The notes beneath the pieces are model-generated. The model was not told where the DNA came from, made no database searches, and saw only the letters and a program-made list of their open reading frames with translations. Below are positions 1-64,000 of a DNA stretch of 64,000 nucleotides, in pieces; the stretch's first letter is position 1; the number at the start of each line of letters is the position of its first letter. This DNA comes from Mycobacterium sp. (GTDB lineage: Bacteria; Actinomycetota; Actinomycetes; Mycobacteriales; Mycobacteriaceae): positions 1 to 64,000 of the forward strand of contig JAGQTV010000072.1 in the NCBI GenBank assembly GCA_020438845.1, read 5' to 3'. A program made the translations under genes and the position numbers.

Positions 1-29
1 GGATCTACTGACGTTGTAGTGGGTCATTT
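1..29 (+). repeat. IS terminal inverted repeat, left
   Basis: Matches the reverse complement of 1364-1392 at 25 of 29 positions. The shared core of 17 bp is TGACGTTGTAGTGGGTC at 9-25. Mismatches fall at positions 3, 7, 8 and 26. Confidence 0.85.
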
Positions 30-1280
30 CCGTCCTGGTAGTGCTGGGCAGAGACCGCCTCGGGTGAGCATGGCCATGGCGATGAGTGCGTCGGGGCTGT
101 GGAATCCGTAGGCGCGCTTGGTCAATGCCCGCAGGTGGGTGTTGGTGGCTTCGGACTTCGCGTTGGACAGTCCGTGATCGAGGGTGTTCCAGATCAGGTT
201 GCGGTAGCGGCGGATGGTGCGAGCCAGGGTCACGAACTCGGGGATGCGCGAGTGCGACGCCCACGACAGCCACCCGGCCAGTAACTGCCGGCCGGTTGCT
301 CCTTTGGCCCGGAACACCTCGCGTAGTTGCTCTTTGAGCAGGTAGGACCGGTACAGGGCGGCGTTGGTGTCGGCGATCGCCGCGAGGCTGGTGCGCTGCT
401 CACCGGTCAGGTCGGCCGGGTTCTTGCGCATCGCCCACATCGCGTGCCGATCGCGGATCCCGGCGCGGGTCATGGTGCGCACCCGCACCTTGTCCAAGGC
501 CTTGAGCGCCCAGGCCACGACATGGAAAGGGTCCAGGCAGATCAGTGCTTGCGGTGCGCGTTGGGCCACCAGAGTGTGGATCCACGCCGCTCCGTCGCAG
601 GACACGTGGGTCAACCGGGCCGCCCGCGCGGCTCCGAGTTCATCGAAGAACCGGCCCAGGGTCTCGCTGTTACGGCCCTCGCCGGCCCACACCAGCCGGC
701 CGGTGGCGTGGTCGACCACGCAGGTCAGATAGCGGTGCCCCTTGCGGTAGGCGATCTCATCGATGCCGATCCGGGTCAGCCCATCGAGCAGATCGTTGGT
801 GTCGCGGCCATCGGCGACCACTCGGGCCACGATCGCGGCCACGGTGCGCCACGCGATGCGCAGCAGCACGGTGAGCACGCTCAATGCAGTGTGGGCGGCA
901 AGCCACGCGCAGGTGTCTTCGAAAGCCCAGGTGTGCTTCGCGCCCGGACGCGCCCACGGCACATGGGCCACCACCACCCCATGCTCGACACACGCCACCC
1001 GCGGGGCCGCGGCCTGCAGATAAGCCTTGGTGGTCCCGACGTCCAGAGTGCGCCACCGCCGCGGCGCGTCCCCACCACGGCCCCCCGCGTCATAGCCCGG
1101 ACACCGCTTCCGACACCGCGAGCAGCGGCCCGCCTGCGATGCCCTCGGCCGCACCGAGAACACCAGCACCTCGGTGGACCTCAGGCGCTTGCGGCCTGTG
1201 GTCTCGGTCTCGATCATCACGTCCTCGATCACCATGTTCTGGTCCCCGAGCGCGGTCGCGAATACCCTGGACATGCGCAA
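24..1280 (-). CDS. ISL3 family transposase
   Basis: DDE transposase of 418 aa, full length for the family. The N-terminal part has an ISL3-type zinc finger (CSRCRKRC near residues 53-60). The catalytic core shows GIDEIAYRKGHRYLT, a central LDPFHVVAWAL segment and the C-terminal SNAKSEATNTHLR with the last acidic residue. The stop codon lies inside the left inverted repeat region and the start is about 110 bp inside the right end, the usual single-gene layout. The overlapping long frames on the other strand are codon-bias shadows. Confidence 0.93.
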   Translation of the reverse strand: MRMSRVFATALGDQNMVIEDVMIETETTGRKRLRSTEVLVFSVRPRASQAGRCSRCRKRCPGYDAGGRGGDAPRRWRTLDVGTTKAYLQAAAPRVACVEHGVVVAHVPWARPGAKHTWAFEDTCAWLAAHTALSVLTVLLRIAWRTVAAIVARVVADGRDTNDLLDGLTRIGIDEIAYRKGHRYLTCVVDHATGRLVWAGEGRNSETLGRFFDELGAARAARLTHVSCDGAAWIHTLVAQRAPQALICLDPFHVVAWALKALDKVRVRTMTRAGIRDRHAMWAMRKNPADLTGEQRTSLAAIADTNAALYRSYLLKEQLREVFRAKGATGRQLLAGWLSWASHSRIPEFVTLARTIRRYRNLIWNTLDHGLSNAKSEATNTHLRALTKRAYGFHSPDALIAMAMLTRGGLCPALPGRK

Positions 1281-1363
1281 CGCCGTAACTCCTTCTTCGC
1301 TTTGAACCTTGAATCAGTCCAAAACGTAAGCAGGACACGGCGTTGCGCCCCAAACCGCCAGGT

Positions 1364-1392
1364 AAACGACCCACTACAACGTCACAAGAGCC
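1364..1392 (-). repeat. IS terminal inverted repeat, right
   Basis: Reverse complement of the left end, containing the perfect core at 1368-1384. It marks the boundary between IS and host DNA, which resumes at 1393. Confidence 0.85.
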
Positions 1393-3649
1393 TGATTTGG
1401 CTGTTATCGGGAATGTCCACGCTCTCGGTCAACTCGACAACGACCGACCGCGGGTCGCGGTTGACCGCCGCGATGGCCCCGGCGATTTCGCCGGCAACCC
1501 CCACGTTTACCAGGGTGAGCGCCGAGCAGTTGATCGCCAAGCTCAGGCCGGGTTTGGCACTCATGCGTTGCAATGCGTCCCTGGCCACCCACATATCCAA
1601 ACTGTGGATCAGCCCACCCTCTTCAGCGGTACTGATGAACTCGAACGGCGGGACCAGCCCCCGTTCGGGGTGCCGCCAACGAACCAGTGCCTCGTAGCCG
1701 CTCAGCGTGGGGCCGCCTGGATTCAGAGCCCAGATCGGTTGGAAATGGGTCGTGAGTTGGCCTGTTCCGATGGCGTCGCGCAACTCCTCGACCCGTTGCT
1801 CCAGTCCGGCACGTCGGGCGCGGCGGGTTGCGTACATATCCTGATCGGCGCGGGCCAGGAACTCTTCGCAATCGCGCAACCAGGCATCGGAAACCGCGTA
1901 ACCGATCGAACAGGACGCCGTCAACGTGACACCTTCCACGATCACCGGGTCGCGCACGGAACGTCCCAGGCGACTGGCTACGTTTGCCACCCCGGCGGGC
2001 TCACATTCGGCCAGTAGGACTGCGAACTCATCTCCACCGACCCTGCCTACTTGGCCACCGTCAGCATTCGAGGTCTGGACCAGCTTCTCGGCAATGGCAC
2101 ACAGGAACCGGTCCCCCAGCCGGTGGCCATACACGTCGTTGACCATTTTGAAGCCATCGATATCGATGAACAACACCGCAGATGGCCGGTCGGGGTGGAT
2201 ATTCAGCGCCTCCTGAACGTGATCGAGAAACCCTCTGCGGTTCAAGACCCCGGTCAATGGATCCCGTTCCGCCAGGTAGGCCAGTTCCTCATTCTTAAGT
2301 TCCAGGTCACGTTGGGCTTCGCGTATTTCAGTGAGGTCGGTGATGAAGCCAAACACCCTGTGTTCGTCGTCCAAGTCGACCCGAACAGCGTCCACTTTCA
2401 CCGGGACCGACCTGCCGTCGGCTGCCACCAGAACGGTGTCGACGGAGGCGTCCTTTCTCGTTCCTGACAACAGCTCATCCAGGACGGCCGCGTTGCTGGC
2501 AACATACTCGGGATCGCTCAGCGTCCACACCGATTCACCGTCTGTGATGGCTAGAGGGGACTTCCCGACCAACGCCGAGAAAGCGGGATTGACGTCTGTC
2601 ACTCTGCCGGACTGATCCCCGACCACCATCCCGACAGGAGAACCCTCGAACGCCAACTCGTAGAGACGGGCACTTCTGTCGACTGCCACAGCCGCCTCAC
2701 GCAGCCGATCCTGGTCCAACCGATCGGTTCGTCGGGCCAGAAGCAGCGTGGCGGCCGCTACCGCGACGACCGACACCACCAGGCCGAACTGATGGCCCCA
2801 ATGCGCCTCCGCGGAATGTTGTTCCACGAACTGGGCGAGGGAGGCGATGAGGATCATCACGACAAGGAGCAAGGGCATCCAGGTCCGGGCGACCCGACCA
2901 CCGGCCAGCGGGGAGGCAAACAACTTGGCCCAGCCGCGGTCGGTCGTCACGATCAGAAAAGCCACTCCCAACAACAGGTGAGCCGTCGCGGTCGGAACCG
3001 CCATCTGGGTCAGGATGCCAAATACGTGCCCCGACATCGCCGGCACCTGCAACAGGTAGCCCATCTCTGCGACAGTTCCCACGATGATCACCACCAGGGC
3101 GAGCCCCTGCCGAAGGTTCGGCGCCCTTCTGGTCGCCAACAGGACTCCGGCGATCCCCAGGAGGACGAAGTCGAACGCGGTATTCAGCCCCATCCGGCCC
3201 GGGAACGCGGTCATTGCAGCAGCCCCGGACTCGGCGGCCAACAACTCGTCGAAACCAGACCACAATGCGTGCAGCAGGTACTCGCAAGAGGTGACCGCGC
3301 CGATGACCAGCACCGCCACTGCCGTAACCAAGGTCCACCAGGGGCTCCATCTTCGGGCCACCGCAATGACGACCACACCGCTGAGACCAATCCCGACCGC
3401 CGTGTTGGCCTTCATGGTGACCTGCCCCGGGATCAGCGAAGCCACCGACGGATGACCGAGCCACCACCCCACTGCCAGGACAACAACCCCGACGGCGACC
3501 GAAAACCAACCAATAACCTGCGCCACGAGGGCCAAGCGGGCAACCATGCGCGACCGACCCGACCCCAGGTCAGCCCATTTCGGGGTTCGTAGATTCGATG
3601 TTGCTCGCCTCAGCCGCGCACCAGAAACGGGCAGCTTTGCGTCGCTCAC
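1382..3649 (-). CDS. PAS-GGDEF-EAL c-di-GMP protein truncated by IS
   Basis: Membrane-bound bifunctional diguanylate cyclase/phosphodiesterase, 755 aa as it stands. Order: several membrane segments (about 30-300), a PAS domain (about 315-430), GGDEF (LTGVLNRRGF, then RVGGDEFAVLLAE) and an EAL domain starting with YEALVRWRHPERG. Host sequence ends at 1393; the last codons and the stop come from the IS, so the rest of the EAL domain after VELTESVDIPD is missing. GG(D/E)EF is intact, so cyclase activity may survive, while the phosphodiesterase half lacks its later metal and catalytic residues. GTG start at 3649; 62 bp separate it from a putative DosR box shared with the divergent gene. Confidence 0.87.
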   Translation of the reverse strand: MSDAKLPVSGARLRRATSNLRTPKWADLGSGRSRMVARLALVAQVIGWFSVAVGVVVLAVGWWLGHPSVASLIPGQVTMKANTAVGIGLSGVVVIAVARRWSPWWTLVTAVAVLVIGAVTSCEYLLHALWSGFDELLAAESGAAAMTAFPGRMGLNTAFDFVLLGIAGVLLATRRAPNLRQGLALVVIIVGTVAEMGYLLQVPAMSGHVFGILTQMAVPTATAHLLLGVAFLIVTTDRGWAKLFASPLAGGRVARTWMPLLLVVMILIASLAQFVEQHSAEAHWGHQFGLVVSVVAVAAATLLLARRTDRLDQDRLREAAVAVDRSARLYELAFEGSPVGMVVGDQSGRVTDVNPAFSALVGKSPLAITDGESVWTLSDPEYVASNAAVLDELLSGTRKDASVDTVLVAADGRSVPVKVDAVRVDLDDEHRVFGFITDLTEIREAQRDLELKNEELAYLAERDPLTGVLNRRGFLDHVQEALNIHPDRPSAVLFIDIDGFKMVNDVYGHRLGDRFLCAIAEKLVQTSNADGGQVGRVGGDEFAVLLAECEPAGVANVASRLGRSVRDPVIVEGVTLTASCSIGYAVSDAWLRDCEEFLARADQDMYATRRARRAGLEQRVEELRDAIGTGQLTTHFQPIWALNPGGPTLSGYEALVRWRHPERGLVPPFEFISTAEEGGLIHSLDMWVARDALQRMSAKPGLSLAINCSALTLVNVGVAGEIAGAIAAVNRDPRSVVVELTESVDIPDNSQIRLL

Positions 3650-3711
3650 CGAAACAAGTCTGGCACGGTTCGGCCAACAACTCGGTCAACCGCGAGAACT
3701 GGCTCTCACAG

Positions 3712-3731
3712 TTGTGGACTTCGGTCCCTAC
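3712..3731 (+). promoter_or_regulatory. Putative DosR (DevR) box
   Basis: The 20-mer TTGTGGACTTCGGTCCCTAC matches 15 of 20 positions of the DosR consensus TTSGGGACTWWAGTCCCSAA, including the GGAC/GTCC dyad. It lies 62 bp upstream of the phosphoribosyltransferase/esterase gene, whose M. tuberculosis counterpart Rv2030c and the next gene pfkB (Rv2029c) belong to the DosR regulon. Match to consensus is seen; binding is inferred. Confidence 0.55.
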
Positions 3732-3793
3732 CCTGGAGAGCGGGCGGGGTGGTCGGATTGCTTTAGAGCCATGTGCGTCAAGAGGGGGACGAG

Positions 3794-5827
<2,034 letters not shown>

Positions 5828-5840
5828 GGAAGGGTCCAGT

Positions 5841-6866
5841 TTGGGCGCCTCAGCTGACAAGCCTGACCAACCGGAGATCGCAGGGCACCAGATCGTCTCC
5901 CTGTGCATGAACCCGGCTCTGGACATCACAACCAGCACCCCAGACATCCGCCCGACCGACAAACTGCGCTGCCAGGGGGTCCGGTATGACCCCGGTGGCG
6001 GGGGAATCAACGTCGCCTTGGTCGCCGATGTGCTTGGCGTCCCAGCCCTCGCGGTGTTTCCGGCCGGCGGACCGGCAGGTCAGGTGGTGCACAGCCTTCT
6101 GGTGGCCGACGGTCTTGCCATACATCGCATCCCGATCGGCGGGTCTACCCGGGAGAGTTTTACCGTCAACGAGACCAGCACAACCCGCCAGTACCGCTTC
6201 GTGCTGCCCGGGCCGGAGCTGACGTTGGCCGAGCAGACCGAGTGTCTGTTGGCGCTGCGCCGGGCGGCCGCCACGTCGCGGGGAGGCAGACCGGAAGTGG
6301 TCGTGGCCAGCGGCAGCCTGCCCCCGGGCGTACCGCACGACTTCTACCAGGAGATCTCCAACACCTGTGCCGAAATGGGAGCGACCTTCCTGCTCGACAC
6401 CTCCGGCGGCGGACTGACGAATATCAAATCCGGTGTGTTTCTGCTCAAGCCCAGCCTGCGGGAATTGCGAGAGGCCCTCGGGCAGGAACTGCAGACCGAG
6501 GCCGAACAGCTGGCGGCGGCCCGCGAACTCATCGCCCGGGGCGTGAGCCGATATGTCCTGGTGTCGATGGGAGTCGACGGGGCCCTACTGGCCACTCCCG
6601 ATGGTGGCCACCGTTTTCCGCCGGTGGAAGTGCCGCCGGGCAGCGGTGTGGGTACCGGTGACGCGATGGTGGCGGGTGTTGCCGTGGGCCTCACCCGGGG
6701 TTGGCCACTGACCAGGGCGGTCAGGCTCGGAATTGCAGCTGGGGCGGCGATGCTGCTCACGCCGGGCAGCGCTCCCTGCACCCGCGAGGACGCCGAACGC
6801 CTCTTCAAAAAGACCGCGGAACCCGCCGTGATCAAGGTTGCTGCTGATTCCAGTGCGGATCGCTGA
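5841..6866 (+). CDS. pfkB: PfkB-type (1-)phosphofructokinase
   Basis: Ribokinase-family sugar kinase of 341 aa, close in length to M. tuberculosis PfkB (Rv2029c). It phosphorylates fructose-6-phosphate or a related sugar phosphate in the cytosol. Seen: N-terminal MNPALDITTS, the GGGGINVA substrate/PfkB signature 1 and the C-terminal ATP-site anion hole GTGDAMVAG with the catalytic Asp. TTG start at 5841 is chosen because AAGGAAGGG lies 7 bp upstream and the upstream gene ends only 13 bp earlier; an upstream ATG at 5751 would overlap that gene by 77 bp. Likely co-transcribed with the fusion gene under DosR control. Confidence 0.88.
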   Translation: MGASADKPDQPEIAGHQIVSLCMNPALDITTSTPDIRPTDKLRCQGVRYDPGGGGINVALVADVLGVPALAVFPAGGPAGQVVHSLLVADGLAIHRIPIGGSTRESFTVNETSTTRQYRFVLPGPELTLAEQTECLLALRRAAATSRGGRPEVVVASGSLPPGVPHDFYQEISNTCAEMGATFLLDTSGGGLTNIKSGVFLLKPSLRELREALGQELQTEAEQLAAARELIARGVSRYVLVSMGVDGALLATPDGGHRFPPVEVPPGSGVGTGDAMVAGVAVGLTRGWPLTRAVRLGIAAGAAMLLTPGSAPCTREDAERLFKKTAEPAVIKVAADSSADR

Positions 6867-7022
6867 TCCGATGAGTGGGAAATCGGAACTCGGAGTCATG
6901 CAATTCCCCACGCTTTCGAGCCGTTGATCAACCTGGCCTGTGGAGAGTTGGAAAGCTTCTCCACTGGTGTCGCGGTTGCTAATCTGCTTTGAGTCTGTGC
7001 ATAGTCGATTGGATTTCAGGTA

Positions 7023-7388
7023 ATGGGCGTCTTGACTTCACCGAAGACCTATACCGGGCTCGCAGCGTTTCAAGCCATCGATGCCCTAGCCTGCGCGGCT
7101 CAGGTGCCGCCCATCAAGAGAAGCCTCGATTCGGTCGGCTGCCCGGACAACGTTCGGCGAGTATTGCCAGCGGTCAAGGGGGCGGCAGCCGTCGGACTGC
7201 TTTCGGTGAGGTGGTTCCCGGGGCTCGCGAGGCTGACCACGGCGATGTTGACGCTGTATTTCATGTTGGCCGTCGGAGCGCACGTGCGCGCTCGCGACAA
7301 GGCCGTCAATGCAATTCCGGCGGCGGCTTTGCTGACCACGTTTGCGGTCATGACGTTCAAGGGTCCAGAGCCGTCGCAAGAGCCTTAG
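7023..7388 (+). CDS. DoxX-like small membrane protein
   Basis: 121 aa with about four hydrophobic segments (LAAFQAIDALACAA; VKGAAAVGLLSVRWFPGL; TTAMLTLYFMLAVGAHVRARD; AIPAAALLTTFAVMTF). The Pro-rich second helix entry, the Phe-Pro-Gly turn and the Arg-Asp pair after helix 3 are typical of the DoxX-like family. Such proteins are often linked to redox stress, but no function can be assigned. ATG at 7023 has only a weak Shine-Dalgarno. Its stop overlaps, tail to tail, the stop of the truncated BrnA-like gene on the other strand, suggesting the 3' end may be a recombination joint. Confidence 0.7.
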   Translation: MGVLTSPKTYTGLAAFQAIDALACAAQVPPIKRSLDSVGCPDNVRRVLPAVKGAAAVGLLSVRWFPGLARLTTAMLTLYFMLAVGAHVRARDKAVNAIPAAALLTTFAVMTFKGPEPSQEP

Positions 7389-7546
7389 GCACGACCGCCA
7401 CGATCGAGTTCGGCGATCATCCATGCCGGGAAGTCCACGTTCACCGGCCGATGCTCCTCACCGGGGCGCCGCGCCCGAGCGGTATCCAAAGCGGCCGCCA
7501 TGTCCCCGCCGGCGTCGAATCGCTCGTCGAATTCCCTAGCCTTCAT
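7385..7546 (-). CDS. BrnA-like antitoxin, C-terminally truncated
   Basis: 53 aa, beginning MKAREFDERFDAGGDM and continuing through RRPGEEHRPVNVDFPAWMI, the conserved core of BrnA/CopG-type antitoxins. Family members go on for another 25-40 residues (a ribbon-helix-helix ending); here the frame stops right after ELDRGGRA. ATG at 7546 overlaps the end of the brnT remnant by 11 bp, the normal toxin-first arrangement. Likely non-functional or altered, since its toxin is also broken. Too short for automatic gene finding to catch easily. Confidence 0.62.
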   Translation of the reverse strand: MKAREFDERFDAGGDMAAALDTARARRPGEEHRPVNVDFPAWMIAELDRGGRA

Positions 7547-7807
7547 AAATCGTCACCTCGTTCTCTCGAGAGGGGCGTACCGAGATGATTCGTACGTGTT
7601 CATCCCGATAAGTCACCACAGCCGACCAAACCCGGCCGCCGATTCGACCGATCACCATCCACCGAGGCTCATCTGTCGTGCGCGCCGGAACCTCGATGCG
7701 GTGCGTATCCCGCCACAGTGTCTGCGCCTCGGTGAAGTCGATGCCGTGCTTGAGCAGGTTTGCCTCGCTTTGCGCCGACGGCCGTCAAACTTCAGTGTGG
7801 CGACCAC
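7536..7807 (-). pseudogene. brnT toxin remnant with N-terminal frameshift
   Basis: Reading from 7784 to 7536 gives 82 residues typical of BrnT RNase toxins: EANLLKHGIDFTEAQTLW, VPARTTDEPRWMVIGRIG, VVTYRDEHVRIISVR and SRENEVTIYEG. The family start (Met-x-Phe-Glu-Trp-Asp) is only found in another frame: LKFD at 7795-7784. In the main frame a TGA (7787-7785) precedes the domain and no start codon lies between it and the conserved core. A one-base deletion near 7784 explains this. A GTG at 7807 is the only plausible original start, and the gene then lacks one base of a whole number of codons. Confidence 0.62.
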
Positions 7808-7913
7808 ATCGCGGACAGAGAACCGACAACGGCGTAAAAACTGTCGTCAAACCGCGCGCGCGGCACGGACTCAGCAAAATACCCGAAGTCATCTGCCTTC
7901 GGGTTTCTCTCTG

Positions 7914-7955
7914 TGGAGCTGAGGGGACTCGAACCCCTGACCCCCACACTGCCAG
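7914..7955 (-). repeat. att-like fragment of tRNA-Ala
   Basis: Copy of the 3' half of the tRNA-Ala at 9066-9107 (T-arm, variable loop and right side of the anticodon stem), 41 of 42 bases identical. It lacks the 5' half, so it is not a functional tRNA. Confidence 0.75.
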
Positions 7956-7967
7956 GAACAGGCACAA

Positions 7968-7997
7968 CCGCTGAACAGGCAGTTCAGCGGCATTTTT
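7968..7997 (+). terminator. Rho-independent terminator
   Basis: Arms CCGCTGAAC (7968-7976) and GTTCAGCGG (7982-7990), loop of 5, followed by CATTTTT. The T-run makes it work for plus-strand transcripts, yet no plus-strand gene precedes it now, so it may be a relic of the integrated element. Confidence 0.55.
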
Positions 7998-8057
7998 GGG
8001 CTGTAGTTGGTGTCGTAAAGGTTGTCACTGTCGTCAGGGTTGTCGTCAAGATTGTCG

Positions 8058-8429
8058 TCAATCTTCAGGCGGCGGGATGATCATCCAACGCTCGCTGTCC
8101 GCGATGCCGTCGGGGTGGGCGTCGAGCACGGCTCGCATTGCCGCAGCCAGAGCATTGACAGCGGCGCGGGTTCGCGTCCGGGCCGAGGGCAGCAGGATCA
8201 GCCCGGGGTGAGTGCGGCCCATTGCCAGCCACTCGGCCGCGAGGGGACGAAAGTCCTTGATGTTGTTGGTGACCACCGCACGGCCTTCGGCGGTCGCGGT
8301 CTCTAAAAGTGCCCGGTCGCTGCACGCGACCAGGTCGTCGCGATCGGCGACGGCGACCACGTCGTAGCCGGCTTCACGCAGGAGCGCCGCGATCCGCGGC
8401 GAGAGGTGCTCATCGAGCAAAGCCTTCAC
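8058..8429 (-). CDS. DUF5615 PIN-like toxin
   Basis: 123 aa, predicted ribonuclease toxin of a type II toxin-antitoxin pair. The N-terminus LLDEHLSPRIAALLREAGYD is the DUF5615/Mut7-C-like signature, with Asp6 and Glu7 as probable metal ligands; RDDLVACSDRALLETA and VVTNNIKDF carry the other conserved positions. GTG start at 8429 overlaps the antitoxin stop by 4 bp, so translation is coupled. Downstream of its stop lie several copies of a TGACGACAA-type repeat. Sits inside the tRNA-Ala islet. Confidence 0.8.
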   Translation of the reverse strand: MKALLDEHLSPRIAALLREAGYDVVAVADRDDLVACSDRALLETATAEGRAVVTNNIKDFRPLAAEWLAMGRTHPGLILLPSARTRTRAAVNALAAAMRAVLDAHPDGIADSERWMIIPPPED

Positions 8430-8839
8430 CTGCGCAGGGCCTGCTCACCGGCTGCCGCAGCCGAGCGGCCGCGCTCATAGGCGGTCTCATTGGCTGCGAT
8501 CTCGGCGTCGATCTCGTCGCGGTATTGGCCGTAGTAGGCGACCGCGGCCTGCACCAGTCCGATCGGAATCTGCAAATAATCCGCCGCCTCGGTGATCGAT
8601 CCATCGTTGTCCAGGACGGTGGCGATGACCTCCCACACATCCAGGCCGCGGCCCACGAGACCGGCCCGGCGGCCACTCGGGCCGTCGAGAAACCGGATCA
8701 GGGGATGGGCGTCGCCGCGCAGGCCTTCTTCTATATAGCGCTGAGCAAGGGTGCGTTCGGAAAGGTGTGCGCGGCCAGCCTCCTCGGTGAGCCGCTCCCG
8801 CGAACCTGCCGGCAGTCGCAGGGTGAAGTGATCAGACAT
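8426..8839 (-). CDS. DUF433 antitoxin
   Basis: 137 aa. The N-terminus SDHFTLRLPAGSRERLTEEA looks like a ribbon-helix-helix DNA-binding strand and helix. The C-terminal part (LDVWEVIATVL, then LVQAAVAYYGQYRDEIDAEI) is the DUF433 domain commonly paired with DUF5615 toxins. Antitoxin-first order and the 4-bp overlap with the toxin support a single operon. ATG at 8839. A perfect palindrome and a direct repeat lie just upstream, likely operators for autorepression. Confidence 0.8.
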   Translation of the reverse strand: MSDHFTLRLPAGSRERLTEEAGRAHLSERTLAQRYIEEGLRGDAHPLIRFLDGPSGRRAGLVGRGLDVWEVIATVLDNDGSITEAADYLQIPIGLVQAAVAYYGQYRDEIDAEIAANETAYERGRSAAAAGEQALRR

Positions 8840-8851
8840 GGAAATATGTTA

Positions 8852-8877
8852 CACGATGTGGCACGGTGTGACACCGT
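8852..8877 (-). promoter_or_regulatory. Operator candidate of the DUF433/DUF5615 operon
   Basis: Contains the perfect palindrome ACGGTGT-G-ACACCGT (8863-8877) and two direct CACGRTGTG half-sites at 8852-8860 and 8862-8870. It ends 13 bp upstream of the antitoxin start, where an autorepressing antitoxin would bind. A TAACAT hexamer nearer the start codon may be the -10 element. Confidence 0.5.
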
Positions 8878-9027
8878 CTGTGCTCCGTTGACCGATCCAA
8901 AGTTGCCCAGGAAGTACGGCGCATAGTCGTTCGCAAGGTCCACACCCCATGCGCACCACACCAGAATGTGGTGGTCAGTCGTTGTCGTCAAACTGTCGTC
9001 GAACCGCCCGGGCAGCCCCCGCCCAGC

Positions 9028-9060
9028 AAAAAACCCGAGGCCTCACGGCCTCGGGTTTTT
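9028..9060 (-). terminator. Terminator downstream of tRNA-Ala (bidirectional)
   Basis: Stem CCCGAGGCC (9034-9042) with GGCCTCGGG (9047-9055), loop TCAC, flanked by six A on one side and five T on the other. It ends the tRNA transcript 6 bp beyond the mature 3' end and could stop transcription from either side. Confidence 0.82.
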
Positions 9061-9065
9061 GATTG

Positions 9066-9138
9066 TGGAGCTAAGGGGACTCGAACCCCTGACCCCCACA
9101 CTGCCAGTGTGGTGCGCTACCAGCTGCGCCATAGCCCC
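9066..9138 (-). tRNA. tRNA-Ala (anticodon GGC)
   Basis: 73 nt folding as a full cloverleaf: 7-bp acceptor stem GGGGCTA/TAGCTCC with one G-U pair, anticodon stem-loop CCACA-CTGGCAG-TGTGG with anticodon GGC, T-arm containing GGTTCGAGTCC and discriminator A. CCA is not encoded. Its 3' half is the target of the islet's integration. Confidence 0.93.
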
Positions 9139-9190
9139 AAGTGCGAAATTGAAACTACACCACCGCCGCAGCCCCCTCAAAACCACGGAC

Positions 9191-10450
9191 TCATGGCACT
9201 TCGCCCACCGCGTCGACGCCGAGCACCGCGGCGTCCTGGTCATCGGCCGACTCGTCATGCGTCTCCGGCGCGAACACCCAGCCGATCGCGGCGACCAGCA
9301 GGATCATTCCGCTGATGCCGAACGCCCACCCGAAACCCAATCGCTGCGCGATGATCCCTACCCCGAATGACCCGATGATCGAACCCACGTCCGACATCAT
9401 TTGGAACGTCGCGATCGCCGTGCCACCACGCGCCTTGCCGATGATGTCGGCCACCGCCGCTTGCTGGGGTGAGTTGAACAGACCGGAGGCCGCCCCGGCG
9501 ATGACGGCCTCAAACAGGAAGAGCGGCAGCGATGTCGCCAAACCCAGCATTGCTGTCGTCAGACCGGACAACACCAGTCCGGTGATGAGCAGCGGGCGTC
9601 GGCCAATCTGGTCCGACCACCGCCCGCTCGGAATCACCACAGCGACGTTTCCGATGGCGAAGGCGGTCAGCGCCAGCCCAGCCTTGCCAGGATGGCGGTC
9701 GAGCACCTCGGCGACGAACAGGGGCACAAGGGCGAAACGCAGTCCGAACAGCGACCATCCGTTGGCCAGATTGGACAGCAGCGCAGCCCGATAGGCGCGG
9801 TGCCGCAACGCGACTGCCACGGTGACCGTCAGTTCATCCTTGCTGGCCGGTGCGGCCAGGGGCGACTGACGCAGACTCACCAACACAACGGCCCCGGCGA
9901 CCATCAGCAACCCGCCGTAAATCAGGAACGGGGCCTGCAACCCGAGGCCCGCGGTGAGCGCGCCCACAACCGGTCCGGCGACGGATCCCACCAGGAAGGC
10001 GCCCGAGAACATGCCCGCCACTCGCCCGCGAGCGTCGTGGGGGCTCATCCGGATCATCAGGCCCAATGCCGAGACGAAGAACATCGTCGACCCGATACCG
10101 CCGACCGCCCGGAACACCAGCAGTTCCCAGTAAGACCGCGCGAATGCGCATGCCGTGGTGGACAGCGCCACGATCACCACACCGCTGACGTACACGCGGC
10201 GCTCCCCCAACCGCTGCACCAACAGGCCGGTCGGGGGCGCAGCCGCCAGTCGCATGACGGCGAACGCGGTGATCACGAAGGTGGCCGCGCTGATGCTGAC
10301 GCCGAAATGTCGGGCCAATTGGGGCAGCACAGGAGCCACCACGCCGTACCCCAGCGCGATCACGGCGTTGCCCACGATGAGCGACCACACCTCGCGGGGC
10401 AGGCGGACCTCGACGGCCGACCCACTCGCTCCCGATGTGCCCGAACTCAC
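9191..10450 (-). CDS. MFS transporter (DHA1-like)
   Basis: 419 aa with about 12 hydrophobic helices in two halves. Motif A-like GRWSDQIGRRPLLITG follows helix 8 and a related LLVQRLGERRVYVSG loop follows helix 2; GMFSGAFLVGSVAGPVVGAL resembles antiporter motif C, suggesting drug or metabolite/H+ antiport. GTG start at 10450, 13 bp after the phosphoglucomutase stop on the same strand, so probably co-transcribed. Substrate unknown. Confidence 0.85.
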   Translation of the reverse strand: MSSGTSGASGSAVEVRLPREVWSLIVGNAVIALGYGVVAPVLPQLARHFGVSISAATFVITAFAVMRLAAAPPTGLLVQRLGERRVYVSGVVIVALSTTACAFARSYWELLVFRAVGGIGSTMFFVSALGLMIRMSPHDARGRVAGMFSGAFLVGSVAGPVVGALTAGLGLQAPFLIYGGLLMVAGAVVLVSLRQSPLAAPASKDELTVTVAVALRHRAYRAALLSNLANGWSLFGLRFALVPLFVAEVLDRHPGKAGLALTAFAIGNVAVVIPSGRWSDQIGRRPLLITGLVLSGLTTAMLGLATSLPLFLFEAVIAGAASGLFNSPQQAAVADIIGKARGGTAIATFQMMSDVGSIIGSFGVGIIAQRLGFGWAFGISGMILLVAAIGWVFAPETHDESADDQDAAVLGVDAVGEVP

Positions 10451-10463
10451 GGAATGTCCGAAC

Positions 10464-12098
10464 TCACGATATGACTGTATTCACCACTTCCCGAGCGGCT
10501 TGCTGCACCTGCGCCAGATGCTCAGGGCCTTTGAACGACTCGGCGTAAATCTTGTAGACATCCTCGGTTCCCGACGGTCGGGCCGCGAACCAGCCGTCGG
10601 CGGTGGTTACCTTCAGCCCGCCGATCGGGGCACCGTTACCCGGCGCGGCCGTCAGCTTCGCGACTATCGGCTCGCCGGCCAGTTCGGTGGCCGTGACCTG
10701 CTCGGGAGACAGCTTTGCCAATCGCGCTTTCTGCTCCCTGTCGGCCGGCGCATCCACCCTCGCGTATACCGGGGCACCGTATTTTTCGGCCAGTGCCTGG
10801 TAGCGCTGCGACGGCGTCTGTCCGGTGACGGCGAGGATCTCCGAGGCCAGTAGGCACAGCAGGATGCCGTCCTTGTCGGTGGTCCACACCGACCCGTCGC
10901 GACGCAGAAAAGACGCGCCCGCCGACTCTTCGCCACCAAATCCGATTGTGCCGCTGATTAGTCCGTCGACGAACCATTTGAAGCCGACCGGCACCTCCAC
11001 CAGGGTGCGCCCCAGACCCGCCACCACTCGGTCGATGATCGAGGAGCTGACGACCGTCTTGCCGACGGCGACGCCGGCCGGCCAGTCCGGCCGGTGGGTG
11101 TAGAGGTAGTCGATGGCCACCGCCAGATAGTGATTGGGGTTCATCAAACCGCCGTCGGGGGTGACGATTCCGTGCCGGTCGGCGTCGGCATCGTTTCCGG
11201 TGGCGATCTGGTAGTTATCCCGGTTGGCGATCAGCGAGGCCATCGCATTGGGTGAGCTGCAGTCCATCCGGATCTTGCCGTCAGTGTCCAAGGTCATGAA
11301 CCGCCAGGTGGCATCGACCAGAGGGGTGACGACGGACAATTCGAGGTTGTGCCGTTCGGCGATCGCACCCCAGTAGTCCACGCTGGCACCGCCCAGTGGG
11401 TCGGCACCGATGCGCACGCCCTCGGCACGGATGGCATGGATGTCGACGACGTTCGGCAGGTCCGTGACATAGGCGTCCAGGAAGTCGTGACGCTGGGCGT
11501 GGGCGAGGGCGCGGGCCAGCGGGACCCGCTTCACCGCTTTGCAGCCGCCGCGCAGAATCTCATTGGCCCGCTTGGCGATTGCCCCGGTTGCATCGGTGTC
11601 GGCCGGACCGCCGTTGGGTGGGTTGTACTTGAACCCGCCGTCGCGGGGCGGGTTGTGCGACGGGGTGACGACAATTCCGTCAGCCAACCCCGAACTGCGG
11701 CCGCGGTTGTGGGTCAGGATGGCGTGGCTCACCGCCGGCGTCGGGGTGTAGCGGTCAGCGGAATCCATCAGCACGGCAACATCGTTGGCCGCCAGCACTT
11801 CCAGCGCCGACGCCCAGGCCGGTTCGGACAGCCCGTGGGTGTCGCGCCCGATGAACAGCGGTCCGTCGAAGCCCTGGCTGGACCGGTACTCGGCGATCGC
11901 CTGCGTCGTAGCCAGGATGTGCGCCTCGTTGAACGCTCCGTCAAGACTCGACCCACGATGGCCCGAGGTTCCGAACGCCACCTGTTGAGCGACGTCGTCG
12001 GGATCTGGCGTCACCGTGTAGTACGCGGTGATCAAGTGGGGCAGGTCGATCAGATCTTCGGGTAGCGCCGGCTTACCGGCGCGGGGATTGGCCGCCAT
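10464..12098 (-). CDS. pgmA: Alpha-D-glucose phosphate-specific phosphoglucomutase
   Basis: Interconverts glucose-1-phosphate and glucose-6-phosphate, feeding glycogen, trehalose and cell-wall polysaccharide synthesis. 544 aa. The catalytic phosphoserine loop is [13 protein letters not shown], metal loop DADADRHGI, sugar-specificity loop [10 protein letters not shown] and the C-terminal phosphate-binding [14 protein letters not shown]. Start ATG 12098 gives [16 protein letters not shown], the usual N-terminus; an upstream in-frame ATG would add 67 unrelated residues and overlap crcB. Divergent from crcB by only 37 bp. Confidence 0.93.
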
Positions 12099-12135
12099 GC
12101 CCGCAATTGTGCCGCCGGAAGGCCATACTGAACCG

Positions 12136-12561
12136 GTGATTGGTCGCGCCGGAAAGGATTCCGCCATTCGGTACGACAAACGCGAACTGGCGGCGGTCTT
12201 CGTGGGCGGTGCCTTGGGCACCGTGACGCGCGCAGCACTGGGGACTCTGATGGTGCCGGATCCGGGCCGGTGGCCGTGGCCGACCTTCGTCGTCAACATC
12301 GTCGGGGCGTTCGCACTCGGCTACTTCACCACCCGACTGCTGGAGCGGCTCCCGATATCGGCCTACCGCAGGCCACTGCTGGGCACCGGATTGTGCGGAG
12401 GGTTGACGACCTTCTCCACCATGCAGGTGGAGACCCTGAAGATGATCGAATTGCACCATTACGGTCTGGCGCTTGGCTACACACTGGCCAGCATCACCGC
12501 CGGCCTGCTGGCGGTGTACGCGGCCACCGTCCTGGTACGCAGAGTGCGGGTGCGGGCGTGA
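12136..12561 (+). CDS. crcB: Fluoride channel subunit CrcB/Fluc 1
   Basis: 141 aa, four membrane helices. Fluc hallmarks: [13 protein letters not shown] at the start, the central [14 protein letters not shown] with the conserved Asn, and [15 protein letters not shown] with the Phe-box TTFST. Exports fluoride passively as a dual-topology dimer or heterodimer. GTG start at 12136 preferred (GGAAGG about 10 bp upstream); earlier ATGs run into pgmA. Overlaps crcB2 by GTGA. No fluoride riboswitch was recognised in the short upstream space. Confidence 0.87.
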
Positions 12562-12923
12562 ATGCCGTGCTGTGGGCCGGCGTACTGGTCATCGGGGGCC
12601 TGGGCTCAGTGACCCGGTTCATGGTCGACCGGGCGATCGCCCGGCGAGCGGCACGGTCATTCCCGTTCGGCACGTTCGTCGTCAACATCTCCGGAGCGAT
12701 GCTCCTCGGTTTCGTGACCGGCCTGGCCCTCAGCCACCAGGTGGCGCTATTGGCCGGAACGGCCTTCCTCGGCGCCTACACCACCTTCTCGACCTGGATG
12801 CTGGAGACCCAACGACTGGCCGAGGAACGCCAGATCTGGCCCGCACTGGTCAACGTGGTAGCCAGCATGATCCTGGGCGTTACCGCGGCCGTCGTTGGTC
12901 AATCGATTGCCGGTGCGCTGTGA
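12558..12923 (+). CDS. crcB: Fluoride channel subunit CrcB/Fluc 2
   Basis: 121 aa with the same helices and motifs as its neighbour: [29 protein letters not shown] and [14 protein letters not shown]. Tandem crcB genes commonly form obligate heterodimers inserted in opposite orientation. GTG start overlaps the stop of crcB1 by 4 bp and its own stop overlaps the DUF190 start in the same way, so the three genes are translationally coupled. Confidence 0.9.
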
Positions 12924-13966
12924 CCGACTGCTTGCGGCTGACGGCTTACCTGGGCGAACGCCAGCGGGTTAATTCGCACTTCGCCGCGGACGAGATCCTG
13001 GACCTGTTCTCCCGCCGCCGGGTAGCCAATAGCGTGCTGCTTCGCGGAATCGCCGGATTCGGCGCTCATCACATCCTGCGGACCGACGAGTCGCTCACGC
13101 TGTCGGAGGATCCCCCCGTCGTGATCGCCGCTGTCGACGTCGCGGATGTGATCGCCCCGCTGGCAGACGATGTCGCAGCCACTATTCCTCAGGGTCTGGT
13201 CACTGTGGAGTCGGCGCGACTGCTCGACGCCCCGGCCGTTGATTCGGCACTGCCAGCTGACGCCATGGTCTCGATGAGCATCGCGCTGGGACGAAACCGG
13301 CATGTCAACGGCGTTCCGGTCTTCGTTGCAGTCTGCGATCTGCTATACCGCAATCACTTCGCCGGCGCCACGGCCCTGCTCGGGGTGGACGGCACATCGC
13401 ACGGCGAGCGACGACGCGCCCGGTTCTTCGGCCGTAACCTCGACGTTCCGTTGGCCATCGTCGCGGTCGGCACCGTTGCCCAGATGAACTCGGTGTTCCC
13501 GGCACTGCAGACGATTCTGGACAGGCCGCTGCTATCTGTCGAGAGAGTCCAGTTGTGCAAACGCAACGGAGTGCTGCTCGCCGAGCCGGGGGCCCCGAGC
13601 CCCGCGACCTGGCCGACCGACGGTCCCGGCTGGCAGAAGCTCATCGTGCACACTTCCGAAGCCACCCGCCACGATGGCGTGCCCATCCACCGGGCACTGG
13701 TTCGGCGGCTGCGGGAATCGCGCGCCGCCAACGGGGCGACCGCGCTCCGCGGAATCCGCGGTTTTCACGGCGATCATCCCCCGCGCGGCGACGCACTGAT
13801 CCAGTTCGGCCGGCAGGTTCCGGTGATGACGGTGGTGGTAGACACCCCGGCCAACATCATGCGCAGCTTCGAAATCGTCGACGAACTCACCGCCGACCAT
13901 GGACTCGTGACCTGCCAGACCGTCGGCGGGGCTGCGATACCTCGGCCCGGGCCGATAGGTGGCTGA
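12920..13966 (+). CDS. DUF190 domain protein (Rv3071-like), duplicated domain
   Basis: 348 aa, two DUF190 units (about 1-105 and 215-325) around a central stretch. The first begins LTAYLGERQRVN and contains the hallmark LLRGIAGFGAHH; the second has a degenerate copy, TALRGIRGFHGDH. DUF190 is a small PII-like ligand-binding fold that often sits beside crcB. Coupled to crcB2 by GTGA overlap; M. tuberculosis has the same pgmA-crcB-crcB-Rv3071 order. Probable role: sensing or regulation linked to fluoride export (inference). Confidence 0.82.
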   Translation: MTDCLRLTAYLGERQRVNSHFAADEILDLFSRRRVANSVLLRGIAGFGAHHILRTDESLTLSEDPPVVIAAVDVADVIAPLADDVAATIPQGLVTVESARLLDAPAVDSALPADAMVSMSIALGRNRHVNGVPVFVAVCDLLYRNHFAGATALLGVDGTSHGERRRARFFGRNLDVPLAIVAVGTVAQMNSVFPALQTILDRPLLSVERVQLCKRNGVLLAEPGAPSPATWPTDGPGWQKLIVHTSEATRHDGVPIHRALVRRLRESRAANGATALRGIRGFHGDHPPRGDALIQFGRQVPVMTVVVDTPANIMRSFEIVDELTADHGLVTCQTVGGAAIPRPGPIGG

Positions 13967-14003
13967 ACTCGACGTGGTCGTACACCCGCGCCAGTCCTAT
14001 AGA

Positions 14004-14345
14004 TCAGCTGTCGGCCAGCACCGTCAGCAGAACCACGGCGTCGTCGTCGGCGTGCAGGCTGTGTCGTTCATGCGGGATCACCAGGTAATCCCCCGTTGTG
14101 CCGAGCCACTCTTGGTCGGCGGTGAGCAGCCGCACGCGCCCCTGTAGTACCTGCAGGGTGGCCTGGCCGGGACTTTGGTGCTCGGCGAGTGCATGGCCGG
14201 CGGCCAACGCAATCAGCGTCTGGCGCAGCATGTGGTCATGCCCACCGTGAATGGTGTGCGCCGATCGTCCGGCGTGCGACGTTCGGGCAATCTCCAGTTG
14301 GTCATCGGCCAGCCGGATCAGCGATACCGAGTCCATGGGGTCCAT
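14004..14345 (-). CDS. Small cupin protein
   Basis: 113 aa single cupin barrel: TLIALAAGHALAEHQSPGQATLQVLQG (metal-site His near 47) and GDYLVIPHERHSLHADDDAV (second motif His). No enzymatic domain, so it may bind a small ligand or metal. ATG 14345 is chosen because AAGGGAG lies 8 bp upstream; longer starts run through the neighbour. Placed 13 bp after a membrane gene on the same strand, likely one operon. Confidence 0.72.
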   Translation of the reverse strand: MDPMDSVSLIRLADDQLEIARTSHAGRSAHTIHGGHDHMLRQTLIALAAGHALAEHQSPGQATLQVLQGRVRLLTADQEWLGTTGDYLVIPHERHSLHADDDAVVLLTVLADS

Positions 14346-14358
14346 GGGTTTTCTCCCT

Positions 14359-14790
14359 TCAACGCAGCAGCAGGAAGCCGCCAACGAGTAGTGCTACCAC
14401 TTTGACCGCCTCAAACCCGACGTACGCGACATGGGCATGGGACCGACCCGACTCGGCCACCCTGGCATCGGCGAGGACAGCGTCAGAGCGGCGCATCAAC
14501 GCCGGGCGCACCGCCAGCACTTGTATGCCTAACGCGACAACGGCCAGCCCGACCGCGCTCATCGCACCGACCGACGGGCGACCCAGGACCATCGCGGCAA
14601 GCGCGAACGCCGCGAGCGCCACTTCGCAGATGTTGAGCGCCCGGAACACCAGTCGACCGATGCCGAGGCCCAGTTGAATAGTGATGCCTGGTGCGCGGAA
14701 CTTCAGCGGCGCCTCGAGAAACGAGATGGCCAGCACCATTCCCAACCACACGAACACCGCCGCGACGGCCACCGCCAGGTACCCGTTCAC
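14359..14790 (-). CDS. Four-helix membrane protein, unknown
   Basis: 143 aa with four hydrophobic segments and a short cytoplasmic loop rich in Arg. The first helix ends AISFLEAPLKFRAPG, resembling small actinobacterial proteins of unknown function. GTG start at 14790 with AGAGGAG at good distance. First gene of a probable two-gene unit with the cupin. No catalytic motif seen. Confidence 0.65.
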   Translation of the reverse strand: MNGYLAVAVAAVFVWLGMVLAISFLEAPLKFRAPGITIQLGLGIGRLVFRALNICEVALAAFALAAMVLGRPSVGAMSAVGLAVVALGIQVLAVRPALMRRSDAVLADARVAESGRSHAHVAYVGFEAVKVVALLVGGFLLLR

Positions 14791-14897
14791 GTTGCTTCTC
14801 CTCTGGGTCGCCTCAGGTAGCTACTGCGATCATCCCACTCATCGCACGAGGCCGTCACCAAGCGACCGGCACGGCAGTCCGTGCTAGACACGAACCC

Positions 14898-15428
14898 ATG
14901 GTGATCCATCTCGTCCCCCGAGGGTTGGCACTCCTGGCATCGCTTCCCCTTCTCGCCGCGTGCAGTGCCAAACCAGGTCCGGCGTCGGCCTCGTCCGCCC
15001 CATCGACCCTGAACTCACCGGCTGTGCCAGAGGTCTCGACCGCTGCGCCCTCCGCCCCGTCGGAAGCGGCAGCGCAGACCGCCCGGTGGACCGAACTCAA
15101 GCCCGGCGAATGTCTGGCGGCTCCGCCGCCGACCGATCCTGCGGTGGTCACCGTCGACGTCGTCGATTGCGCCAAGCCGCATTCGGCAGAAGTCTTCCTG
15201 CGGGTGAACATCCCGGTCGACACCGCGCTTACCGACACGGCCGACGCGCAATGCCAGACCGGTTTGACGCAGTACACCGGCAACTCGTCAACTCCGGGGC
15301 AGTACACCATCACTTACTTGATCGACTCCGACCAGGACCGGACTTCCAACAACCCCCTGCCCAGCACCCTCATCTGCCTCCTGCAGAGTTCGCAGGGGCA
15401 GCCGCTGACCGGGACGGCGCACACTTGA
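14898..15428 (+). CDS. Lipoprotein with septum-formation-like domain
   Basis: 176 aa. Signal peptide with lipobox LLAAC (Cys near residue 21), a Ser/Ala/Pro-rich linker to about 60, then a domain with W-x-E-L-K-P-G-E-C-L, VTVDVVDCAKPHSAEVF and later paired Cys residues, the pattern of the actinobacterial septum-formation family (PF13845). Four Cys probably form disulfides outside the membrane. ATG 14898; a GTG directly after is possible. Function not established. Confidence 0.7.
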   Translation: MVIHLVPRGLALLASLPLLAACSAKPGPASASSAPSTLNSPAVPEVSTAAPSAPSEAAAQTARWTELKPGECLAAPPPTDPAVVTVDVVDCAKPHSAEVFLRVNIPVDTALTDTADAQCQTGLTQYTGNSSTPGQYTITYLIDSDQDRTSNNPLPSTLICLLQSSQGQPLTGTAHT

Positions 15429-15748
15429 CGGGTTGCTGAACGACTCCCGCGAGGTTTGCCGGTTCCAGGCGCTTCCGGAGAACTGCACGCGCCACTGCAA
15501 AGTGGGCGCGCAGAACTTTCGCGCCGGGCCACCCGTACGGGTTCCACTGGCGAAGGCTGCAATCCCTCTTTTCATCATTTTCCCAGCTAACATGACCCGG
15601 CTATGCGACGGCAGGTCGGCGCCCCGATCCAGCGATACTGTCGCTTCGCTGGCAAAAAATGTTTGCCATCGAATCAGTGGCCCACTAGCATCACTCAGGA
15701 ATCTCTAATTCAAAATTCAGCTAGCACATCTACGGGGAGGGATCAGCC
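15429..15748. other. Intergenic region, 320 bp
   Basis: A GC-rich imperfect hairpin at about 15488-15510 may end the lipoprotein transcript. The right half turns AT-rich and holds a sigma-70-like promoter for the next gene. No convincing gene seen. Confidence 0.5.
15663..15691 (+). promoter_or_regulatory. Predicted housekeeping promoter
   Basis: TTGCCA (15663-15668), 17-bp spacer, TAGCAT (15686-15691). Start point would fall near 15698, leaving about 50 nt of leader before a GGGGAGGG ribosome site and the ATG at 15749. Confidence 0.42.
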
Positions 15749-16897
15749 ATGGCGACGTCGACACGGCCGTTTTTGATGACAGGAGCTGCGCTGCTCAGCG
15801 CAGCAGCAATTGCTACGGCAGCACCCTCTGGGTTGCCAGGTCAAGTCGCCGGGTTGCCCTCACCCTTGAAGCTCTCGACCGCCCAGTACAACCTGACGGC
15901 GCTCAGTGACATCACCTTCAGCGGCGTCACCGAAGCCCTGACCGTTGGCTGGGGCGGTTTCATCGGCCCGACCGACCCGTTCTACCCGGACGAGTTCAAC
16001 AACGACGCCCTGCTGACCGGGCCAGCCGGAGTGGCCTACTACGTGTTGGACAACGCACTAAACGGCATCGACACGTTCAACGTCGAGAACTACTTCTTCG
16101 AGGTGGGCAGCAAGAGCGGAGATCTCATCCAGGGCGGCTTGGCCGCGGCCGCCTACGTCGCCGCCGGTTCTGCCTTCGGCATCGACTCCGCCCCCGCCCA
16201 ACTGGTCAAAGCGCTCGTCAGCGGCGGCAGCACCGACGGCCTGGACGTCGGCGCGGCGATCATGTCGCTGACTTCGGGTATCCCGGTCGTCGGCGACCTC
16301 ACCAGCATCTACTTCACGGGTCAGGCCTCTGGGGACGCCACGGAGTACGGCACCGGTTTCGCGGGCGTCCTCGCATATGCCAGCAAGCTGCTGCCCGGTC
16401 TCGGTGACCTCTCGAATCTCAACCTCAAGGGTCTGATCGCCGGCATCAACGGAGTCATCGGCGGCATCGGCGGAGTCATCGGCGGCCGGGGCTGGTCCCA
16501 CTCGCACTCGGGCGGCGACCACGACTCCGAGGGAGCCGACGACACCGAGTCCGAGTCCGAGTCCGAGTCCGAGTCCGAGTCCGAGCATCACGGCCACGGC
16601 AAGTCGGCCCCTGCGGTAGCCGCCCGCGCCGTTGCCTCGGTCAGTGCGGCCAAGCCGGCCACCGCCGTCGCCAAGAGCGCCGCTGCGGTGACCACAAACG
16701 CACAGGACGCAACTGAGGCCACCGAGTCGGAGCGCACTGGAACCTCGGCGGCTGTTGGCTCCGATTCCGCTGCAGACACCGGCCAGTCCGCTGCCCCCAA
16801 GCGGTCCGCTCAGCGGGTGGGGGCCTCCAAGGCAGGTGCCAAGAGGGCCGCGGGCCACCTCGGCAAGCGAGGCAAGGCCAGCCGCGCAGCCAACTAA
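15749..16897 (+). CDS. Exported mycobacterial protein with Ser-Glu repeat
   Basis: 382 aa. Signal-peptide-like N-terminus (STRPFLMTGAALLSAAAIAT) followed by a globular part with aromatic-rich LTVGWGGFIGPTDPFYPDEF, a type seen in many mycobacterial surface proteins of unknown role. A GIGGVIGG hinge at about 235-248 leads to a His/Asp patch, a run of Ser-Glu pairs from five GAGTCC units (16547-16576) and a basic Ala/Lys-rich tail ending GKRGKASRAAN. The split acidic/basic tail suggests contact with the wall or DNA (inference). Followed by a strong terminator. Confidence 0.75.
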   Translation: MATSTRPFLMTGAALLSAAAIATAAPSGLPGQVAGLPSPLKLSTAQYNLTALSDITFSGVTEALTVGWGGFIGPTDPFYPDEFNNDALLTGPAGVAYYVLDNALNGIDTFNVENYFFEVGSKSGDLIQGGLAAAAYVAAGSAFGIDSAPAQLVKALVSGGSTDGLDVGAAIMSLTSGIPVVGDLTSIYFTGQASGDATEYGTGFAGVLAYASKLLPGLGDLSNLNLKGLIAGINGVIGGIGGVIGGRGWSHSHSGGDHDSEGADDTESESESESESESEHHGHGKSAPAVAARAVASVSAAKPATAVAKSAAAVTTNAQDATEATESERTGTSAAVGSDSAADTGQSAAPKRSAQRVGASKAGAKRAAGHLGKRGKASRAAN

Positions 16898-16912
16898 TCC
16901 GCCACTTCCACG

Positions 16913-16943
16913 ACGTCGGCCCCTTCCGAGAGGGGGCCGACGT
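16913..16943 (+). terminator. Intrinsic terminator
   Basis: Perfect 11-bp stem ACGTCGGCCCC (16913-16923) with GGGGCCGACGT (16933-16943), 9-nt loop, followed by a modest T-rich stretch. Sits 16 bp after the preceding stop. Confidence 0.72.
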
Positions 16944-17074
16944 TGTGCTTTTCAGTCGGTGCGTCGGCGGCGGAGGACGGCGACGAGAACGAAGAGCAGG
17001 CTTGTGTTGGGGCCGGTGAACACGTTGTCGTTGAGGTGGTTGATCGAGCTGCCGGCAGGGTTATCATCGGCCCC

Positions 17075-17350
17075 ATGACGAAGCACGCCTCATTCTTGCT
17101 GGCAGCGCTGGCCGCGACCGCTCTCCCCCTGGCCGTTCTTCCGACAGCTCACGCCGACATCTGCGGGCCCGATGTGAACGCCAACGGGTGCCTTCCCCCG
17201 GGGGCAGTCCAGGAGGGCGCGGGCATCCTGGGCAGCATTGCCGTCGCCGATGCCGCAGACGACTGGCGTCAGCGGATGGAAGGCCGCCCCCCGTGCCGCA
17301 CGCCGGAAGGGGTGCCCTACTACACCCCCGGCGACTCACCCTGCCTGTAG
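17075..17350 (+). CDS. Small secreted Cys-containing protein (GVPYYTPG family, copy 1)
   Basis: 91 aa. Cleavable signal peptide (MTKHASFLLAALAATALPLAVLP) ending THA, mature start DICGPDV. Four Cys and the ending GVPYYTPGDSPC are shared with the protein at 61234-61566, so the two are paralogs. ATG 17075 gives a clean signal peptide. Function unknown; probably a disulfide-stabilised surface or secreted protein. Confidence 0.7.
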   Translation: MTKHASFLLAALAATALPLAVLPTAHADICGPDVNANGCLPPGAVQEGAGILGSIAVADAADDWRQRMEGRPPCRTPEGVPYYTPGDSPCL

Positions 17351-17400
17351 CCGGAAGTTGGGTTTCTGATCTCGCCACCGGTCACAGCCGGCGGCGGATA

Positions 17401-17646
17401 ATGTCAACTTTGCGAGCCAAGGTGATGATCGGCGCCGTGGGGTTGAGCGGAGCACTGGCGCTAGATTTGGGAGCGGCCATCGCGAACGCAGATCCGTATT
17501 TACCGCACGTGCCCGGCTTGCCCGGAGTCCCCGGAATCGACATCGGTTTGCCGCCCCCAGGGCATATCAACCAGTGGCTGCCACCCCCGGGGCAGGTCAA
17601 AAAGTGGATTCCCGGCCCCGAGGACTTCGTGCCGGATTGGCACTGA
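17401..17646 (+). CDS. Small exported Pro/Gly-rich protein
   Basis: 81 aa. Signal peptide through about residue 30 (VMIGAVGLSGALALDLGAAI, then ANA), mature part full of Pro-Gly turns: VPGLPGVPGIDIGLPPPG and a repeated LPPPG(H/Q)-(I/V)-(N/K)-(Q/K)-W motif ending in PDWH. No Cys. Starts 50 bp after the preceding secreted gene. ATG 17401 has a weak ribosome site (GGCGG). Unknown function. Confidence 0.6.
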   Translation: MSTLRAKVMIGAVGLSGALALDLGAAIANADPYLPHVPGLPGVPGIDIGLPPPGHINQWLPPPGQVKKWIPGPEDFVPDWH

Positions 17647-17763
17647 GGGTGCCGTCCGCAGACTCGGTCAAACGGGTTGAGCCGAAGTTTGGAGCGGATC
17701 TGGCACCCGAATGTTATGAATCGGTGCTTGTGCCAGTGCACGGCTGCTCGGAATATCGAGGCA

Positions 17764-18420
17764 ATGACTTCGAAGGTGGGCGCGGAAACCGATAGCGGGC
17801 TAGCGGCTCGCGCTGCGGCGATCGCTTCGATCGGTGCGGCGATGATCCACTTCGCCGTCGTGCCCGTCCACTTGCTCGACTGGGTGCTGTCCGGGCTCTT
17901 CTTCGCCTCCGCAGCAGCGTTTCAGCTGATTTGGGCATTGCTCGCCTGGAACCGGCCCCCTGCCGTGCTGCTCGCCGCCGGAATCATGGGCAATGCCGGT
18001 CTGGCGACCCTATGGGTCATTTCGCGCACTGAAGGCGTTCCGTTCGGACCACACGCCGGGGAACCCGAAGTGGTGCACGCCGCCGGAATATGCGTTCTGT
18101 TGCTGGAGTGCTATGTCGTCATGGGTGCCGCGTGGGCATGGATGCGGGGCTGGCGCGCGGAGCCCGTATCTGGGCTCCGCAGCACTTTGGTGCTGTTGAC
18201 CGCCAACTCTGTGGTCGCTGTCGTCGTGGCGTTGGGGCTGGCGTCCAGCCTGCAGAACCACGACCACCATCATCCGCCTGCACAGGCGCGGGAACCTGAG
18301 ACTCCCGCTTCCGACACCGACCTACAACCGAAGTCGGCCGTTAGCACGAAGACGAGCGGCCACGGAGCGGAAGGCTTTAGCTGGCACGAGGGCCAAGAAC
18401 CCCACCACCACGGTGACTGA
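17764..18420 (+). CDS. Membrane protein with His-rich C-terminus
   Basis: 218 aa, about five membrane helices and a hydrophilic tail with histidine clusters: HDHHHPPAQ near 175 and PHHHGD at the very end. Histidine-ended tails often bind metal ions, so a role in metal handling is possible but not shown. ATG 17764 is favoured because it begins just before the first helix; the longer ATG at 17677 adds a Cys-rich unrelated stretch. No family recognised. Confidence 0.66.
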   Translation: MTSKVGAETDSGLAARAAAIASIGAAMIHFAVVPVHLLDWVLSGLFFASAAAFQLIWALLAWNRPPAVLLAAGIMGNAGLATLWVISRTEGVPFGPHAGEPEVVHAAGICVLLLECYVVMGAAWAWMRGWRAEPVSGLRSTLVLLTANSVVAVVVALGLASSLQNHDHHHPPAQAREPETPASDTDLQPKSAVSTKTSGHGAEGFSWHEGQEPHHHGD

Positions 18421-18443
18421 TCCCACCACTAAGGCGAAGCGCC

Positions 18444-18677
18444 TTAGCTACCGGTGATCACGTTGCCCGGCAGAGCAGTGGGTGCGGGACGTGCTGTGAC
18501 CGAGGGCGCAAACGAGCCCACGTTCACTTTCTCTGTCGGCGACACGGCCGGCGCACTGCTCGACGGCTTCGTCTCGGCTGGCTTTTCCTTGCTGCAGGCC
18601 GTCAATGCGCCAGTGGCTACCACGGCGGCCGCTCCGGTCACCAGCGCAATCTGACGAAACACACGGGCTGATTTCAC
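18444..18677 (-). CDS. Small lipoprotein with PTEKVNVGSFAP motif (copy 1)
   Basis: 77 aa. Signal peptide with lipobox ALTAC (Cys near 28), then a Lys/Ser/Pro linker and SPTEKVNVGSFAP. The same 12-residue motif occurs in the lipoprotein at 19438-19710. GTG 18677 is the start giving a proper signal peptide. Function unknown; these look like a lineage-specific surface lipoprotein pair. Confidence 0.66.
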   Translation of the reverse strand: MKSARVFRQIALVTGAAAVVATGALTACSKEKPAETKPSSSAPAVSPTEKVNVGSFAPSVTARPAPTALPGNVITGS

Positions 18678-18959
18678 GTTTGTACCCCAATTTCCCTTGG
18701 TAACGGGCTTTCCCCACACTATATCGCCGCCCGACCTTCTAGAGCACCGACGAGGCAGAACCCCATCCCGTCGCAGCCGCCGTGCTGAGTCTCGCCACGA
18801 AGAAATACTCCGGTGACCGCACTTCACCGCGGTGGCCCACGAGGCGGCCATCTGACGGCAGCGGTTCCTTTCGCGTTCTCGGCGACAGCGGGAGCCGCGG
18901 TCTCTCGCAGGTGCGGTGGGGTTGCTCGCCCGGCTCGGGCCCCAGGACAATAGACAGCC
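18678..18959. other. Intergenic region, 282 bp
   Basis: Divergent promoter space between the lipoprotein and the SRPBCC gene. Codon pattern does not support any of the short frames crossing it, and no clear hairpin or operator was found. Confidence 0.45.
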
Positions 18960-19433
18960 GTGAGTACCGAACGCTACGCAGTGAAGCGCACCATCGCCGC
19001 CGGGCCCGAGGAGGTCTTCGCTGTCTTGGCCAACCCCGCCCGACACCACAACACCGAACCTGGCGATTGGGTTCGCGACGCGGTGAACCCAGCGCCGATC
19101 ACCGGCTTAGGGCAGATCTTCGCGATGAACATGTACCTGATCCAGGCTGGTGGTGACTACGTCACACACAACCTGGTCAACGTGTTTGACCAGGACCGAG
19201 CCATCGGATGGCTGCCCGGCCGGCTGGACTCGGAGGGAAAGCACTCGCCCGGGGGCTGGTCGTGGCGGTATGACCTAGCCGCCAACGGCGGCAACACCGA
19301 CGTCACGCTGACCTACGACTGGACCGCCACCCCACAGGAATTTCGCGACCAGATCGGCGGAATGCCGCCGTTTCCTGAGGACTACCTCGTCGCATCGCTG
19401 GCAGCTCTTGAGCGGACCGTAGCCAACCGTTGA
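18960..19433 (+). CDS. SRPBCC (START-like) family protein
   Basis: 157 aa, one SRPBCC domain. The N-terminal strand ERYAVKRTIAAGPEEVFAVLANP is the family hallmark, followed by WRYDLAANGGNTDVTLTYDW and the C-terminal helix VASLAALERTVAN. Such proteins bind hydrophobic ligands or act as polyketide-cyclase-like enzymes; the ligand cannot be predicted. GTG start at 18960, in the place where the fold begins. Stop lies 4 bp from the convergent lipoprotein gene. Confidence 0.78.
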   Translation: MSTERYAVKRTIAAGPEEVFAVLANPARHHNTEPGDWVRDAVNPAPITGLGQIFAMNMYLIQAGGDYVTHNLVNVFDQDRAIGWLPGRLDSEGKHSPGGWSWRYDLAANGGNTDVTLTYDWTATPQEFRDQIGGMPPFPEDYLVASLAALERTVANR

Positions 19434-19437
19434 ACCG

Positions 19438-19710
19438 CTAGGGACTCAGCTGACGGTGGGCCCCGGGACCGCCGGGCACCACGGTGGGGGCCCTGTTCGC
19501 CGTATTGGTGGGCGCGAACGAACCGACGTTCACCTTCTCCGTGGGCGTCAGCGAGGCCGGCGACTTAGGGGCGCTGCTCCCGGTGGGGGCCTTGGTGTCG
19601 GACGGGGGCTCCTTGGTGTCACTGCCGCAAGCGGTCATGGTTGCCATGCCGACGATGGCGGCCGCCCCGGCCAGGAGTCCAACTTTGGCGCCTAGGCGAG
19701 TTCTCTTCAT
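19438..19710 (-). CDS. Small lipoprotein with PTEKVNVGSFAP motif (copy 2)
   Basis: 90 aa. MKRTRLGAKVGLLAGAAAIV leads to lipobox TMTAC (Cys near 28), then an acidic/Pro linker and TPTEKVNVGSFAP near the end, shared with the lipoprotein at 18444-18677. ATG 19710 is preferred because GGAG lies 6 bp upstream; ATGs at 19716 and 19722 are in frame too. The start region is tandemly duplicated (23 bp), creating an upstream mini-frame whose TGA overlaps this ATG. Confidence 0.66.
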   Translation of the reverse strand: MKRTRLGAKVGLLAGAAAIVGMATMTACGSDTKEPPSDTKAPTGSSAPKSPASLTPTEKVNVGSFAPTNTANRAPTVVPGGPGAHRQLSP

Positions 19711-19745
19711 GTCCATCTCCATGTCCCCCGCATGTCCATCTCCAT
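19707..19745 (-). other. Upstream mini-ORF overlapping lipoprotein start
   Basis: 12 codons (MEMDMRGTWRWT) created by the second copy of the 23-bp repeat, with its own GGGGG ribosome site; its TGA overlaps the ATG at 19710 as ATGA. Could couple translation or be a by-product of the duplication. Confidence 0.35.
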
Positions 19746-19753
19746 GTCCCCCG
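19708..19753 (-). repeat. Perfect 23-bp tandem duplication of a translation start
   Basis: Two identical 23-bp units, 19708-19730 and 19731-19753, each holding a ribosome site and three ATG codons. Because 23 is not a multiple of three, the outer copy is out of frame. Confidence 0.8.
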
Positions 19754-19913
19754 CGCCGGCGCTTACGATGATATCCCGGCGACGTCCCAGGCCCATCCCA
19801 AACGCTCGCCACGCATTTACCGCCGACTTGGGGCCGAAACAAGTGGCCCTCAGTGCCCTCGGGCGCAGCATTTCGCCCACATGAGCGCTTCCCCGGACCG
19901 CGACCGTCCGCAT

Positions 19914-19950
19914 AAAAAACCTCCTTGCCGACCGTTCGTCGGCAAGGAGG
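19914..19950 (-). terminator. ssrA terminator
   Basis: On the minus strand a 13-bp perfect stem (CCTCCTTGCCGAC complement pair at 19920-19932 and 19938-19950), loop of 5, followed by six T. It lies 34 bp beyond the tmRNA 3' end. Confidence 0.9.
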
Positions 19951-19983
19951 CTTTCCGATATGAATTTGTCTGTACCCCATCCG

Positions 19984-20348
19984 TGGAGCTGCCGGGAATC
20001 GAACCCGGGTCCTACGGCACGTCCTCGAGGCTTCTCCGTGCGCAGTTCGCTATGTCTCTACTCGGATCTCTCAGTCACGCGAACAAGCCGAGATGACGAT
20101 CCCAGTCGCTGTGAATGTCCCGATCAGTTCCGCGACCGAACTAACCGGTGGATCCCTCTAGCTGATGCCAGGGTCCGGGTCGAGGGCGTTCCCGGTCTGA
20201 CAGACCAGCTGTCGCTTAGGCAGCGAGAGCGTAGTCGCGCTGATTGGAATCGGCGCTTAATTGGTTGCATCGACGCTTACGGTGGTCTCTTGCCTGCACC
20301 GGCACGCTTCCCTTGATTCGATGCGCGAAGTCGAAACCTTTCAGCCCC
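19984..20348 (-). ncRNA. ssrA: tmRNA (transfer-messenger RNA)
   Basis: Rescues stalled ribosomes with SmpB. Acceptor stem GGGGCTG at the 5' end (20348 inward) pairs with CAGCTCC at the 3' end; the T-arm reads GGGTTCGATTCCC. The tag frame at 20254-20216 encodes ADSNQRDYALAA followed by TAA, a mycobacterial-type tag ending in the ClpXP degron ALAA. The 3' CCA is not encoded. smpB lies 1.4 kb upstream on the same strand. Confidence 0.93.
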
Positions 20349-20416
20349 TCGCACCCCAGCCGATGGCTTCGACTGGATTTTCAATGTTACGTGAAACCAA
20401 CGACAACCCGTAGCCA

Positions 20417-20740
20417 TTAATTCCCGACGCCCGCACCCGGGTGGCGGAAAGCATGGTGCCTGACCACCTCGCCGACGGAAATCTCGTACTCGGCGTAGAA
20501 ATCCAGCACGCCACGTTGTTGAGCTGCTCGGTGCTCGGGATCGTCACGCCAGGCGTCGTGGTGCTCGATGCTGTCGAATATCACGATCGAGACGCGTTCG
20601 CCGTCGCCGGCGGTGAAGGTCTTGAAGTCGATGAATCCGGGCATCGACCGGGCACGCTGCTCGATCGCCGCAGCCAGCGCCGCGTAGCCCGTCGCGGCCG
20701 CATCAGCGCGCAACCGCGACCTGAAGACGGTCACGATCAT
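20417..20740 (-). CDS. Antibiotic biosynthesis monooxygenase (ABM) domain protein
   Basis: 107 aa, a single ferredoxin-like ABM fold: MIVTVFRSRLRADA at the start, MPGFIDFKTFTAGDGERVSI in the middle and the helix HHDAWRDDPEHRAAQQRG. Members include small cofactor-free monooxygenases and heme-handling enzymes, but many are uncharacterised. ATG 20740 lies 6 bp after the stop of the mycothiol-dependent enzyme on the same strand, so the two are probably one operon. Confidence 0.8.
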   Translation of the reverse strand: MIVTVFRSRLRADAAATGYAALAAAIEQRARSMPGFIDFKTFTAGDGERVSIVIFDSIEHHDAWRDDPEHRAAQQRGVLDFYAEYEISVGEVVRHHAFRHPGAGVGN

Positions 20741-20746
20741 CTGGAA

Positions 20747-21607
20747 CTAGATGACAAATGTCAGGTTCTTCACGATCCGATTGCCCGCTTCGATGTCGCC
20801 GTCGTACTCGATGGTCTGCGGGGCGTCGGGAATCGTCGGACGGCCGCCACACATCCGCGCGAATTGCCGACCGTCGACGGTGACCACAATCGTGGGCTCG
20901 GAACCGCCGAAGTCCTCGACCACGGCCGCGCGGCCATCGACCGCCACCTTGATCTCCCGTGAGAGCGGACCGGTCAAGGCGAGCAACACCCGCGAACCCT
21001 CAGGAGCCTGGCCCTTCTTGCCGACCACGAAACCCATGCTGGAGGCCATTTCGTCGAGCGCCAACCGGCTGTCCGGTCCGGTCAGCTCGCGGTCGCTGGC
21101 CGGCTTGCCAACCACGTCGCGGATATCGTGCTCATGGAACCAGCAGTCGAATATGCGGACCCTCATGAACCGACCGTAGCTGTCCGGCCCGGCCGGGGTC
21201 AGCGTGACGGAGTTCCACTCCTCCGGAGTCATCGCAAGCAGCATCGCTTTTCGCTGCGCGGTGACCTCGCGGAACTTCGCCACCATTGCCTCGGGGCTCT
21301 CAGCCCGCAACTCCTCGACCCAGCGTTCGTTGAGGGCGCCGATCTCGTTGTTGACGTGGTCGGGCTTGGGCGAAGCACTCTCCGGCGGCTGACTGCCGGC
21401 CAGCATCATCTCGGTGCCGACGATGTGGGAGACGACGTCGTGAACGGTCCAGCCGGGTAACGCCGTAGGGGTCTGCCACTGTTCCTCGGTAAGCCCGGCG
21501 AGCAGTTCCTCGATGCCCTCCCATGAGGCAAAGAGTCCGGTGAGGACATCGTCCTTATCGAGCACGGTGCGGGGGCGGGGCTTGTCGGACTGAGCGTCGG
21601 CGGCCAT
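20747..21607 (-). CDS. Maleylpyruvate isomerase family mycothiol-dependent enzyme
   Basis: 286 aa. N-terminal DinB-like four-helix bundle (LLAGLTEEQWQTPTALPGWTVHDVVSHI with a metal-binding His, then FHEHDIRD supplying the others, residues about 55 and 155-158), followed by a C-terminal SCP2-like small domain. The family uses mycothiol or a metal to act on small thiol adducts; substrate unknown. ATG 21607. First gene of a pair with the ABM protein. Confidence 0.82.
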   Translation of the reverse strand: MAADAQSDKPRPRTVLDKDDVLTGLFASWEGIEELLAGLTEEQWQTPTALPGWTVHDVVSHIVGTEMMLAGSQPPESASPKPDHVNNEIGALNERWVEELRAESPEAMVAKFREVTAQRKAMLLAMTPEEWNSVTLTPAGPDSYGRFMRVRIFDCWFHEHDIRDVVGKPASDRELTGPDSRLALDEMASSMGFVVGKKGQAPEGSRVLLALTGPLSREIKVAVDGRAAVVEDFGGSEPTIVVTVDGRQFARMCGGRPTIPDAPQTIEYDGDIEAGNRIVKNLTFVI

Positions 21608-21768
21608 GAGCGAATGTTAACGGACCTCGGCATCCTGCTGGCACTGTCCGTGAACGCCGGATACAGCGACATCGACACGCTCGCCAGCGACAGCATCGCG
21701 TCGCGATCCCGCCAACGAAGTTACTTACCCCGTAACAGAATGCAGCTGCAGCGAGAAAAGGAGGACGG

Positions 21769-22290
21769 TCAGACCTTGCCTTTGGCGCGCCGGCCGAGTT
21801 CGCGGATCACCTCGCGCTGGGCGTCTCGGCGGGCGATGTCCTGGCGCTTGTCGTGCGCTTGCTTACCGCGGGCCAACGCAAGTTCCACCTTCACCTTGCC
21901 GTCGGAGAAGTACAGCGATAACGGCACCAGGGTGAGGTTGCCGTCGCGGATCTTGCCCACCAGCATGTCGATCTGGCGCCGATGTAACAGCAGTTTGCGG
22001 TTGCGTCGCGGCGCATGGTTGGTCCACGTGCCGTGGTGATACTCCGGGATGTGCAGGTTGCGTAGCCACACCTCACCGTCGTCGACGGTGGCGAACGCGT
22101 CGGCCAGCGATGCGGCCCCGTCGCGCAGGCTTTTGACCTCGGTGCCGGTCAGCACCACGCCCGCTTCGAAGATCTCTTCGATCGCATACAAGTGGCGGGC
22201 CTTGCGGTTGGTTGCCACCACCCGCTTGCCGCCTTTGGCGTCGCCGACCTTCTTCGCAGCGGCCTTCCGCGCCACTGCCATTTTCGACAT
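21769..22290 (-). CDS. smpB: SsrA-binding protein SmpB
   Basis: 173 aa. Delivers tmRNA to stalled ribosomes. Conserved [51 protein letters not shown] and the basic tail [18 protein letters not shown] are all present. A longer than usual Lys/Ala-rich N-terminus precedes residue 25. Starts 2 bp after the ftsX stop, so it is the last gene of the prfB-ftsEX-smpB run; ssrA lies further along the same strand. Confidence 0.96.
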
Positions 22291-22292
22291 CG

Positions 22293-23186
22293 CTACTTCC
22301 GCACGTACAGCCGCAGTGTGACATAGGCCGTGACGGCAGCCATCGTCACACCGACGGCGAACATGATCGGTGCGATGTAAAGGATGTCGGCGTAGTCCAC
22401 CCGCGCGATCAGGTTCGCTTGGTAGAACTGATCGAGGGCTCTGTCCAGGAACAACGCCCGCACGACGATCAGGCCGACGATGGCCAGCGCCACGCCGATG
22501 GTCGCGGCCAGCACCGCCTCGAGCAGGAACGGCAACTGCGTGTACCAGCGGGTGGCGCCCACCATTCGCATGATGCCGATCTCGGTGCGACGAGTGTAGG
22601 CGGCAACCTGAACCATATTGGCGATCAACAGAATCGCACTGATCGCCTGTACCACCGCGATCGCGAACGCGGCCCGCGAAAGGCCATCGAGCACGGCGAA
22701 CAACCGATCGATCAGTTCCTTCTGATTGAGCACGTTGAGTACACCCGGCTGACCCGTCATGGCGGCGTCAAAGTCCTTGTGCTGCTCGGGGTTGTTGAGC
22801 TTGACGATGAAGGAAGCCGGGAACGAGTCCTTGCTGGCCACGTCCTTGTACTCGGGAAACTTGGTGATGGCGTCGGTGTAGGCGTCGTCACGGTTGAGGA
22901 ACCGCACGCTCTTGACGTCGTCCCGCGCTTCGATCGTGGCCCGCAATGCTTGGCAGGCCTCAGCGTCGCAGGTGGGATCGTTGGCCGAGACCTCCGGGGT
23001 GAGGAATACCTGGCTTTCGACGCGGTCGAGATAGATGTTGCGGGACTGGTCGGCCAACCGGATCACCAGCAGGCCACCACCGAACAGGCCGATCGAGATG
23101 GCAGTTGTGAGGATCATCGCGATCGTCATGGTGACGTTGCGACGCAGACCGGTGGCGACCTCGTTGACGAGGAACCCGGCGCGCAT
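22293..23186 (-). CDS. ftsX: Cell division ABC transporter permease FtsX
   Basis: 297 aa. Membrane partner of FtsE that controls peptidoglycan hydrolases at the septum. One N-terminal helix ([23 protein letters not shown]), a large extracellular domain (about 55-160) with two Cys ([11 protein letters not shown]) expected to form the disulfide known in mycobacterial FtsX, and three C-terminal helices with the FtsX motif [19 protein letters not shown] overlaps the ftsE stop by one base (TGATG). Confidence 0.96.
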
Positions 23187-23875
23187 CAGCGGTCCATTCC
23201 GTAGACGCCGCGCTGCTCATCGCGAACCAGTCGGCCCAGCGACAGTTCCACCACACGTTGGCGCATGGAGTCGACGATATGGTGGTCGTGGGTGGCCATC
23301 ACTACCGTGGTGCCGGTGCGGTTGATCCGGTCCAGCAGGTCCATGATGTCGCGGCTGGTCTCCGGGTCGAGGTTGCCCGTCGGCTCGTCGGCCAGTAGGA
23401 CCAGCGGCCGGTTGACGAACGCCCGGGCGATCGCCACCCGCTGCTGCTCCCCGCCGGACAACTCGGCCGGCAGCCGATTGGCCTTGCCGGACAGGCCGAC
23501 CATCTCAAGCACCTCGGGCACCACTTTCTTGATGGTGTCGGACGGCTTGCCGATCACCTCCAGGGCGAACGCGACGTTCTCGAAGACCGTCTTCTGCTGC
23601 AGCAGCCGGAAGTCTTGGAACACACAGCCGATGACCTGCCGCAACTTGGGGACGTGGCGACCGGAGAGCTTGTTGACGTGGAACTTCGACACCTGGACCT
23701 CTCCGGAGGTCGGCGTCTCCTCGGCCAGCAACAGCCGCATGAAGGTCGACTTTCCCGAGCCGGAGGGGCCGATCAGGAAGACGAACTCGCCCTTGTCGAT
23801 CTTGACAGTGACATTGTCGAGCGCGGGACGTGCAGACGTCTTGTACTGCTTGGTCACATGGTCGACGGTGATCAT
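23186..23875 (-). CDS. ftsE: Cell division ATP-binding protein FtsE
   Basis: 229 aa ABC ATPase. Walker [11 protein letters not shown]-loop FQDFRLL, signature [14 protein letters not shown], Walker [15 protein letters not shown] and H-loop MATHDHHIV are intact. ATG 23875 gives the usual [11 protein letters not shown] start; the frame stays open upstream but shows no family similarity there. Overlaps ftsX by one base. Confidence 0.96.
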
Positions 23876-23910
23876 CACGGCACGCCAGTCTAACTGTTGT
23901 TCGTGCCCGA

Positions 23911-24420
23911 TCAGGACGTCGGACTTGCCGATGTCGAGCGAGACGGCATGACGGTGGGGTGGATCAGCGGCGGCAACGGCACCATGCTGGCCGTCGAACT
24001 CGGTGTCGAGGACTGTGTCGTATCCGATGAGCTCGCGGACTGATCGGAGGACGGCGGGGACGACGCAGTCGTCGGCGTCGACGATTCGCTGCCGCTGGTC
24101 GAGGAGGTTGTGGTGTCCGTCGGCGTCGTCGTTGTGGGGGTCGTGGGTGTTGCGGAAGTCGTCGTACGCTGCTGAACGTCTGTGCGCGGCACCCAGGTAT
24201 AGGACGGGTCGGGGATGTAGCCCGGCGGCACGATATCGGCGGCGGGCACCTGTTCCCGCGGATGCGGTGCGGGCTGGTAGGTCACATAGATCCACCAGAT
24301 CGCGAAGAACGCGACGACCAGAGCCAGGGTCGAGGTGCGCACCCGGCCACCGAAAAGGAAACCAGGCCAGGTTCGACCGTCCCGGTGATGGGCCTTCTTC
24401 TGCTCGGGTTCGGTCGTCAT
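23911..24420 (-). CDS. Proline/threonine-rich membrane protein (Rv3103c-like)
   Basis: 169 aa. One membrane helix ([20 protein letters not shown], about 28-48) after a short basic cytoplasmic N-terminus, then an outside tail of Ser, Thr and Pro that is low-complexity from about 85. Position between the MscS-like gene and ftsE matches M. tuberculosis Rv3103c. The exposed tail is a likely O-mannosylation substrate (inference). ATG overlaps the stop of the upstream gene by 4 bp. Confidence 0.78.
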
Positions 24421-25355
24421 GACTGCACCAGCGTGTTGTCCGCCGCGGACGTGGCAATGCCGGCTCGAGCGAGTGCGGCGACGACCAGCAGCCGCAACCT
24501 GCGACCGGCCTCGAACTGCTTGCCCGGAAGCGTGCGGGCCACCAGCTGCAGATTCACCATGCCGAGCTCGATGCTCTCCACACCCCGCAGTTTCGGCTCG
24601 CCCAGTAGAAGTGTGCTCAGCTCATGGTCGTCCATCGCGGTATCGCACACCTCTTGGAGCACCTCGTTGACCCAACCGAGGTCGGCGGTGCTGGGCACCG
24701 GAATGTCGACGACCGCGCGAGCCCAGTCCTTGGACAGGTTCAGCGTCTTCATGATCTGACCGTTGGGGATGGTGTACATCTCCCCTTCCGCGGTCCTCAG
24801 CTTGGTCACCCGGAGAGTGACCTCCTCGACGGTGCCCAGCGCGTCATTGCTCGAGCCCAACGTGAGCCGAACGATATCGCCGAATCCGTACTGCTTCTCG
24901 GTGATGATGAAGAACCCGCTGAGCAGGTCCTGAACCAGGCGCTGGGCACCGAAGCCCAGCGCCGCACCCAGAACAGCGGCCGGAGCCACCAGGCTGCCGA
25001 CCGGAATGGCCAAGGTCTCGGTGACCTGAACCACCACCATCACCGTCAGCAAGGCGATCGCCAAGTAGGAGATCACCGACGCCAGGGCTTGGCTGTGCTT
25101 GGCGCTCTCGGTGCGGACCAGTGCGTCGCTCTCCTGGAAGGTGGCGTCGATACGCCGGCTGACCCGGCTGGCCGCCCATTTGATGAACCGAGCGCCCAGG
25201 AGCCCGCCGATCAGCAGCAGTGCGATCTTCAGTCCGCGGGTGAGGACCCACAGTCCGATGTCGCCGTGCTGCCAGAAGTCGTGCCAGCGGTCGCCAATGG
25301 TGCCATGAGTTGCCACACCACCAAAGGGGAGCCGGGCAAAGAAGTCAGTCGTCAT
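24417..25355 (-). CDS. MscS-family mechanosensitive channel (Rv3104c-like)
   Basis: 312 aa. Three to four helices ([64 protein letters not shown] is the pore helix and MscS signature), then the beta domain with YGFGDIVRL and [23 protein letters not shown]. Overlaps the prfB end by 11 bp and the proline-rich gene by 4 bp. Releases solutes under osmotic downshift; the conserved link with ftsEX is a shared transcript. Confidence 0.88.
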
Positions 25356-26460
25356 CTCGTCGATTGCGCCATCTGATTCCTGCTTCGAGGAACCCGTCTA
25401 TGTCCCCATCCAGTACCGCCGTTGGATTGCCGACCTCGAACTCGGTACGCAGATCCTTGACCATTTGGTAGGGGTGCAGAACGTAGGAGCGCATCTGGTT
25501 GCCCCAGGAGCTGCCGCCGTCGCCTTTCAGGGCGTCCAGCTCGGCCCGCTCTTCGGAACGTTTGCGTTCCATCAGCTTGGCCTGCAGCACACGCATTGCA
25601 GACACCTTGTTCTGCAGCTGCGACTTCTCGTTCTGGCAAGTCACGACGATACCCGTCGGGATGTGGGTGAGTCGAACCGCGGAATCGGTGGTGTTAACCG
25701 ATTGGCCACCCGGGCCGCTGGAGCGGTAGACGTCCACCCTGATGTCGGTTTCGGGAATATCGATGTGGTCGGTGGTCTCCACCACCGGAAGCACCTCGAC
25801 CTCGGCGAAGGATGTCTGCCTGCGGCTTTGGTTGTCGAACGGACTGATCCGCACCAGGCGGTGGGTGCCCTGCTCCACCGACAGCGTGCCGTAGGCGAAC
25901 GGGGCGTGCACCGCGAAGGTGGCGCTCTTGATGCCGGCTTCCTCCGCATAGGAGGTGTCGAACACCTCAACGCCGTAGCCGTGTTGTTCAGCCCACCGGA
26001 TGTACATCCGCATCAGCATCTCGGCCCAGTCGGCGGCGTCCACCCCGCCGGCTCCGGAGCGGATGGTGACTAGCGCCTCCCGCTCGTCGTATTCCCCGGA
26101 CAGCAGGGTGCGGACCTCCATCGCCTCGACATCGGCCTGCAGCGCCTTCAGCTCGGCATCTGCTTCAGCGAGCCCCTCTGCGGCGTCCTGCCCCTCCGCC
26201 TCTTCGGCCAGTTCGTAGAGGACGGGTAAGTCGTCAAGTCGACTCCGCAGGCCCTCCACCCGGCGCAACTCGCCCTGAGCATGAGACAACTCACTGGTGA
26301 CGCGTTGCCCGCGGCTCTGGTCGTCCCAGAGGCTGGGATCGGACGCCTCATGCTCGAGTTTCTCGATTCGTGCACGCAGCCCGTCGACGTCGAGTACGCG
26401 CTCCACCGTCGTCAAGGTGGTGTCGAGAGCGGCGAGGTCAGACTGTCGATCGAGGTCCAC
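25345..26460 (-). CDS. prfB: Peptide chain release factor 2
   Basis: 371 aa. Recognises UGA and UAA stops. SPF codon-reading tripeptide in [15 protein letters not shown], and [10 protein letters not shown] carries the GGQ peptidyl-hydrolysis motif. GTG at 26460 gives [20 protein letters not shown], matching the usual mycobacterial N-terminus; a further-upstream start would overlap fprA. The frame is continuous, so there is no programmed frameshift of the E. coli kind. Divergent from fprA by 36 bp. Confidence 0.96.
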
Positions 26461-26496
26461 GACGATCCAGGTTACCGGCGCGGCTACCATCGGCGG

Positions 26497-27888
26497 GTGC
26501 GTCCTTACTACGTCGCAATAGTCGGCGCCGGTCCCTCCGGGTATTTCGCCGCCGCCTCACTGTTGCGCTTCGCTGACGAGTCGGTGGCCGGCGACGGCCC
26601 CGACGTCCATATCGACATGATCGAAATGCTGCCCACTCCTTGGGGTTTGGTTCGTTCCGGAGTGGCTCCCGACCATCCCAAAATCAAGTCTGTAAGTCGG
26701 ACCTTCGAGAAGACGGCGGCAGACCAGCGATTCCGATTCTTCGGCAACATCACCGTGGGCGAACACGTGTCGACCGATGAGCTCGCCGAGCGCTACGACG
26801 CGGTTGTCTACACCGTGGGCACCCAGTCGGACCGCCCAATGGGCATCCCCGGTGAGGACCTGCCCGGCAGTGTCGCCGCCGTAGACTTCGTCGGCTGGTA
26901 CAACGCCCACCCGCATTTCGCCGAGATGGCGCCGGACCTCTCGACCGGCCGGGCGGTTGTGATCGGCAATGGCAACGTCGCCATCGACGTCGCCCGCATC
27001 CTGGTCACCGATCCCGACGTCCTGGCCACCACCGACATTGCCGATCACGCTTTGGACGCTCTGCGCCAGCGCGGGGTGTCCGAAGTGGTGATCGTGGGTC
27101 GGCGCGGGCCCCTGCAGGGCGCCTTCACCACGCTCGAGCTGCGGGAACTCGGCGAGCTCGACGGCGTCGACGTCGTCGTTGATCCGGCAGATGTCGCCGA
27201 TATCACCGATGAGGACGCGGCCGCAGCCGGCAAAATCGCCACCGCCAATATCAAGGTGCTCCGAGGCTATGCGGAGAAATCCGCCGAGCGGACCGCATCC
27301 GGCCACCACCCTCAAGGTAACCGCCGGATCGTGTTCCGCTTCCACCGATCACCGGTGGAGATCACCGGTTGGGAGCGGGTCGAGTCGATCGTGCTCGGCC
27401 ACAACGAACTCGTCACCGACGAGAACGGTCGCACCGTCGCCCGCGACACCGGTGAACGCGAGACTCTGCCGACTCAGCTCGTCGTCCGCGCGGTCGGCTA
27501 TCGCGGCGTAGCGCTGAGCGGTCTCCCCTTCGACCAAGCCGCCGGCACCATCCCGCATGAGCACGGCCGGGTCCTAGGTACGGCGAACGCCTACGTTGCG
27601 GGCTGGATCAAGCGCGGTCCGTCCGGGGTGATCGGGACCAATAAAAAGGACGCCCAGGACACCGTCGACACGCTGGTGGCCGATCTGGCAGGTACGAAGT
27701 TGCGGGAGGTCGGTCCCGGGTATGCCGACGAATTGGCAAGTTGGCTCACCGAACGCCAGCCACTGTTGGTCACCGAGGCCCACTGGCAGGCCATCGACGC
27801 CCACGAGCGAGCGGCCGGCGAGGCGGCGGGACGCCCGCGGGCCAAGGTGGGCACAGTGGCCGGTCTGCTGAAGGTGGCGCACGGCTGA
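26497..27888 (+). CDS. fprA: NADPH-ferredoxin reductase FprA
   Basis: 463 aa adrenodoxin-reductase-type flavoprotein that passes electrons from NADPH to ferredoxins and P450s. FAD site [37 protein letters not shown] site [16 protein letters not shown], and the C-terminal [21 protein letters not shown] 26497 gives [12 protein letters not shown], as in the M. tuberculosis enzyme (456 aa). Divergently placed from prfB, as in M. tuberculosis (Rv3106). Confidence 0.95.
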
Positions 27889-27929
27889 CACCCGATCTCT
27901 CATCGGTTCATGCCTACCTTCTGCGGGTA

Positions 27930-27965
27930 TCCCCCAAATGGGGGACAAGGAGTTCAACCGGTTGA
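27930..27965 (+). promoter_or_regulatory. Hairpin plus 12-bp palindrome between fprA and an exported gene
   Basis: TCCCCC-AAAT-GGGGGA (27930-27945) is followed by the perfect palindrome TCAACCGGTTGA (27954-27965), and GGTTCAAC recurs just downstream. The first may end fprA; the second looks like an operator. Binding partner unknown. Confidence 0.4.
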
Positions 27966-28095
27966 GGGATGAGCGGTTCAACCCCTCATCGAGCCGATCG
28001 GGGGATCCCTCCACACCACCAACGCTGACATCCTTTATCTCAAGTCAAACGGCGAAATCAGAAGTAGCCGAATGGATTTGAGAAGGGTATTAACG

Positions 28096-28362
28096 ATGAG
28101 GAGCTTGGCAATCCTGGTTGGATCCGCAATCACCGCAGGTTCGTTGATCTTCGCGGGACCGGCGTTGGCCTCCCCTCCCAGCGCCGATCCGAGTGCCGCC
28201 GCAGCTGCTGCAGACGCATCCGGCGGCATCGGCAAGATCGGCCTCCAAGCTTGCGCGATGACGGTGGTGCACACCCAGGACGATGACCGTGGCATCGACG
28301 GAGCGAAGGTCGACAAGAGCGGTTTCCAACGCGATGACACCGCGGCGCCGGCCAGCCACTGA
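28096..28362 (+). CDS. Small exported protein
   Basis: 88 aa. Signal peptide MRSLAILVGSAITAGSLIFAG ending PALA, then an Ala-rich spacer and a mature part with one Cys (LQACAMTVVHTQDDDRG). ATG 28096 is chosen because GAGAAGGG lies about 10 bp upstream; an in-frame ATG at 28072 would lengthen the n-region. No family recognised. Confidence 0.62.
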   Translation: MRSLAILVGSAITAGSLIFAGPALASPPSADPSAAAAAADASGGIGKIGLQACAMTVVHTQDDDRGIDGAKVDKSGFQRDDTAAPASH

Positions 28363-28374
28363 TCACGCTGGCCC

Positions 28375-28402
28375 TCCCGCCCAAACCCACAAACGGGCGG
28401 GA
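28375..28402 (+). terminator. Possible terminator hairpin
   Basis: TCCCGCCC (28375-28382) and GGGCGGGA (28395-28402), 12-nt loop, no T-run. It lies 12 bp after the exported gene's stop and before a convergent gene. The sequence also resembles one at 58009-58047 in inverse orientation. Confidence 0.4.
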
Positions 28403-28448
28403 AAGCACGGGTAGAAATCGCCATTTCGCCGATCTGGCGAAAGTTCTT

Positions 28449-28781
28449 TCAGTGCTGCCCAGGCGGCGCGAACGACCAGTTGTCGGGATTCTTCGGCGAG
28501 TACACCACCGGGATGAGCTGTCCCATGGTGGGCCAGTCCGCGCCGTCGACAGCCATCCGCTGGTACACCACATGCTCGTTGACCGTCGGGCCGTTGATCA
28601 CGCCGCTGATGGTGACGAACTGCTGGCCGGGGACGTCCTGACGTGGGCTGACCCCGGTGATCAACAAAGTCCCCGGGACCGCCTCGCCACGGGGACCGCG
28701 GCGCATCAGCCGCGGCCCCACGATGAGTGCCAGGGCACCGAGGATCAGTACCAAAGCCGCGAATTCGAACATGCGACCCAT
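28449..28781 (-). CDS. Small membrane-anchored protein, unknown
   Basis: 110 aa. One N-terminal helix (FEFAALVLILGALALIVGP) followed by a beta-rich domain: GTLLITGVSPRQDVPGQQFV, ISGVINGPTVNEHVVYQR and PVVYSPKNPDNW. Similar short proteins occur in mycobacteria without known role. ATG 28781; an in-frame ATG at 28772 is also possible. Diverges from the phosphatase gene by 44 bp. Confidence 0.65.
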   Translation of the reverse strand: MGRMFEFAALVLILGALALIVGPRLMRRGPRGEAVPGTLLITGVSPRQDVPGQQFVTISGVINGPTVNEHVVYQRMAVDGADWPTMGQLIPVVYSPKNPDNWSFAPPGQH

Positions 28782-28825
28782 GGTAAGCGGAGCCCAACCG
28801 GATCCAAGGTGATAGGACTGCAGGA

Positions 28826-29611
28826 ATGACCGTGCAGGCCGATTTGAACCTCGCCCTCTCGCTCGCCGACGACGCCGACGCCATCAGCATGGCCCGTTTC
28901 GGCGCCCTTGATCTGCGGGTGGACACCAAACCCGACCTGACGCCCGTCACCGACGCCGATCAGGCGGTCGAGGCTGCTTTGCGCAGCATGCTGGCCCGCG
29001 AGCGCCCCGCGGACTCCATCTTCGGTGAGGAGTCCGGCGGGACCCCGACCCGCAGCGGCCGGCAGTGGGTCATCGACCCGATCGACGGCACCAAGAACTT
29101 CGTGCGCGGAGTTCCGGTGTGGGCCAGCCTGATTGCATTGCTGGAGGACGGGGTTCCCATTGTCGGGGCGGTGACCGCACCGGCGTTGAACCGACGCTGG
29201 TGGGCCGGCCGCGGACTGGGCGCCCACGCTGCGGTGGGCGACGGTCCCCCGCGGCGGCTGTCAGTGTCCGCGGTCGCTGATGTGAGTTCGGCCAGCCTGT
29301 CGTTCTCCGAACTGGCGGGATGGGCCGAGGCGGGCCGCCGCGACAGGTTTCTCGACCTCATCGACGCGGTATGGCGCACGCGCGGCTACGGCGACTTCTA
29401 CTCCTACTGCCTGGTCGCCGAGGGCGCGGTCGACATCGCCACCGAACCGGAGGTCAAGCTGTGGGACCTCGCTGCACTGGACGTCCTGGTGCGCGAAGCA
29501 GGTGGCTCGTTCACCAGCCTCGACGGCGAACCCGGACCGCACGGCGGCAGCGCAGTGGCCACCAACGGTCTGCTGCACGGCGCGGTTCTCGAACGACTCG
29601 CCGTTATGTGA
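28826..29611 (+). CDS. hisN: Histidinol-phosphatase (inositol monophosphatase family)
   Basis: 261 aa Mg-dependent phosphatase. Metal ligands in SIFGEESGG (about 69-73) and [15 protein letters not shown] (about 81-95), and the C-terminal [17 protein letters not shown]. Corresponds by position and sequence type to M. tuberculosis Rv3137, assigned to the penultimate step of histidine synthesis; the broader family also removes phosphate from inositol phosphates. ATG 28826 with GCAGGA just upstream. Confidence 0.85.
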
Positions 29612-29629
29612 GTTTCGCCACGATCACAT

Positions 29630-29651
29630 TATCTTACTCTGGAGTAAGATA
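29630..29651 (+). promoter_or_regulatory. Perfect 22-bp palindrome upstream of fadE24
   Basis: Arms TATCTTACTC (29630-29639) and GAGTAAGATA (29642-29651) separated by TG; every arm base pairs. It ends 43 bp before the fadE24 ATG. Size and symmetry fit a TetR-family operator controlling fadE24-fadE23. A TAAGAT inside the right arm could be a -10 element, so binding would block transcription. Confidence 0.68.
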
Positions 29652-29694
29652 CTGTTCGGGCAGTTCAGCCCAAGCCCACAGCGAGGCAGCCGCC

Positions 29695-31089
29695 ATGACA
29701 AACACCCTTCCGGCCCGCAGCGCCTCTCGCCCGAGCGCCCACTCCCGCGACAGCGCCGTCGGCCAGCACCATTTCAAGCGATCGGTGATCGACATCGGGA
29801 TGGGTCTGCTCACCCCGCTATTGGGCCAGGAATTCCTGGACCGGCACCACCTGCGCGATCCGCTGAACAAGGCGCTGAAATTCGGGGTGAAGCAGGGATT
29901 CTCCGCCGCCGGCGCGTCGACTCGGCAGTTCAAGAAGATCCAGAGAGCCGGCAAGGCGCCGGCCCGACTAGCCCCGAGCTCGGCCGGCTATTTCGACCTC
30001 ACCCCCGACGACGACCAGCAGATGATCGTCGAGACGGTCAGCGATTTCGCCGAGGAGATTCTCCGCCCCGCCGCACGAGCCGCCGACCAGGCGGCCACCT
30101 ATCCCCCCCTGCTGATGGCCAAAGCCGCCGAACTCGGCATCACCGCCATCAAGGTCCCGGAAAGTTTCGACGGCATCGCCGAAAGCCGCACCACCGTGAC
30201 CCAGGCACTGGTCGCCGAAGCGCTGGCCTATGGCGATATGGGCCTTGCGCTGCCGATCCTGGCCCCCGGTGGCGTGGCTTCGGCGTTGACCCACTGGGGT
30301 AGCGCAGACCAGCAGGCGACCTACCTCAAGGAGTTCAGCGGCGACAACGTCCCGCAGGCCTGCGTCGCGATCGTCGAACCGCATCCCCTGTTCGATCCGA
30401 CCTCCCTGCGGACCACCGCTGTGCGCACACCCAGCGGCTACCGACTGGACGGCGTGAAGTCGTTGGTGCCGGCGGCAGCCGATGCCGAATTGTTCATCGT
30501 CGCAGCACAACTCAACGGCAAGCCGACGCTGTTCATCGTCGAGGCGTCCGCGCCGGGCCTGAGCGTCAAAGCCGATCCCAGCATGGGGATCCGCTCCGCG
30601 GCGCTCGGCCAGGTCGAATTGAACAAGGTTTCGGTGCCCACGACGGCCCGGCTCGGCGAGGACGACGCAGACTTTGCCCGCGACTATTCCGAGGCAATTG
30701 CCCTGTCTCGACTGGGCTGGGCCGCGCTGGCCGTCGGCACCTCCCACGCGGTTCTGGATTACGTGATTCCCTACGTCAAAGAGCGCGAGGCCTTCGGCGA
30801 GCCGATCGCGCGACGACAGGCGGTGGCGTTCATGTGCGCCAACATCGCCATCGAACTCGACGGACTGCGACTCCTCACCTGGCGCGGAGCCGCGCGGGCA
30901 GACCAGGGGCTGCCGTTCGCTCGCGAGGCTGCGCTGGCCAAGAGACTGGGCACCGAGAAGAGCATGCAGATAGGCCTGGACGGCGTGCAGCTGCTCGGCG
31001 GACACGGCTACACCAAGGAACACCCGGTCGAGCGATGGTATCGCGACCTGCGAGCTCTCGGCGTCGCCGAGGGCGTCGTCGTTCTCTGA
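29695..31089 (+). CDS. fadE24: Acyl-CoA dehydrogenase, FadE24-like
   Basis: 464 aa. An N-terminal extension of about 95 residues (as in M. tuberculosis FadE24, 468 aa) precedes the dehydrogenase fold. Seen: AAELGITAIKVPESFDG, the FAD/substrate loop region CVAIVEPHPLFDPTSL, LSRLGWAALAVGTSHAVLDYV and GLDGVQLLGGHGYTKEHPVERWYRD. The C-terminal catalytic segment is degenerate (AEGVVVL), so this may be the partner subunit in an alpha2beta2 complex with the next gene, as known for other mycobacterial FadE pairs (inference). ATG 29695, behind the palindromic operator. Confidence 0.85.
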   Translation: MTNTLPARSASRPSAHSRDSAVGQHHFKRSVIDIGMGLLTPLLGQEFLDRHHLRDPLNKALKFGVKQGFSAAGASTRQFKKIQRAGKAPARLAPSSAGYFDLTPDDDQQMIVETVSDFAEEILRPAARAADQAATYPPLLMAKAAELGITAIKVPESFDGIAESRTTVTQALVAEALAYGDMGLALPILAPGGVASALTHWGSADQQATYLKEFSGDNVPQACVAIVEPHPLFDPTSLRTTAVRTPSGYRLDGVKSLVPAAADAELFIVAAQLNGKPTLFIVEASAPGLSVKADPSMGIRSAALGQVELNKVSVPTTARLGEDDADFARDYSEAIALSRLGWAALAVGTSHAVLDYVIPYVKEREAFGEPIARRQAVAFMCANIAIELDGLRLLTWRGAARADQGLPFAREAALAKRLGTEKSMQIGLDGVQLLGGHGYTKEHPVERWYRDLRALGVAEGVVVL

Positions 31090-31118
31090 CCCGGCCACCG
31101 ACCTACGAAAGAGCTTTG

Positions 31119-32333
31119 ATGGCAATCAATCTGGAACTCCCCCGCAAGCTCGAGGCCGTTATAGACATGGCCCACAAGGGAGCCGCGGAGATCCTGCGTC
31201 CGATCTCACGCAAGTACGACCTCAACGAGCATGCTTTCCCGGTGGAATTGGAAACGGTCTCGACTTTGTTCGAGGGCATCACGGCTGCCAAGACCGTCTC
31301 TTTCGCGGGTACCGAAGCGTTCCGCGACAGCGATGAGGGCCCGACGGGAAATATCAACGGTGCCAACATGTCCGCACTGGTCAATGCGGCCGAGATCGCC
31401 TGGGGCGATGTTGCGCTGCTGCTGTCGGTTCCACGTCAGGGTTTGGGTAACGCCGCCATCTCCGGGGTCGCCACCGACGAACAAGTCGCCCGGCTGGGCA
31501 AGGGTGTGTGGGCGGCGATGGCCATCACCGAACCGTCCTTCGGGTCCGATTCCGCGGCGGTATCCACGACGGCGGTACTCGATGGAGATGACTACGTCAT
31601 CAACGGCGAAAAGATCTACGTCACCGCCGGATCCAGGGCGTCCCACATCGTCGTGTGGGCCACCTTGGACAAGTCCAAGGGCCGGGCGGCCATCAAGTCG
31701 TTCATCGTGCCGCGCGATTACCCGGGCGTCACCGTCGAGCGCCTCGAGCACAAACTCGGCATCAAGGCCTCCGATACCGCGGCGATCCGCTTCGACAACG
31801 TGCGCATCCCGAAGGAAAACCTGCTCGGCAGCCCCGAGATTCGGGTGGAGAAGGGCTTCGCTGGGGTTATGGAAACCTTCGACAACACCCGGCCCATCGT
31901 GGCCGGGATGGCCGTCGGAGTCGCCCGCGCTGCTCTGGAGGAGCTACGCCGGATCCTCACCGAGGCGGGCATCGAGATCTCCTACGACAAGCCGGCCCAT
32001 GCCCAGAGCGCCGCAGCAGCGGAGTTCCTGCGGATGGAGGCCGACTGGGAGGCCGGTTACCTGCTGACCCTGCGCTCAGCCTGGCAGGCCGACAACTCCA
32101 TCCCGAACTCCAAAGAGGCCTCGATGGGCAAGGCCAAGGCCGCCCGGGTCGGCAGCGACATCACCCTGAAGGCCGTCGAAATGGCCGGGACGACAGGCTA
32201 TTCCGAGCAGACGCTGCTGGAGAAGTGGGCGCGGGATTCCAAGATCCTCGACATTTTTGAGGGCACTCAGCAGATTCAGCTACTCGTGATCGCCCGGCGG
32301 CTTCTGGGGCTGACGTCGGCCGAACTGAAGTAA
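31119..32333 (+). CDS. fadE23: Acyl-CoA dehydrogenase, FadE23-like
   Basis: 404 aa. Oxidises acyl-CoA with FAD, passing electrons to ETF. Seen: MAITEPSFGSDSAAVSTTA, VINGEKIYVTAGSRASHIVV, AIRFDNVRIPKENLLG and the C-terminal MAGTTGYSEQTLLEKWARD with IFEGTQQIQLLVIARRLLG, which holds the catalytic Glu. ATG 31119 with GAAAGAG upstream, 29 bp after fadE24: one operon, with the same order as Rv3139-Rv3140. Ends at a strong bidirectional terminator. Confidence 0.88.
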   Translation: MAINLELPRKLEAVIDMAHKGAAEILRPISRKYDLNEHAFPVELETVSTLFEGITAAKTVSFAGTEAFRDSDEGPTGNINGANMSALVNAAEIAWGDVALLLSVPRQGLGNAAISGVATDEQVARLGKGVWAAMAITEPSFGSDSAAVSTTAVLDGDDYVINGEKIYVTAGSRASHIVVWATLDKSKGRAAIKSFIVPRDYPGVTVERLEHKLGIKASDTAAIRFDNVRIPKENLLGSPEIRVEKGFAGVMETFDNTRPIVAGMAVGVARAALEELRRILTEAGIEISYDKPAHAQSAAAAEFLRMEADWEAGYLLTLRSAWQADNSIPNSKEASMGKAKAARVGSDITLKAVEMAGTTGYSEQTLLEKWARDSKILDIFEGTQQIQLLVIARRLLGLTSAELK

Positions 32334-32364
32334 CCACCCTCATCGCACGCTCAACGCAAAGAGA

Positions 32365-32397
32365 AGCGGGCCGTCAGCATCATGCTGACGGCCCGCT
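32365..32397. terminator. Bidirectional terminator between fadE23 and antigen 85 gene
   Basis: AGCGGGCCGTCAGCAT (32365-32380) is the exact reverse complement of 32382-32397, followed by TTTCT. It separates convergent genes and can serve both. Confidence 0.82.
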
Positions 32398-32410
32398 TTC
32401 TATCGCTGAA

Positions 32411-33388
<978 letters not shown>

Positions 33389-33893
33389 CTATCCACCCAG
33401 CTTTCTTAATTTCCCCCGGGTATCCCTCGATGAACCCGGGCATTGGGGATGCAGCATTGGGGATGCAGCACCGGAATGCAGCACTGAGTAAAACATGTGT
33501 CGCGTCGCATACGGAACTTAAACCCGTTATCGGGTCGTGATCCACCCTTGCCAACGGTCTCTACAAAAACTAATATCACTTTCAGTTTTGTGGCCGGAGC
33601 GCCTCGGGAGTCCCATGGAATCCTTCGCCTACCTGCGCGAATGCGCCAGACCACCATAGCCCCACACCGATGTGGGGTTCGCAACGACGAAGAGAGAGGC
33701 AGAAGAGGGTTCACCGGCCGAGCTGCAAAGTTGTTCCGGCGTTACCAACTCGAGGCACTACCGCTCCTCACCGATCCTCACCGATCCTCACCGACCAACT
33801 CACCCCCGCCGACGCCAGCGGTAGCCCGCTGCGACCGTTCTCCACTGCGAACTGCAGGATTGGTCGCACCGAGGAAATGCCGTTCTAAGGAGA
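33389..33893. other. Intergenic region, 505 bp
   Basis: Contains two 14-bp units GCATTGGGGATGCA at 33440-33453 and 33454-33467 in the antigen 85 leader, a near-consensus promoter at 33548-33576 with an overlapping inverted repeat, and three 10-bp CCTCACCGAT-type units at 33766-33795. The frame of the CoA-transferase stays open through part of it but without recognisable domain sequence. Confidence 0.55.
33548..33576 (+). promoter_or_regulatory. Strong sigma-70-like promoter for the CoA-transferase operon
   Basis: TTGCCA (33548-33553), 17-bp spacer, TAATAT (33571-33576), about 310 bp upstream of the operon's first ATG. An inverted repeat AAAACT (33566-33571) / AGTTTT (33584-33589) overlaps the -10, a natural site for the TetR regulator encoded in the operon. 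Confidence 0.5.
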
Positions 33894-35272
33894 TGCGCGA
33901 AATTCCCGATGCAGACACTTCTCACCCCGGACTCGAGCAGTCGCAGACGTTGGCACCGGGGATCAGACCCGGCGGGCAGGAGCGAAGCGACACGGGGATC
34001 AGACCCGGCGGGCAGGAGCGAAGCGACACGGGGATCAGACCCGGCGGGCAGGAGCGAAGCGACACGGGGATCAGACCCGGCGCGCTGGACGGTGTCCGCG
34101 TCGTCGAGGTCGGGACTCTGATCTCCGGCCCGTTCGCCAGCCGACTCCTCGGCGACATGGGCGCCGAGGTCATCAAAATCGAACCGCCCGGCTCCCCCGA
34201 CCCGGTGCGCACCTGGGGGCAAGCCGAACTGGACGGGCAGCACTTCTTCTGGACAGTGCATGCGCGCAATAAGAAGTGCGTCACGCTCAACCTGCGTGAA
34301 CCGCGCGGCCGGGACATGTTCCTCGCACTCGTCGATCGCTCCGACATCGTGGTGGAGAACTTTCGGCCCGGCACACTGGAGAAATGGAACCTCGGCTACG
34401 ACGTTCTACGGAAACGTAACCCTGGGCTCATCCTGGTCCGGGTGTCCGGCTACGGCCAGACCGGACCGGACGCCGGCAAGGCCGGCTACGCGTCGGTGGC
34501 CGAAGCGGTGTCCGGGTTACGCCACATGAATGGCTTCCCCGAGGGGCCGCCACCGCGGCTGGCACTGTCTCTGGGGGACACCCTTGCGGGGATGTTCGCC
34601 GCCCAGGGCGCATTGGCCGCACTGTATCGGCGCAGCGTCACGGGCGAGGGCCAAGTGGTCGACGCCGCGCTGACCGAGGCCTGCCTGGCGGTTCAGGAGT
34701 CCACCATCCCCGACTACGACGTCGGCGGTGTCGTACGAGGGCCGTCCGGGACCCGATTGGAAGGGATAGCGCCGTCGAACATCTACCGCAGCGCCGACGG
34801 CAGTTGGGTGGTGGTGGCGGCCAACCAGGACACCGTGTTCCGGCGACTGTGCCAGGCGATGGGGCAACCCGAACTGGCCGAGGATCCGCGCTTCGTCGAC
34901 CACGGTTCCCGCGGACGCAACCAGGACGAACTGGACGTCATCATCGGGGGCTGGGCCGCTGCCCGTCAGCCTCAAGACATCATCGACACCCTCAGCGCTG
35001 CCGGGGTGATCGCCGGACCGATCAACACGGTCGCCGAGGTGGTGACCGACCCGCAGTTCCGAGCCCGCGGCATGCTGGTCGAACATTTCGATGAGCGCAT
35101 CGGCCGAAACGTCCTGGGTCCGGGCGTCGTTCCGGTGCTGTCTGCGACCCCGGGCGGGGTACGCAATGCCGGCCCGGCCCGGCCCGGCCAGCACAACAAC
35201 GAGATTTATGGCGAACTATTAGGCCTGAAACACGACGAACTGGCCACCTTGGCCCAACAGGGAGTGATATGA
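33894..35272 (+). CDS. CaiB/BaiF family (type III) CoA-transferase
   Basis: 459 aa. Moves CoA between carboxylic acids. The domain proper begins at GALDGVRVVEVGTLISGPFA (about residue 63); the catalytic Asp lies in LALSLGDTLAGMFAAQGAL, followed by YRRSVTGEGQVVDAAL. The preceding N-terminus contains three in-frame 12-residue repeats (GIRPGGQERSDT) from a 36-bp minisatellite, unusual for the family. ATG 33894 has TAAGGAG immediately in front, an odd zero spacing, so the true start is uncertain; a later start past the repeats is possible. First gene of the catabolic operon, coupled to the lyase by ATGA. Confidence 0.82.
33958..34083 (+). repeat. 36-bp minisatellite, three and a half units
   Basis: Identical 36-bp units at 33958-33993, 33994-34029 and 34030-34065 with a partial unit to 34083. 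Each is 12 codons, so the frame is kept whatever the copy number. The inner GGCAGGAGCGAAGCGACAC looks like a dispersed mycobacterial repeat. Confidence 0.92.
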
Positions 35273-36174
35273 GCACGCTGCCGAAACACGTCACGATCCG
35301 CGAGGTCGCTCTGCGGGACGGACTGCAGATCGAGACTCCGATCCCGTTGTCCGCCAAGCTCGAACTCCTGGCCGCGATTGCCGCCACCGGAGTGCGCGAG
35401 GTGGAGGCCACCGCGTTCGTCTCGCCCTCAAAGGTGCCGGCGATGGCCGACGCACCTGAGTTGGCCGAACACTTGGGCGCCTACCCAGACATCGAATTCT
35501 CCGCCCTGGTCGCCAGCCCCAACGGTGCGCATCGCGCCATCGCCGCGGGATTCCGTTCGGTGGAGTACGTGGTGTCCGCCTCCGACGGGCATAGCCGCGC
35601 CAACGTGGGCCGCAGCAGTGCCGAGGCCAGCGCACAGATCGCCGACATTGTGGCGATTGCCCACGATGCCGCCGTCGGCGTCGAAGTCATCATCTCCACC
35701 TCGTGGGACTGCCCGTTCGACGGGCCGACGGATCCTCAGCGAGTACTCGATGTCGTCGACGCCGCGTGTGGCTACGGCGCCGACCGGATCGCGATCGCCG
35801 ACACCATCGGCACCGCTACCCCCGGCCGGGTCACGGACTTGGTCGAACAAGTCCTCCCCCGCGTCCACGGCCGGCCGTTGGGGGCGCACTTTCACAACAC
35901 CCGCGGCGTCGGACTGGCCAGCGCGTGGGCGGCCGTCAGCGCCGGGGTGACCCGGTTGGACTCCTCGATAGGCGGTCTCGGCGGGTGCCCGTTCGCCCCC
36001 GGGGCAAGCGGCAATATCGCCACGGAGGACTTGGTCTACTTGTTGCGGGACAGCGGCGTCGAGGTCGACGTCGATCTGACTGCTGCCATCGAGGCGGCGC
36101 GGGTAGCCCGGGAAGTCATCGGACACGACCTGCCCAGCGCGTTGCTGCGCGCTGGCGACCGGTCGCTGGGCTGA
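35269..36174 (+). CDS. Hydroxymethylglutaryl-CoA lyase-like protein
   Basis: 301 aa TIM-barrel lyase. VALRDGLQIE holds the catalytic Arg-Asp pair; AHFHNTRGVG gives the two metal His; the HMG-CoA lyase signature GLGGCPFAPGASGN contains the active-site Cys. It would cleave HMG-CoA or a related 3-hydroxy-3-methyl acyl-CoA to acetyl-CoA and a keto acid. ATGA overlap with the CoA-transferase shows tight coupling. Confidence 0.88.
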   Translation: MSTLPKHVTIREVALRDGLQIETPIPLSAKLELLAAIAATGVREVEATAFVSPSKVPAMADAPELAEHLGAYPDIEFSALVASPNGAHRAIAAGFRSVEYVVSASDGHSRANVGRSSAEASAQIADIVAIAHDAAVGVEVIISTSWDCPFDGPTDPQRVLDVVDAACGYGADRIAIADTIGTATPGRVTDLVEQVLPRVHGRPLGAHFHNTRGVGLASAWAAVSAGVTRLDSSIGGLGGCPFAPGASGNIATEDLVYLLRDSGVEVDVDLTAAIEAARVAREVIGHDLPSALLRAGDRSLG

Positions 36175-36176
36175 CG

Positions 36177-36809
36177 GTGACGGCTGAGCGCACGCTATCC
36201 ACCAAGGGCCGCCAGACTCGGCAGGCCATCGAGGAGTCCGCCCGAAACCTGTTTGCCCAGAGGGGCTTTCACGGTACCACGCTCACCGAAATCACCGCGG
36301 GCGCCGGTAGGTCCCCGGCAGTGTTCTACCGCTACTTCGAGGACAAGGTGGACCTTCTCGCCGCGTTGGCGGAGTCATTTCTTTCCGAGGTGAAGGACCG
36401 GGGTATGCAGGGCCCCGCAGACGACGACTTCTTCGTCGCGGTCGTCGCCTCCTACTGGCAGATGTTCAAGCAGCACATCGGCGTCATGGTTGCCGTCGAC
36501 CAACTCGCCGCCACCCAACCGCGGTTCGCCCACGTACAGAATGAGTTCCGCCGGTCGGGAATGGACATCATCAGCGCCTCGGTCCGTCAGGCTCAGGATC
36601 GGGGCCATGCACAAGGTCTGGACGCCGATCACACCGGGATGGCGATAGTGCTGTTGTTCGAACGCTTTACCACCGTGTGCCTGCGCTCCGACGCGACCGC
36701 CCTGGGCGTCGACATTTCCGATGACGCCGCCGTCACCACCCTGTCGACCATCTGGAAACGGACGTTGTACGGCACCGCCGAGGAACCGACGAACGCGGAG
36801 GACGACTAG
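36177..36809 (+). CDS. TetR family regulator
   Basis: 210 aa. N-terminal HTH (RQAIEESARNLFAQRGFHGT, TLTEITAGAGRSPAVFYRYF) followed by a helical ligand domain. GTG start at 36177, 2 bp after the lyase stop; its TAG overlaps the next start by one base. Embedded in the operon, it probably represses the promoter at 33548-33576 and responds to an acyl-CoA intermediate (inference). Confidence 0.87.
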   Translation: MTAERTLSTKGRQTRQAIEESARNLFAQRGFHGTTLTEITAGAGRSPAVFYRYFEDKVDLLAALAESFLSEVKDRGMQGPADDDFFVAVVASYWQMFKQHIGVMVAVDQLAATQPRFAHVQNEFRRSGMDIISASVRQAQDRGHAQGLDADHTGMAIVLLFERFTTVCLRSDATALGVDISDDAAVTTLSTIWKRTLYGTAEEPTNAEDD

Positions 36810-38047
36810 TGGATTTCACTCTGCCCGAACACCTTCCACCGCTCCTGGCCGATATGGACGCGTTCATCGAAGCCGAGATCCGGCCGCTGGAGCGCGAGCA
36901 CATGCAGTACTTCGACCGACGGCGCGAGTTCGCCCGAACCGATCTCGACAATGGAGGGGTTCCGCGCCGGGAGTGGGAAGATCTGCTCGGCGAGATGCGC
37001 CGCCGCGCTGATGCCGCCGGTTGGTTGCGCTTCGGCCTGCCGGCGAAGTTCGGCGGTCGTGACGGCACCAACCTCGACATGGCGGTGATCCGGGAGCATT
37101 TGGCGCACAAGGGACTCGGGCTGCATAACGATCTGCAGGACGAGTCTTCGATAGTTGGCAACTTCCCGCAGGTCATCATGATGGACCGGTTCGGCACCGA
37201 ACAGCAGAAGCAGCAGTGGATCGAGGCCATGCTCACCGGCGCGCGTTCCATGGCCTTCGGCCTCACCGAACCCGACCACGGCAGCGACGCCACCTGGCTG
37301 GAGACCACTGCTCGCCTCGAGGGAGACCAGTGGGTCATCAATGGCTCCAAACGCTGGAACACCGGCGTGCACCGAGCCACCCATGACCTGGTGTTCGCCC
37401 GAACTTCCGGATCACCGGGTCAGGCACAGGGCATCACCGCGTTTCTCGTGCCCTGCGATACAGCGGGTTTCGACGTGCCCTACTACTGGTGGACCTTCAA
37501 CATGCCCAGCGACCATGGCGAGGTCGTGTTGCGCGACGTCCGAATTCCCGCCGACGCAGTGCTCGGCGAGGTTGATCAGGGGCTCGCAGTGGCCCAGACT
37601 TTCCTGCACGAGAACCGGATCCGGCAGGCCGCCAGCAGCCTGGGCGCAGCCCAGTATTGCATCGACCGCGCAGTCCAGTACGCGAGGCAGCGGGTGACAT
37701 TCGGCAAGCCCCTGGCCGTCAACCAAGCGGTTCAGTGGCCCCTGGTGGAACTGCAGACCGAGGCTCAGATGGTCCGTCTGCTGGTTTACTACGCCGCCTG
37801 CGAACTGGACCGTAACCATCATCTGGAGGTCTCCGACAAGGTGTCGATGGCCAACTATCGCGCCAACCGGTTGGTCTGCGAAGCCGCCGACAGAGCGATG
37901 CAGGTCCACGGCGGTGTCGGCTACAGCCGCCACGAGCCCTTCGAACACATTTACCGCCACCACCGCCGTTACCGCATCACCGAAGGCGCCGAGGAGATCC
38001 AGATTCGCCGGGTCGCCCAGCGGATGTTCAAGTTCGGCCGTGCGTGA
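36809..38047 (+). CDS. Acyl-CoA dehydrogenase, ACAD10/11-like
   Basis: 412 aa. Family landmarks: GLPAKFGGRDG, MAFGLTEPDHGSDATWLE (FAD and substrate loop), VINGSKRWNTG, and the C-terminal QVHGGVGYSRHEPFEHIYRH with RITEGAEEIQIRRVAQRMF holding Glu. The gene is immediately followed by an APH-like kinase, the two activities that are fused in vertebrate ACAD10 and ACAD11. GTG 36809 shares a base with the TetR stop. Probably acts on a 4-hydroxy or branched acyl-CoA after phosphorylation (inference). Confidence 0.85.
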   Translation: MDFTLPEHLPPLLADMDAFIEAEIRPLEREHMQYFDRRREFARTDLDNGGVPRREWEDLLGEMRRRADAAGWLRFGLPAKFGGRDGTNLDMAVIREHLAHKGLGLHNDLQDESSIVGNFPQVIMMDRFGTEQQKQQWIEAMLTGARSMAFGLTEPDHGSDATWLETTARLEGDQWVINGSKRWNTGVHRATHDLVFARTSGSPGQAQGITAFLVPCDTAGFDVPYYWWTFNMPSDHGEVVLRDVRIPADAVLGEVDQGLAVAQTFLHENRIRQAASSLGAAQYCIDRAVQYARQRVTFGKPLAVNQAVQWPLVELQTEAQMVRLLVYYAACELDRNHHLEVSDKVSMANYRANRLVCEAADRAMQVHGGVGYSRHEPFEHIYRHHRRYRITEGAEEIQIRRVAQRMFKFGRA

Positions 38048-39009
38048 ACGACCAACTGGAACAAGCACTAGGCCCGGTTTTGCGGCCCGTCTTGGGCCAG
38101 GACACGGTCGTCGAGAACCTGCGCCTGCTCACCGGCGGCGCCAGCCGGACCACCTATGCATTCGACGCCGTATGCGGGGCCGACCGGCACCGGTTGATCC
38201 TGCGCACCGCTGCCCCCGCCGAGCATTACGCCAGCATGGAGCTCGAAGCCGCCGCGCAGAGCGCCGCCGCCGAGACGGGAACGCCGGTACCGCGCATCGT
38301 AGTGGCATCGGATTCCTCTGCGCCACTTGGTAATCCGTTCCTGATCTGTCACGAGATCCCCGGCCAGACAATCGTGCGGCGTATCCAACGTGAGCTCGAC
38401 GAGCGCGGCAGACATGAACTGCTGGCCCAGTGCGCTCGGGCGCTGGCTGCCATCCACCGTGCCCGAACCGACGCGTCCGGCCTGGTCGAGCAGGACGAAC
38501 TCGGCGAGTGGCGTCAACGACTCGACGACATCGGCGACACCACGGCGACGTTCGAGTTCGCGTTCCGCTGGCTTGCTGCCCATCGGCCACCGACATCGCC
38601 TCCGCGGTTGGTGCACGGCGACTTCCGGATGGGCAACCTGATAGTCAACGGCTCGATGCTCGCAGCAGTGTTGGACTGGGAACTTGTCCACATCGGTGAG
38701 GTCTACCAGGATCTGGCCTGGTTCTGCATCCGAGCCTGGAGGTTCGGGGCCCCGCCCAGCATGTCGGCAGGCGGGCTCGGCAGCATCGACTCATTCGTGG
38801 CCGCCTACGAGCAGGCTGGCGGTACCCGAGTCGACAGGGACGTACTGCACTGGTGGCTGGTGCTGGCGACGCTGCGCTGGGGAGTGATCTGCCGCGTGCA
38901 GGCCGAGCGACATCTTTCCGGCCAGACCCCTTCGGTGGAGCTCGCGGCGATCGGCCGCAGGGTGTGCGAGACCGAGTGGGATCTGCTCGATCTGCTGGAG
39001 GCTCGGTGA
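38044..39009 (+). CDS. APH-like phosphotransferase
   Basis: 321 aa kinase of the aminoglycoside phosphotransferase/choline kinase fold. LTGGASRTTYAFDA is the nucleotide loop, the Brenner motif LVHGDFRMGNLIV has the catalytic Asp, and AVLDWELVHIGEVYQDLAW the metal-binding Asp. No sign of an antibiotic-resistance role; coupling by GTGA overlap to an acyl-CoA dehydrogenase points to phosphorylation of a hydroxyacyl-CoA. Overlaps DUF6285 the same way. Confidence 0.85.
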   Translation: MNDQLEQALGPVLRPVLGQDTVVENLRLLTGGASRTTYAFDAVCGADRHRLILRTAAPAEHYASMELEAAAQSAAAETGTPVPRIVVASDSSAPLGNPFLICHEIPGQTIVRRIQRELDERGRHELLAQCARALAAIHRARTDASGLVEQDELGEWRQRLDDIGDTTATFEFAFRWLAAHRPPTSPPRLVHGDFRMGNLIVNGSMLAAVLDWELVHIGEVYQDLAWFCIRAWRFGAPPSMSAGGLGSIDSFVAAYEQAGGTRVDRDVLHWWLVLATLRWGVICRVQAERHLSGQTPSVELAAIGRRVCETEWDLLDLLEAR

Positions 39010-39344
39010 ACGAGTTGCATGGGCGGCCCACAGCCGCCGAACTCGTCGCCGCCGTGGCCGACTTCCTTGCCGGGGAGGTTCGGGCCCATACGACGGGGGC
39101 GGTCAGCTTCCACGCGCTGGTCGCCGCCAATGCGCTGCGCATCGTCGAGCGGGAGTTGCTTGACCGGAATTCCGACGCACTCGCCGCCCTGGAGCGGTTG
39201 GGCTTTCCCGACGAGAAATCTCTAGCAAACTCGATCCGTACCGGGCAGCTCGATGGACGCGAAGCAGAAGTGCTGCCCTGCCTGCGCGCCGTCGTCGGCC
39301 ACCGGCTGGCAGTCGCACATCCCGGCTACGATCGGTCACCGTAA
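39006..39344 (+). CDS. DUF6285 domain protein
   Basis: 112 aa, all-helical. Starts VNELHGRPTAAELVAAVADFLAGEV and contains FHALVAANALRIVERELLD, the hallmark of a small family that is regularly next to APH-like kinases and acyl-CoA dehydrogenases. No catalytic residues evident; likely an accessory subunit of the kinase. GTG start overlaps the kinase stop. Last gene of the operon. Confidence 0.75.
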   Translation: MNELHGRPTAAELVAAVADFLAGEVRAHTTGAVSFHALVAANALRIVERELLDRNSDALAALERLGFPDEKSLANSIRTGQLDGREAEVLPCLRAVVGHRLAVAHPGYDRSP

Positions 39345-39498
39345 CTGAGCTGGCCGCCAATGGCCGATATGACCAGCAGGCAGGGACATGGGTTCTTTGG
39401 AAATTGTTTGCGGGCCGCGGGCCGGATTGGTAGCGTCGATACTGTGATCGCCCCCACAGGGGCGCCGGTATTACCGAACTGACTGGGGCTCAATTCCG
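39345..39498. other. Operon end and leader of a putative sORF
   Basis: 154 bp with no gene. A TACTGT element near 39438 is the only promoter-like sequence noted, and no terminator hairpin with a T-run was seen after DUF6285. Confidence 0.35.
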
Positions 39499-39612
39499 AT
39501 GACGGAGACGCCTGAGGCTGCCATTGGGCGCGCCGCAGCAATCACGCCGGACTCGACTCCACCTTTCATCGCACCTTTCACATCGCGGTTCTGCGTGGCG
39601 CTCACCACGTAG
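39499..39612 (+). CDS. Possible small ORF before a terminator
   Basis: 37 codons, ATG 39499 to TAG 39612, MTETPEAAIGRAAAITPDST at the start and FTSRFCVALTT at the end. It ends 23 bp before a strong terminator, so it is either a small gene or a leader peptide for the exported protein after the terminator. Ribosome site is weak (GGGGCT). No family recognised; coding status uncertain. Confidence 0.3.
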   Translation: MTETPEAAIGRAAAITPDSTPPFIAPFTSRFCVALTT

Positions 39613-39635
39613 CACGGACAAAGCTTGCCCGGGAG

Positions 39636-39672
39636 GACCTCCGGCCCAGGTGGGCCGGAGGTCTTCATTTTT
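39636..39672 (+). terminator. Strong intrinsic terminator
   Basis: GACCTCCGGCCC (39636-39647) pairs perfectly with GGGCCGGAGGTC (39652-39663), loop AGGT, then TTCATTTTT. It lies between the small ORF and an exported-protein frame and could act as an attenuator. Confidence 0.88.
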
Positions 39673-39999
39673 GGCCGACTTCGCAGACCGGCCAGCCAGC
39701 CGGCAAAATGGAAGGTTGCGACAGCAAGTCTCGTCGGGGTAGCAGTCATGTCGGCACCTGCCGCCGGCGCGGCACCCAACAATGGCAATGGCAACAGCGG
39801 CGGGGCGCGGAACACCATCGGCCAGACCATCTCAGCGATCGCCAAGAACGGCGGTGGCGCTGCCGGTGTACTGGGCGCGCTCGCCCAGCTCAAACCCAAC
39901 AACAAGGGTCTGGCCAACGCCCTCCAGCGGGTGCTGTCTCGCCAGACGAAAACGCCCACGCCGACGCCCAGCCCCGACCCGACTACTCCGCCCAGTTAG
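39667..39999 (+). CDS. Small exported Asn/Gly and Thr/Pro-rich protein
   Basis: The convincing part is AKWKVATASLVGVAVMSAPAAGA (signal peptide) followed by APNNGNGNSGGARNTIGQ, a helical middle and a [15 protein letters not shown] tail; stop at 39999. The start is unclear: no ATG or GTG lies before the signal peptide after the terminator. An ATT at 39667 (used here), a TTG at 39625 inside the terminator stem region, or an ATG at 39748 that would cut the signal peptide are the choices. Ends just before another hairpin. Confidence 0.45.
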   Translation: MFGRLRRPASQPAKWKVATASLVGVAVMSAPAAGAAPNNGNGNSGGARNTIGQTISAIAKNGGGAAGVLGALAQLKPNNKGLANALQRVLSRQTKTPTPTPSPDPTTPPS

Positions 40000-40012
40000 T
40001 CGAATTTCCTTC

Positions 40013-40054
40013 CGAAAAGCTCCCCCCTGGGGGCCGCGGGGGGAGCTTTTCGGT
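40013..40054. terminator. Bidirectional terminator
   Basis: CCGAAAAGCTCCCCCC (40013-40028) pairs with GGGGGGAGCTTTTCGG (40039-40054) around a GC-rich loop. Separates the exported gene from the receiver gene. Confidence 0.82.
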
Positions 40055-40109
40055 GCCGGATTGACATCGACCCGGGAGATAGGTCGACCCCGGGATTAAC
40101 ATCGACACC

Positions 40110-40496
40110 GTGAGCTCCGTTCGCGTCTTGGTTTACAGCAGCAACAGCGGCACCCGCGAACAGGTCCGGCTCGCACTGGGCACGCGAGTCCACCCCGACC
40201 TCCCGGAGCTGATCTACACCGAGGTGGCAACCGGGCCGATGGTTGTCCGGCTCATGGACGCCGGCGGGTTCGACCTGGTGATCCTCGACGGAGAGGCCTC
40301 CCCTGTCGGCGGTATGGGAATCGCCAAACAGCTCAAGGACGAGATCGCAGACTGTCCGCCGATAGTGGTGCTCACCGGCCGCGCCGATGACGCCTGGCTG
40401 GCCAAATGGTCGCGGGCCGAGGCGGCGGTTCCCCAGCCGATCGACCCGATCCGGCTCGCCGAAGCCGTGGTGGGCCTGCTCCGCGCGCCAGTCTGA
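40110..40496 (+). CDS. Atypical response-regulator receiver protein (Rv3143-like)
   Basis: 128 aa, a lone CheY-like fold. The central strand VILDGEASP keeps the Asp in the phosphorylation position (about 54), but the usual acidic pair after strand 1 is replaced (VLVYSSNSGT) and the conserved Lys before the last proline is Gln (AVPQPIDP). It therefore probably does not undergo normal phospho-switching. GTG 40110. Lies 71 bp upstream of nuoA, as its homolog does near nuo in M. tuberculosis, so a role in complex I expression or function is plausible. Confidence 0.8.
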   Translation: MSSVRVLVYSSNSGTREQVRLALGTRVHPDLPELIYTEVATGPMVVRLMDAGGFDLVILDGEASPVGGMGIAKQLKDEIADCPPIVVLTGRADDAWLAKWSRAEAAVPQPIDPIRLAEAVVGLLRAPV

Positions 40497-40567
40497 CAGC
40501 CCACTTGTAGTGTGTGTCCTAGCTAACACCAAGAACTCACATCAGAAGCCAGTGGGGAGCGGAGGGT

Positions 40568-40927
40568 ATGAGTCTCTATACGCCGATCCTGGTGCTGGGG
40601 GCCATCGCCGCCATCTTCGCGGTGGTCTCGGTAGTGGTCGCCCTGGTGGTGGGGCCGCGCCGCTACAACCGAGCCAAGCTCGAGGCCTACGAATGCGGCA
40701 TCGAACCGCTGGCCGACGAGCCTGTCGGGCAACGGTTCCCCATCAAGTACTACCTGACGGCGATGCTGTTCATCGTTTTCGACATTGAGATTGTCTTCCT
40801 CTATCCGTGGGCGGTGGCATTCGATCAGCTCGGCATCTTCGCTCTGGTCGAAATGGCCATCTTCATGCTGACCGTGTTCGTGGCCTATGCCTACGTCTGG
40901 CGGCGGGGTGGTCTGGAATGGGACTAG
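40568..40927 (+). CDS. nuoA: NADH-quinone oxidoreductase subunit A
   Basis: 119 aa, three membrane helices. [22 protein letters not shown] is the conserved loop (with the Cys) near the quinone channel, and [18 protein letters not shown] is the second helix with the conserved acidic residues. ATG 40568 follows GGAGCGGAGGG. First of 14 nuo genes in the standard order; belongs to the membrane arm of complex I. Confidence 0.96.
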
Positions 40928-40946
40928 TAGGGCCGGGATCAACAGC

Positions 40947-41501
40947 ATGGGATTAGAGGAAGCATTACCGGGCGGCATCCTGCTGTCGACGGTGGAGAAG
41001 GTCGCGGGCTACGTCCGCAAGGGTTCGCTGTGGCCGGCGACGTTCGGATTGGCCTGTTGCGCAATCGAAATGATGGCCACTGCCTCGCCCCGATTCGACA
41101 TCGCCCGGTTCGGCATGGAGAGGTTCTCGGCAACTCCGCGGCAGGCCGACCTGATGATCGTGGCCGGCCGGGTCAGCCAGAAGATGGCGCCAGTGCTGCG
41201 GCAGGTCTACGACCAGATGGCCGAGCCGAAGTGGGTCCTGGCCATGGGCGTGTGCGCCTCCAGTGGCGGCATGTTCAACAACTACGCGGTAGTGCAGGGC
41301 GTCGACCACGTCGTCCCCGTCGACATCTACCTGCCCGGCTGCCCGCCGCGGCCGGAGATGCTGCTCAACGCCATCCTGGCCCTACACGCCAAGATCGCCG
41401 AGATGCCGCTCGGGGTGCATCGCGCGGAGGCCATCGCCGCCGCGGAGCGGGCCGCCCTGGACAGCCGGCCCACCATCGAGCTGAAAGGCCTGCTGCGATG
41501 A
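40947..41501 (+). CDS. nuoB: NADH-quinone oxidoreductase subunit B
   Basis: 184 aa. Carries the terminal 4Fe-4S cluster N2: adjacent Cys pair in [10 protein letters not shown], then [10 protein letters not shown] and [16 protein letters not shown] 40947 gives [13 protein letters not shown]; longer starts overlap nuoA's end without similarity. Overlaps nuoC by 4 bp. Confidence 0.96.
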
Positions 41502-42169
41502 CCGGCGAGCAGGAGCCCGAGGTGATCGGCGTGCGCCACGGCATGTTCGGCATCTCCGGTAGCGGCGACGTCTCCGGCTACGGCCGACTGATTCAGCGGG
41601 TCGAGCTGCCGGGCAGCACGCCGCGGCCGTACGGCGGCTATTTCGACGATGTCGTCGATCGACTGGCCGAAGTGCTTGGCCCGGAGGTATTCGCCGCCGC
41701 CGCCGAACGCGTCGTCGTCCACCGGGGCCAGCTGACCCTCGAGGTGCGCCGCACCCATCTGCTCGACGTCGCCTCCGCCCTGCGAGACGACGAGGCGTTG
41801 CGGTTCGAATTATGTTGCGGCGTATCGGGTGTGCATTATCCCGATGACCCTGGACGCGAACTGCACGCGTTCTACCCGCTGATGTCCATCACCCACAACC
41901 GGCGGGTGCACCTGGAGGTGGCCTGCCCGGACTCCGACCCCCATATCCCGTCGCTGTTCCCGGTGTACCCCACCTGCGACTGGCACGAGCGCGAGACCTA
42001 TGACTTCTTCGGCATCATCTTCGACGGCCACCCGGGCCTGACCCGCATCGAGATGCCCGACGACTGGGTAGGCCATCCGCAGCGCAAGGACTACCCGCTT
42101 GGCGGGGTTCCGGTGGAATTCAAAGGCGCCCAGATCCCGCCGCCGGACCAGCGGAGGGCTTACCGATGA
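41498..42169 (+). CDS. nuoC: NADH-quinone oxidoreductase subunit C
   Basis: 223 aa (30 kDa subunit). Hydrophilic connecting arm near the quinone site. Signature [18 protein letters not shown] and the C-terminal [13 protein letters not shown] are present. ATG 41498 overlaps the nuoB stop (ATGA) and its own stop overlaps nuoD. Confidence 0.95.
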
Positions 42170-43458
42170 CCGATCACGTGGTCGTCCTGGGCGGCCAGGA
42201 TTGGGACGAGATCGTCAGCGCCGCCAGGGCCGGGGAAGCCGGCGAGCGCATCGTCATAAACATGGGCCCGCAGCATCCCTCCACCCACGGCGTGCTGCGG
42301 CTGATCCTGGAGATCGAGGGCGAAACCGTCGTCGAAGCCCGTTGCGGCATAGGCTATCTGCACACCGGCATCGAGAAGAACCTGGAATACCGCACCTGGA
42401 CCCAGGGCGTCACGTTCGTGACCCGGATGGATTACCTGTCCCCGTTTTTCAATGAAACCGCCTATTGCCTCGGCGTCGAACGACTGCTGGGCATCACCGA
42501 CGAGATCCCGCAGCGCGCCTCGGTCATCCGGGTGATGCTCATGGAGCTCAACCGCATCTCCTCGCACCTGGTGGCGCTGGCCACCGGCGGCATGGAGCTG
42601 GGCGCGATGACCCCGATGTTCTTCGGCTTCCGGGAACGCGAGTTGATCCTGACGGTCTTCGAGGCGATCACCGGCTTGCGGATGAACAACGCCTATATCC
42701 GGCCCGGGGGCCTGGCTGCCGACATGCCCGACGACGGGCCGGACCGGGTGACCGAGCTGCTGAAAATCCTGCCCGGCAGGTTAGGAGAACTGGAGGAGTT
42801 GCTCACCGAGAGTTACATCTGGAAGGCCCGTACCCAGGGGGTGGGCTACCTCGACCTGACCGGGTGCATGGCCCTCGGCATCACCGGCCCAGTGCTGCGT
42901 TCCACCGGCCTGCCTCATGACCTGCGCAAGTCCCAGCCTTATTGCGGCTACGAGACCTACGACTTCGAAGTGGTGACCGATACCACCGCCGACTGCTACG
43001 GCCGCTACCTGATCAGGGTCGGGGAGATGCACGAGTCGCTGAAGATCGTGCGCCAGTGTCTGGATCGCCTGGAGCCGGGCCCGGTGATGATCGAGGACAA
43101 GAAGATGGCGTGGCCGGCCGACCTAAAACTCGGACCGGACGGATTGGGTAACTCCCCCGACCACATCGGGAGAATCATGGGCAAGTCGATGGAAGGCCTG
43201 ATCCACCACTTCAAGCTGGTGACCGAGGGTATCCGGGTCCCGGCGGGACAGGTGTACAGCGCCGTGGAGTCACCGCGCGGCGAACTGGGCGTGCACATGG
43301 TCTCCGACGGTGGCACGCGGCCCTACCGGGTGCACTACCGGGATCCGAGTTTCACCAATCTCCAGGCGGTGGCCGCGATGTGCGAGGGCGGGATGGTCGC
43401 CGACGTCATTGCGGCGGTGGCTAGCATCGACCCCGTGATGGGGGGCGTGGATAGGTGA
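42166..43458 (+). CDS. nuoD: NADH-quinone oxidoreductase subunit D
   Basis: 430 aa (49 kDa subunit), lining the quinone pocket. [18 protein letters not shown] holds the quinone-contacting His, [13 protein letters not shown] follows, and the C-terminus ends [13 protein letters not shown] 42166 overlaps nuoC; GTGA-type overlap with nuoE. Confidence 0.96.
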
Positions 43459-44159
43459 GTGTCGATCTGCCCCTCGGCCCACGTCCCGAGGAGCCTGGCC
43501 CTCCGATCGACGGCCCGGCATCGTATCCACCCGACGTCACCGAGCGACTGGCCGCCGACGCCAAGACCATCATCGGCCGCTACCCGCAGCCGCGCTCGGC
43601 CCTGCTGCCGCTGTTGCACCTGGTGCAGGCCGAGGACGGGTATCTCACCAAGGCCGGAATAGCCTTCTGCGCAACCCAACTCGGGCTGACCGACGCCGAG
43701 GTCGCGGCGGTGGCCACGTTCTACTCGATGTACCGCCGCACCCCCACCGGCGACTACCTGATCGGAGTGTGCACCACCACCCTGTGCGCGGTGATGGGCG
43801 GCGACGCCATCCTGGAGTCGCTGGAGAACGAACTGGGCGTCCACCCCGGGCAGACCACTGCCGACGGTCTGATCACTTTGGAACACATCGAGTGCAACGC
43901 GGCCTGCGACTACGCCCCCGTCGTCATGGTCAACTGGGAATTCTTCGACAACCAGACGCCCTCAAGCGCAACGGAATTGGTGGCTGCACTGCGCAACGGC
44001 CAGCCGGTCACGCCAACCCGGGGAACCACCCTGTGTCCATTTCGCGAGACGGCGCGCACCCTGGCCGGCGTCGGCTCCGACCAACTCGACGACAGCGGAC
44101 CGGGACAACCCACCCTGGTCGGCCTGCAGATTGCCCGCGAACTCGGGGAGGCTCAGTGA
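43455..44159 (+). CDS. nuoE: NADH-quinone oxidoreductase subunit E
   Basis: 234 aa (24 kDa, thioredoxin-like). 2Fe-2S cluster N1a ligands in [13 protein letters not shown] and [14 protein letters not shown]-terminal stretch beyond about 170 is less conserved. GTG start at 43455 overlaps nuoD; its stop overlaps nuoF. Confidence 0.95.
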
Positions 44160-45472
44160 CTGCTCTGCCCCCCGCGCTGACGCCGGTACTGAGCCGGTTC
44201 TGGGATGCACCGCAGCCGTGGACGATGCAGACCTATCTGAACCACGACGGCTACCTCGGACTTCGCAGGGCACTGGGTATGGCGCCGGAGGACGTCATAG
44301 CCGAAATCAAGGAATCCGGGTTGCGCGGCCGGGGTGGGGCGGGTTTCCCAACCGGCACCAAATGGTCGTTCATCGACCAGAAGTCGACCAAGCCGCGCTA
44401 CCTCGTGGTCAATGCCGACGAGTCCGAACCCGGAACGTGCAAAGACATTCCGCTGATGTTGACCACACCGCACTTCCTCGTCGAGGGTGCGATCATCGCG
44501 GCCTACGCCATCCGCGCCCGCCATGCGTTCATCTACCTCCGCGGCGAGGTGGTGCCGGTCTTGCGGCGGCTTCGGGCTGCCGTCGCGGAGGCCTACGAGG
44601 CCGGCTTCCTGGGCACCGACATCCTGGGTTCCGGATACGACCTGGACCTGATCGTGCACGCCGGTGCCGGTGCCTACATCTGCGGCGAGGAGACCGCCCT
44701 GCTGGACTCGCTGGAAGGCCGGCGCGGCCAACCCCGGTTGCGGCCGCCGTTCCCCGCGGTCGCCGGACTGTATGCCAGCCCCACGGTGGTCAACAACGTC
44801 GAATCGATCGCCAGCGTGCCGCCGATCCTGGTCAACGGCGTGGACTGGTTCAAGTCGATGGGTACCGAGAAATCGCCGGGTTTCACCCTGTACTCGCTGT
44901 CCGGACACGTGACGAGGCCCGGGCAGTACGAAGCTGCTCTGGGTATCACGCTGCGCGAATTGCTGGAGTATGCCGGCGGGGTGCGGGCCGGCCGTGAACT
45001 CAAGTTCTGGACACCCGGCGGGTCGTCGACTCCGCTGTTGACTGCCGAACATCTGGACGTACCTTTGGATTACGAGGGCGTGGCGGCGGCGGGTTCGATG
45101 CTGGGCACCAAGGCGTTGCAAATCTTCGACGACACCACCTGCGTGGTGCGGGCGGTGCGCCGCTGGACACAGTTCTATGCCCACGAGTCGTGCGGCAAGT
45201 GCACGCCATGCCGAGAGGGCACCTACTGGCTGGCGCAGATTTACGAAAGGCTGGAAACGGGTCGTGGCACGGAAGAGGACTTGGGCAAGCTGCTCGACAT
45301 CTCCGATGCCATCCTGGGCAAGTCGTTCTGCGCTCTGGGCGACGGCGCGGCGTCGCCGATCCAGTCCTCGCTGAAGTACTTCCGCGCCGAGTACGAGGCA
45401 CATCTGGCCGGCGGCTGCCCGTTCGACCCGTACGCCTCGATGCTCGCCTCCCCGCAGGGGGTGGGAGCGTGA
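44156..45472 (+). CDS. nuoF: NADH-quinone oxidoreductase subunit F
   Basis: 438 aa (51 kDa), the entry site for electrons. FMN/NADH loop [46 protein letters not shown], and the 4Fe-4S cluster N3 ligands [13 protein letters not shown] plus a later Cys. GTG 44156 overlaps nuoE. Confidence 0.97.
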
Positions 45473-47808
45473 CCGACCTCGTCACCGTCACGATCGATGA
45501 CGTTACCCTCTCGGTTCCCAAGGGCACGTTGGTCATTCGCGCAGCCGAGATGCTGGGCGTGCAGATTCCGCGGTTCTGCGACCACCCGCTGTTGGACCCG
45601 GTCGGCGCCTGCAGGCAGTGCCTCATCGAGGTCGAGGGCCAGCGCAAGCCCATGGCCAGTTGCACCACCACGGTCACCGAAGGCATGGTCGTGCGTACCC
45701 AGTTCACCTCCGAGGCCGCCGACAAGGCCCAGCAGGGGGTCATGGAACTGCTGCTGATCAACCATCCGCTGGACTGCCCGGTCTGCGACAAGGGCGGAGA
45801 ATGCCCGCTACAGAACCAGGCCATGTCCAGCGGCCGCGCCGAGACCCGCTTCACCGACGTCAAACGCACCTTCCCCAAGCCGATCAGCCTGTCGGCCGAG
45901 GTACTGCTGGATCGGGAGCGCTGCGTGCTGTGCGCCCGATGCACCCGGTTCTCTGAACAGATCGCCGGCGACCCCTTCATCGAACTGCTCGAGCGTGGCG
46001 CCCTGCAGCAGGTGGGCATCGCGCCCGGCGAGGCTTTCGACTCCTACTTCAGCGGCAACACGGTGCAGATCTGCCCGGTCGGCGCGTTGACCGGCCGGGC
46101 CTACCGGTTCCGGGCCCGCCCGTTCGACCTGGTGTCCTCCCCCAGCGTGTGCGAGCACTGCGCCTCCGGCTGCGCCCAGCGCACCGACCATCGCCGCGGC
46201 GTAGTGCTGCGCCGGCTGGCCGGCGACGACCAATCCGTCAATGAAGAATGGAACTGCGACAAGGGTCGCTGGGCGTTCGCCTACACCCGGACCGGCGACC
46301 GCCTCACCACCCCGCTGGTGCGCGACGACGGCGGCAACCTTCGCGTCGCCTCGTGGTCGGAGGCACTGGCCCGCGCCGCCGCCGGGCTGACCGTCGGCCG
46401 GACCGGGGTGCTGGTGGGCGGCCGGGTCACCACCGAGGACGCCTACGCCTACAGCAAGTTCGCACGAATCACTCTGGGCACCAACGACATCGACTTCAGA
46501 GCGCGACCGCACTCCGCCGAGGAGATGGCGTTTCTGGCCGCCCACGTGGCCGGCCGGCCGTTGACGGTGACCTACGCCGACCTGGAGGCCGCACCCATGG
46601 TGGTGCTGGCCGGGTTCGAGCCGGAGGAGGAGTCACCGATCATTTTCCTGCGGCTGCGCAAGGCGGTTCGCAAGCACGGCCTGAGCGTGATCACCATCGC
46701 GCCGTTCGCCTCGCGTGGATCGGTCAAACTCGATGCCCGACTCATTCCGACCGCACCTGGCGGCGAAGCCGAGGCCCTGGACCGCTTGACCGATGACCTC
46801 GAACCGGGAGCGGTCATCGTCGTCGGCGAGCGACTGGCCACCAGCCCGGGAGCACTGTCCGCGGCCGTGCGCCTGGCCGAGGCCAGTGGAGCCCGCCTCG
46901 CCTGGATTCCGCGACGGGCCGGCGAGCCTGGAGCCTTGAGCGCAGGATGCCTGCCCAACCTGCTGCCCGGCGGCCGGCCAATCACCGATCCGGCTGCCCG
47001 TCAGCAGGTGCATGACACGTGGGGGCGCACCGACTTGCCCGCCGATGAAGGCCAACACACCTGCGAGATTCTCGACGCGGCCGCGCACGGCGACTTGGAT
47101 GCCCTGGTGATCGGAGGGGTAGACCCCACCGACCTGACCGATCCGCAGGCGGCATTGGCCGCGATCGAGGCGGCCGGATTCGTGGTGAGCCTTGAGGTCC
47201 GCGAGTCCGCGGTCACGGCGTTAGCCGATGTGGTGTTCCCGGTCGCACCGGTTGCGGAGAAGGCCGGCTCCTTCACCAACTGGGAGGGCCGCCTACGGCC
47301 GTTCGAAGCGGCGCTGCCTTCTGCCGCGATGTCCGATCTGCGTGTGCTGGACAGCCTGTCCCGCGAGTTCGGGGTCGAGCTCGGGCTGCCGACGCCCGAG
47401 CGGGCCCGCGCAGAACTCGCCCGGCTCGGCGGCTGGGACGGCGGACGGCCGGAAGAGCCCGTCGTCATCGCCGACGCGGGACCCGCGCTGCACCCGGGCG
47501 AAGCGGTGCTGGCCGGTTGGCGGATGTTGTTGGACTCCGGTCGGTTACAGGACGGCGAACCCTACTTGGCGGGAACCGCCCATCCCGCGGTCGCCCGCTT
47601 GTCGGCAGCCACCGCAGCCGCTATCGGTGCCACCGACACGGTGACGGTGTCGACGGGCAGAGGAGCACTCACCCTGCCATTGGAGGTGACCGAGATGCCC
47701 GATCAGGTGGTCTGGCTGCCGTTGAACTCCACCGGCAGTGCGGTCCACCAAAAACTCGGCGTCACCACCGGCGCCGTCGTGCATATCGAGGCGGGAGGAC
47801 GCCAGTGA
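45469..47808 (+). CDS. nuoG: NADH-quinone oxidoreductase subunit G
   Basis: 779 aa (75 kDa). N-terminal 2Fe-2S ([19 protein letters not shown]), His-ligated 4Fe-4S region with [13 protein letters not shown], then [13 protein letters not shown] and the molybdopterin-like domain starting [17 protein letters not shown]; CxxC-type ligands there may hold the extra N7 cluster found in some bacteria. GTG 45469 overlaps nuoF. Confidence 0.95.
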
Positions 47809-49043
47809 ATCCCCGTCTGGCGAATTACGCTGGGCCCTACCCCGATCCGGCGGTGTTCGGCCACGACCCGTGGTGGCTTATCCTGGCCAAGGCAGTGGGG
47901 GTCTTCGCTTTTCTGCTGCTGACCGTCCTGGTGGCAATTCTGGTCGAGCGCAAGCTATTGGCCCGCATGCAGATGCGGTACGGGCCGAATCGGGTGGGCC
48001 CGTTCGGGCTGCTGCAATCGCTCGTCGACGGCATCAAGCTGGCCCTCAAAGAAGGACTGGTCCCGGCCGGGGTCGACAAGCCGATCTACCTTGCCGCGCC
48101 GGCCATTTCGGTGATCACGGCGATCATGGCCTTCGCCGTGATTCCGCTGGGCCCGACGGTGTCGGTGTTCGGCCACACCACTCCATTGCAGCTGACCGAC
48201 CTGCCGGTCGGGGTGCTCTACGTCCTGGCGGTCTCCTCGATCGGCGTGTACGGCATCGTGTTGGCCGGTTGGTCGTCCGGTTCGATCTACCCACTTCTGG
48301 GTGGTCTGCGCTCCAGCGCCCAGGTGGTGTCCTACGAGATCGCGATGGCGTTGACCTTTGCCGCGGTGTTCCTCTACGCCGGGACGATGTCGACCTCCGG
48401 GATAGTGGCCGAACAGACCCATGTCTGGTACGTCGTGCTGCTGCTGCCCTCGTTCGCGGTGTATGCGATTGCGATGGTCGGCGAGACCAATCGCGCGCCC
48501 TTCGACCTGCCGGAAGCCGAGGGCGAGTTGGTCGGCGGCTTCCACACCGAGTACTCCTCGCTGAAATTCGCCATGTTCTTTCTCGCCGAGTACGTCAACA
48601 TGGCGACCGTGTCGGCGCTGGCGACCACGCTGTTCCTGGGCGGTTGGCGGGCGCCGTGGCCGCTGAGCCTCTGGGAGGGCGCCAACACCGGGTGGCTGCC
48701 GATGCTGTGGTTCGTCGCCAAGGTGTGGGCGTTCTTGTTCGTCTTCATGTGGCTGCGGGCCACCCTGCCCCGCCTGCGCTACGACCAGTTCATGGCGCTG
48801 GGCTGGAAGTTGTTGATCCCGGTTTCGCTGGTGTGGATTCTCATCGTGGCCTGTCTGCGCGCCGCCGGCCAGACCGGCGTCATCCCCAGCCTGCTGGCGG
48901 CCGCGGCCCTGCTGGCCGCCCTGCTGGCGGTCAACGCGCTGCGGCGCAAACGGATTGAGGACATCAGCGCGGAGCCTCCCCCGCCGTCGCCGGGGTCGTT
49001 CCCGGTTCCGCCGCTACCGAACGCGAGGGACGCCCGTGTCTAA
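47805..49043 (+). CDS. nuoH: NADH-quinone oxidoreductase subunit H
   Basis: 412 aa, eight or so helices, joins the membrane and peripheral arms. [31 protein letters not shown] and [20 protein letters not shown] are the conserved E-channel/quinone segments. A Pro-rich tail ([15 protein letters not shown]) extends beyond the family norm. GTG 47805 overlaps nuoG; end overlaps nuoI by 8 bp. Confidence 0.96.
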
Positions 49044-49620
49044 GTTCTTCGATGCACTGGCGGGTTTCAAGGTCACATTCGGCACGATCTTCAAGAAGCC
49101 GATCACCGAGGAGTACCCGGAGAAGCCCGGCCCGACCGCACCGCGCTACCACGGCCGCCACCAACTCAACCGCTACCCCGACGGGTTGGAAAAGTGCATT
49201 GGCTGCGAGTTGTGCGCGTGGGCCTGCCCGGCCGACGCGATCTACGTCGAGGGAGCGGACAACACCGAAGCCGAGCGCTACTCCCCCGGGGAGCGGTACG
49301 GCCAGGTGTACCAGATCAACTATCTGCGGTGCATCGGTTGCGGGTTGTGCATCGAGGCCTGCCCGACCAGGGCGCTGACGATGACCAACAGCTATGAGAT
49401 GGCCGACGACAACCGGGCCGACCTGATCTACGGCAAGGACAAACTGCTGGCGCCACTGCAGCCCGGTATGGCCGCCCCGCCGCATCCGATGGCTCCCGGG
49501 ACTACTGACGACGACTACTACCTGGGCAGTGTCGAGGGAGTCAAGGTCGAGGGAGTCAAGGTCGAGGGATTCAAGGTCGAGGGATTCGAGGTCGAGGGAT
49601 TCAAAGAGGTGAACCCATGA
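49036..49620 (+). CDS. nuoI: NADH-quinone oxidoreductase subunit I, with repetitive tail
   Basis: 194 aa. Two 4Fe-4S ferredoxin motifs, [20 protein letters not shown] and [19 protein letters not shown], wire electrons to NuoB. The last 25-30 residues are five 5-residue units of the V-E-G-(V/F)-(K/E) type from a 15-bp tandem repeat, replacing the ordinary C-terminus. GTG 49036 sits within the end of nuoH. Core function should be unaffected. Confidence 0.94.
49531..49605 (+). repeat. 15-bp tandem repeat in nuoI
   Basis: Five units of GTCGAGGGANTCAAG type (49531-49545 onward), the first two identical, later ones with G-to-T and A-to-G changes. In frame, so copy number changes only alter tail length. 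Confidence 0.9.
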
Positions 49621-50333
49621 CCGCTGAGGCCGTCGCGTTCTGGGTTCTGGGGACCATCGCGGTGATCGGGGCGCTGGGCGTCGTTGTCGCGCCCAAGGCG
49701 GTGTACTCGGCGATTTTCCTGGCCACCACGATGATCGCCCTGGCGATCCTCTACGTTGCCGAGGACGCGCTGTTCCTCGGGGTGGTGCAGGTGGTGGTCT
49801 ACACCGGTGCGGTGATGATGTTGTTCCTGTTCGTGCTGATGCTGATCGGCGTCGACTCCGCCCAATCACTGGTGGAAACCATTCGGGGACAACGCATCGC
49901 GGCGGTCCTGGCCGGCCTCGGATTCGGTGTGCTGCTGATCGCGGGCATCGGCACCATGTCGACCGACACCTTCGCCGGCCTGGAGCAGGTCAACGAGGGT
50001 GGCAACGTTCAAGGCCTGGCCCAGTTGATCTTCACCCGCCATCTCTGGGCCTTCGAACTGACCAGCGCACTGCTGATCACCGCCGCCCTGGGCGCGATGG
50101 TGCTGGCGCACCGGGAGCGGTTCGAACGCCGGAAGACCCAGCGCGAACTGGCGATCGAGCGGTTCCGTGGCGGCGGGCGGCCCACCCCGCTGCCCAGCCC
50201 CGGGGTCTACGCGCGGCACAACGCAGTCGACACCCCGGCGCTGCTTCCGGACGGTTCGGAGGAACTCTCGTCGGTGAGCGCCATCATCCGGGACAGAGCG
50301 CGCGCGAGGGCCGAAGGGACGGCCCAGCGATGA
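49617..50333 (+). CDS. nuoJ: NADH-quinone oxidoreductase subunit J
   Basis: 238 aa, five helices. Conserved third helix region [20 protein letters not shown] includes the pi-bulge Tyr region that gates the E-channel. The C-terminus after about 180 is hydrophilic. ATG 49617 overlaps nuoI; end overlaps nuoK (ATGA). Confidence 0.94.
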
Positions 50334-50629
50334 ACGTGCACCACTACCTCTACCTGTCCGCGCTGTTGTTCACCATCGGCGCGGCGGGGGTTCTCGTGCG
50401 GCGCAACGCGATCGTCATGTTCATGTGCGTGGAGTTGATGCTCAACGCGGCCAACCTTGCCTTTGTCACCTTCGCCCGCATGCACGGTCGGCTCGACGGC
50501 CAGTCGGTGGCCTTCTTCACCATGGTGGTGGCCGCCTGCGAGGTGGTGGTCGGGCTGGCGATCATCGTCGCCATCTTCCGAACCCGACGTAACGCCGACG
50601 TCGACGAAGCCCATCTGTTGCGGCACTGA
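50330..50629 (+). CDS. nuoK: NADH-quinone oxidoreductase subunit K
   Basis: 99 aa, three helices. [20 protein letters not shown] carries the proton-path Glu (about 36) and [19 protein letters not shown] the second (about 70). MrpC-like. Coupled to nuoJ. Confidence 0.95.
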
Positions 50630-50631
50630 TC

Positions 50632-52518
50632 ATGACGACTCTGCTGACGCTGACCATCGCGCTGCCCCTGATCGGGGCGGCGGTCCTCCTGCTGGGCGGA
50701 CGCGCCACCGACACCTGGGGCCACCTGCTGGGGTGCGCCACCGTCGTCGGCTCCTTCCTACTCAGCCTGGTGTTGTTCGGACACCTGCTCAGCCGCCCCG
50801 CGGAGCACCGGATGGTGCACCAGACCCTGTTCTCCTGGGTCCCCGTGGGCGCACTGCACGTCGACTTCGGACTGCAACTCGACGCCCTGTCGGTCTGCTT
50901 CCTGCTGCTGATCACCGGTGTGGGGTCGTTGATCCACCTCTACTCGATCGGCTACATGGCCGACGACCCCGGCCGCCGGCGGTTCTTCGGCTACCTCAAT
51001 CTGTTCGTCGCCGCGATGCTCGTGCTGGTTCTCGCCGACAACTACCTCGGCCTGTATCTGGGCTGGGAGGGGGTGGGCCTGGCCTCCTATCTGCTGATCG
51101 GGTTCTGGTACTTCAAGCCCAGCGCGGCCGCCGCAGCCAAGAAGGCGTTCGTCGTCAACCGGGTGGGCGACATGGGCCTGGCCATTGCGCTGATGGTCCT
51201 GTTCGCCACGGTCGGGTCGATCGGCTACCAGGAGGTGTTCACAGCCGCCCCGGGTATGAGCGACGGCGCGCTGACCGCCGTCGGATTACTGCTGTTACTC
51301 GCTGCCTGCGGCAAAAGCGCCCAGGTGCCTCTGCAATCCTGGCTGGGCGACGCAATGGAGGGGCCCACCCCGGTCTCGGCGCTCATCCACGCCGCCACCA
51401 TGGTGACCGCCGGTGTGTACCTGATCGTGCGCTCCGGCCCGGTGTTCAACCTGGCACCCGCAGCCCAGACCGCGGTGGTCGTCGTCGGTGCGGTGACACT
51501 GCTGTTCGGCGCGATCATCGGCTGCGCCAAGGACGACATCAAGAAGGCATTGGCCGCCTCGACGATGAGCCAGATCGGCTACATGGTGCTTGCCGCCGGT
51601 CTCGGGCCGGCCGGCTATCCCGTGGCGATCATGCACCTGCTCACCCACGGATTCTTCAAGGCCGGCCTGTTCCTCGGCGCCGGATCGGTGATGCACGCCA
51701 TGAACGACGAGACCGACATGCGCCGCTACGGTGGCCTGCGGACCCTGCTTCCGATCACCTACGTCACATTCGGGCTGGGCTATCTGGCCATCATCGGCGT
51801 ACCACCGTTCGCCGGGTTCTTCTCCAAGGACGCCATCATCGAAACCGCCTTCGGCGCCGGCGGGGTGATGGGCCCGCTGTCGGGAACCGCGGCCCTGCTG
51901 GGGGCTGGTATCACTGCGTTCTACATGACGCGCGTGATGCTGCTGACCTTCTTCGGGCGACCCCGCTGGGAACCGGGAACCCACCCGCATGAGTCGCCGC
52001 GAATAATGACCGGCCCCATGGTGGTGCTTGCGGTCGGCTCGGTCGGTGCCGGCGCGGCACTGTCCCTCGGCCATACCCTGCAACGCTGGCTGGAACCCGT
52101 CACCGGCAGCCATGAGGCTGCCCACGGACTGCCGGCCTGGGTCATCACCGCGCTGGCACTGGGCGCCGTTGCGGTCGGCGTCGGCGTCGCCTACCGGCAA
52201 TACGCGACCGCCGAAGTGCCGCGCGTCGCTCCGCAGGACATCTCGATAATGACCGCTGCCGCCCGCTCCGATCTCTACGGTGACGCCGTCAACGAGGTGG
52301 TCTTCATGCGCGGCGGCCAACAACTGACCAAGGCCCTGGTCGTGGTGGACGACAGGGTGATCGACGGCTCGGTTGGTGCGCTCGCGACGGGCGTCAGCCG
52401 GGTCTCCGACGCGCTGCGCGCCCTGCAGAACGGGTTCGCCCGCACCTACGCCCTGGCGATGCTCGGTGGTGCGGCGTTAGCCGCCGGTGGGGTCCTGATC
52501 ATGGCTCTGTGGAGGTGA
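50632..52518 (+). CDS. nuoL: NADH-quinone oxidoreductase subunit L
   Basis: 628 aa antiporter-like proton pump at the distal end of the membrane arm, with a long C-terminal lateral helix. Landmarks: [17 protein letters not shown] with the key Glu, [38 protein letters not shown], and the Lys-containing [23 protein letters not shown] 50632, 2 bp after nuoK. Confidence 0.96.
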
Positions 52519-52525
52519 CCGGGTG

Positions 52526-54118
52526 ATGAACTTCCCGTGGCTGAGTATGTTGTGGGCCCTCCCGGTCCTCGGCGCGGTGGTGATCATCCTGCTGCCGGGC
52601 TCTGCGCGCCAGGCCGCCAAGGTCGCCGGATTGGGCGTCTCGCTGGCCGTGCTGGTGATAGCGCTGATCCTGGCCGTACAGTTCGATCCGGCCGGGGAGC
52701 GCTTCCAGTTCGTCGAAAACCACGCGTGGATAAGGTATTTCGGCACCGGTTACATCCTTGGGTTGGACGGCATCGCACTGGCCCTGGTGGTGCTCACCGC
52801 CGTCCTGGTGCCCTTGCTGATGCTCGCCGGCTGGAACGACGCCGACGATCGGCCGGGATTGCGGGAGCGCGGCCCGCACACCTACGTGGCACTCACCCTG
52901 GCCATCGAGGGCATGGTGCTGATGTCGCTGGCGGCGCTGGACGTCCTGCTCTTCTACGTGTTCTTCGAAGCCATGCTGATCCCGATGTACTTCCTCATCG
53001 GCGGCTTCGGCCAGCGAACCTCCGCGACGGCAAAAGCAGCCGTGAAGTTCCTGCTGTACAACCTCTTCGGTGGCTTGGTGATGCTGGCGGCCGTCGTCGG
53101 GTTATACGTGGTGACCTCCACCTCCAACGCGTTCGAGAACGGCACCTTCGACTTCCGCCAGATCGCCGACGCGGTGACCAACGGCAGGTTCGTCATCGAG
53201 CCGGGAGTGGCCACCGCGATGTTCCTGGCCTTCCTGTTCGCCTTCGCCGTCAAGGCCCCCCTGTGGCCACTGCACCGCTGGCTCCCCGATGCCGCAGTGC
53301 AGGCCACACCGGCCTCGGCGGTGCTGATGATGGCGGTGATGGACAAGGTCGGAACATTCGGAATGCTGCGCTACTGCCTGCCGCTGTTCCCCGACGCCGC
53401 AGCACAATTCCGCCCCTTTGTGGTCGCGTTGGCCGTCATCGGCATCGTCTATGGCGCCGTCCTGGCGATCGGTCAGACCGACGTGATGCGCCTGATCGCC
53501 TACACCTCGATCAGCCACTTCGGTTTCATCATCCTGGGCATCTTCGCCATGACCAGCCAGGGCCAGTCCGGGGCGACGCTCTACATGGTCAACCACGGCA
53601 TCTCCACCGCGGCGCTCTTCCTCATCGCAGGCTTCCTGGTCAGCCGCCGCGGCACCCGAGCCATCGCGGCCTACGGAGGGGTGCAGAAAGTGGCCCCCGT
53701 GTTGGCCGGCACATTTCTGGTCGCCGGCCTGGCCACCCTGTCCTTGCCCGGGCTGGCACCGTTCATCAGCGAATTCCTGGTTCTCATCGGCACCTTCACC
53801 CGGTTCCCGGTGTTCGCGGTGGTAGCGGTGCTGGCCTTGGTGCTCTCGGCGGTGTACGTCCTGTGGATGTACCAGCGGATCATGACCGGACCGCTGACGA
53901 AGGACAACGAGGCCGTCACCGACCTACGGCGCCGGGAGTTGGCCGTGGTGGTGCCACTGATAGCACTGCTGATCGGCCTCGGCGTGTACCCGAAGGTCGC
54001 ACTGGACGTCATCAACCCAGGGGTCGACCACACCCTGTCGGGCATCCACCAGCCCGATCCGGCCCCCACTGACTCGGCTGCGGCTCACGCCGGGGCAACC
54101 TCTGGAGGTCACCGATGA
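52526..54118 (+). CDS. nuoM: NADH-quinone oxidoreductase subunit M
   Basis: 530 aa, antiporter-like proton pump. DVLLFYVFFEAMLIPMYFLI holds the channel Glu; KAPLWPLHRWLPDAAVQATP and the later SHFGFIILGIFAMTSQG are conserved. ATG 52526 and GTG 52523 are both usable; GGAGGT ends at 52516. Overlaps nuoN by 4 bp. Confidence 0.95.
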   Translation: MNFPWLSMLWALPVLGAVVIILLPGSARQAAKVAGLGVSLAVLVIALILAVQFDPAGERFQFVENHAWIRYFGTGYILGLDGIALALVVLTAVLVPLLMLAGWNDADDRPGLRERGPHTYVALTLAIEGMVLMSLAALDVLLFYVFFEAMLIPMYFLIGGFGQRTSATAKAAVKFLLYNLFGGLVMLAAVVGLYVVTSTSNAFENGTFDFRQIADAVTNGRFVIEPGVATAMFLAFLFAFAVKAPLWPLHRWLPDAAVQATPASAVLMMAVMDKVGTFGMLRYCLPLFPDAAAQFRPFVVALAVIGIVYGAVLAIGQTDVMRLIAYTSISHFGFIILGIFAMTSQGQSGATLYMVNHGISTAALFLIAGFLVSRRGTRAIAAYGGVQKVAPVLAGTFLVAGLATLSLPGLAPFISEFLVLIGTFTRFPVFAVVAVLALVLSAVYVLWMYQRIMTGPLTKDNEAVTDLRRRELAVVVPLIALLIGLGVYPKVALDVINPGVDHTLSGIHQPDPAPTDSAAAHAGATSGGHR

Positions 54119-55707
54119 CCGCGCCCAGCATCGAATACGGCGTGCTCTCTCCGATGCTCATCGTCTTCGGCGTCGCCGTCGTGGGGGTCCTGGTGGAAGC
54201 GTTCCTGCCACGACGGCTGCGCTACCTGACGCAGGTGGCCCTCGCCTTGGCCGGCCTGACGGCCGCGTTCGCCACCCTGGTCACCGCCTACGCGACCATG
54301 AGTGCCGGGGCGGGACGGTTGGCTGCCGTGGGTGCAGTCACCATCGACCGTCCCGCGCTGTTCCTGCAGGGCACCATCCTCCTGGTCGCAGTGCTCGGGG
54401 TGATGTTGATCGCCGAATCCCGAAGTGTCCAGTTCAGTAAGGCGGGATGGGACGACGAAGCGGGCCGGGCGGGGTGGGGTCTGGACGCGTTCACCCCACA
54501 GGCGTCGGCGGTGCCCGGCAGCGTCGCTGAGAGAGTCGCAACCAAGGCCGGGCTGGCGCAGACCGAGGTATTTCCGCTGACGATGTTCTCGGTCGGCGGG
54601 ATGATGCTGTTCGGTTCGGCCGGAGATCTGCTGACCATGTTCGTGGCACTCGAGGTGTTCTCGCTGCCGTTGTACCTGCTGTGTGGCCTGGCCCGTCATC
54701 GTAGGTTGTTGTCGCAAGAGGCCGCGCTGAAATACTTTCTGCTCGGCGCGTTCTCGTCAGCGTTCTTCCTCTTCGGCGCGGCTCTGCTGTACGGCTATGC
54801 CGGCACACTCGACATCATCGGGATCGCCGGGGCCATCCATGTGCACACGACCGACACCGCACTGGCGCTCATCGGCAGCGCTCTGGTGGCCTCGGCGTTG
54901 CTGTTCAAGATCGGCGCGGTGCCGTTCCACTCCTGGGTTCCCGACGTCTACCAGGGTGCGCCCACCGCCGTCACCGCGTTCATGGCCGCCGCCACCAAGA
55001 TCGCCGCGTTCGGCGCGCTGCTACGGCTGTTCTACGTGGCATTCCCCGCTCTGAAGGACGAGTGGCGGCCGGTGCTGTGGACGATCGCGATCCTGACCAT
55101 GGTGCTGGGCACGGTAACTGCGGTGACCCAGTCCGACGTCAAGCGGATGCTGGCGTATTCAGCTGTGGCGCATACCGGTTTCATCCTCACCGGGGTGATC
55201 GCCGCCAACCGGGGTGGGATATCCGGCACGCTCTTCTACCTTGCCGCCTACGGGTTTTCCACGCTCGGGGCCTTCGCTGTCGTGAGCGTCGTCCGCGACC
55301 GCGACGGCAGCGAGCAGACTGAGTTGGCCCGCTGGGCGGGCCTCGGCCGTCGTTATCCGGTGGCCGGGGCGGTGTTCTCGTTGTTCCTGCTGGCATTCGC
55401 TGGTATCCCGTTGACCAGCGGGTTCGTCAGCAAGTTCGCCGTGTTCAAAGCGGCCGGCCAGGGCGGGGCGATCCCGCTGGTGGTGGTCGGTGTGCTGGCC
55501 AGCGCGATCGCCGCCTACTTCTACGTGCGGGTGATCGTGCTGATGTTCTTCACCGATCCACCCGAGAACGCACCCGAGGTCGCGCCGCCAAGTTCGCTGA
55601 GTGTCGCGGTGATCGGACTGACGGCCATCATCACGTTCGCCTTGGGCGCTCTGCCACAGCCGTTGCTGGATCTGGCCGACAACGCGGGCCGATACTTCAG
55701 TTCCTGA
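54115..55707 (+). CDS. nuoN: NADH-quinone oxidoreductase subunit N
   Basis: 530 aa, third antiporter-like pump. MFVALEVFSLPLYLLCGLAR has the conserved Glu; FKIGAVPFHSWVPDVYQGAPTAV and SDVKRMLAYSAVAHTGFIL the two Lys helices. Long hydrophilic loop near 120-150. ATG 54115 overlaps nuoM; last gene of the nuo operon, although a kinase gene follows after 15 bp. Confidence 0.95.
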   Translation: MTAPSIEYGVLSPMLIVFGVAVVGVLVEAFLPRRLRYLTQVALALAGLTAAFATLVTAYATMSAGAGRLAAVGAVTIDRPALFLQGTILLVAVLGVMLIAESRSVQFSKAGWDDEAGRAGWGLDAFTPQASAVPGSVAERVATKAGLAQTEVFPLTMFSVGGMMLFGSAGDLLTMFVALEVFSLPLYLLCGLARHRRLLSQEAALKYFLLGAFSSAFFLFGAALLYGYAGTLDIIGIAGAIHVHTTDTALALIGSALVASALLFKIGAVPFHSWVPDVYQGAPTAVTAFMAAATKIAAFGALLRLFYVAFPALKDEWRPVLWTIAILTMVLGTVTAVTQSDVKRMLAYSAVAHTGFILTGVIAANRGGISGTLFYLAAYGFSTLGAFAVVSVVRDRDGSEQTELARWAGLGRRYPVAGAVFSLFLLAFAGIPLTSGFVSKFAVFKAAGQGGAIPLVVVGVLASAIAAYFYVRVIVLMFFTDPPENAPEVAPPSSLSVAVIGLTAIITFALGALPQPLLDLADNAGRYFSS

Positions 55708-57965
<2,258 letters not shown>

Positions 57966-58062
57966 CACCCACCCGACGCCGAGGTCGACGTTTTGTTGCT
58001 TTTCTCTCGCACTTTCGCGCCCATCTGTTGGTTTGGGCGGGAGGGGACGGGAGACTGGACGC

Positions 58063-59409
58063 ATGGGACACGACGTGGTGGTGATCGGCGCAGGACTGGC
58101 AGGGCTGACGGCGGCCCGGGAGCTGACCCGGGCGGGCTTCGACGTCGTCGTCCTCGAAGGACGCGACCGGGTTGGCGGCCGGATGCTGTCCGACACCCTG
58201 GCGGGAGTCCCGGTGGACCGAGGCGCCTCGTTCGTCGGTCCGACGCAGGACGCCGTGCTGAAGCTCGCCGCTGATCTGGGCTGTCCCATCGAGCCGACCT
58301 TCAGCGAAGGGGCCAACCTGATTCGCTGGCGGGGCAAGGTGCGTTCCTACAGCGGCACCATCCCCAAGCTGGGAGCGATCGGGCTACTCGACATCGGGCG
58401 CATCCGTTGGCAATTCGAGCGCATCGCGAAGACCGTCAGCATCGCAGAACCGTGGTCTTCGCCCCGGGCGGGCGAACTGGACAGCATCAGCCTGGGCGGC
58501 TGGCTACGGTCGATCCGGGCCACCTCGAGCTCGCGCGACCTGATGTCGGTCATGTCCCGGGTGGCATGGGGCGCCGAACCCCACGAGCTGTCCATGCTGC
58601 ACACCGTGCGCTACGTCAAGGCGGCCGGTGGTCTGGACCGCATGCTCGACGTCGTCGACGGCGCCCAGCAGGACCACTTCCCGGGCGGTAGTCACGAGAT
58701 GGCCGTGAAGATGGCCGCCGACCTCGGCGACCGGATTCGGCTGGATGCCGTGGTGTCCCGCATCGAGTGGTCCGAGGATGCCGTCGCGGTGGCATCCTCG
58801 GCCGGCACCGTGGAAGGGCGGCGGGCGATCGTGACCGTGCCTCCGGCGCACCGACTCGACATCGACATCGCACCAGCGCCGCCCATCGAGTACCAGCAGT
58901 TGGCACAACGCTGGCCTCAGGGTGCGCTGACCAAGGCCTACGCCGCGTACCGAACTCCGTTCTGGCGGGCCAAGGGCCTATCCGGACAAGCACTCTCCGA
59001 TGAAGGCCCGGTTTTCATCACTTTCGACGTCAGCCCCTCGGCCGACGGCCCGGGGGTGCTGCTGGGCTTCACCGATCCGAAGGGGTTCGACCCACTGCCT
59101 CCCGATCAGCGCCGCCAGAAGGTGCTGTCCTGCTTCGCCAGGATTTTCGGTGACGAGGCCAATGAGGCCATCGACTATCTCGATCAGCGATGGGGCGCGG
59201 AGACGTTCGCGCCCGGCGGCCCCACCGCCGCGGTGCCGCCCGGGTCGTTGACGCAATTCGGGCCGTTGCTGCGCCGACCGGTAGGTCCGCTGCACTGGGC
59301 AGGCACCGAAACCGCCGACGAATGGACGGGATTCATGGAGGGAGCGGTTCGCTCCGGACAACGGGCCGCCGCCGAGGTGGCCGCCACCCTGAGGACGCCG
59401 GAGGCCTGA
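58063..59409 (+). CDS. aofH: Flavin-containing amine oxidase (AofH-like)
   Basis: 448 aa, the length of M. tuberculosis Rv3170. FAD-binding [19 protein letters not shown] and [12 protein letters not shown] at the N-terminus; C-terminal [27 protein letters not shown] closes the FAD site. Oxidises amines, giving H2O2. ATG 58063 behind GGGAGGGG. Convergent with hpx, one base between stops. Confidence 0.88.
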
Positions 59410-59410
59410 G

Positions 59411-60367
59411 CTACGAGGTTTTCCGCTGCGCCGACCAAACGCCGTTGGCGAGGTCCCGCAAGCGGCGGTTCACGTCGTCGGGATGCTCGAGAATCGCGCA
59501 ATGGCCGCCGGTCATTTCGACCAGTTCCAGCAGATTGGGTGCGGCGTCAGCGATCTTGCGGGCTCGGCAGATCGGCAACAGTCGATCCTTCGTGCTGCCG
59601 ATCACCAACGTCGGCACCGTGAGTCCGCTGAGGTCGATGTAGGTTCTGGGCCCCAGTTCGTCGACGAGGACCCGCGCCCAGGCCCCGCGTCCCGCCGCCG
59701 GGGTGGCAGCGAAAAGGTCGTGCAGAAAGTTCGTAATCGACCCGTCAGCGTCCGCGCCGACGGCCATCATCTTCAGGAACCGGCGGCTGCCGGGCTGAGT
59801 GCCGTTCACCAGCGGTGCTGAACCGACGGCCCGAATCATGTTGCGGGCAGCCGCAACCCGAACCGATCTCAGCACGCCGGGGACACCGAGCAACTGGATC
59901 TTGTCGAGCAGGTTGCCATGGGTGGTATTGATCAGGGCCACGGCGTCGGCGCGGTAGGCGACCTGATGACGGAAACGGTCGGACCACGAACTGATCGCGA
60001 TGCCGCCCATTGAGTGTCCGGCTATCACCGCCCGCTCACCACGCCGCAGGGTGGCCGCCAACACCGCGTCGAGGTCCGACGCCAGGTGGTTGAGACTGTA
60101 GGCCTTCGAGCCTGGGACCCCGCTTTGGCCGTGACCGCGGTGGTCGTAGGCGATCACCCGGAAATCGCGGGACAGATCATTGATCTGCTCATGCCATACC
60201 CGCAGCGAACAGGTAATTCCGTGGGCCAGGACGATCGGGTAGCCGTCGGCGGGGCCGAACACCTCGGTGTGCAACCGGGTTCCGTCGGCCGAATGCACGA
60301 TCATGGTCTTGCTGGGCGGCAGGCTGGGCCCGCTGACCGGCCGTTCGGCCGTAGATGATGCCGGCAT
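59411..60367 (-). CDS. hpx: Alpha/beta hydrolase (Hpx / non-heme peroxidase-like)
   Basis: 318 aa. Nucleophile elbow AGHSMGGIAI with catalytic Ser, the oxyanion HGITCSL, acid in STKDRLLP and His in GGHCAILEHPD. Annotated as non-heme haloperoxidase in M. tuberculosis (Rv3171c) next to aofH; true substrate unknown. ATG 60367 chosen for its GAGGAG site; longer starts lack similarity. Confidence 0.85.
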   Translation of the reverse strand: MPASSTAERPVSGPSLPPSKTMIVHSADGTRLHTEVFGPADGYPIVLAHGITCSLRVWHEQINDLSRDFRVIAYDHRGHGQSGVPGSKAYSLNHLASDLDAVLAATLRRGERAVIAGHSMGGIAISSWSDRFRHQVAYRADAVALINTTHGNLLDKIQLLGVPGVLRSVRVAAARNMIRAVGSAPLVNGTQPGSRRFLKMMAVGADADGSITNFLHDLFAATPAAGRGAWARVLVDELGPRTYIDLSGLTVPTLVIGSTKDRLLPICRARKIADAAPNLLELVEMTGGHCAILEHPDDVNRRLRDLANGVWSAQRKTS

Positions 60368-60499
60368 GGTCACTCCTCGCCGGTGCGGCGACGCTGCTGC
60401 ACCGTCCGGAGAGCCTAACCTCCGGACGGGCCTGGTTGTGGAGAGTCGGTCAGAATCGGACAAGAGACCTGGATAGACCTAGATAGGGAGAATCGGACG

Positions 60500-61174
60500 A
60501 TGAAGAAGACCACCAGCCGCGCTGCGGCAGCAGCCGGGAGCCTCGCCGTCGCCGCTGCCGTCGCCGTAGGTTGCTCTCAAACCGAGGATGCGACCAAGGA
60601 CCTGACCTCCAGCGCGGTCAGCGCGGGCTCCTCGGCCGCCAGCGCGATCGGCAGCGCAGCCAGCAGTGCGGCAAGCGCCGCGGGCAGCGCAGCCAGCAGT
60701 GCGGCAAGCGCGGCGGGCAGTGCAGCCAGCAGTGCGGCAAGTGTCGCCTCCGGAGCCGCGTCCTCGGCGCTCAACGGTGCGCCGACCACCCTCAACGTGC
60801 CAGGCCTCGGTGAGGTTGCGATGGACGGACCCACCGCCGAGGCCTACCGCAGGCTAGGCGGCGAGTCCGTGCTCGGCTCCCCGACCGCCCAGGCCCAAAA
60901 GGTGGGCGAGGGAACCGTGCAGCCGTTCACCAACGGAACCATCTTCTCCTCGCCGGCCACCGGGGCGCACGTCGTCCAGGGTGAGATCCTCACGGCCTAC
61001 CAGGCTCAGGGCGGTCCGGAGGGCAGGCTGGGGTGGCCTACCGCGGACGAGACCGAAACCGGCGGCGGCCCTGCACTGGCCAATGGCGGCTGGGTCTGCG
61101 AGTTCCAGCACGGCACCATCACCTGGCTCAACGATGGCAACGGCAACTTCAACGGGACCACCACAACGAAGTGA
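60500..61174 (+). CDS. LGFP-repeat lipoprotein
   Basis: 224 aa. Signal peptide with lipobox AVAVGC (Cys about 25), then a Gly/Ser/Ala-only spacer from three 33-bp repeats, then a globular domain with LGFP-type units (GGESVLGSPTAQAQ, RLGWPTADETET) that bind cell-wall glycans, and a Cys near the end. LGFP repeats tether proteins to the mycobacterial wall. ATG 60500 behind AGGGAGAA. Likely surface-anchored structural lipoprotein. Confidence 0.8.
   Translation: MKKTTSRAAAAAGSLAVAAAVAVGCSQTEDATKDLTSSAVSAGSSAASAIGSAASSAASAAGSAASSAASAAGSAASSAASVASGAASSALNGAPTTLNVPGLGEVAMDGPTAEAYRRLGGESVLGSPTAQAQKVGEGTVQPFTNGTIFSSPATGAHVVQGEILTAYQAQGGPEGRLGWPTADETETGGGPALANGGWVCEFQHGTITWLNDGNGNFNGTTTTK
60650..60748 (+). 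repeat. 33-bp tandem repeat in the lipoprotein spacer
   Basis: Three 33-bp units (60650-60682, 60683-60715, 60716-60748) encoding GSAASSAASAA-type spacers, with a few third-unit changes. Confidence 0.85.
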
Positions 61175-61233
61175 GGCAACCAGGACACCGATTCTGCGTA
61201 ACGATCCCCCGGCCGGGTGGCGATAATGACGGC

Positions 61234-61566
61234 ATGACGAAGAAAACAGCAGCGACCTTCCTGACCGCCCTCGGTGTGGCTTCGGCGGCCGTCGCGATCG
61301 CACCGGCCGCGCAGGCGGATATCTGCGGTGATGTCGGTGGTCGGCACGTGAGCGTCGGTGGATGCACACCCGGCGTTGTGGGCGACGTGGCGGACGCCGC
61401 GGTTGCCGGGGCCGCGGTGGCCGGGGTCAGCGACGCGTGGAACGACCGCTACGGCTTCCCCGGTAACTACGCGGTGTCGGAAGTGCCCTCTTACCCCGGA
61501 GAGGCGCCCTGCATCGCCCCCACCGGTGTCCCCTACTACACCCCCGGTAACGCACCCTGTTACTGA
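61234..61566 (+). CDS. Small secreted Cys-containing protein (GVPYYTPG family, copy 2)
   Basis: 110 aa. Signal peptide MTKKTAATFLTALGVASAAV ending AQA, mature DICGDVGG. Shares the GC-x-PG-VV/VQ middle and the ending PC...GVPYYTPGNAPC with the protein at 17075-17350. ATG 61234. Independent locus 44 kb away, so a dispersed paralog family. Confidence 0.75.
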   Translation: MTKKTAATFLTALGVASAAVAIAPAAQADICGDVGGRHVSVGGCTPGVVGDVADAAVAGAAVAGVSDAWNDRYGFPGNYAVSEVPSYPGEAPCIAPTGVPYYTPGNAPCY

Positions 61567-61591
61567 TCCCTGACACCCACGTCGGGTAATT

Positions 61592-61619
61592 GGGCGGCGG
61601 CGAAGTTTCGCCGCCGCCC
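61592..61619. terminator. GC-rich terminator
   Basis: GGGCGGCGGCGAA (61592-61604) pairs perfectly with TTCGCCGCCGCCC (61607-61619), 2-nt loop. Between convergent genes. Confidence 0.72.
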
Positions 61620-61670
61620 TATGCTCCTGTTCGCGCAGGAGGTCAGAACGTGGGTTGGCGTGTCACAACC

Positions 61671-62804
61671 TCATGAACCCGACTGATCTGCTGAGCCGGC
61701 GTTCTCGAATCCGAACCACTTCTGTTTGATCAAGTCGTATGTACCGTCCTCCCGGACGGACAACAGCCCCTCGTCGAATCGCCTCCTCCCCTCGCTTCCG
61801 TTAGGGAAGGCGACCCCATAGTCCTCCGCTTCGAAGATCGTCCCGACGATCTGGGCGATGCCGGCACCCTCGTGGGCAGCGTAGAACCGCAAGACTGGGG
61901 AGTCGAAAACCACCGCGTCAAGATCGCCCTTCTTCAAGGTGGCGTAGCAGTCGTCGATCGCCGCGACGCCCTGGGCCTCGACTCCGATCGAATTCAGGTA
62001 TTCCGCCGGTGCAGTGTTCGCCACCGTGCACACCCGCTTGCCCAGCAGATCAGCCGGCGAATTGATTTGTGCAGCGAATTTCGCGACCGTCATGTTTGCA
62101 GTCAGCGTCGCGGTGTAGAAGGCCACGAAGATGAGCCCCACAAAAGCCCAAAGAGTGGCCAGGCCCCTGGTCAGCGGGTGCCGTGGGATGTCATCAGGTT
62201 GCCCGGCGAGCATGCCAAGACTCCATCCGAACGCGCGGAAGACCCCCGCGAAATACGACTTCGGAACCATCGGGTGCTCATGGCGGCGTTCAGAGAGCCA
62301 GATGATGTGGGCCGGAAGCACCGAGACCAACAGGCCCGCCGCCAGCCAGATGGCCATCATCTTGGAGAACACCAGGTTGAGGAAATCCCGCAGGCCTGGT
62401 GTTGACTGCTCGAGCTTGCTGGTGGGGACCATGATCTGCAGACCCGAGTTGAGGATGGGCTGGGAGAAGTCGTAATCCTTGGTGCGATCGGCGGTGATCG
62501 AGATGGCAGTGGCGGCGGCGTCAACCCGTCGGTCGGAGACCGCCTTGAGTTGCTCGGCGACGTTGGCGACGTCGACGTAGGAGAGAGTCCAGTCCTCGCG
62601 CTTGGCGATCGCCTCAAGCAGGTCGATGGTGAAGCCTGACTTAATCGCGCCCTGGGTCATCACGAACGGCTCCAGGTCGTGCGTGGCGACGGTGACAACG
62701 CGCGGGGTCGGCACGGCGGTCGCCTGAGAGGCGATGACCGGAAGCCCGCCGAGAAGTGCCACCAACAGTGTGGCTCCGATCGCGGCGCGCAAACGTGCGC
62801 CCAC
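61671..62804 (-). CDS. Candidate prokaryotic ionotropic glutamate receptor-type channel
   Basis: 377 aa with the iGluR layout: signal peptide (1-30), ligand lobe S1 (about 35-140) with the ligand-binding Arg in ISITADRTKDYDFSQP, membrane helix (about 149-170), re-entrant pore loop (about 185-203, FGWSLGMLAGQ), helix M3 ending FYTATLTANMTV (about 214-240, compare the eukaryotic SYTANLAAF lock), then lobe S2 with INSPADLLGK and an acidic ligand residue (VVFDSPVLRFY). Unlike cyanobacterial GluR0 there is no TVGYG potassium filter. Not an ordinary ABC binding protein, because the lobes are split by the channel. GTG or ATG start at 62804; ligand likely an amino acid. Confidence 0.78.
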   Translation of the reverse strand: MGARLRAAIGATLLVALLGGLPVIASQATAVPTPRVVTVATHDLEPFVMTQGAIKSGFTIDLLEAIAKREDWTLSYVDVANVAEQLKAVSDRRVDAAATAISITADRTKDYDFSQPILNSGLQIMVPTSKLEQSTPGLRDFLNLVFSKMMAIWLAAGLLVSVLPAHIIWLSERRHEHPMVPKSYFAGVFRAFGWSLGMLAGQPDDIPRHPLTRGLATLWAFVGLIFVAFYTATLTANMTVAKFAAQINSPADLLGKRVCTVANTAPAEYLNSIGVEAQGVAAIDDCYATLKKGDLDAVVFDSPVLRFYAAHEGAGIAQIVGTIFEAEDYGVAFPNGSEGRRRFDEGLLSVREDGTYDLIKQKWFGFENAGSADQSGS

Positions 62805-62909
62805 CTGTCCCCGCCTCCCGTTCTGACCTCGGTTCAGCAGTCAGGATAGACGCGGGGTTCAGCGACCACGCGAGGGCGCTGTGCAAGCAGGTGTGGGCGG
62901 AGACTCTGC

Positions 62910-63293
62910 TCAGCCCCGGTCTTCCTCCGCGTGCCGACGCTCCTGGGAGATGAGCTCGGTGACGTGCCGGCGATCCAGCCCGGCCCGCTCCCCGGCGTGG
63001 CGCACGTTGAGCCAGGTGAGTTGGACTGCGTGCCGGACCGCCAGTTCGAGATGTTGCCCGGCGTGCCATGCGGCGACCGCCGCTCGCCGCGGCACCATCG
63101 AATCGGCGGCCCGCTCATGATCGACGACGTGCTTGTCGGCCAGACGCGCCCGCTGGTCGCGATGCCGCGCGTACACGCCTTCGTGTGCGGCCAGGTGCCT
63201 GCTGTATAGCGCTGCGTGCTCATCGACGTGGCGGTGCTCGATCGCCGCGTGCTCCGAGACGTGCCCCGATGCTTCTGTTCCCTCATTGGCCAT
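62910..63293 (-). CDS. Histidine-rich helical protein, unknown
   Basis: 127 aa with about 20 His spaced every 4-8 residues along what look like long amphipathic helices: SEHAAIEHRHVDEHAALYSRH, then DKHVVDHERAADS and RRHVTELISQERRHAEE. Could bind metal or heme, or form a coiled coil. ATG 63293 has AAGAGG at a good distance; ATG 63302 is too close to it. Same strand as the channel gene, 105 bp upstream. No family recognised. Confidence 0.5.
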   Translation of the reverse strand: MANEGTEASGHVSEHAAIEHRHVDEHAALYSRHLAAHEGVYARHRDQRARLADKHVVDHERAADSMVPRRAAVAAWHAGQHLELAVRHAVQLTWLNVRHAGERAGLDRRHVTELISQERRHAEEDRG

Positions 63294-63302
63294 GACGGTC
63301 AT

Positions 63303-63546
63303 ACCTCTTCCCGAGTTGTCGACCTGCACTCTCACGGGCTCCGTATCGCGATCAGCAGATCTTTGACACACTGAAAATTTACCCCCGGATTGAACGCCGG
63401 TGGGCCTTACCGCGGAATACCTCGATGGGCCATCCACTGCACCAAAAGCTGTTCCGGAACCGGTTTGACCAGCCCTGCCGGGTTAGAATGCCAGGGCCGT
63501 CACTTCCTCTGGTGGGTGTCCGGCGACCCGGTGAGAGGGGCGGATC
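63303..63546. other. Intergenic region, 244 bp
   Basis: Divergent promoter space. A GGAAC element and a GTTTG/GGTTA pair occur near 63450-63485, but spacing does not match known SigE/H or SigF promoters. GAGAGGGG before 63547 is the ribosome site of the next gene. Confidence 0.4.
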
Positions 63547-64000
63547 GTGCTGCTCAAGACGAGGCACGTCGCGATCGCCGCCGCAGGGCTGTTCCTCGCT
63601 TTCGCTGCCTGGCTGCTCTCAGCCTCATCGCAGGCAGACACCGTCGCGCTGGTCGACGACGTCGCTCTGGCCGTACTGGTCGTTCCCGCCGTGATTTTCG
63701 CCGTCGGCGCGGCGCGAACGGCCCAGGGCCGGTCAAGGGCCGCATGGGTGGCGCTCGCCATTGGGTTGGGTGGGTGGTTCGTCGGCGAGGTGCTCTGGAC
63801 CTACTACGAGATCGTCCTGGACCAGCCGCCGTTCCCGTCGCCGGCGGATGCGGGATTCCTGGTTTTCCCTGTTGGGGCCTGCGCGGCGCTGCTGCTCTTT
63901 CCCGATGACTACAGCCACTATTCCGTGGGCCGCGTCTTGCTCGACGGTCTGATCGTGGCAGGTTCGCTGTTCCTCGTGAGCTGGGTGGTGGTCCTCAGCC
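63547..64000 (+). CDS. Membrane protein, N-terminal part (runs off window)
   Basis: First 151 codons of a gene extending past the right edge. About five helices so far (VAIAAAGLFLAFAAWLLSAS; ALAVLVVPAVIFAVGAARTA; WVALAIGLGGWFVGEVLWTYYE), with a VLWTYYEIVL-x-PPFPSPADAGFLVF segment that I associate with the membrane sensor part of GGDEF/EAL proteins. GTG 63547 behind GAGAGGGG. The C-terminal domain is not visible, so the assignment is tentative. Confidence 0.6.
   Translation, partial: MLLKTRHVAIAAAGLFLAFAAWLLSASSQADTVALVDDVALAVLVVPAVIFAVGAARTAQGRSRAAWVALAIGLGGWFVGEVLWTYYEIVLDQPPFPSPADAGFLVFPVGACAALLLFPDDYSHYSVGRVLLDGLIVAGSLFLVSWVVVLS

What the first reader, a model, noticed from the sequence alone, without database searches (positions are those of the whole stretch)
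61671..62804. Glutamate-receptor-type channel with a eukaryote-like M3 motif and no potassium filter
A single 377-aa protein has the split ligand-binding lobe - helix - pore loop - helix - lobe order of ionotropic glutamate receptors. The helix after the pore ends FYTATLTANMTV, which aligns position for position with the eukaryotic SYTANLAAFLTV gate, and the loop before it (SLG...QPDDIPRH) resembles the AMPA receptor pore. Cyanobacterial GluR0 instead has TVGYG. A mycobacterial ligand-gated channel with non-potassium selectivity would be unusual and possibly close to the ancestral state.
Basis: partly seen in the sequence, partly recalled or inferred. Interest (0 to 1): 0.8.

Follow-up and report, generated by a model that had tools for sequence, protein, structure and literature searches.

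The report
Mycobacterial glutamate-receptor-like ion channel gene
This bacterial gene encodes a small relative of the brain's glutamate receptor channels whose pore lacks the usual potassium filter; such bacterial channels had been predicted before, but here they form a varied family within one genus, some in multi-gene sets, and what they conduct is still untested as far as we found.

Summary
Signal segment, S1, M1, re-entrant loop, M3 and S2 follow each other; Pfam's Lig_chan cut-off is passed; a mycobacterial profile aligns end to end with GluA2/GluN1 (hhalign 99.8%). The amino-acid-binding Arg and Asp are kept, dN/dS is about 0.17, and there is no TVGYG. It is a prokaryotic ionotropic glutamate receptor of the non-potassium type that Ger et al. 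(2010) called Group 2. A near-ancestral position is not supported: mycobacterial copies form one clade, best sister a cyanobacterial copy, next to TVGYG-bearing receptors; AU tests leave the deep order open. The filter loop counts 12 residues against 13 in GluA2 and 14 in GluN1 and K+-type rows. At least 29 of 248 sampled genomes of the genus carry the family. New, as far as my searches reach: tandem sets of three and four genes, an acidic and a basic pore class, a copy without loop, and, in the window alone among the loci compared, the gene inverted between 12-bp repeats that occur nowhere else in that genome. Structure prediction could not be run. Gating, ligand and selectivity are inferred.

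The parts
61671..62804 (-). ionotropic-glutamate-receptor-like ORF, 377 aa, GTG start, stop included
   Evidence: profile of nine mycobacterial proteins
62715..62804 (-). signal peptide-like hydrophobic N-terminus (residues 1-30)
   Evidence: hydropathy scan; no cleavage site predicted
62421..62699 (-). S1 half of the ligand-binding domain (residues 36-128)
   Evidence: 2pyy alignment; Lig_chan-Glu_bd
62484..62486 (-). Arg107, alpha-carboxylate-binding Arg position; R in 41 of 41 members
   Evidence: role from Ger et al. 2010
62289..62375 (-). M1 helix (about residues 144-172)
62178..62258 (-). re-entrant pore helix and loop (residues 183-209), core W194-SLGMLAGQPDDIP-R208
   Evidence: re-entry inferred by alignment, no model
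62085..62174 (-). M3 helix (residues 211-240) ending in the gate motif FYTATLTANMTV (229-240)
61704..62069 (-). S2 half of the ligand-binding domain (residues 246-367)
61902..61904 (-). Asp301, alpha-amino-binding Asp position; D in 39 of 41 members (1 Ala, 1 truncated)
   Evidence: role from Ger et al. 2010
61639..61650 (+). left arm of a perfect 12-bp inverted repeat (GAGGTCAGAACG) beside the inverted gene
62819..62830 (-). right arm of the same inverted repeat; the only other exact copy in the genome
61231..61566 (+). small secreted Cys-containing protein; found beside the receptor gene in 7 of 8 related loci
   Evidence: relatives in 74 of 248 genomes, many without receptor
60500..61174 (+). 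LGFP-repeat protein, conserved neighbour (7 of 8 related loci)

Best explanation
The gene encodes one subunit of a ligand-gated ion channel of the prokaryotic ionotropic glutamate receptor family, non-potassium type (Group 2 of Ger et al. 2010). Shown by sequence: a two-lobed amino-acid-binding domain split by M1, a loop and M3, with the alpha-carboxylate Arg and alpha-amino Asp in place, under purifying selection, and without TVGYG. Inferred: the signal segment puts both lobes outside the membrane, so the loop enters from the cytoplasm; four subunits form the pore; an alpha-amino acid outside the membrane closes the lobes and pulls the M3 bundle open; cations pass without strong potassium selectivity, drawn by Asp204/Asp205 at the cytoplasmic mouth. 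The distal side-chain pocket differs within the window's own sub-clade (T264-A265 here, T-E or T-N in its nearest kin, T-T in 35 of 41), so the agonist need not be glutamate. Membership is close to certain; the functional chain is probable, not shown.
For: Pfam Lig_chan, SBP_bac_3 and Lig_chan-Glu_bd over their cut-offs, no ABC permease family. Best solved relative 2pyy, 'Ionotropic glutamate receptor bacterial homologue', E 6.7e-43, then glutamine-binding proteins, then GluA1/GluN2B about 1e-17. The membrane piece alone hits AMPA receptors first. hhalign of nine mycobacterial proteins against GluA2+GluN1: 99.8%, 301 aligned columns through lobe, membrane part and lobe. Arg107 41 of 41, Asp301 39 of 41, TVGYG 0 of 41. 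Ion_trans_2 passes its cut-off in 3 of 3 TVGYG-type proteins scanned and is not listed for the window protein. dN/dS 0.166-0.178 against three orthologues. Loop length 12 in 24 of 24 mycobacterial rows counted (the loopless row left out) and in the cyanobacterial row.
Against: No structure model could be made, so tetramer and pore are untested. No current is reported for a non-potassium bacterial receptor in the passages I read. One of 41 members (G032) keeps lobes, M1 and M3 but has lost the loop, so not every member need conduct. The cyanobacterial sister row has Pro at the Asp301 position, so the ligand pocket is not kept throughout the non-potassium group. In the window the gene is inverted against its usual neighbours, so its expression in this strain is uncertain. 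The 12-residue loop has no counterpart of known selectivity among the rows aligned.
Confidence: 0.74

Rival explanations
1. It is a sensor without a conducting pore: the receptor fold is kept for ligand binding and the membrane part only anchors or signals.
For: One relative has lost the loop but keeps both lobes, M1, M3 and the M3 motif (9 of 12 with GluA2). The loop of the mycobacterial and cyanobacterial rows is shorter than in any other row of the alignment.
Against: The loop of the window protein is more constrained than the whole protein against its orthologues (pN 0.09-0.14 against 0.152-0.176), and 40 of 41 members keep a loop.
Confidence: 0.13
2. It is still potassium-selective, by a filter that does not look like TVGYG.
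For: After the cyanobacterial row, the nearest relatives in the trees carry TVGYG.
Against: Two residues fewer than the TVGYG rows and no Gly-Tyr-Gly-like pattern; no Ion_trans_2 match listed up to E = 1.
Confidence: 0.06
3. It is a gene taken from a eukaryote, or a late relic of the eukaryotic receptor's direct ancestor.
For: M3 and the loop ends resemble AMPA receptors; AU tests do not reject a clade of eukaryotic and mycobacterial rows (p 0.182) or one with the cyanobacterial row added (p 0.168).
Against: No M4, no amino-terminal domain; best solved match is the bacterial 2pyy; in both trees the two eukaryotic rows are split from all bacterial rows (100/99).
Confidence: 0.04
4. It is an ABC binding protein/permease fusion.
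For: Lobes match glutamine-binding proteins, though far under the curated cut-offs of those families (GlnH model 129.8 bits, cut-off 303).
Against: No ABC permease family match; the membrane part sits inside the binding domain, not after it; no ABC ATPase or permease among nine neighbouring ORFs scanned.
Confidence: 0.01

Closest known systems
Group 2 prokaryotic ionotropic glutamate receptors (Ger et al. 2010, PMC2950845); that PDB 2pyy is the Nostoc punctiforme member of this group is recalled, one search prints only 'Ionotropic glutamate receptor bacterial homologue'
   Same: S1-M1-loop-M3-S2 order, no K+ filter, Arg and Asp in place; best PDB match 2pyy, E 6.7e-43; the one cyanobacterial row available has the same 12-residue loop, G-Q-x-x-x-x-P-R
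   Different: Their ten listed members are, by their text, of cyanobacteria and proteobacteria; the mycobacterial rows are a clade of their own (99/99), with acidic and basic pore classes and tandem sets
GluR0 of Synechocystis (Group 1)
   Same: two membrane helices, split lobes, no amino-terminal domain; both ends outside shown for GluR0 (abstract and passages of PMC13099474)
   Different: GluR0 has a K+ filter; the window protein has a loop two residues shorter and no TVGYG. GluR0 itself was not aligned; six TVGYG-type actinobacterial rows stood in
AMPA receptor GluA2
   Same: loop start SLG, end PR, M3 motif 7 of 12
   Different: the window protein has no amino-terminal domain and no M4; its loop is one residue shorter
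NMDA receptor GluN1
   Same: co-linear core in the two-row profile with GluA2
   Different: GluN1's loop counts 14 residues like the TVGYG rows, the window's 12

Membership tests
Ionotropic glutamate receptor superfamily | ligand-binding lobes S1/S2 split by M1-loop-M3 | tested here: met
   by sequence
Ionotropic glutamate receptor superfamily | ligand-gated current through a tetramer | not testable with these tools
Ger Group 2 (prokaryotic, non-K+) | two membrane helices around a loop with no recognised K+ filter | tested here: met
Ger Group 2 (prokaryotic, non-K+) | Arg in S1 and Asp in S2 conserved | tested here: met
   R107, D301
Ger Group 2 (prokaryotic, non-K+) | clusters with the listed Group 2 sequences in a tree | tested here: inconclusive
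GluR0-type (Group 1, K+) | TVGYG filter / Ion_trans_2 match | tested here: not met
   TVGYG in 0 of 41 members; no Ion_trans_2 for the window protein
Eukaryotic iGluR | M4 helix after S2 and amino-terminal domain | tested here: not met
   protein ends 10 residues after S2; signal segment leads straight into S1
Eukaryotic iGluR | SYTANLAAF M3 motif | tested here: inconclusive
   7 of 12 positions of SYTANLAAFLTV
ABC binding-protein/permease fusion | ABC permease domain | tested here: not met

The most novel reading that the evidence does not exclude
Mycobacteria have evolved a private set of amino-acid-gated, non-potassium channels with NMDA-receptor-like subunit mixing: three or four diverged, adjacent and partly overlapping paralogues form hetero-tetramers, each subunit with its own ligand pocket, and a charge-reversed pore class (no acid, Lys/Arg in the loop of 18 of 19 copies) passes anions or blocks divalents, as R-edited AMPA pores do (recalled). 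In the window species the single gene can be flipped by inversion between 12-bp repeats.
Probability: 0.15. Interest if true: 0.85.

Novelty: new member of a known kind. Interest (0 to 1): 0.5.

Why it matters
Whether the K+-selective or the non-selective receptor came first is an open question about the origin of synaptic receptors, and the best-studied bacterial receptor, GluR0, has the K+ filter. A genus with many non-K+ receptors, two pore charge classes, tandem subunit sets and a loopless variant gives natural contrasts for testing selectivity, subunit mixing and physiological role. For this single gene the value is as a member of that set; proteins of its kind were predicted in 2010, so the surprise is moderate.

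Tried and rejected
Structure prediction: the first call and every retry met a full queue (18 calls), so there is no model and no fold search. Viral contigs: 51 stretches matched patterns, none encodes a relative. Phages: one partial match, 22% of the query. Genome contigs: one relative, L031, in a Mycobacterium sp. MAG (pattern-based, close relatives only).

Neighbourhood as a clue to the ligand: an amine oxidase, a protein that weakly matches carboxynorspermidine synthase (175.8 bits, cut-off 800) and an amino-acid permease-like protein (85.6 bits, cut-off 556.8) lie near, which suggested amines. Rejected as evidence: the amine oxidase family is found in 68 of 78 genomes of the genus at E 1e-80, the dehydrogenase in 10 of 78, and 8 of those 10 have no over-cut-off receptor. 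The small secreted neighbour is no marker either: 74 of 248 genomes hold a relative.

Weak Lig_chan matches: of 15 below-cut-off loci looked at (L030, L055-L068), 14 had a printed ORF and all 14 are TVGYG channels without lobes; L066 had none printed. Only two of these (L030, L061) are among the 19 weak rows; a third weak row, G025, turned out to be a true receptor cut off by a contig end (L091); the other 16 were not read. So 29 of 248 is a lower bound. L079 (over the cut-off, G795) did not match the family model at E 1e-5.

Ancestral state: tried with two trees and three AU tests; unresolved. GluR0 itself and plant receptors were not in the trees.

Full report
What is there. Windows of 19 residues over the hydropathy threshold lie only at 3-32, 141-172 and 210-240. 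Pfam lists SBP_bac_3 (81 bits), Lig_chan (52.1; cut-off 30.8), Lig_chan-Glu_bd (34; cut-off 30) and a sub-threshold NMT1 match, and no K+-channel or ABC-permease family up to E = 1. Among solved chains the best match is 2pyy, 'Ionotropic glutamate receptor bacterial homologue' (E 6.7e-43), followed by glutamine-binding proteins and then by GluA1 and GluN2B at about 1e-17. A profile of nine mycobacterial proteins aligns with GluA2+GluN1 over 301 columns, through lobe, membrane part and lobe, with probability 99.8% and 25% identity.

Real and constrained. Against its nearest orthologues (L040, L039, L031; 71-75% identity) dN/dS is 0.166-0.178, and in residues 190-210 pN is 0.09-0.14 against pS 0.63-0.83 (simple Nei-Gojobori counts, synonymous changes not far from saturation).

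Distribution. The window's genome has one such gene. In the genus 29 of 248 genomes have a match over the Lig_chan cut-off, 37 matches in all; 17 more genomes have only weaker matches (46 of 248 at E 1e-3). Of 14 weak ORFs read, mostly from other genera of the order, all are ordinary TVGYG channels, but one weak match in the genus, G025, is a true receptor cut by a contig end (L091), so 29 is a lower bound. In the order 6 of 298 genomes are over the cut-off, all six in the window's genus. In the phylum 8 of 296 are: the window's own, six that encode TVGYG-type receptors (L073-L078, read), and one that does not match the family model (L079). So among over-cut-off matches of these samples the non-potassium type is seen only in the window's genus; the Lig_chan cut-off would miss such divergent forms as the Agrobacterium protein (26.5 bits). 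That the genus is Mycobacterium is inferred from L031, a 'Mycobacterium sp.' MAG contig with a 70%-identical protein and shared gene order. Among plasmids 100 records match, 20 of them over at least 80% of the query, all 100 under 60% identical: Agrobacterium, Rhizobium, Paracoccus, Salmonella and others, and one cyanobacterium, Kovacikia.

The pore. I examined 41 mycobacterial copies: all 37 over-cut-off matches, three more, and L031; G025's cut copy was not among them. TVGYG occurs in 0 of 41; Arg107 is kept in 41, Asp301 in 39 (one Ala, one truncated copy). From the aromatic position before the filter to the Pro position after it, the loop counts 12 residues in 24 of 24 mycobacterial rows of the tree set (the loopless row left out) and in the Kovacikia row, 13 in GluA2, 14 in GluN1 and in 6 of 6 TVGYG rows, 14-15 in 7 proteobacterial rows. 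HMMER and MAFFT place the gap differently, so at the Q/R site the window protein has either Gly201 or nothing. The 41 copies fall into two pore classes, 22 without and 19 with the sequence SLVG before the filter. In the seven positions that follow, 20 of the 22 have an acid and 2 a Lys/Arg (one copy has neither because the loop is lost); of the 19 none has an acid and 18 have Lys/Arg. The window protein (GQPDDIP) is of the acidic class. All 20 copies with Cys259 also have Cys286, against 3 of the other 21 (counted by eye), which suggests a disulphide in S2.

M3 motif. Identity to SYTANLAAFLTV is 7 of 12 in the window protein, 6-9 (mean 7.68) in 25 mycobacterial rows, 6 in Kovacikia, 3-6 (mean 4.83) in six TVGYG rows, 2-4 in four alphaproteobacterial rows, 2-7 in three gammaproteobacterial rows (the Vibrio row equals the window's 7). 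The resemblance is real and on average stronger than in the K+ type, but it is shared by the whole mycobacterial family.

Tree. 40 rows, 332 columns: the 24 mycobacterial rows are one side of a branch (99/99), Kovacikia joins them (91/94), five of six TVGYG rows come next (87/85), and the two eukaryotic rows are split from all bacterial rows (100/99); the root is only a midpoint. Without the loop columns the order is the same (mycobacterial rows 91/98, Kovacikia 92/91). AU tests reject none of: TVGYG rows as one clade (p 0.105), eukaryotes+mycobacteria+Kovacikia (0.168), eukaryotes+mycobacteria (0.182). Two long branches (GluN1, Kovacikia) weaken all this. The claim 'close to the ancestral state' is neither shown nor excluded; the best trees speak against it.

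Ligand. The Arg and Asp that hold the alpha-carboxylate and alpha-amino groups (Ger et al.) are in place; the Kovacikia row has Pro at the Asp position. Through 2pyy's A-G-S-T the residues for the distal carboxylate (recalled from GluA2 S654/T655) correspond to T264-A265 here, T-E in L039/L040, T-N in L031 and T-T in 35 of 41; hhalign places this stretch one residue differently. An alpha-amino acid is likely; glutamate is not assured.

Neighbourhood and inversion. In eight related loci (L031, L032, L034, L038, L039, L040, L049, L091) the receptor gene or genes lie beyond an alpha/beta hydrolase that faces the other way, an LGFP-repeat protein (not detected in L031) and a small secreted protein (not detected in L038), and read in the direction of the last two; a ninth (L036) has the receptor 5.6 kb from the hydrolase in the same relative direction, without the two small genes. 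Four loci with a close amine oxidase but no receptor there (L092-L095, from G009, G018, G043, G053) keep amine oxidase and hydrolase and show neither LGFP nor small protein at that place (tblastn, E 1e-8); G018 has a basic-class receptor elsewhere, and all four genomes have a relative of the small protein elsewhere. Only in the window is the receptor gene turned round. It is flanked, 20 and 14 bases outside the ORF, by a perfect 12-bp inverted repeat whose sequence occurs exactly twice in the 4.53-Mb genome and in none of the other loci held. In the window, with one mismatch allowed, the same two sites are found; 5 of 100 shuffles reach two matches, a test that ignores position and orientation. 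Two readings: recombination between the repeats (perhaps a switch), or an inversion by staggered breaks that left the repeat as a scar. Reads would decide.

Tandem sets. G106 has four receptor genes in a row (L034; likely starts 6276, 7402, 8514, 9629), the fourth overlapping the stop of the third as ATGA; G003 has three in a row (L032), the third overlapping the stop of the second likewise, plus two on another contig, one of them interrupted. These are 2 of the 29 genomes. Copies of the two genomes pair up for the first gene (100/100) and for G003e/G106c (100/99). This is what co-assembling subunits would look like; it is not proof of it.

Literature. Ger et al. 2010 (PMC2950845; parts 1-3 of 4 of the text read) found 22 prokaryotic receptors with this topology, 12 with a K+ filter and 10 without, and called the latter closer to eukaryotic receptors. 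Passages only were read of PMC6385376, PMC12226733, PMC3483616, PMC12551409 and PMC10574481; of PMC13099474 the outline, abstract and passages: GluR0 has both ends outside and acts in cell volume control under KCl stress. One passage of PMC6172269 lists the GO term 'ionotropic glutamate receptor activity' as over-represented among horizontally acquired genes of Mycobacterium, so the annotation has been seen before; I read no more of that paper. Apart from it, the listings showed no title or abstract start that treats a mycobacterial receptor of this kind; these listings are partial (for instance 15 of 1,725 papers), and subscription papers and preprints were not searched.

Verdict. A genuine bacterial ionotropic glutamate receptor by sequence, without K+ filter: a new member of a predicted kind. 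The interest lies in the family around it.

Noticed in passing
L034 6276-10729 (G106); L032 2550-5932 (G003): Four and three receptor genes in tandem, one junction in each overlapping as ATGA; possible hetero-tetramer operons.
   Followed up: partly
window 61639-61650 and 62819-62830: Perfect 12-bp inverted repeat, unique in the genome, flanking the receptor gene, which is inverted relative to eight related loci.
   Followed up: partly
L014-L028, L047, L052-L054 (19 of 41 copies): Basic-loop pore class (SLVG, then Lys/Arg in 18 of 19, no acids) within the same genus; loop charge reversed against the window's class.
   Followed up: partly
L074, L075, L076, L078 (other classes of the phylum): TVGYG-type receptors with a long extra N-terminal domain; in L074 Pfam calls it OpuAC (162.7 bits), the other three were compared only by eye. 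A possible bacterial parallel to the eukaryotic amino-terminal domain.
   Followed up: partly
L049 1694-2788 (G032): A receptor copy that has lost the pore loop but keeps both lobes, M1 and M3.
   Followed up: no
L070, L071 (plasmids CP048491.1, NZ_CP019190.1): Receptor-like genes on plasmids typed as conjugative, annotated 'transporter substrate-binding domain-containing protein', with a different, basic loop.
   Followed up: no
window 62910-63437 (-): ORF with His-rich repeats, no Pfam or NCBIfam match, just upstream of the receptor gene.
   Followed up: no
window 63547-64000 (+), continuing in L035 to 5910: Membrane protein with a GGDEF domain (122.3 bits) and an EAL-like part beside the receptor gene.
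   Followed up: no
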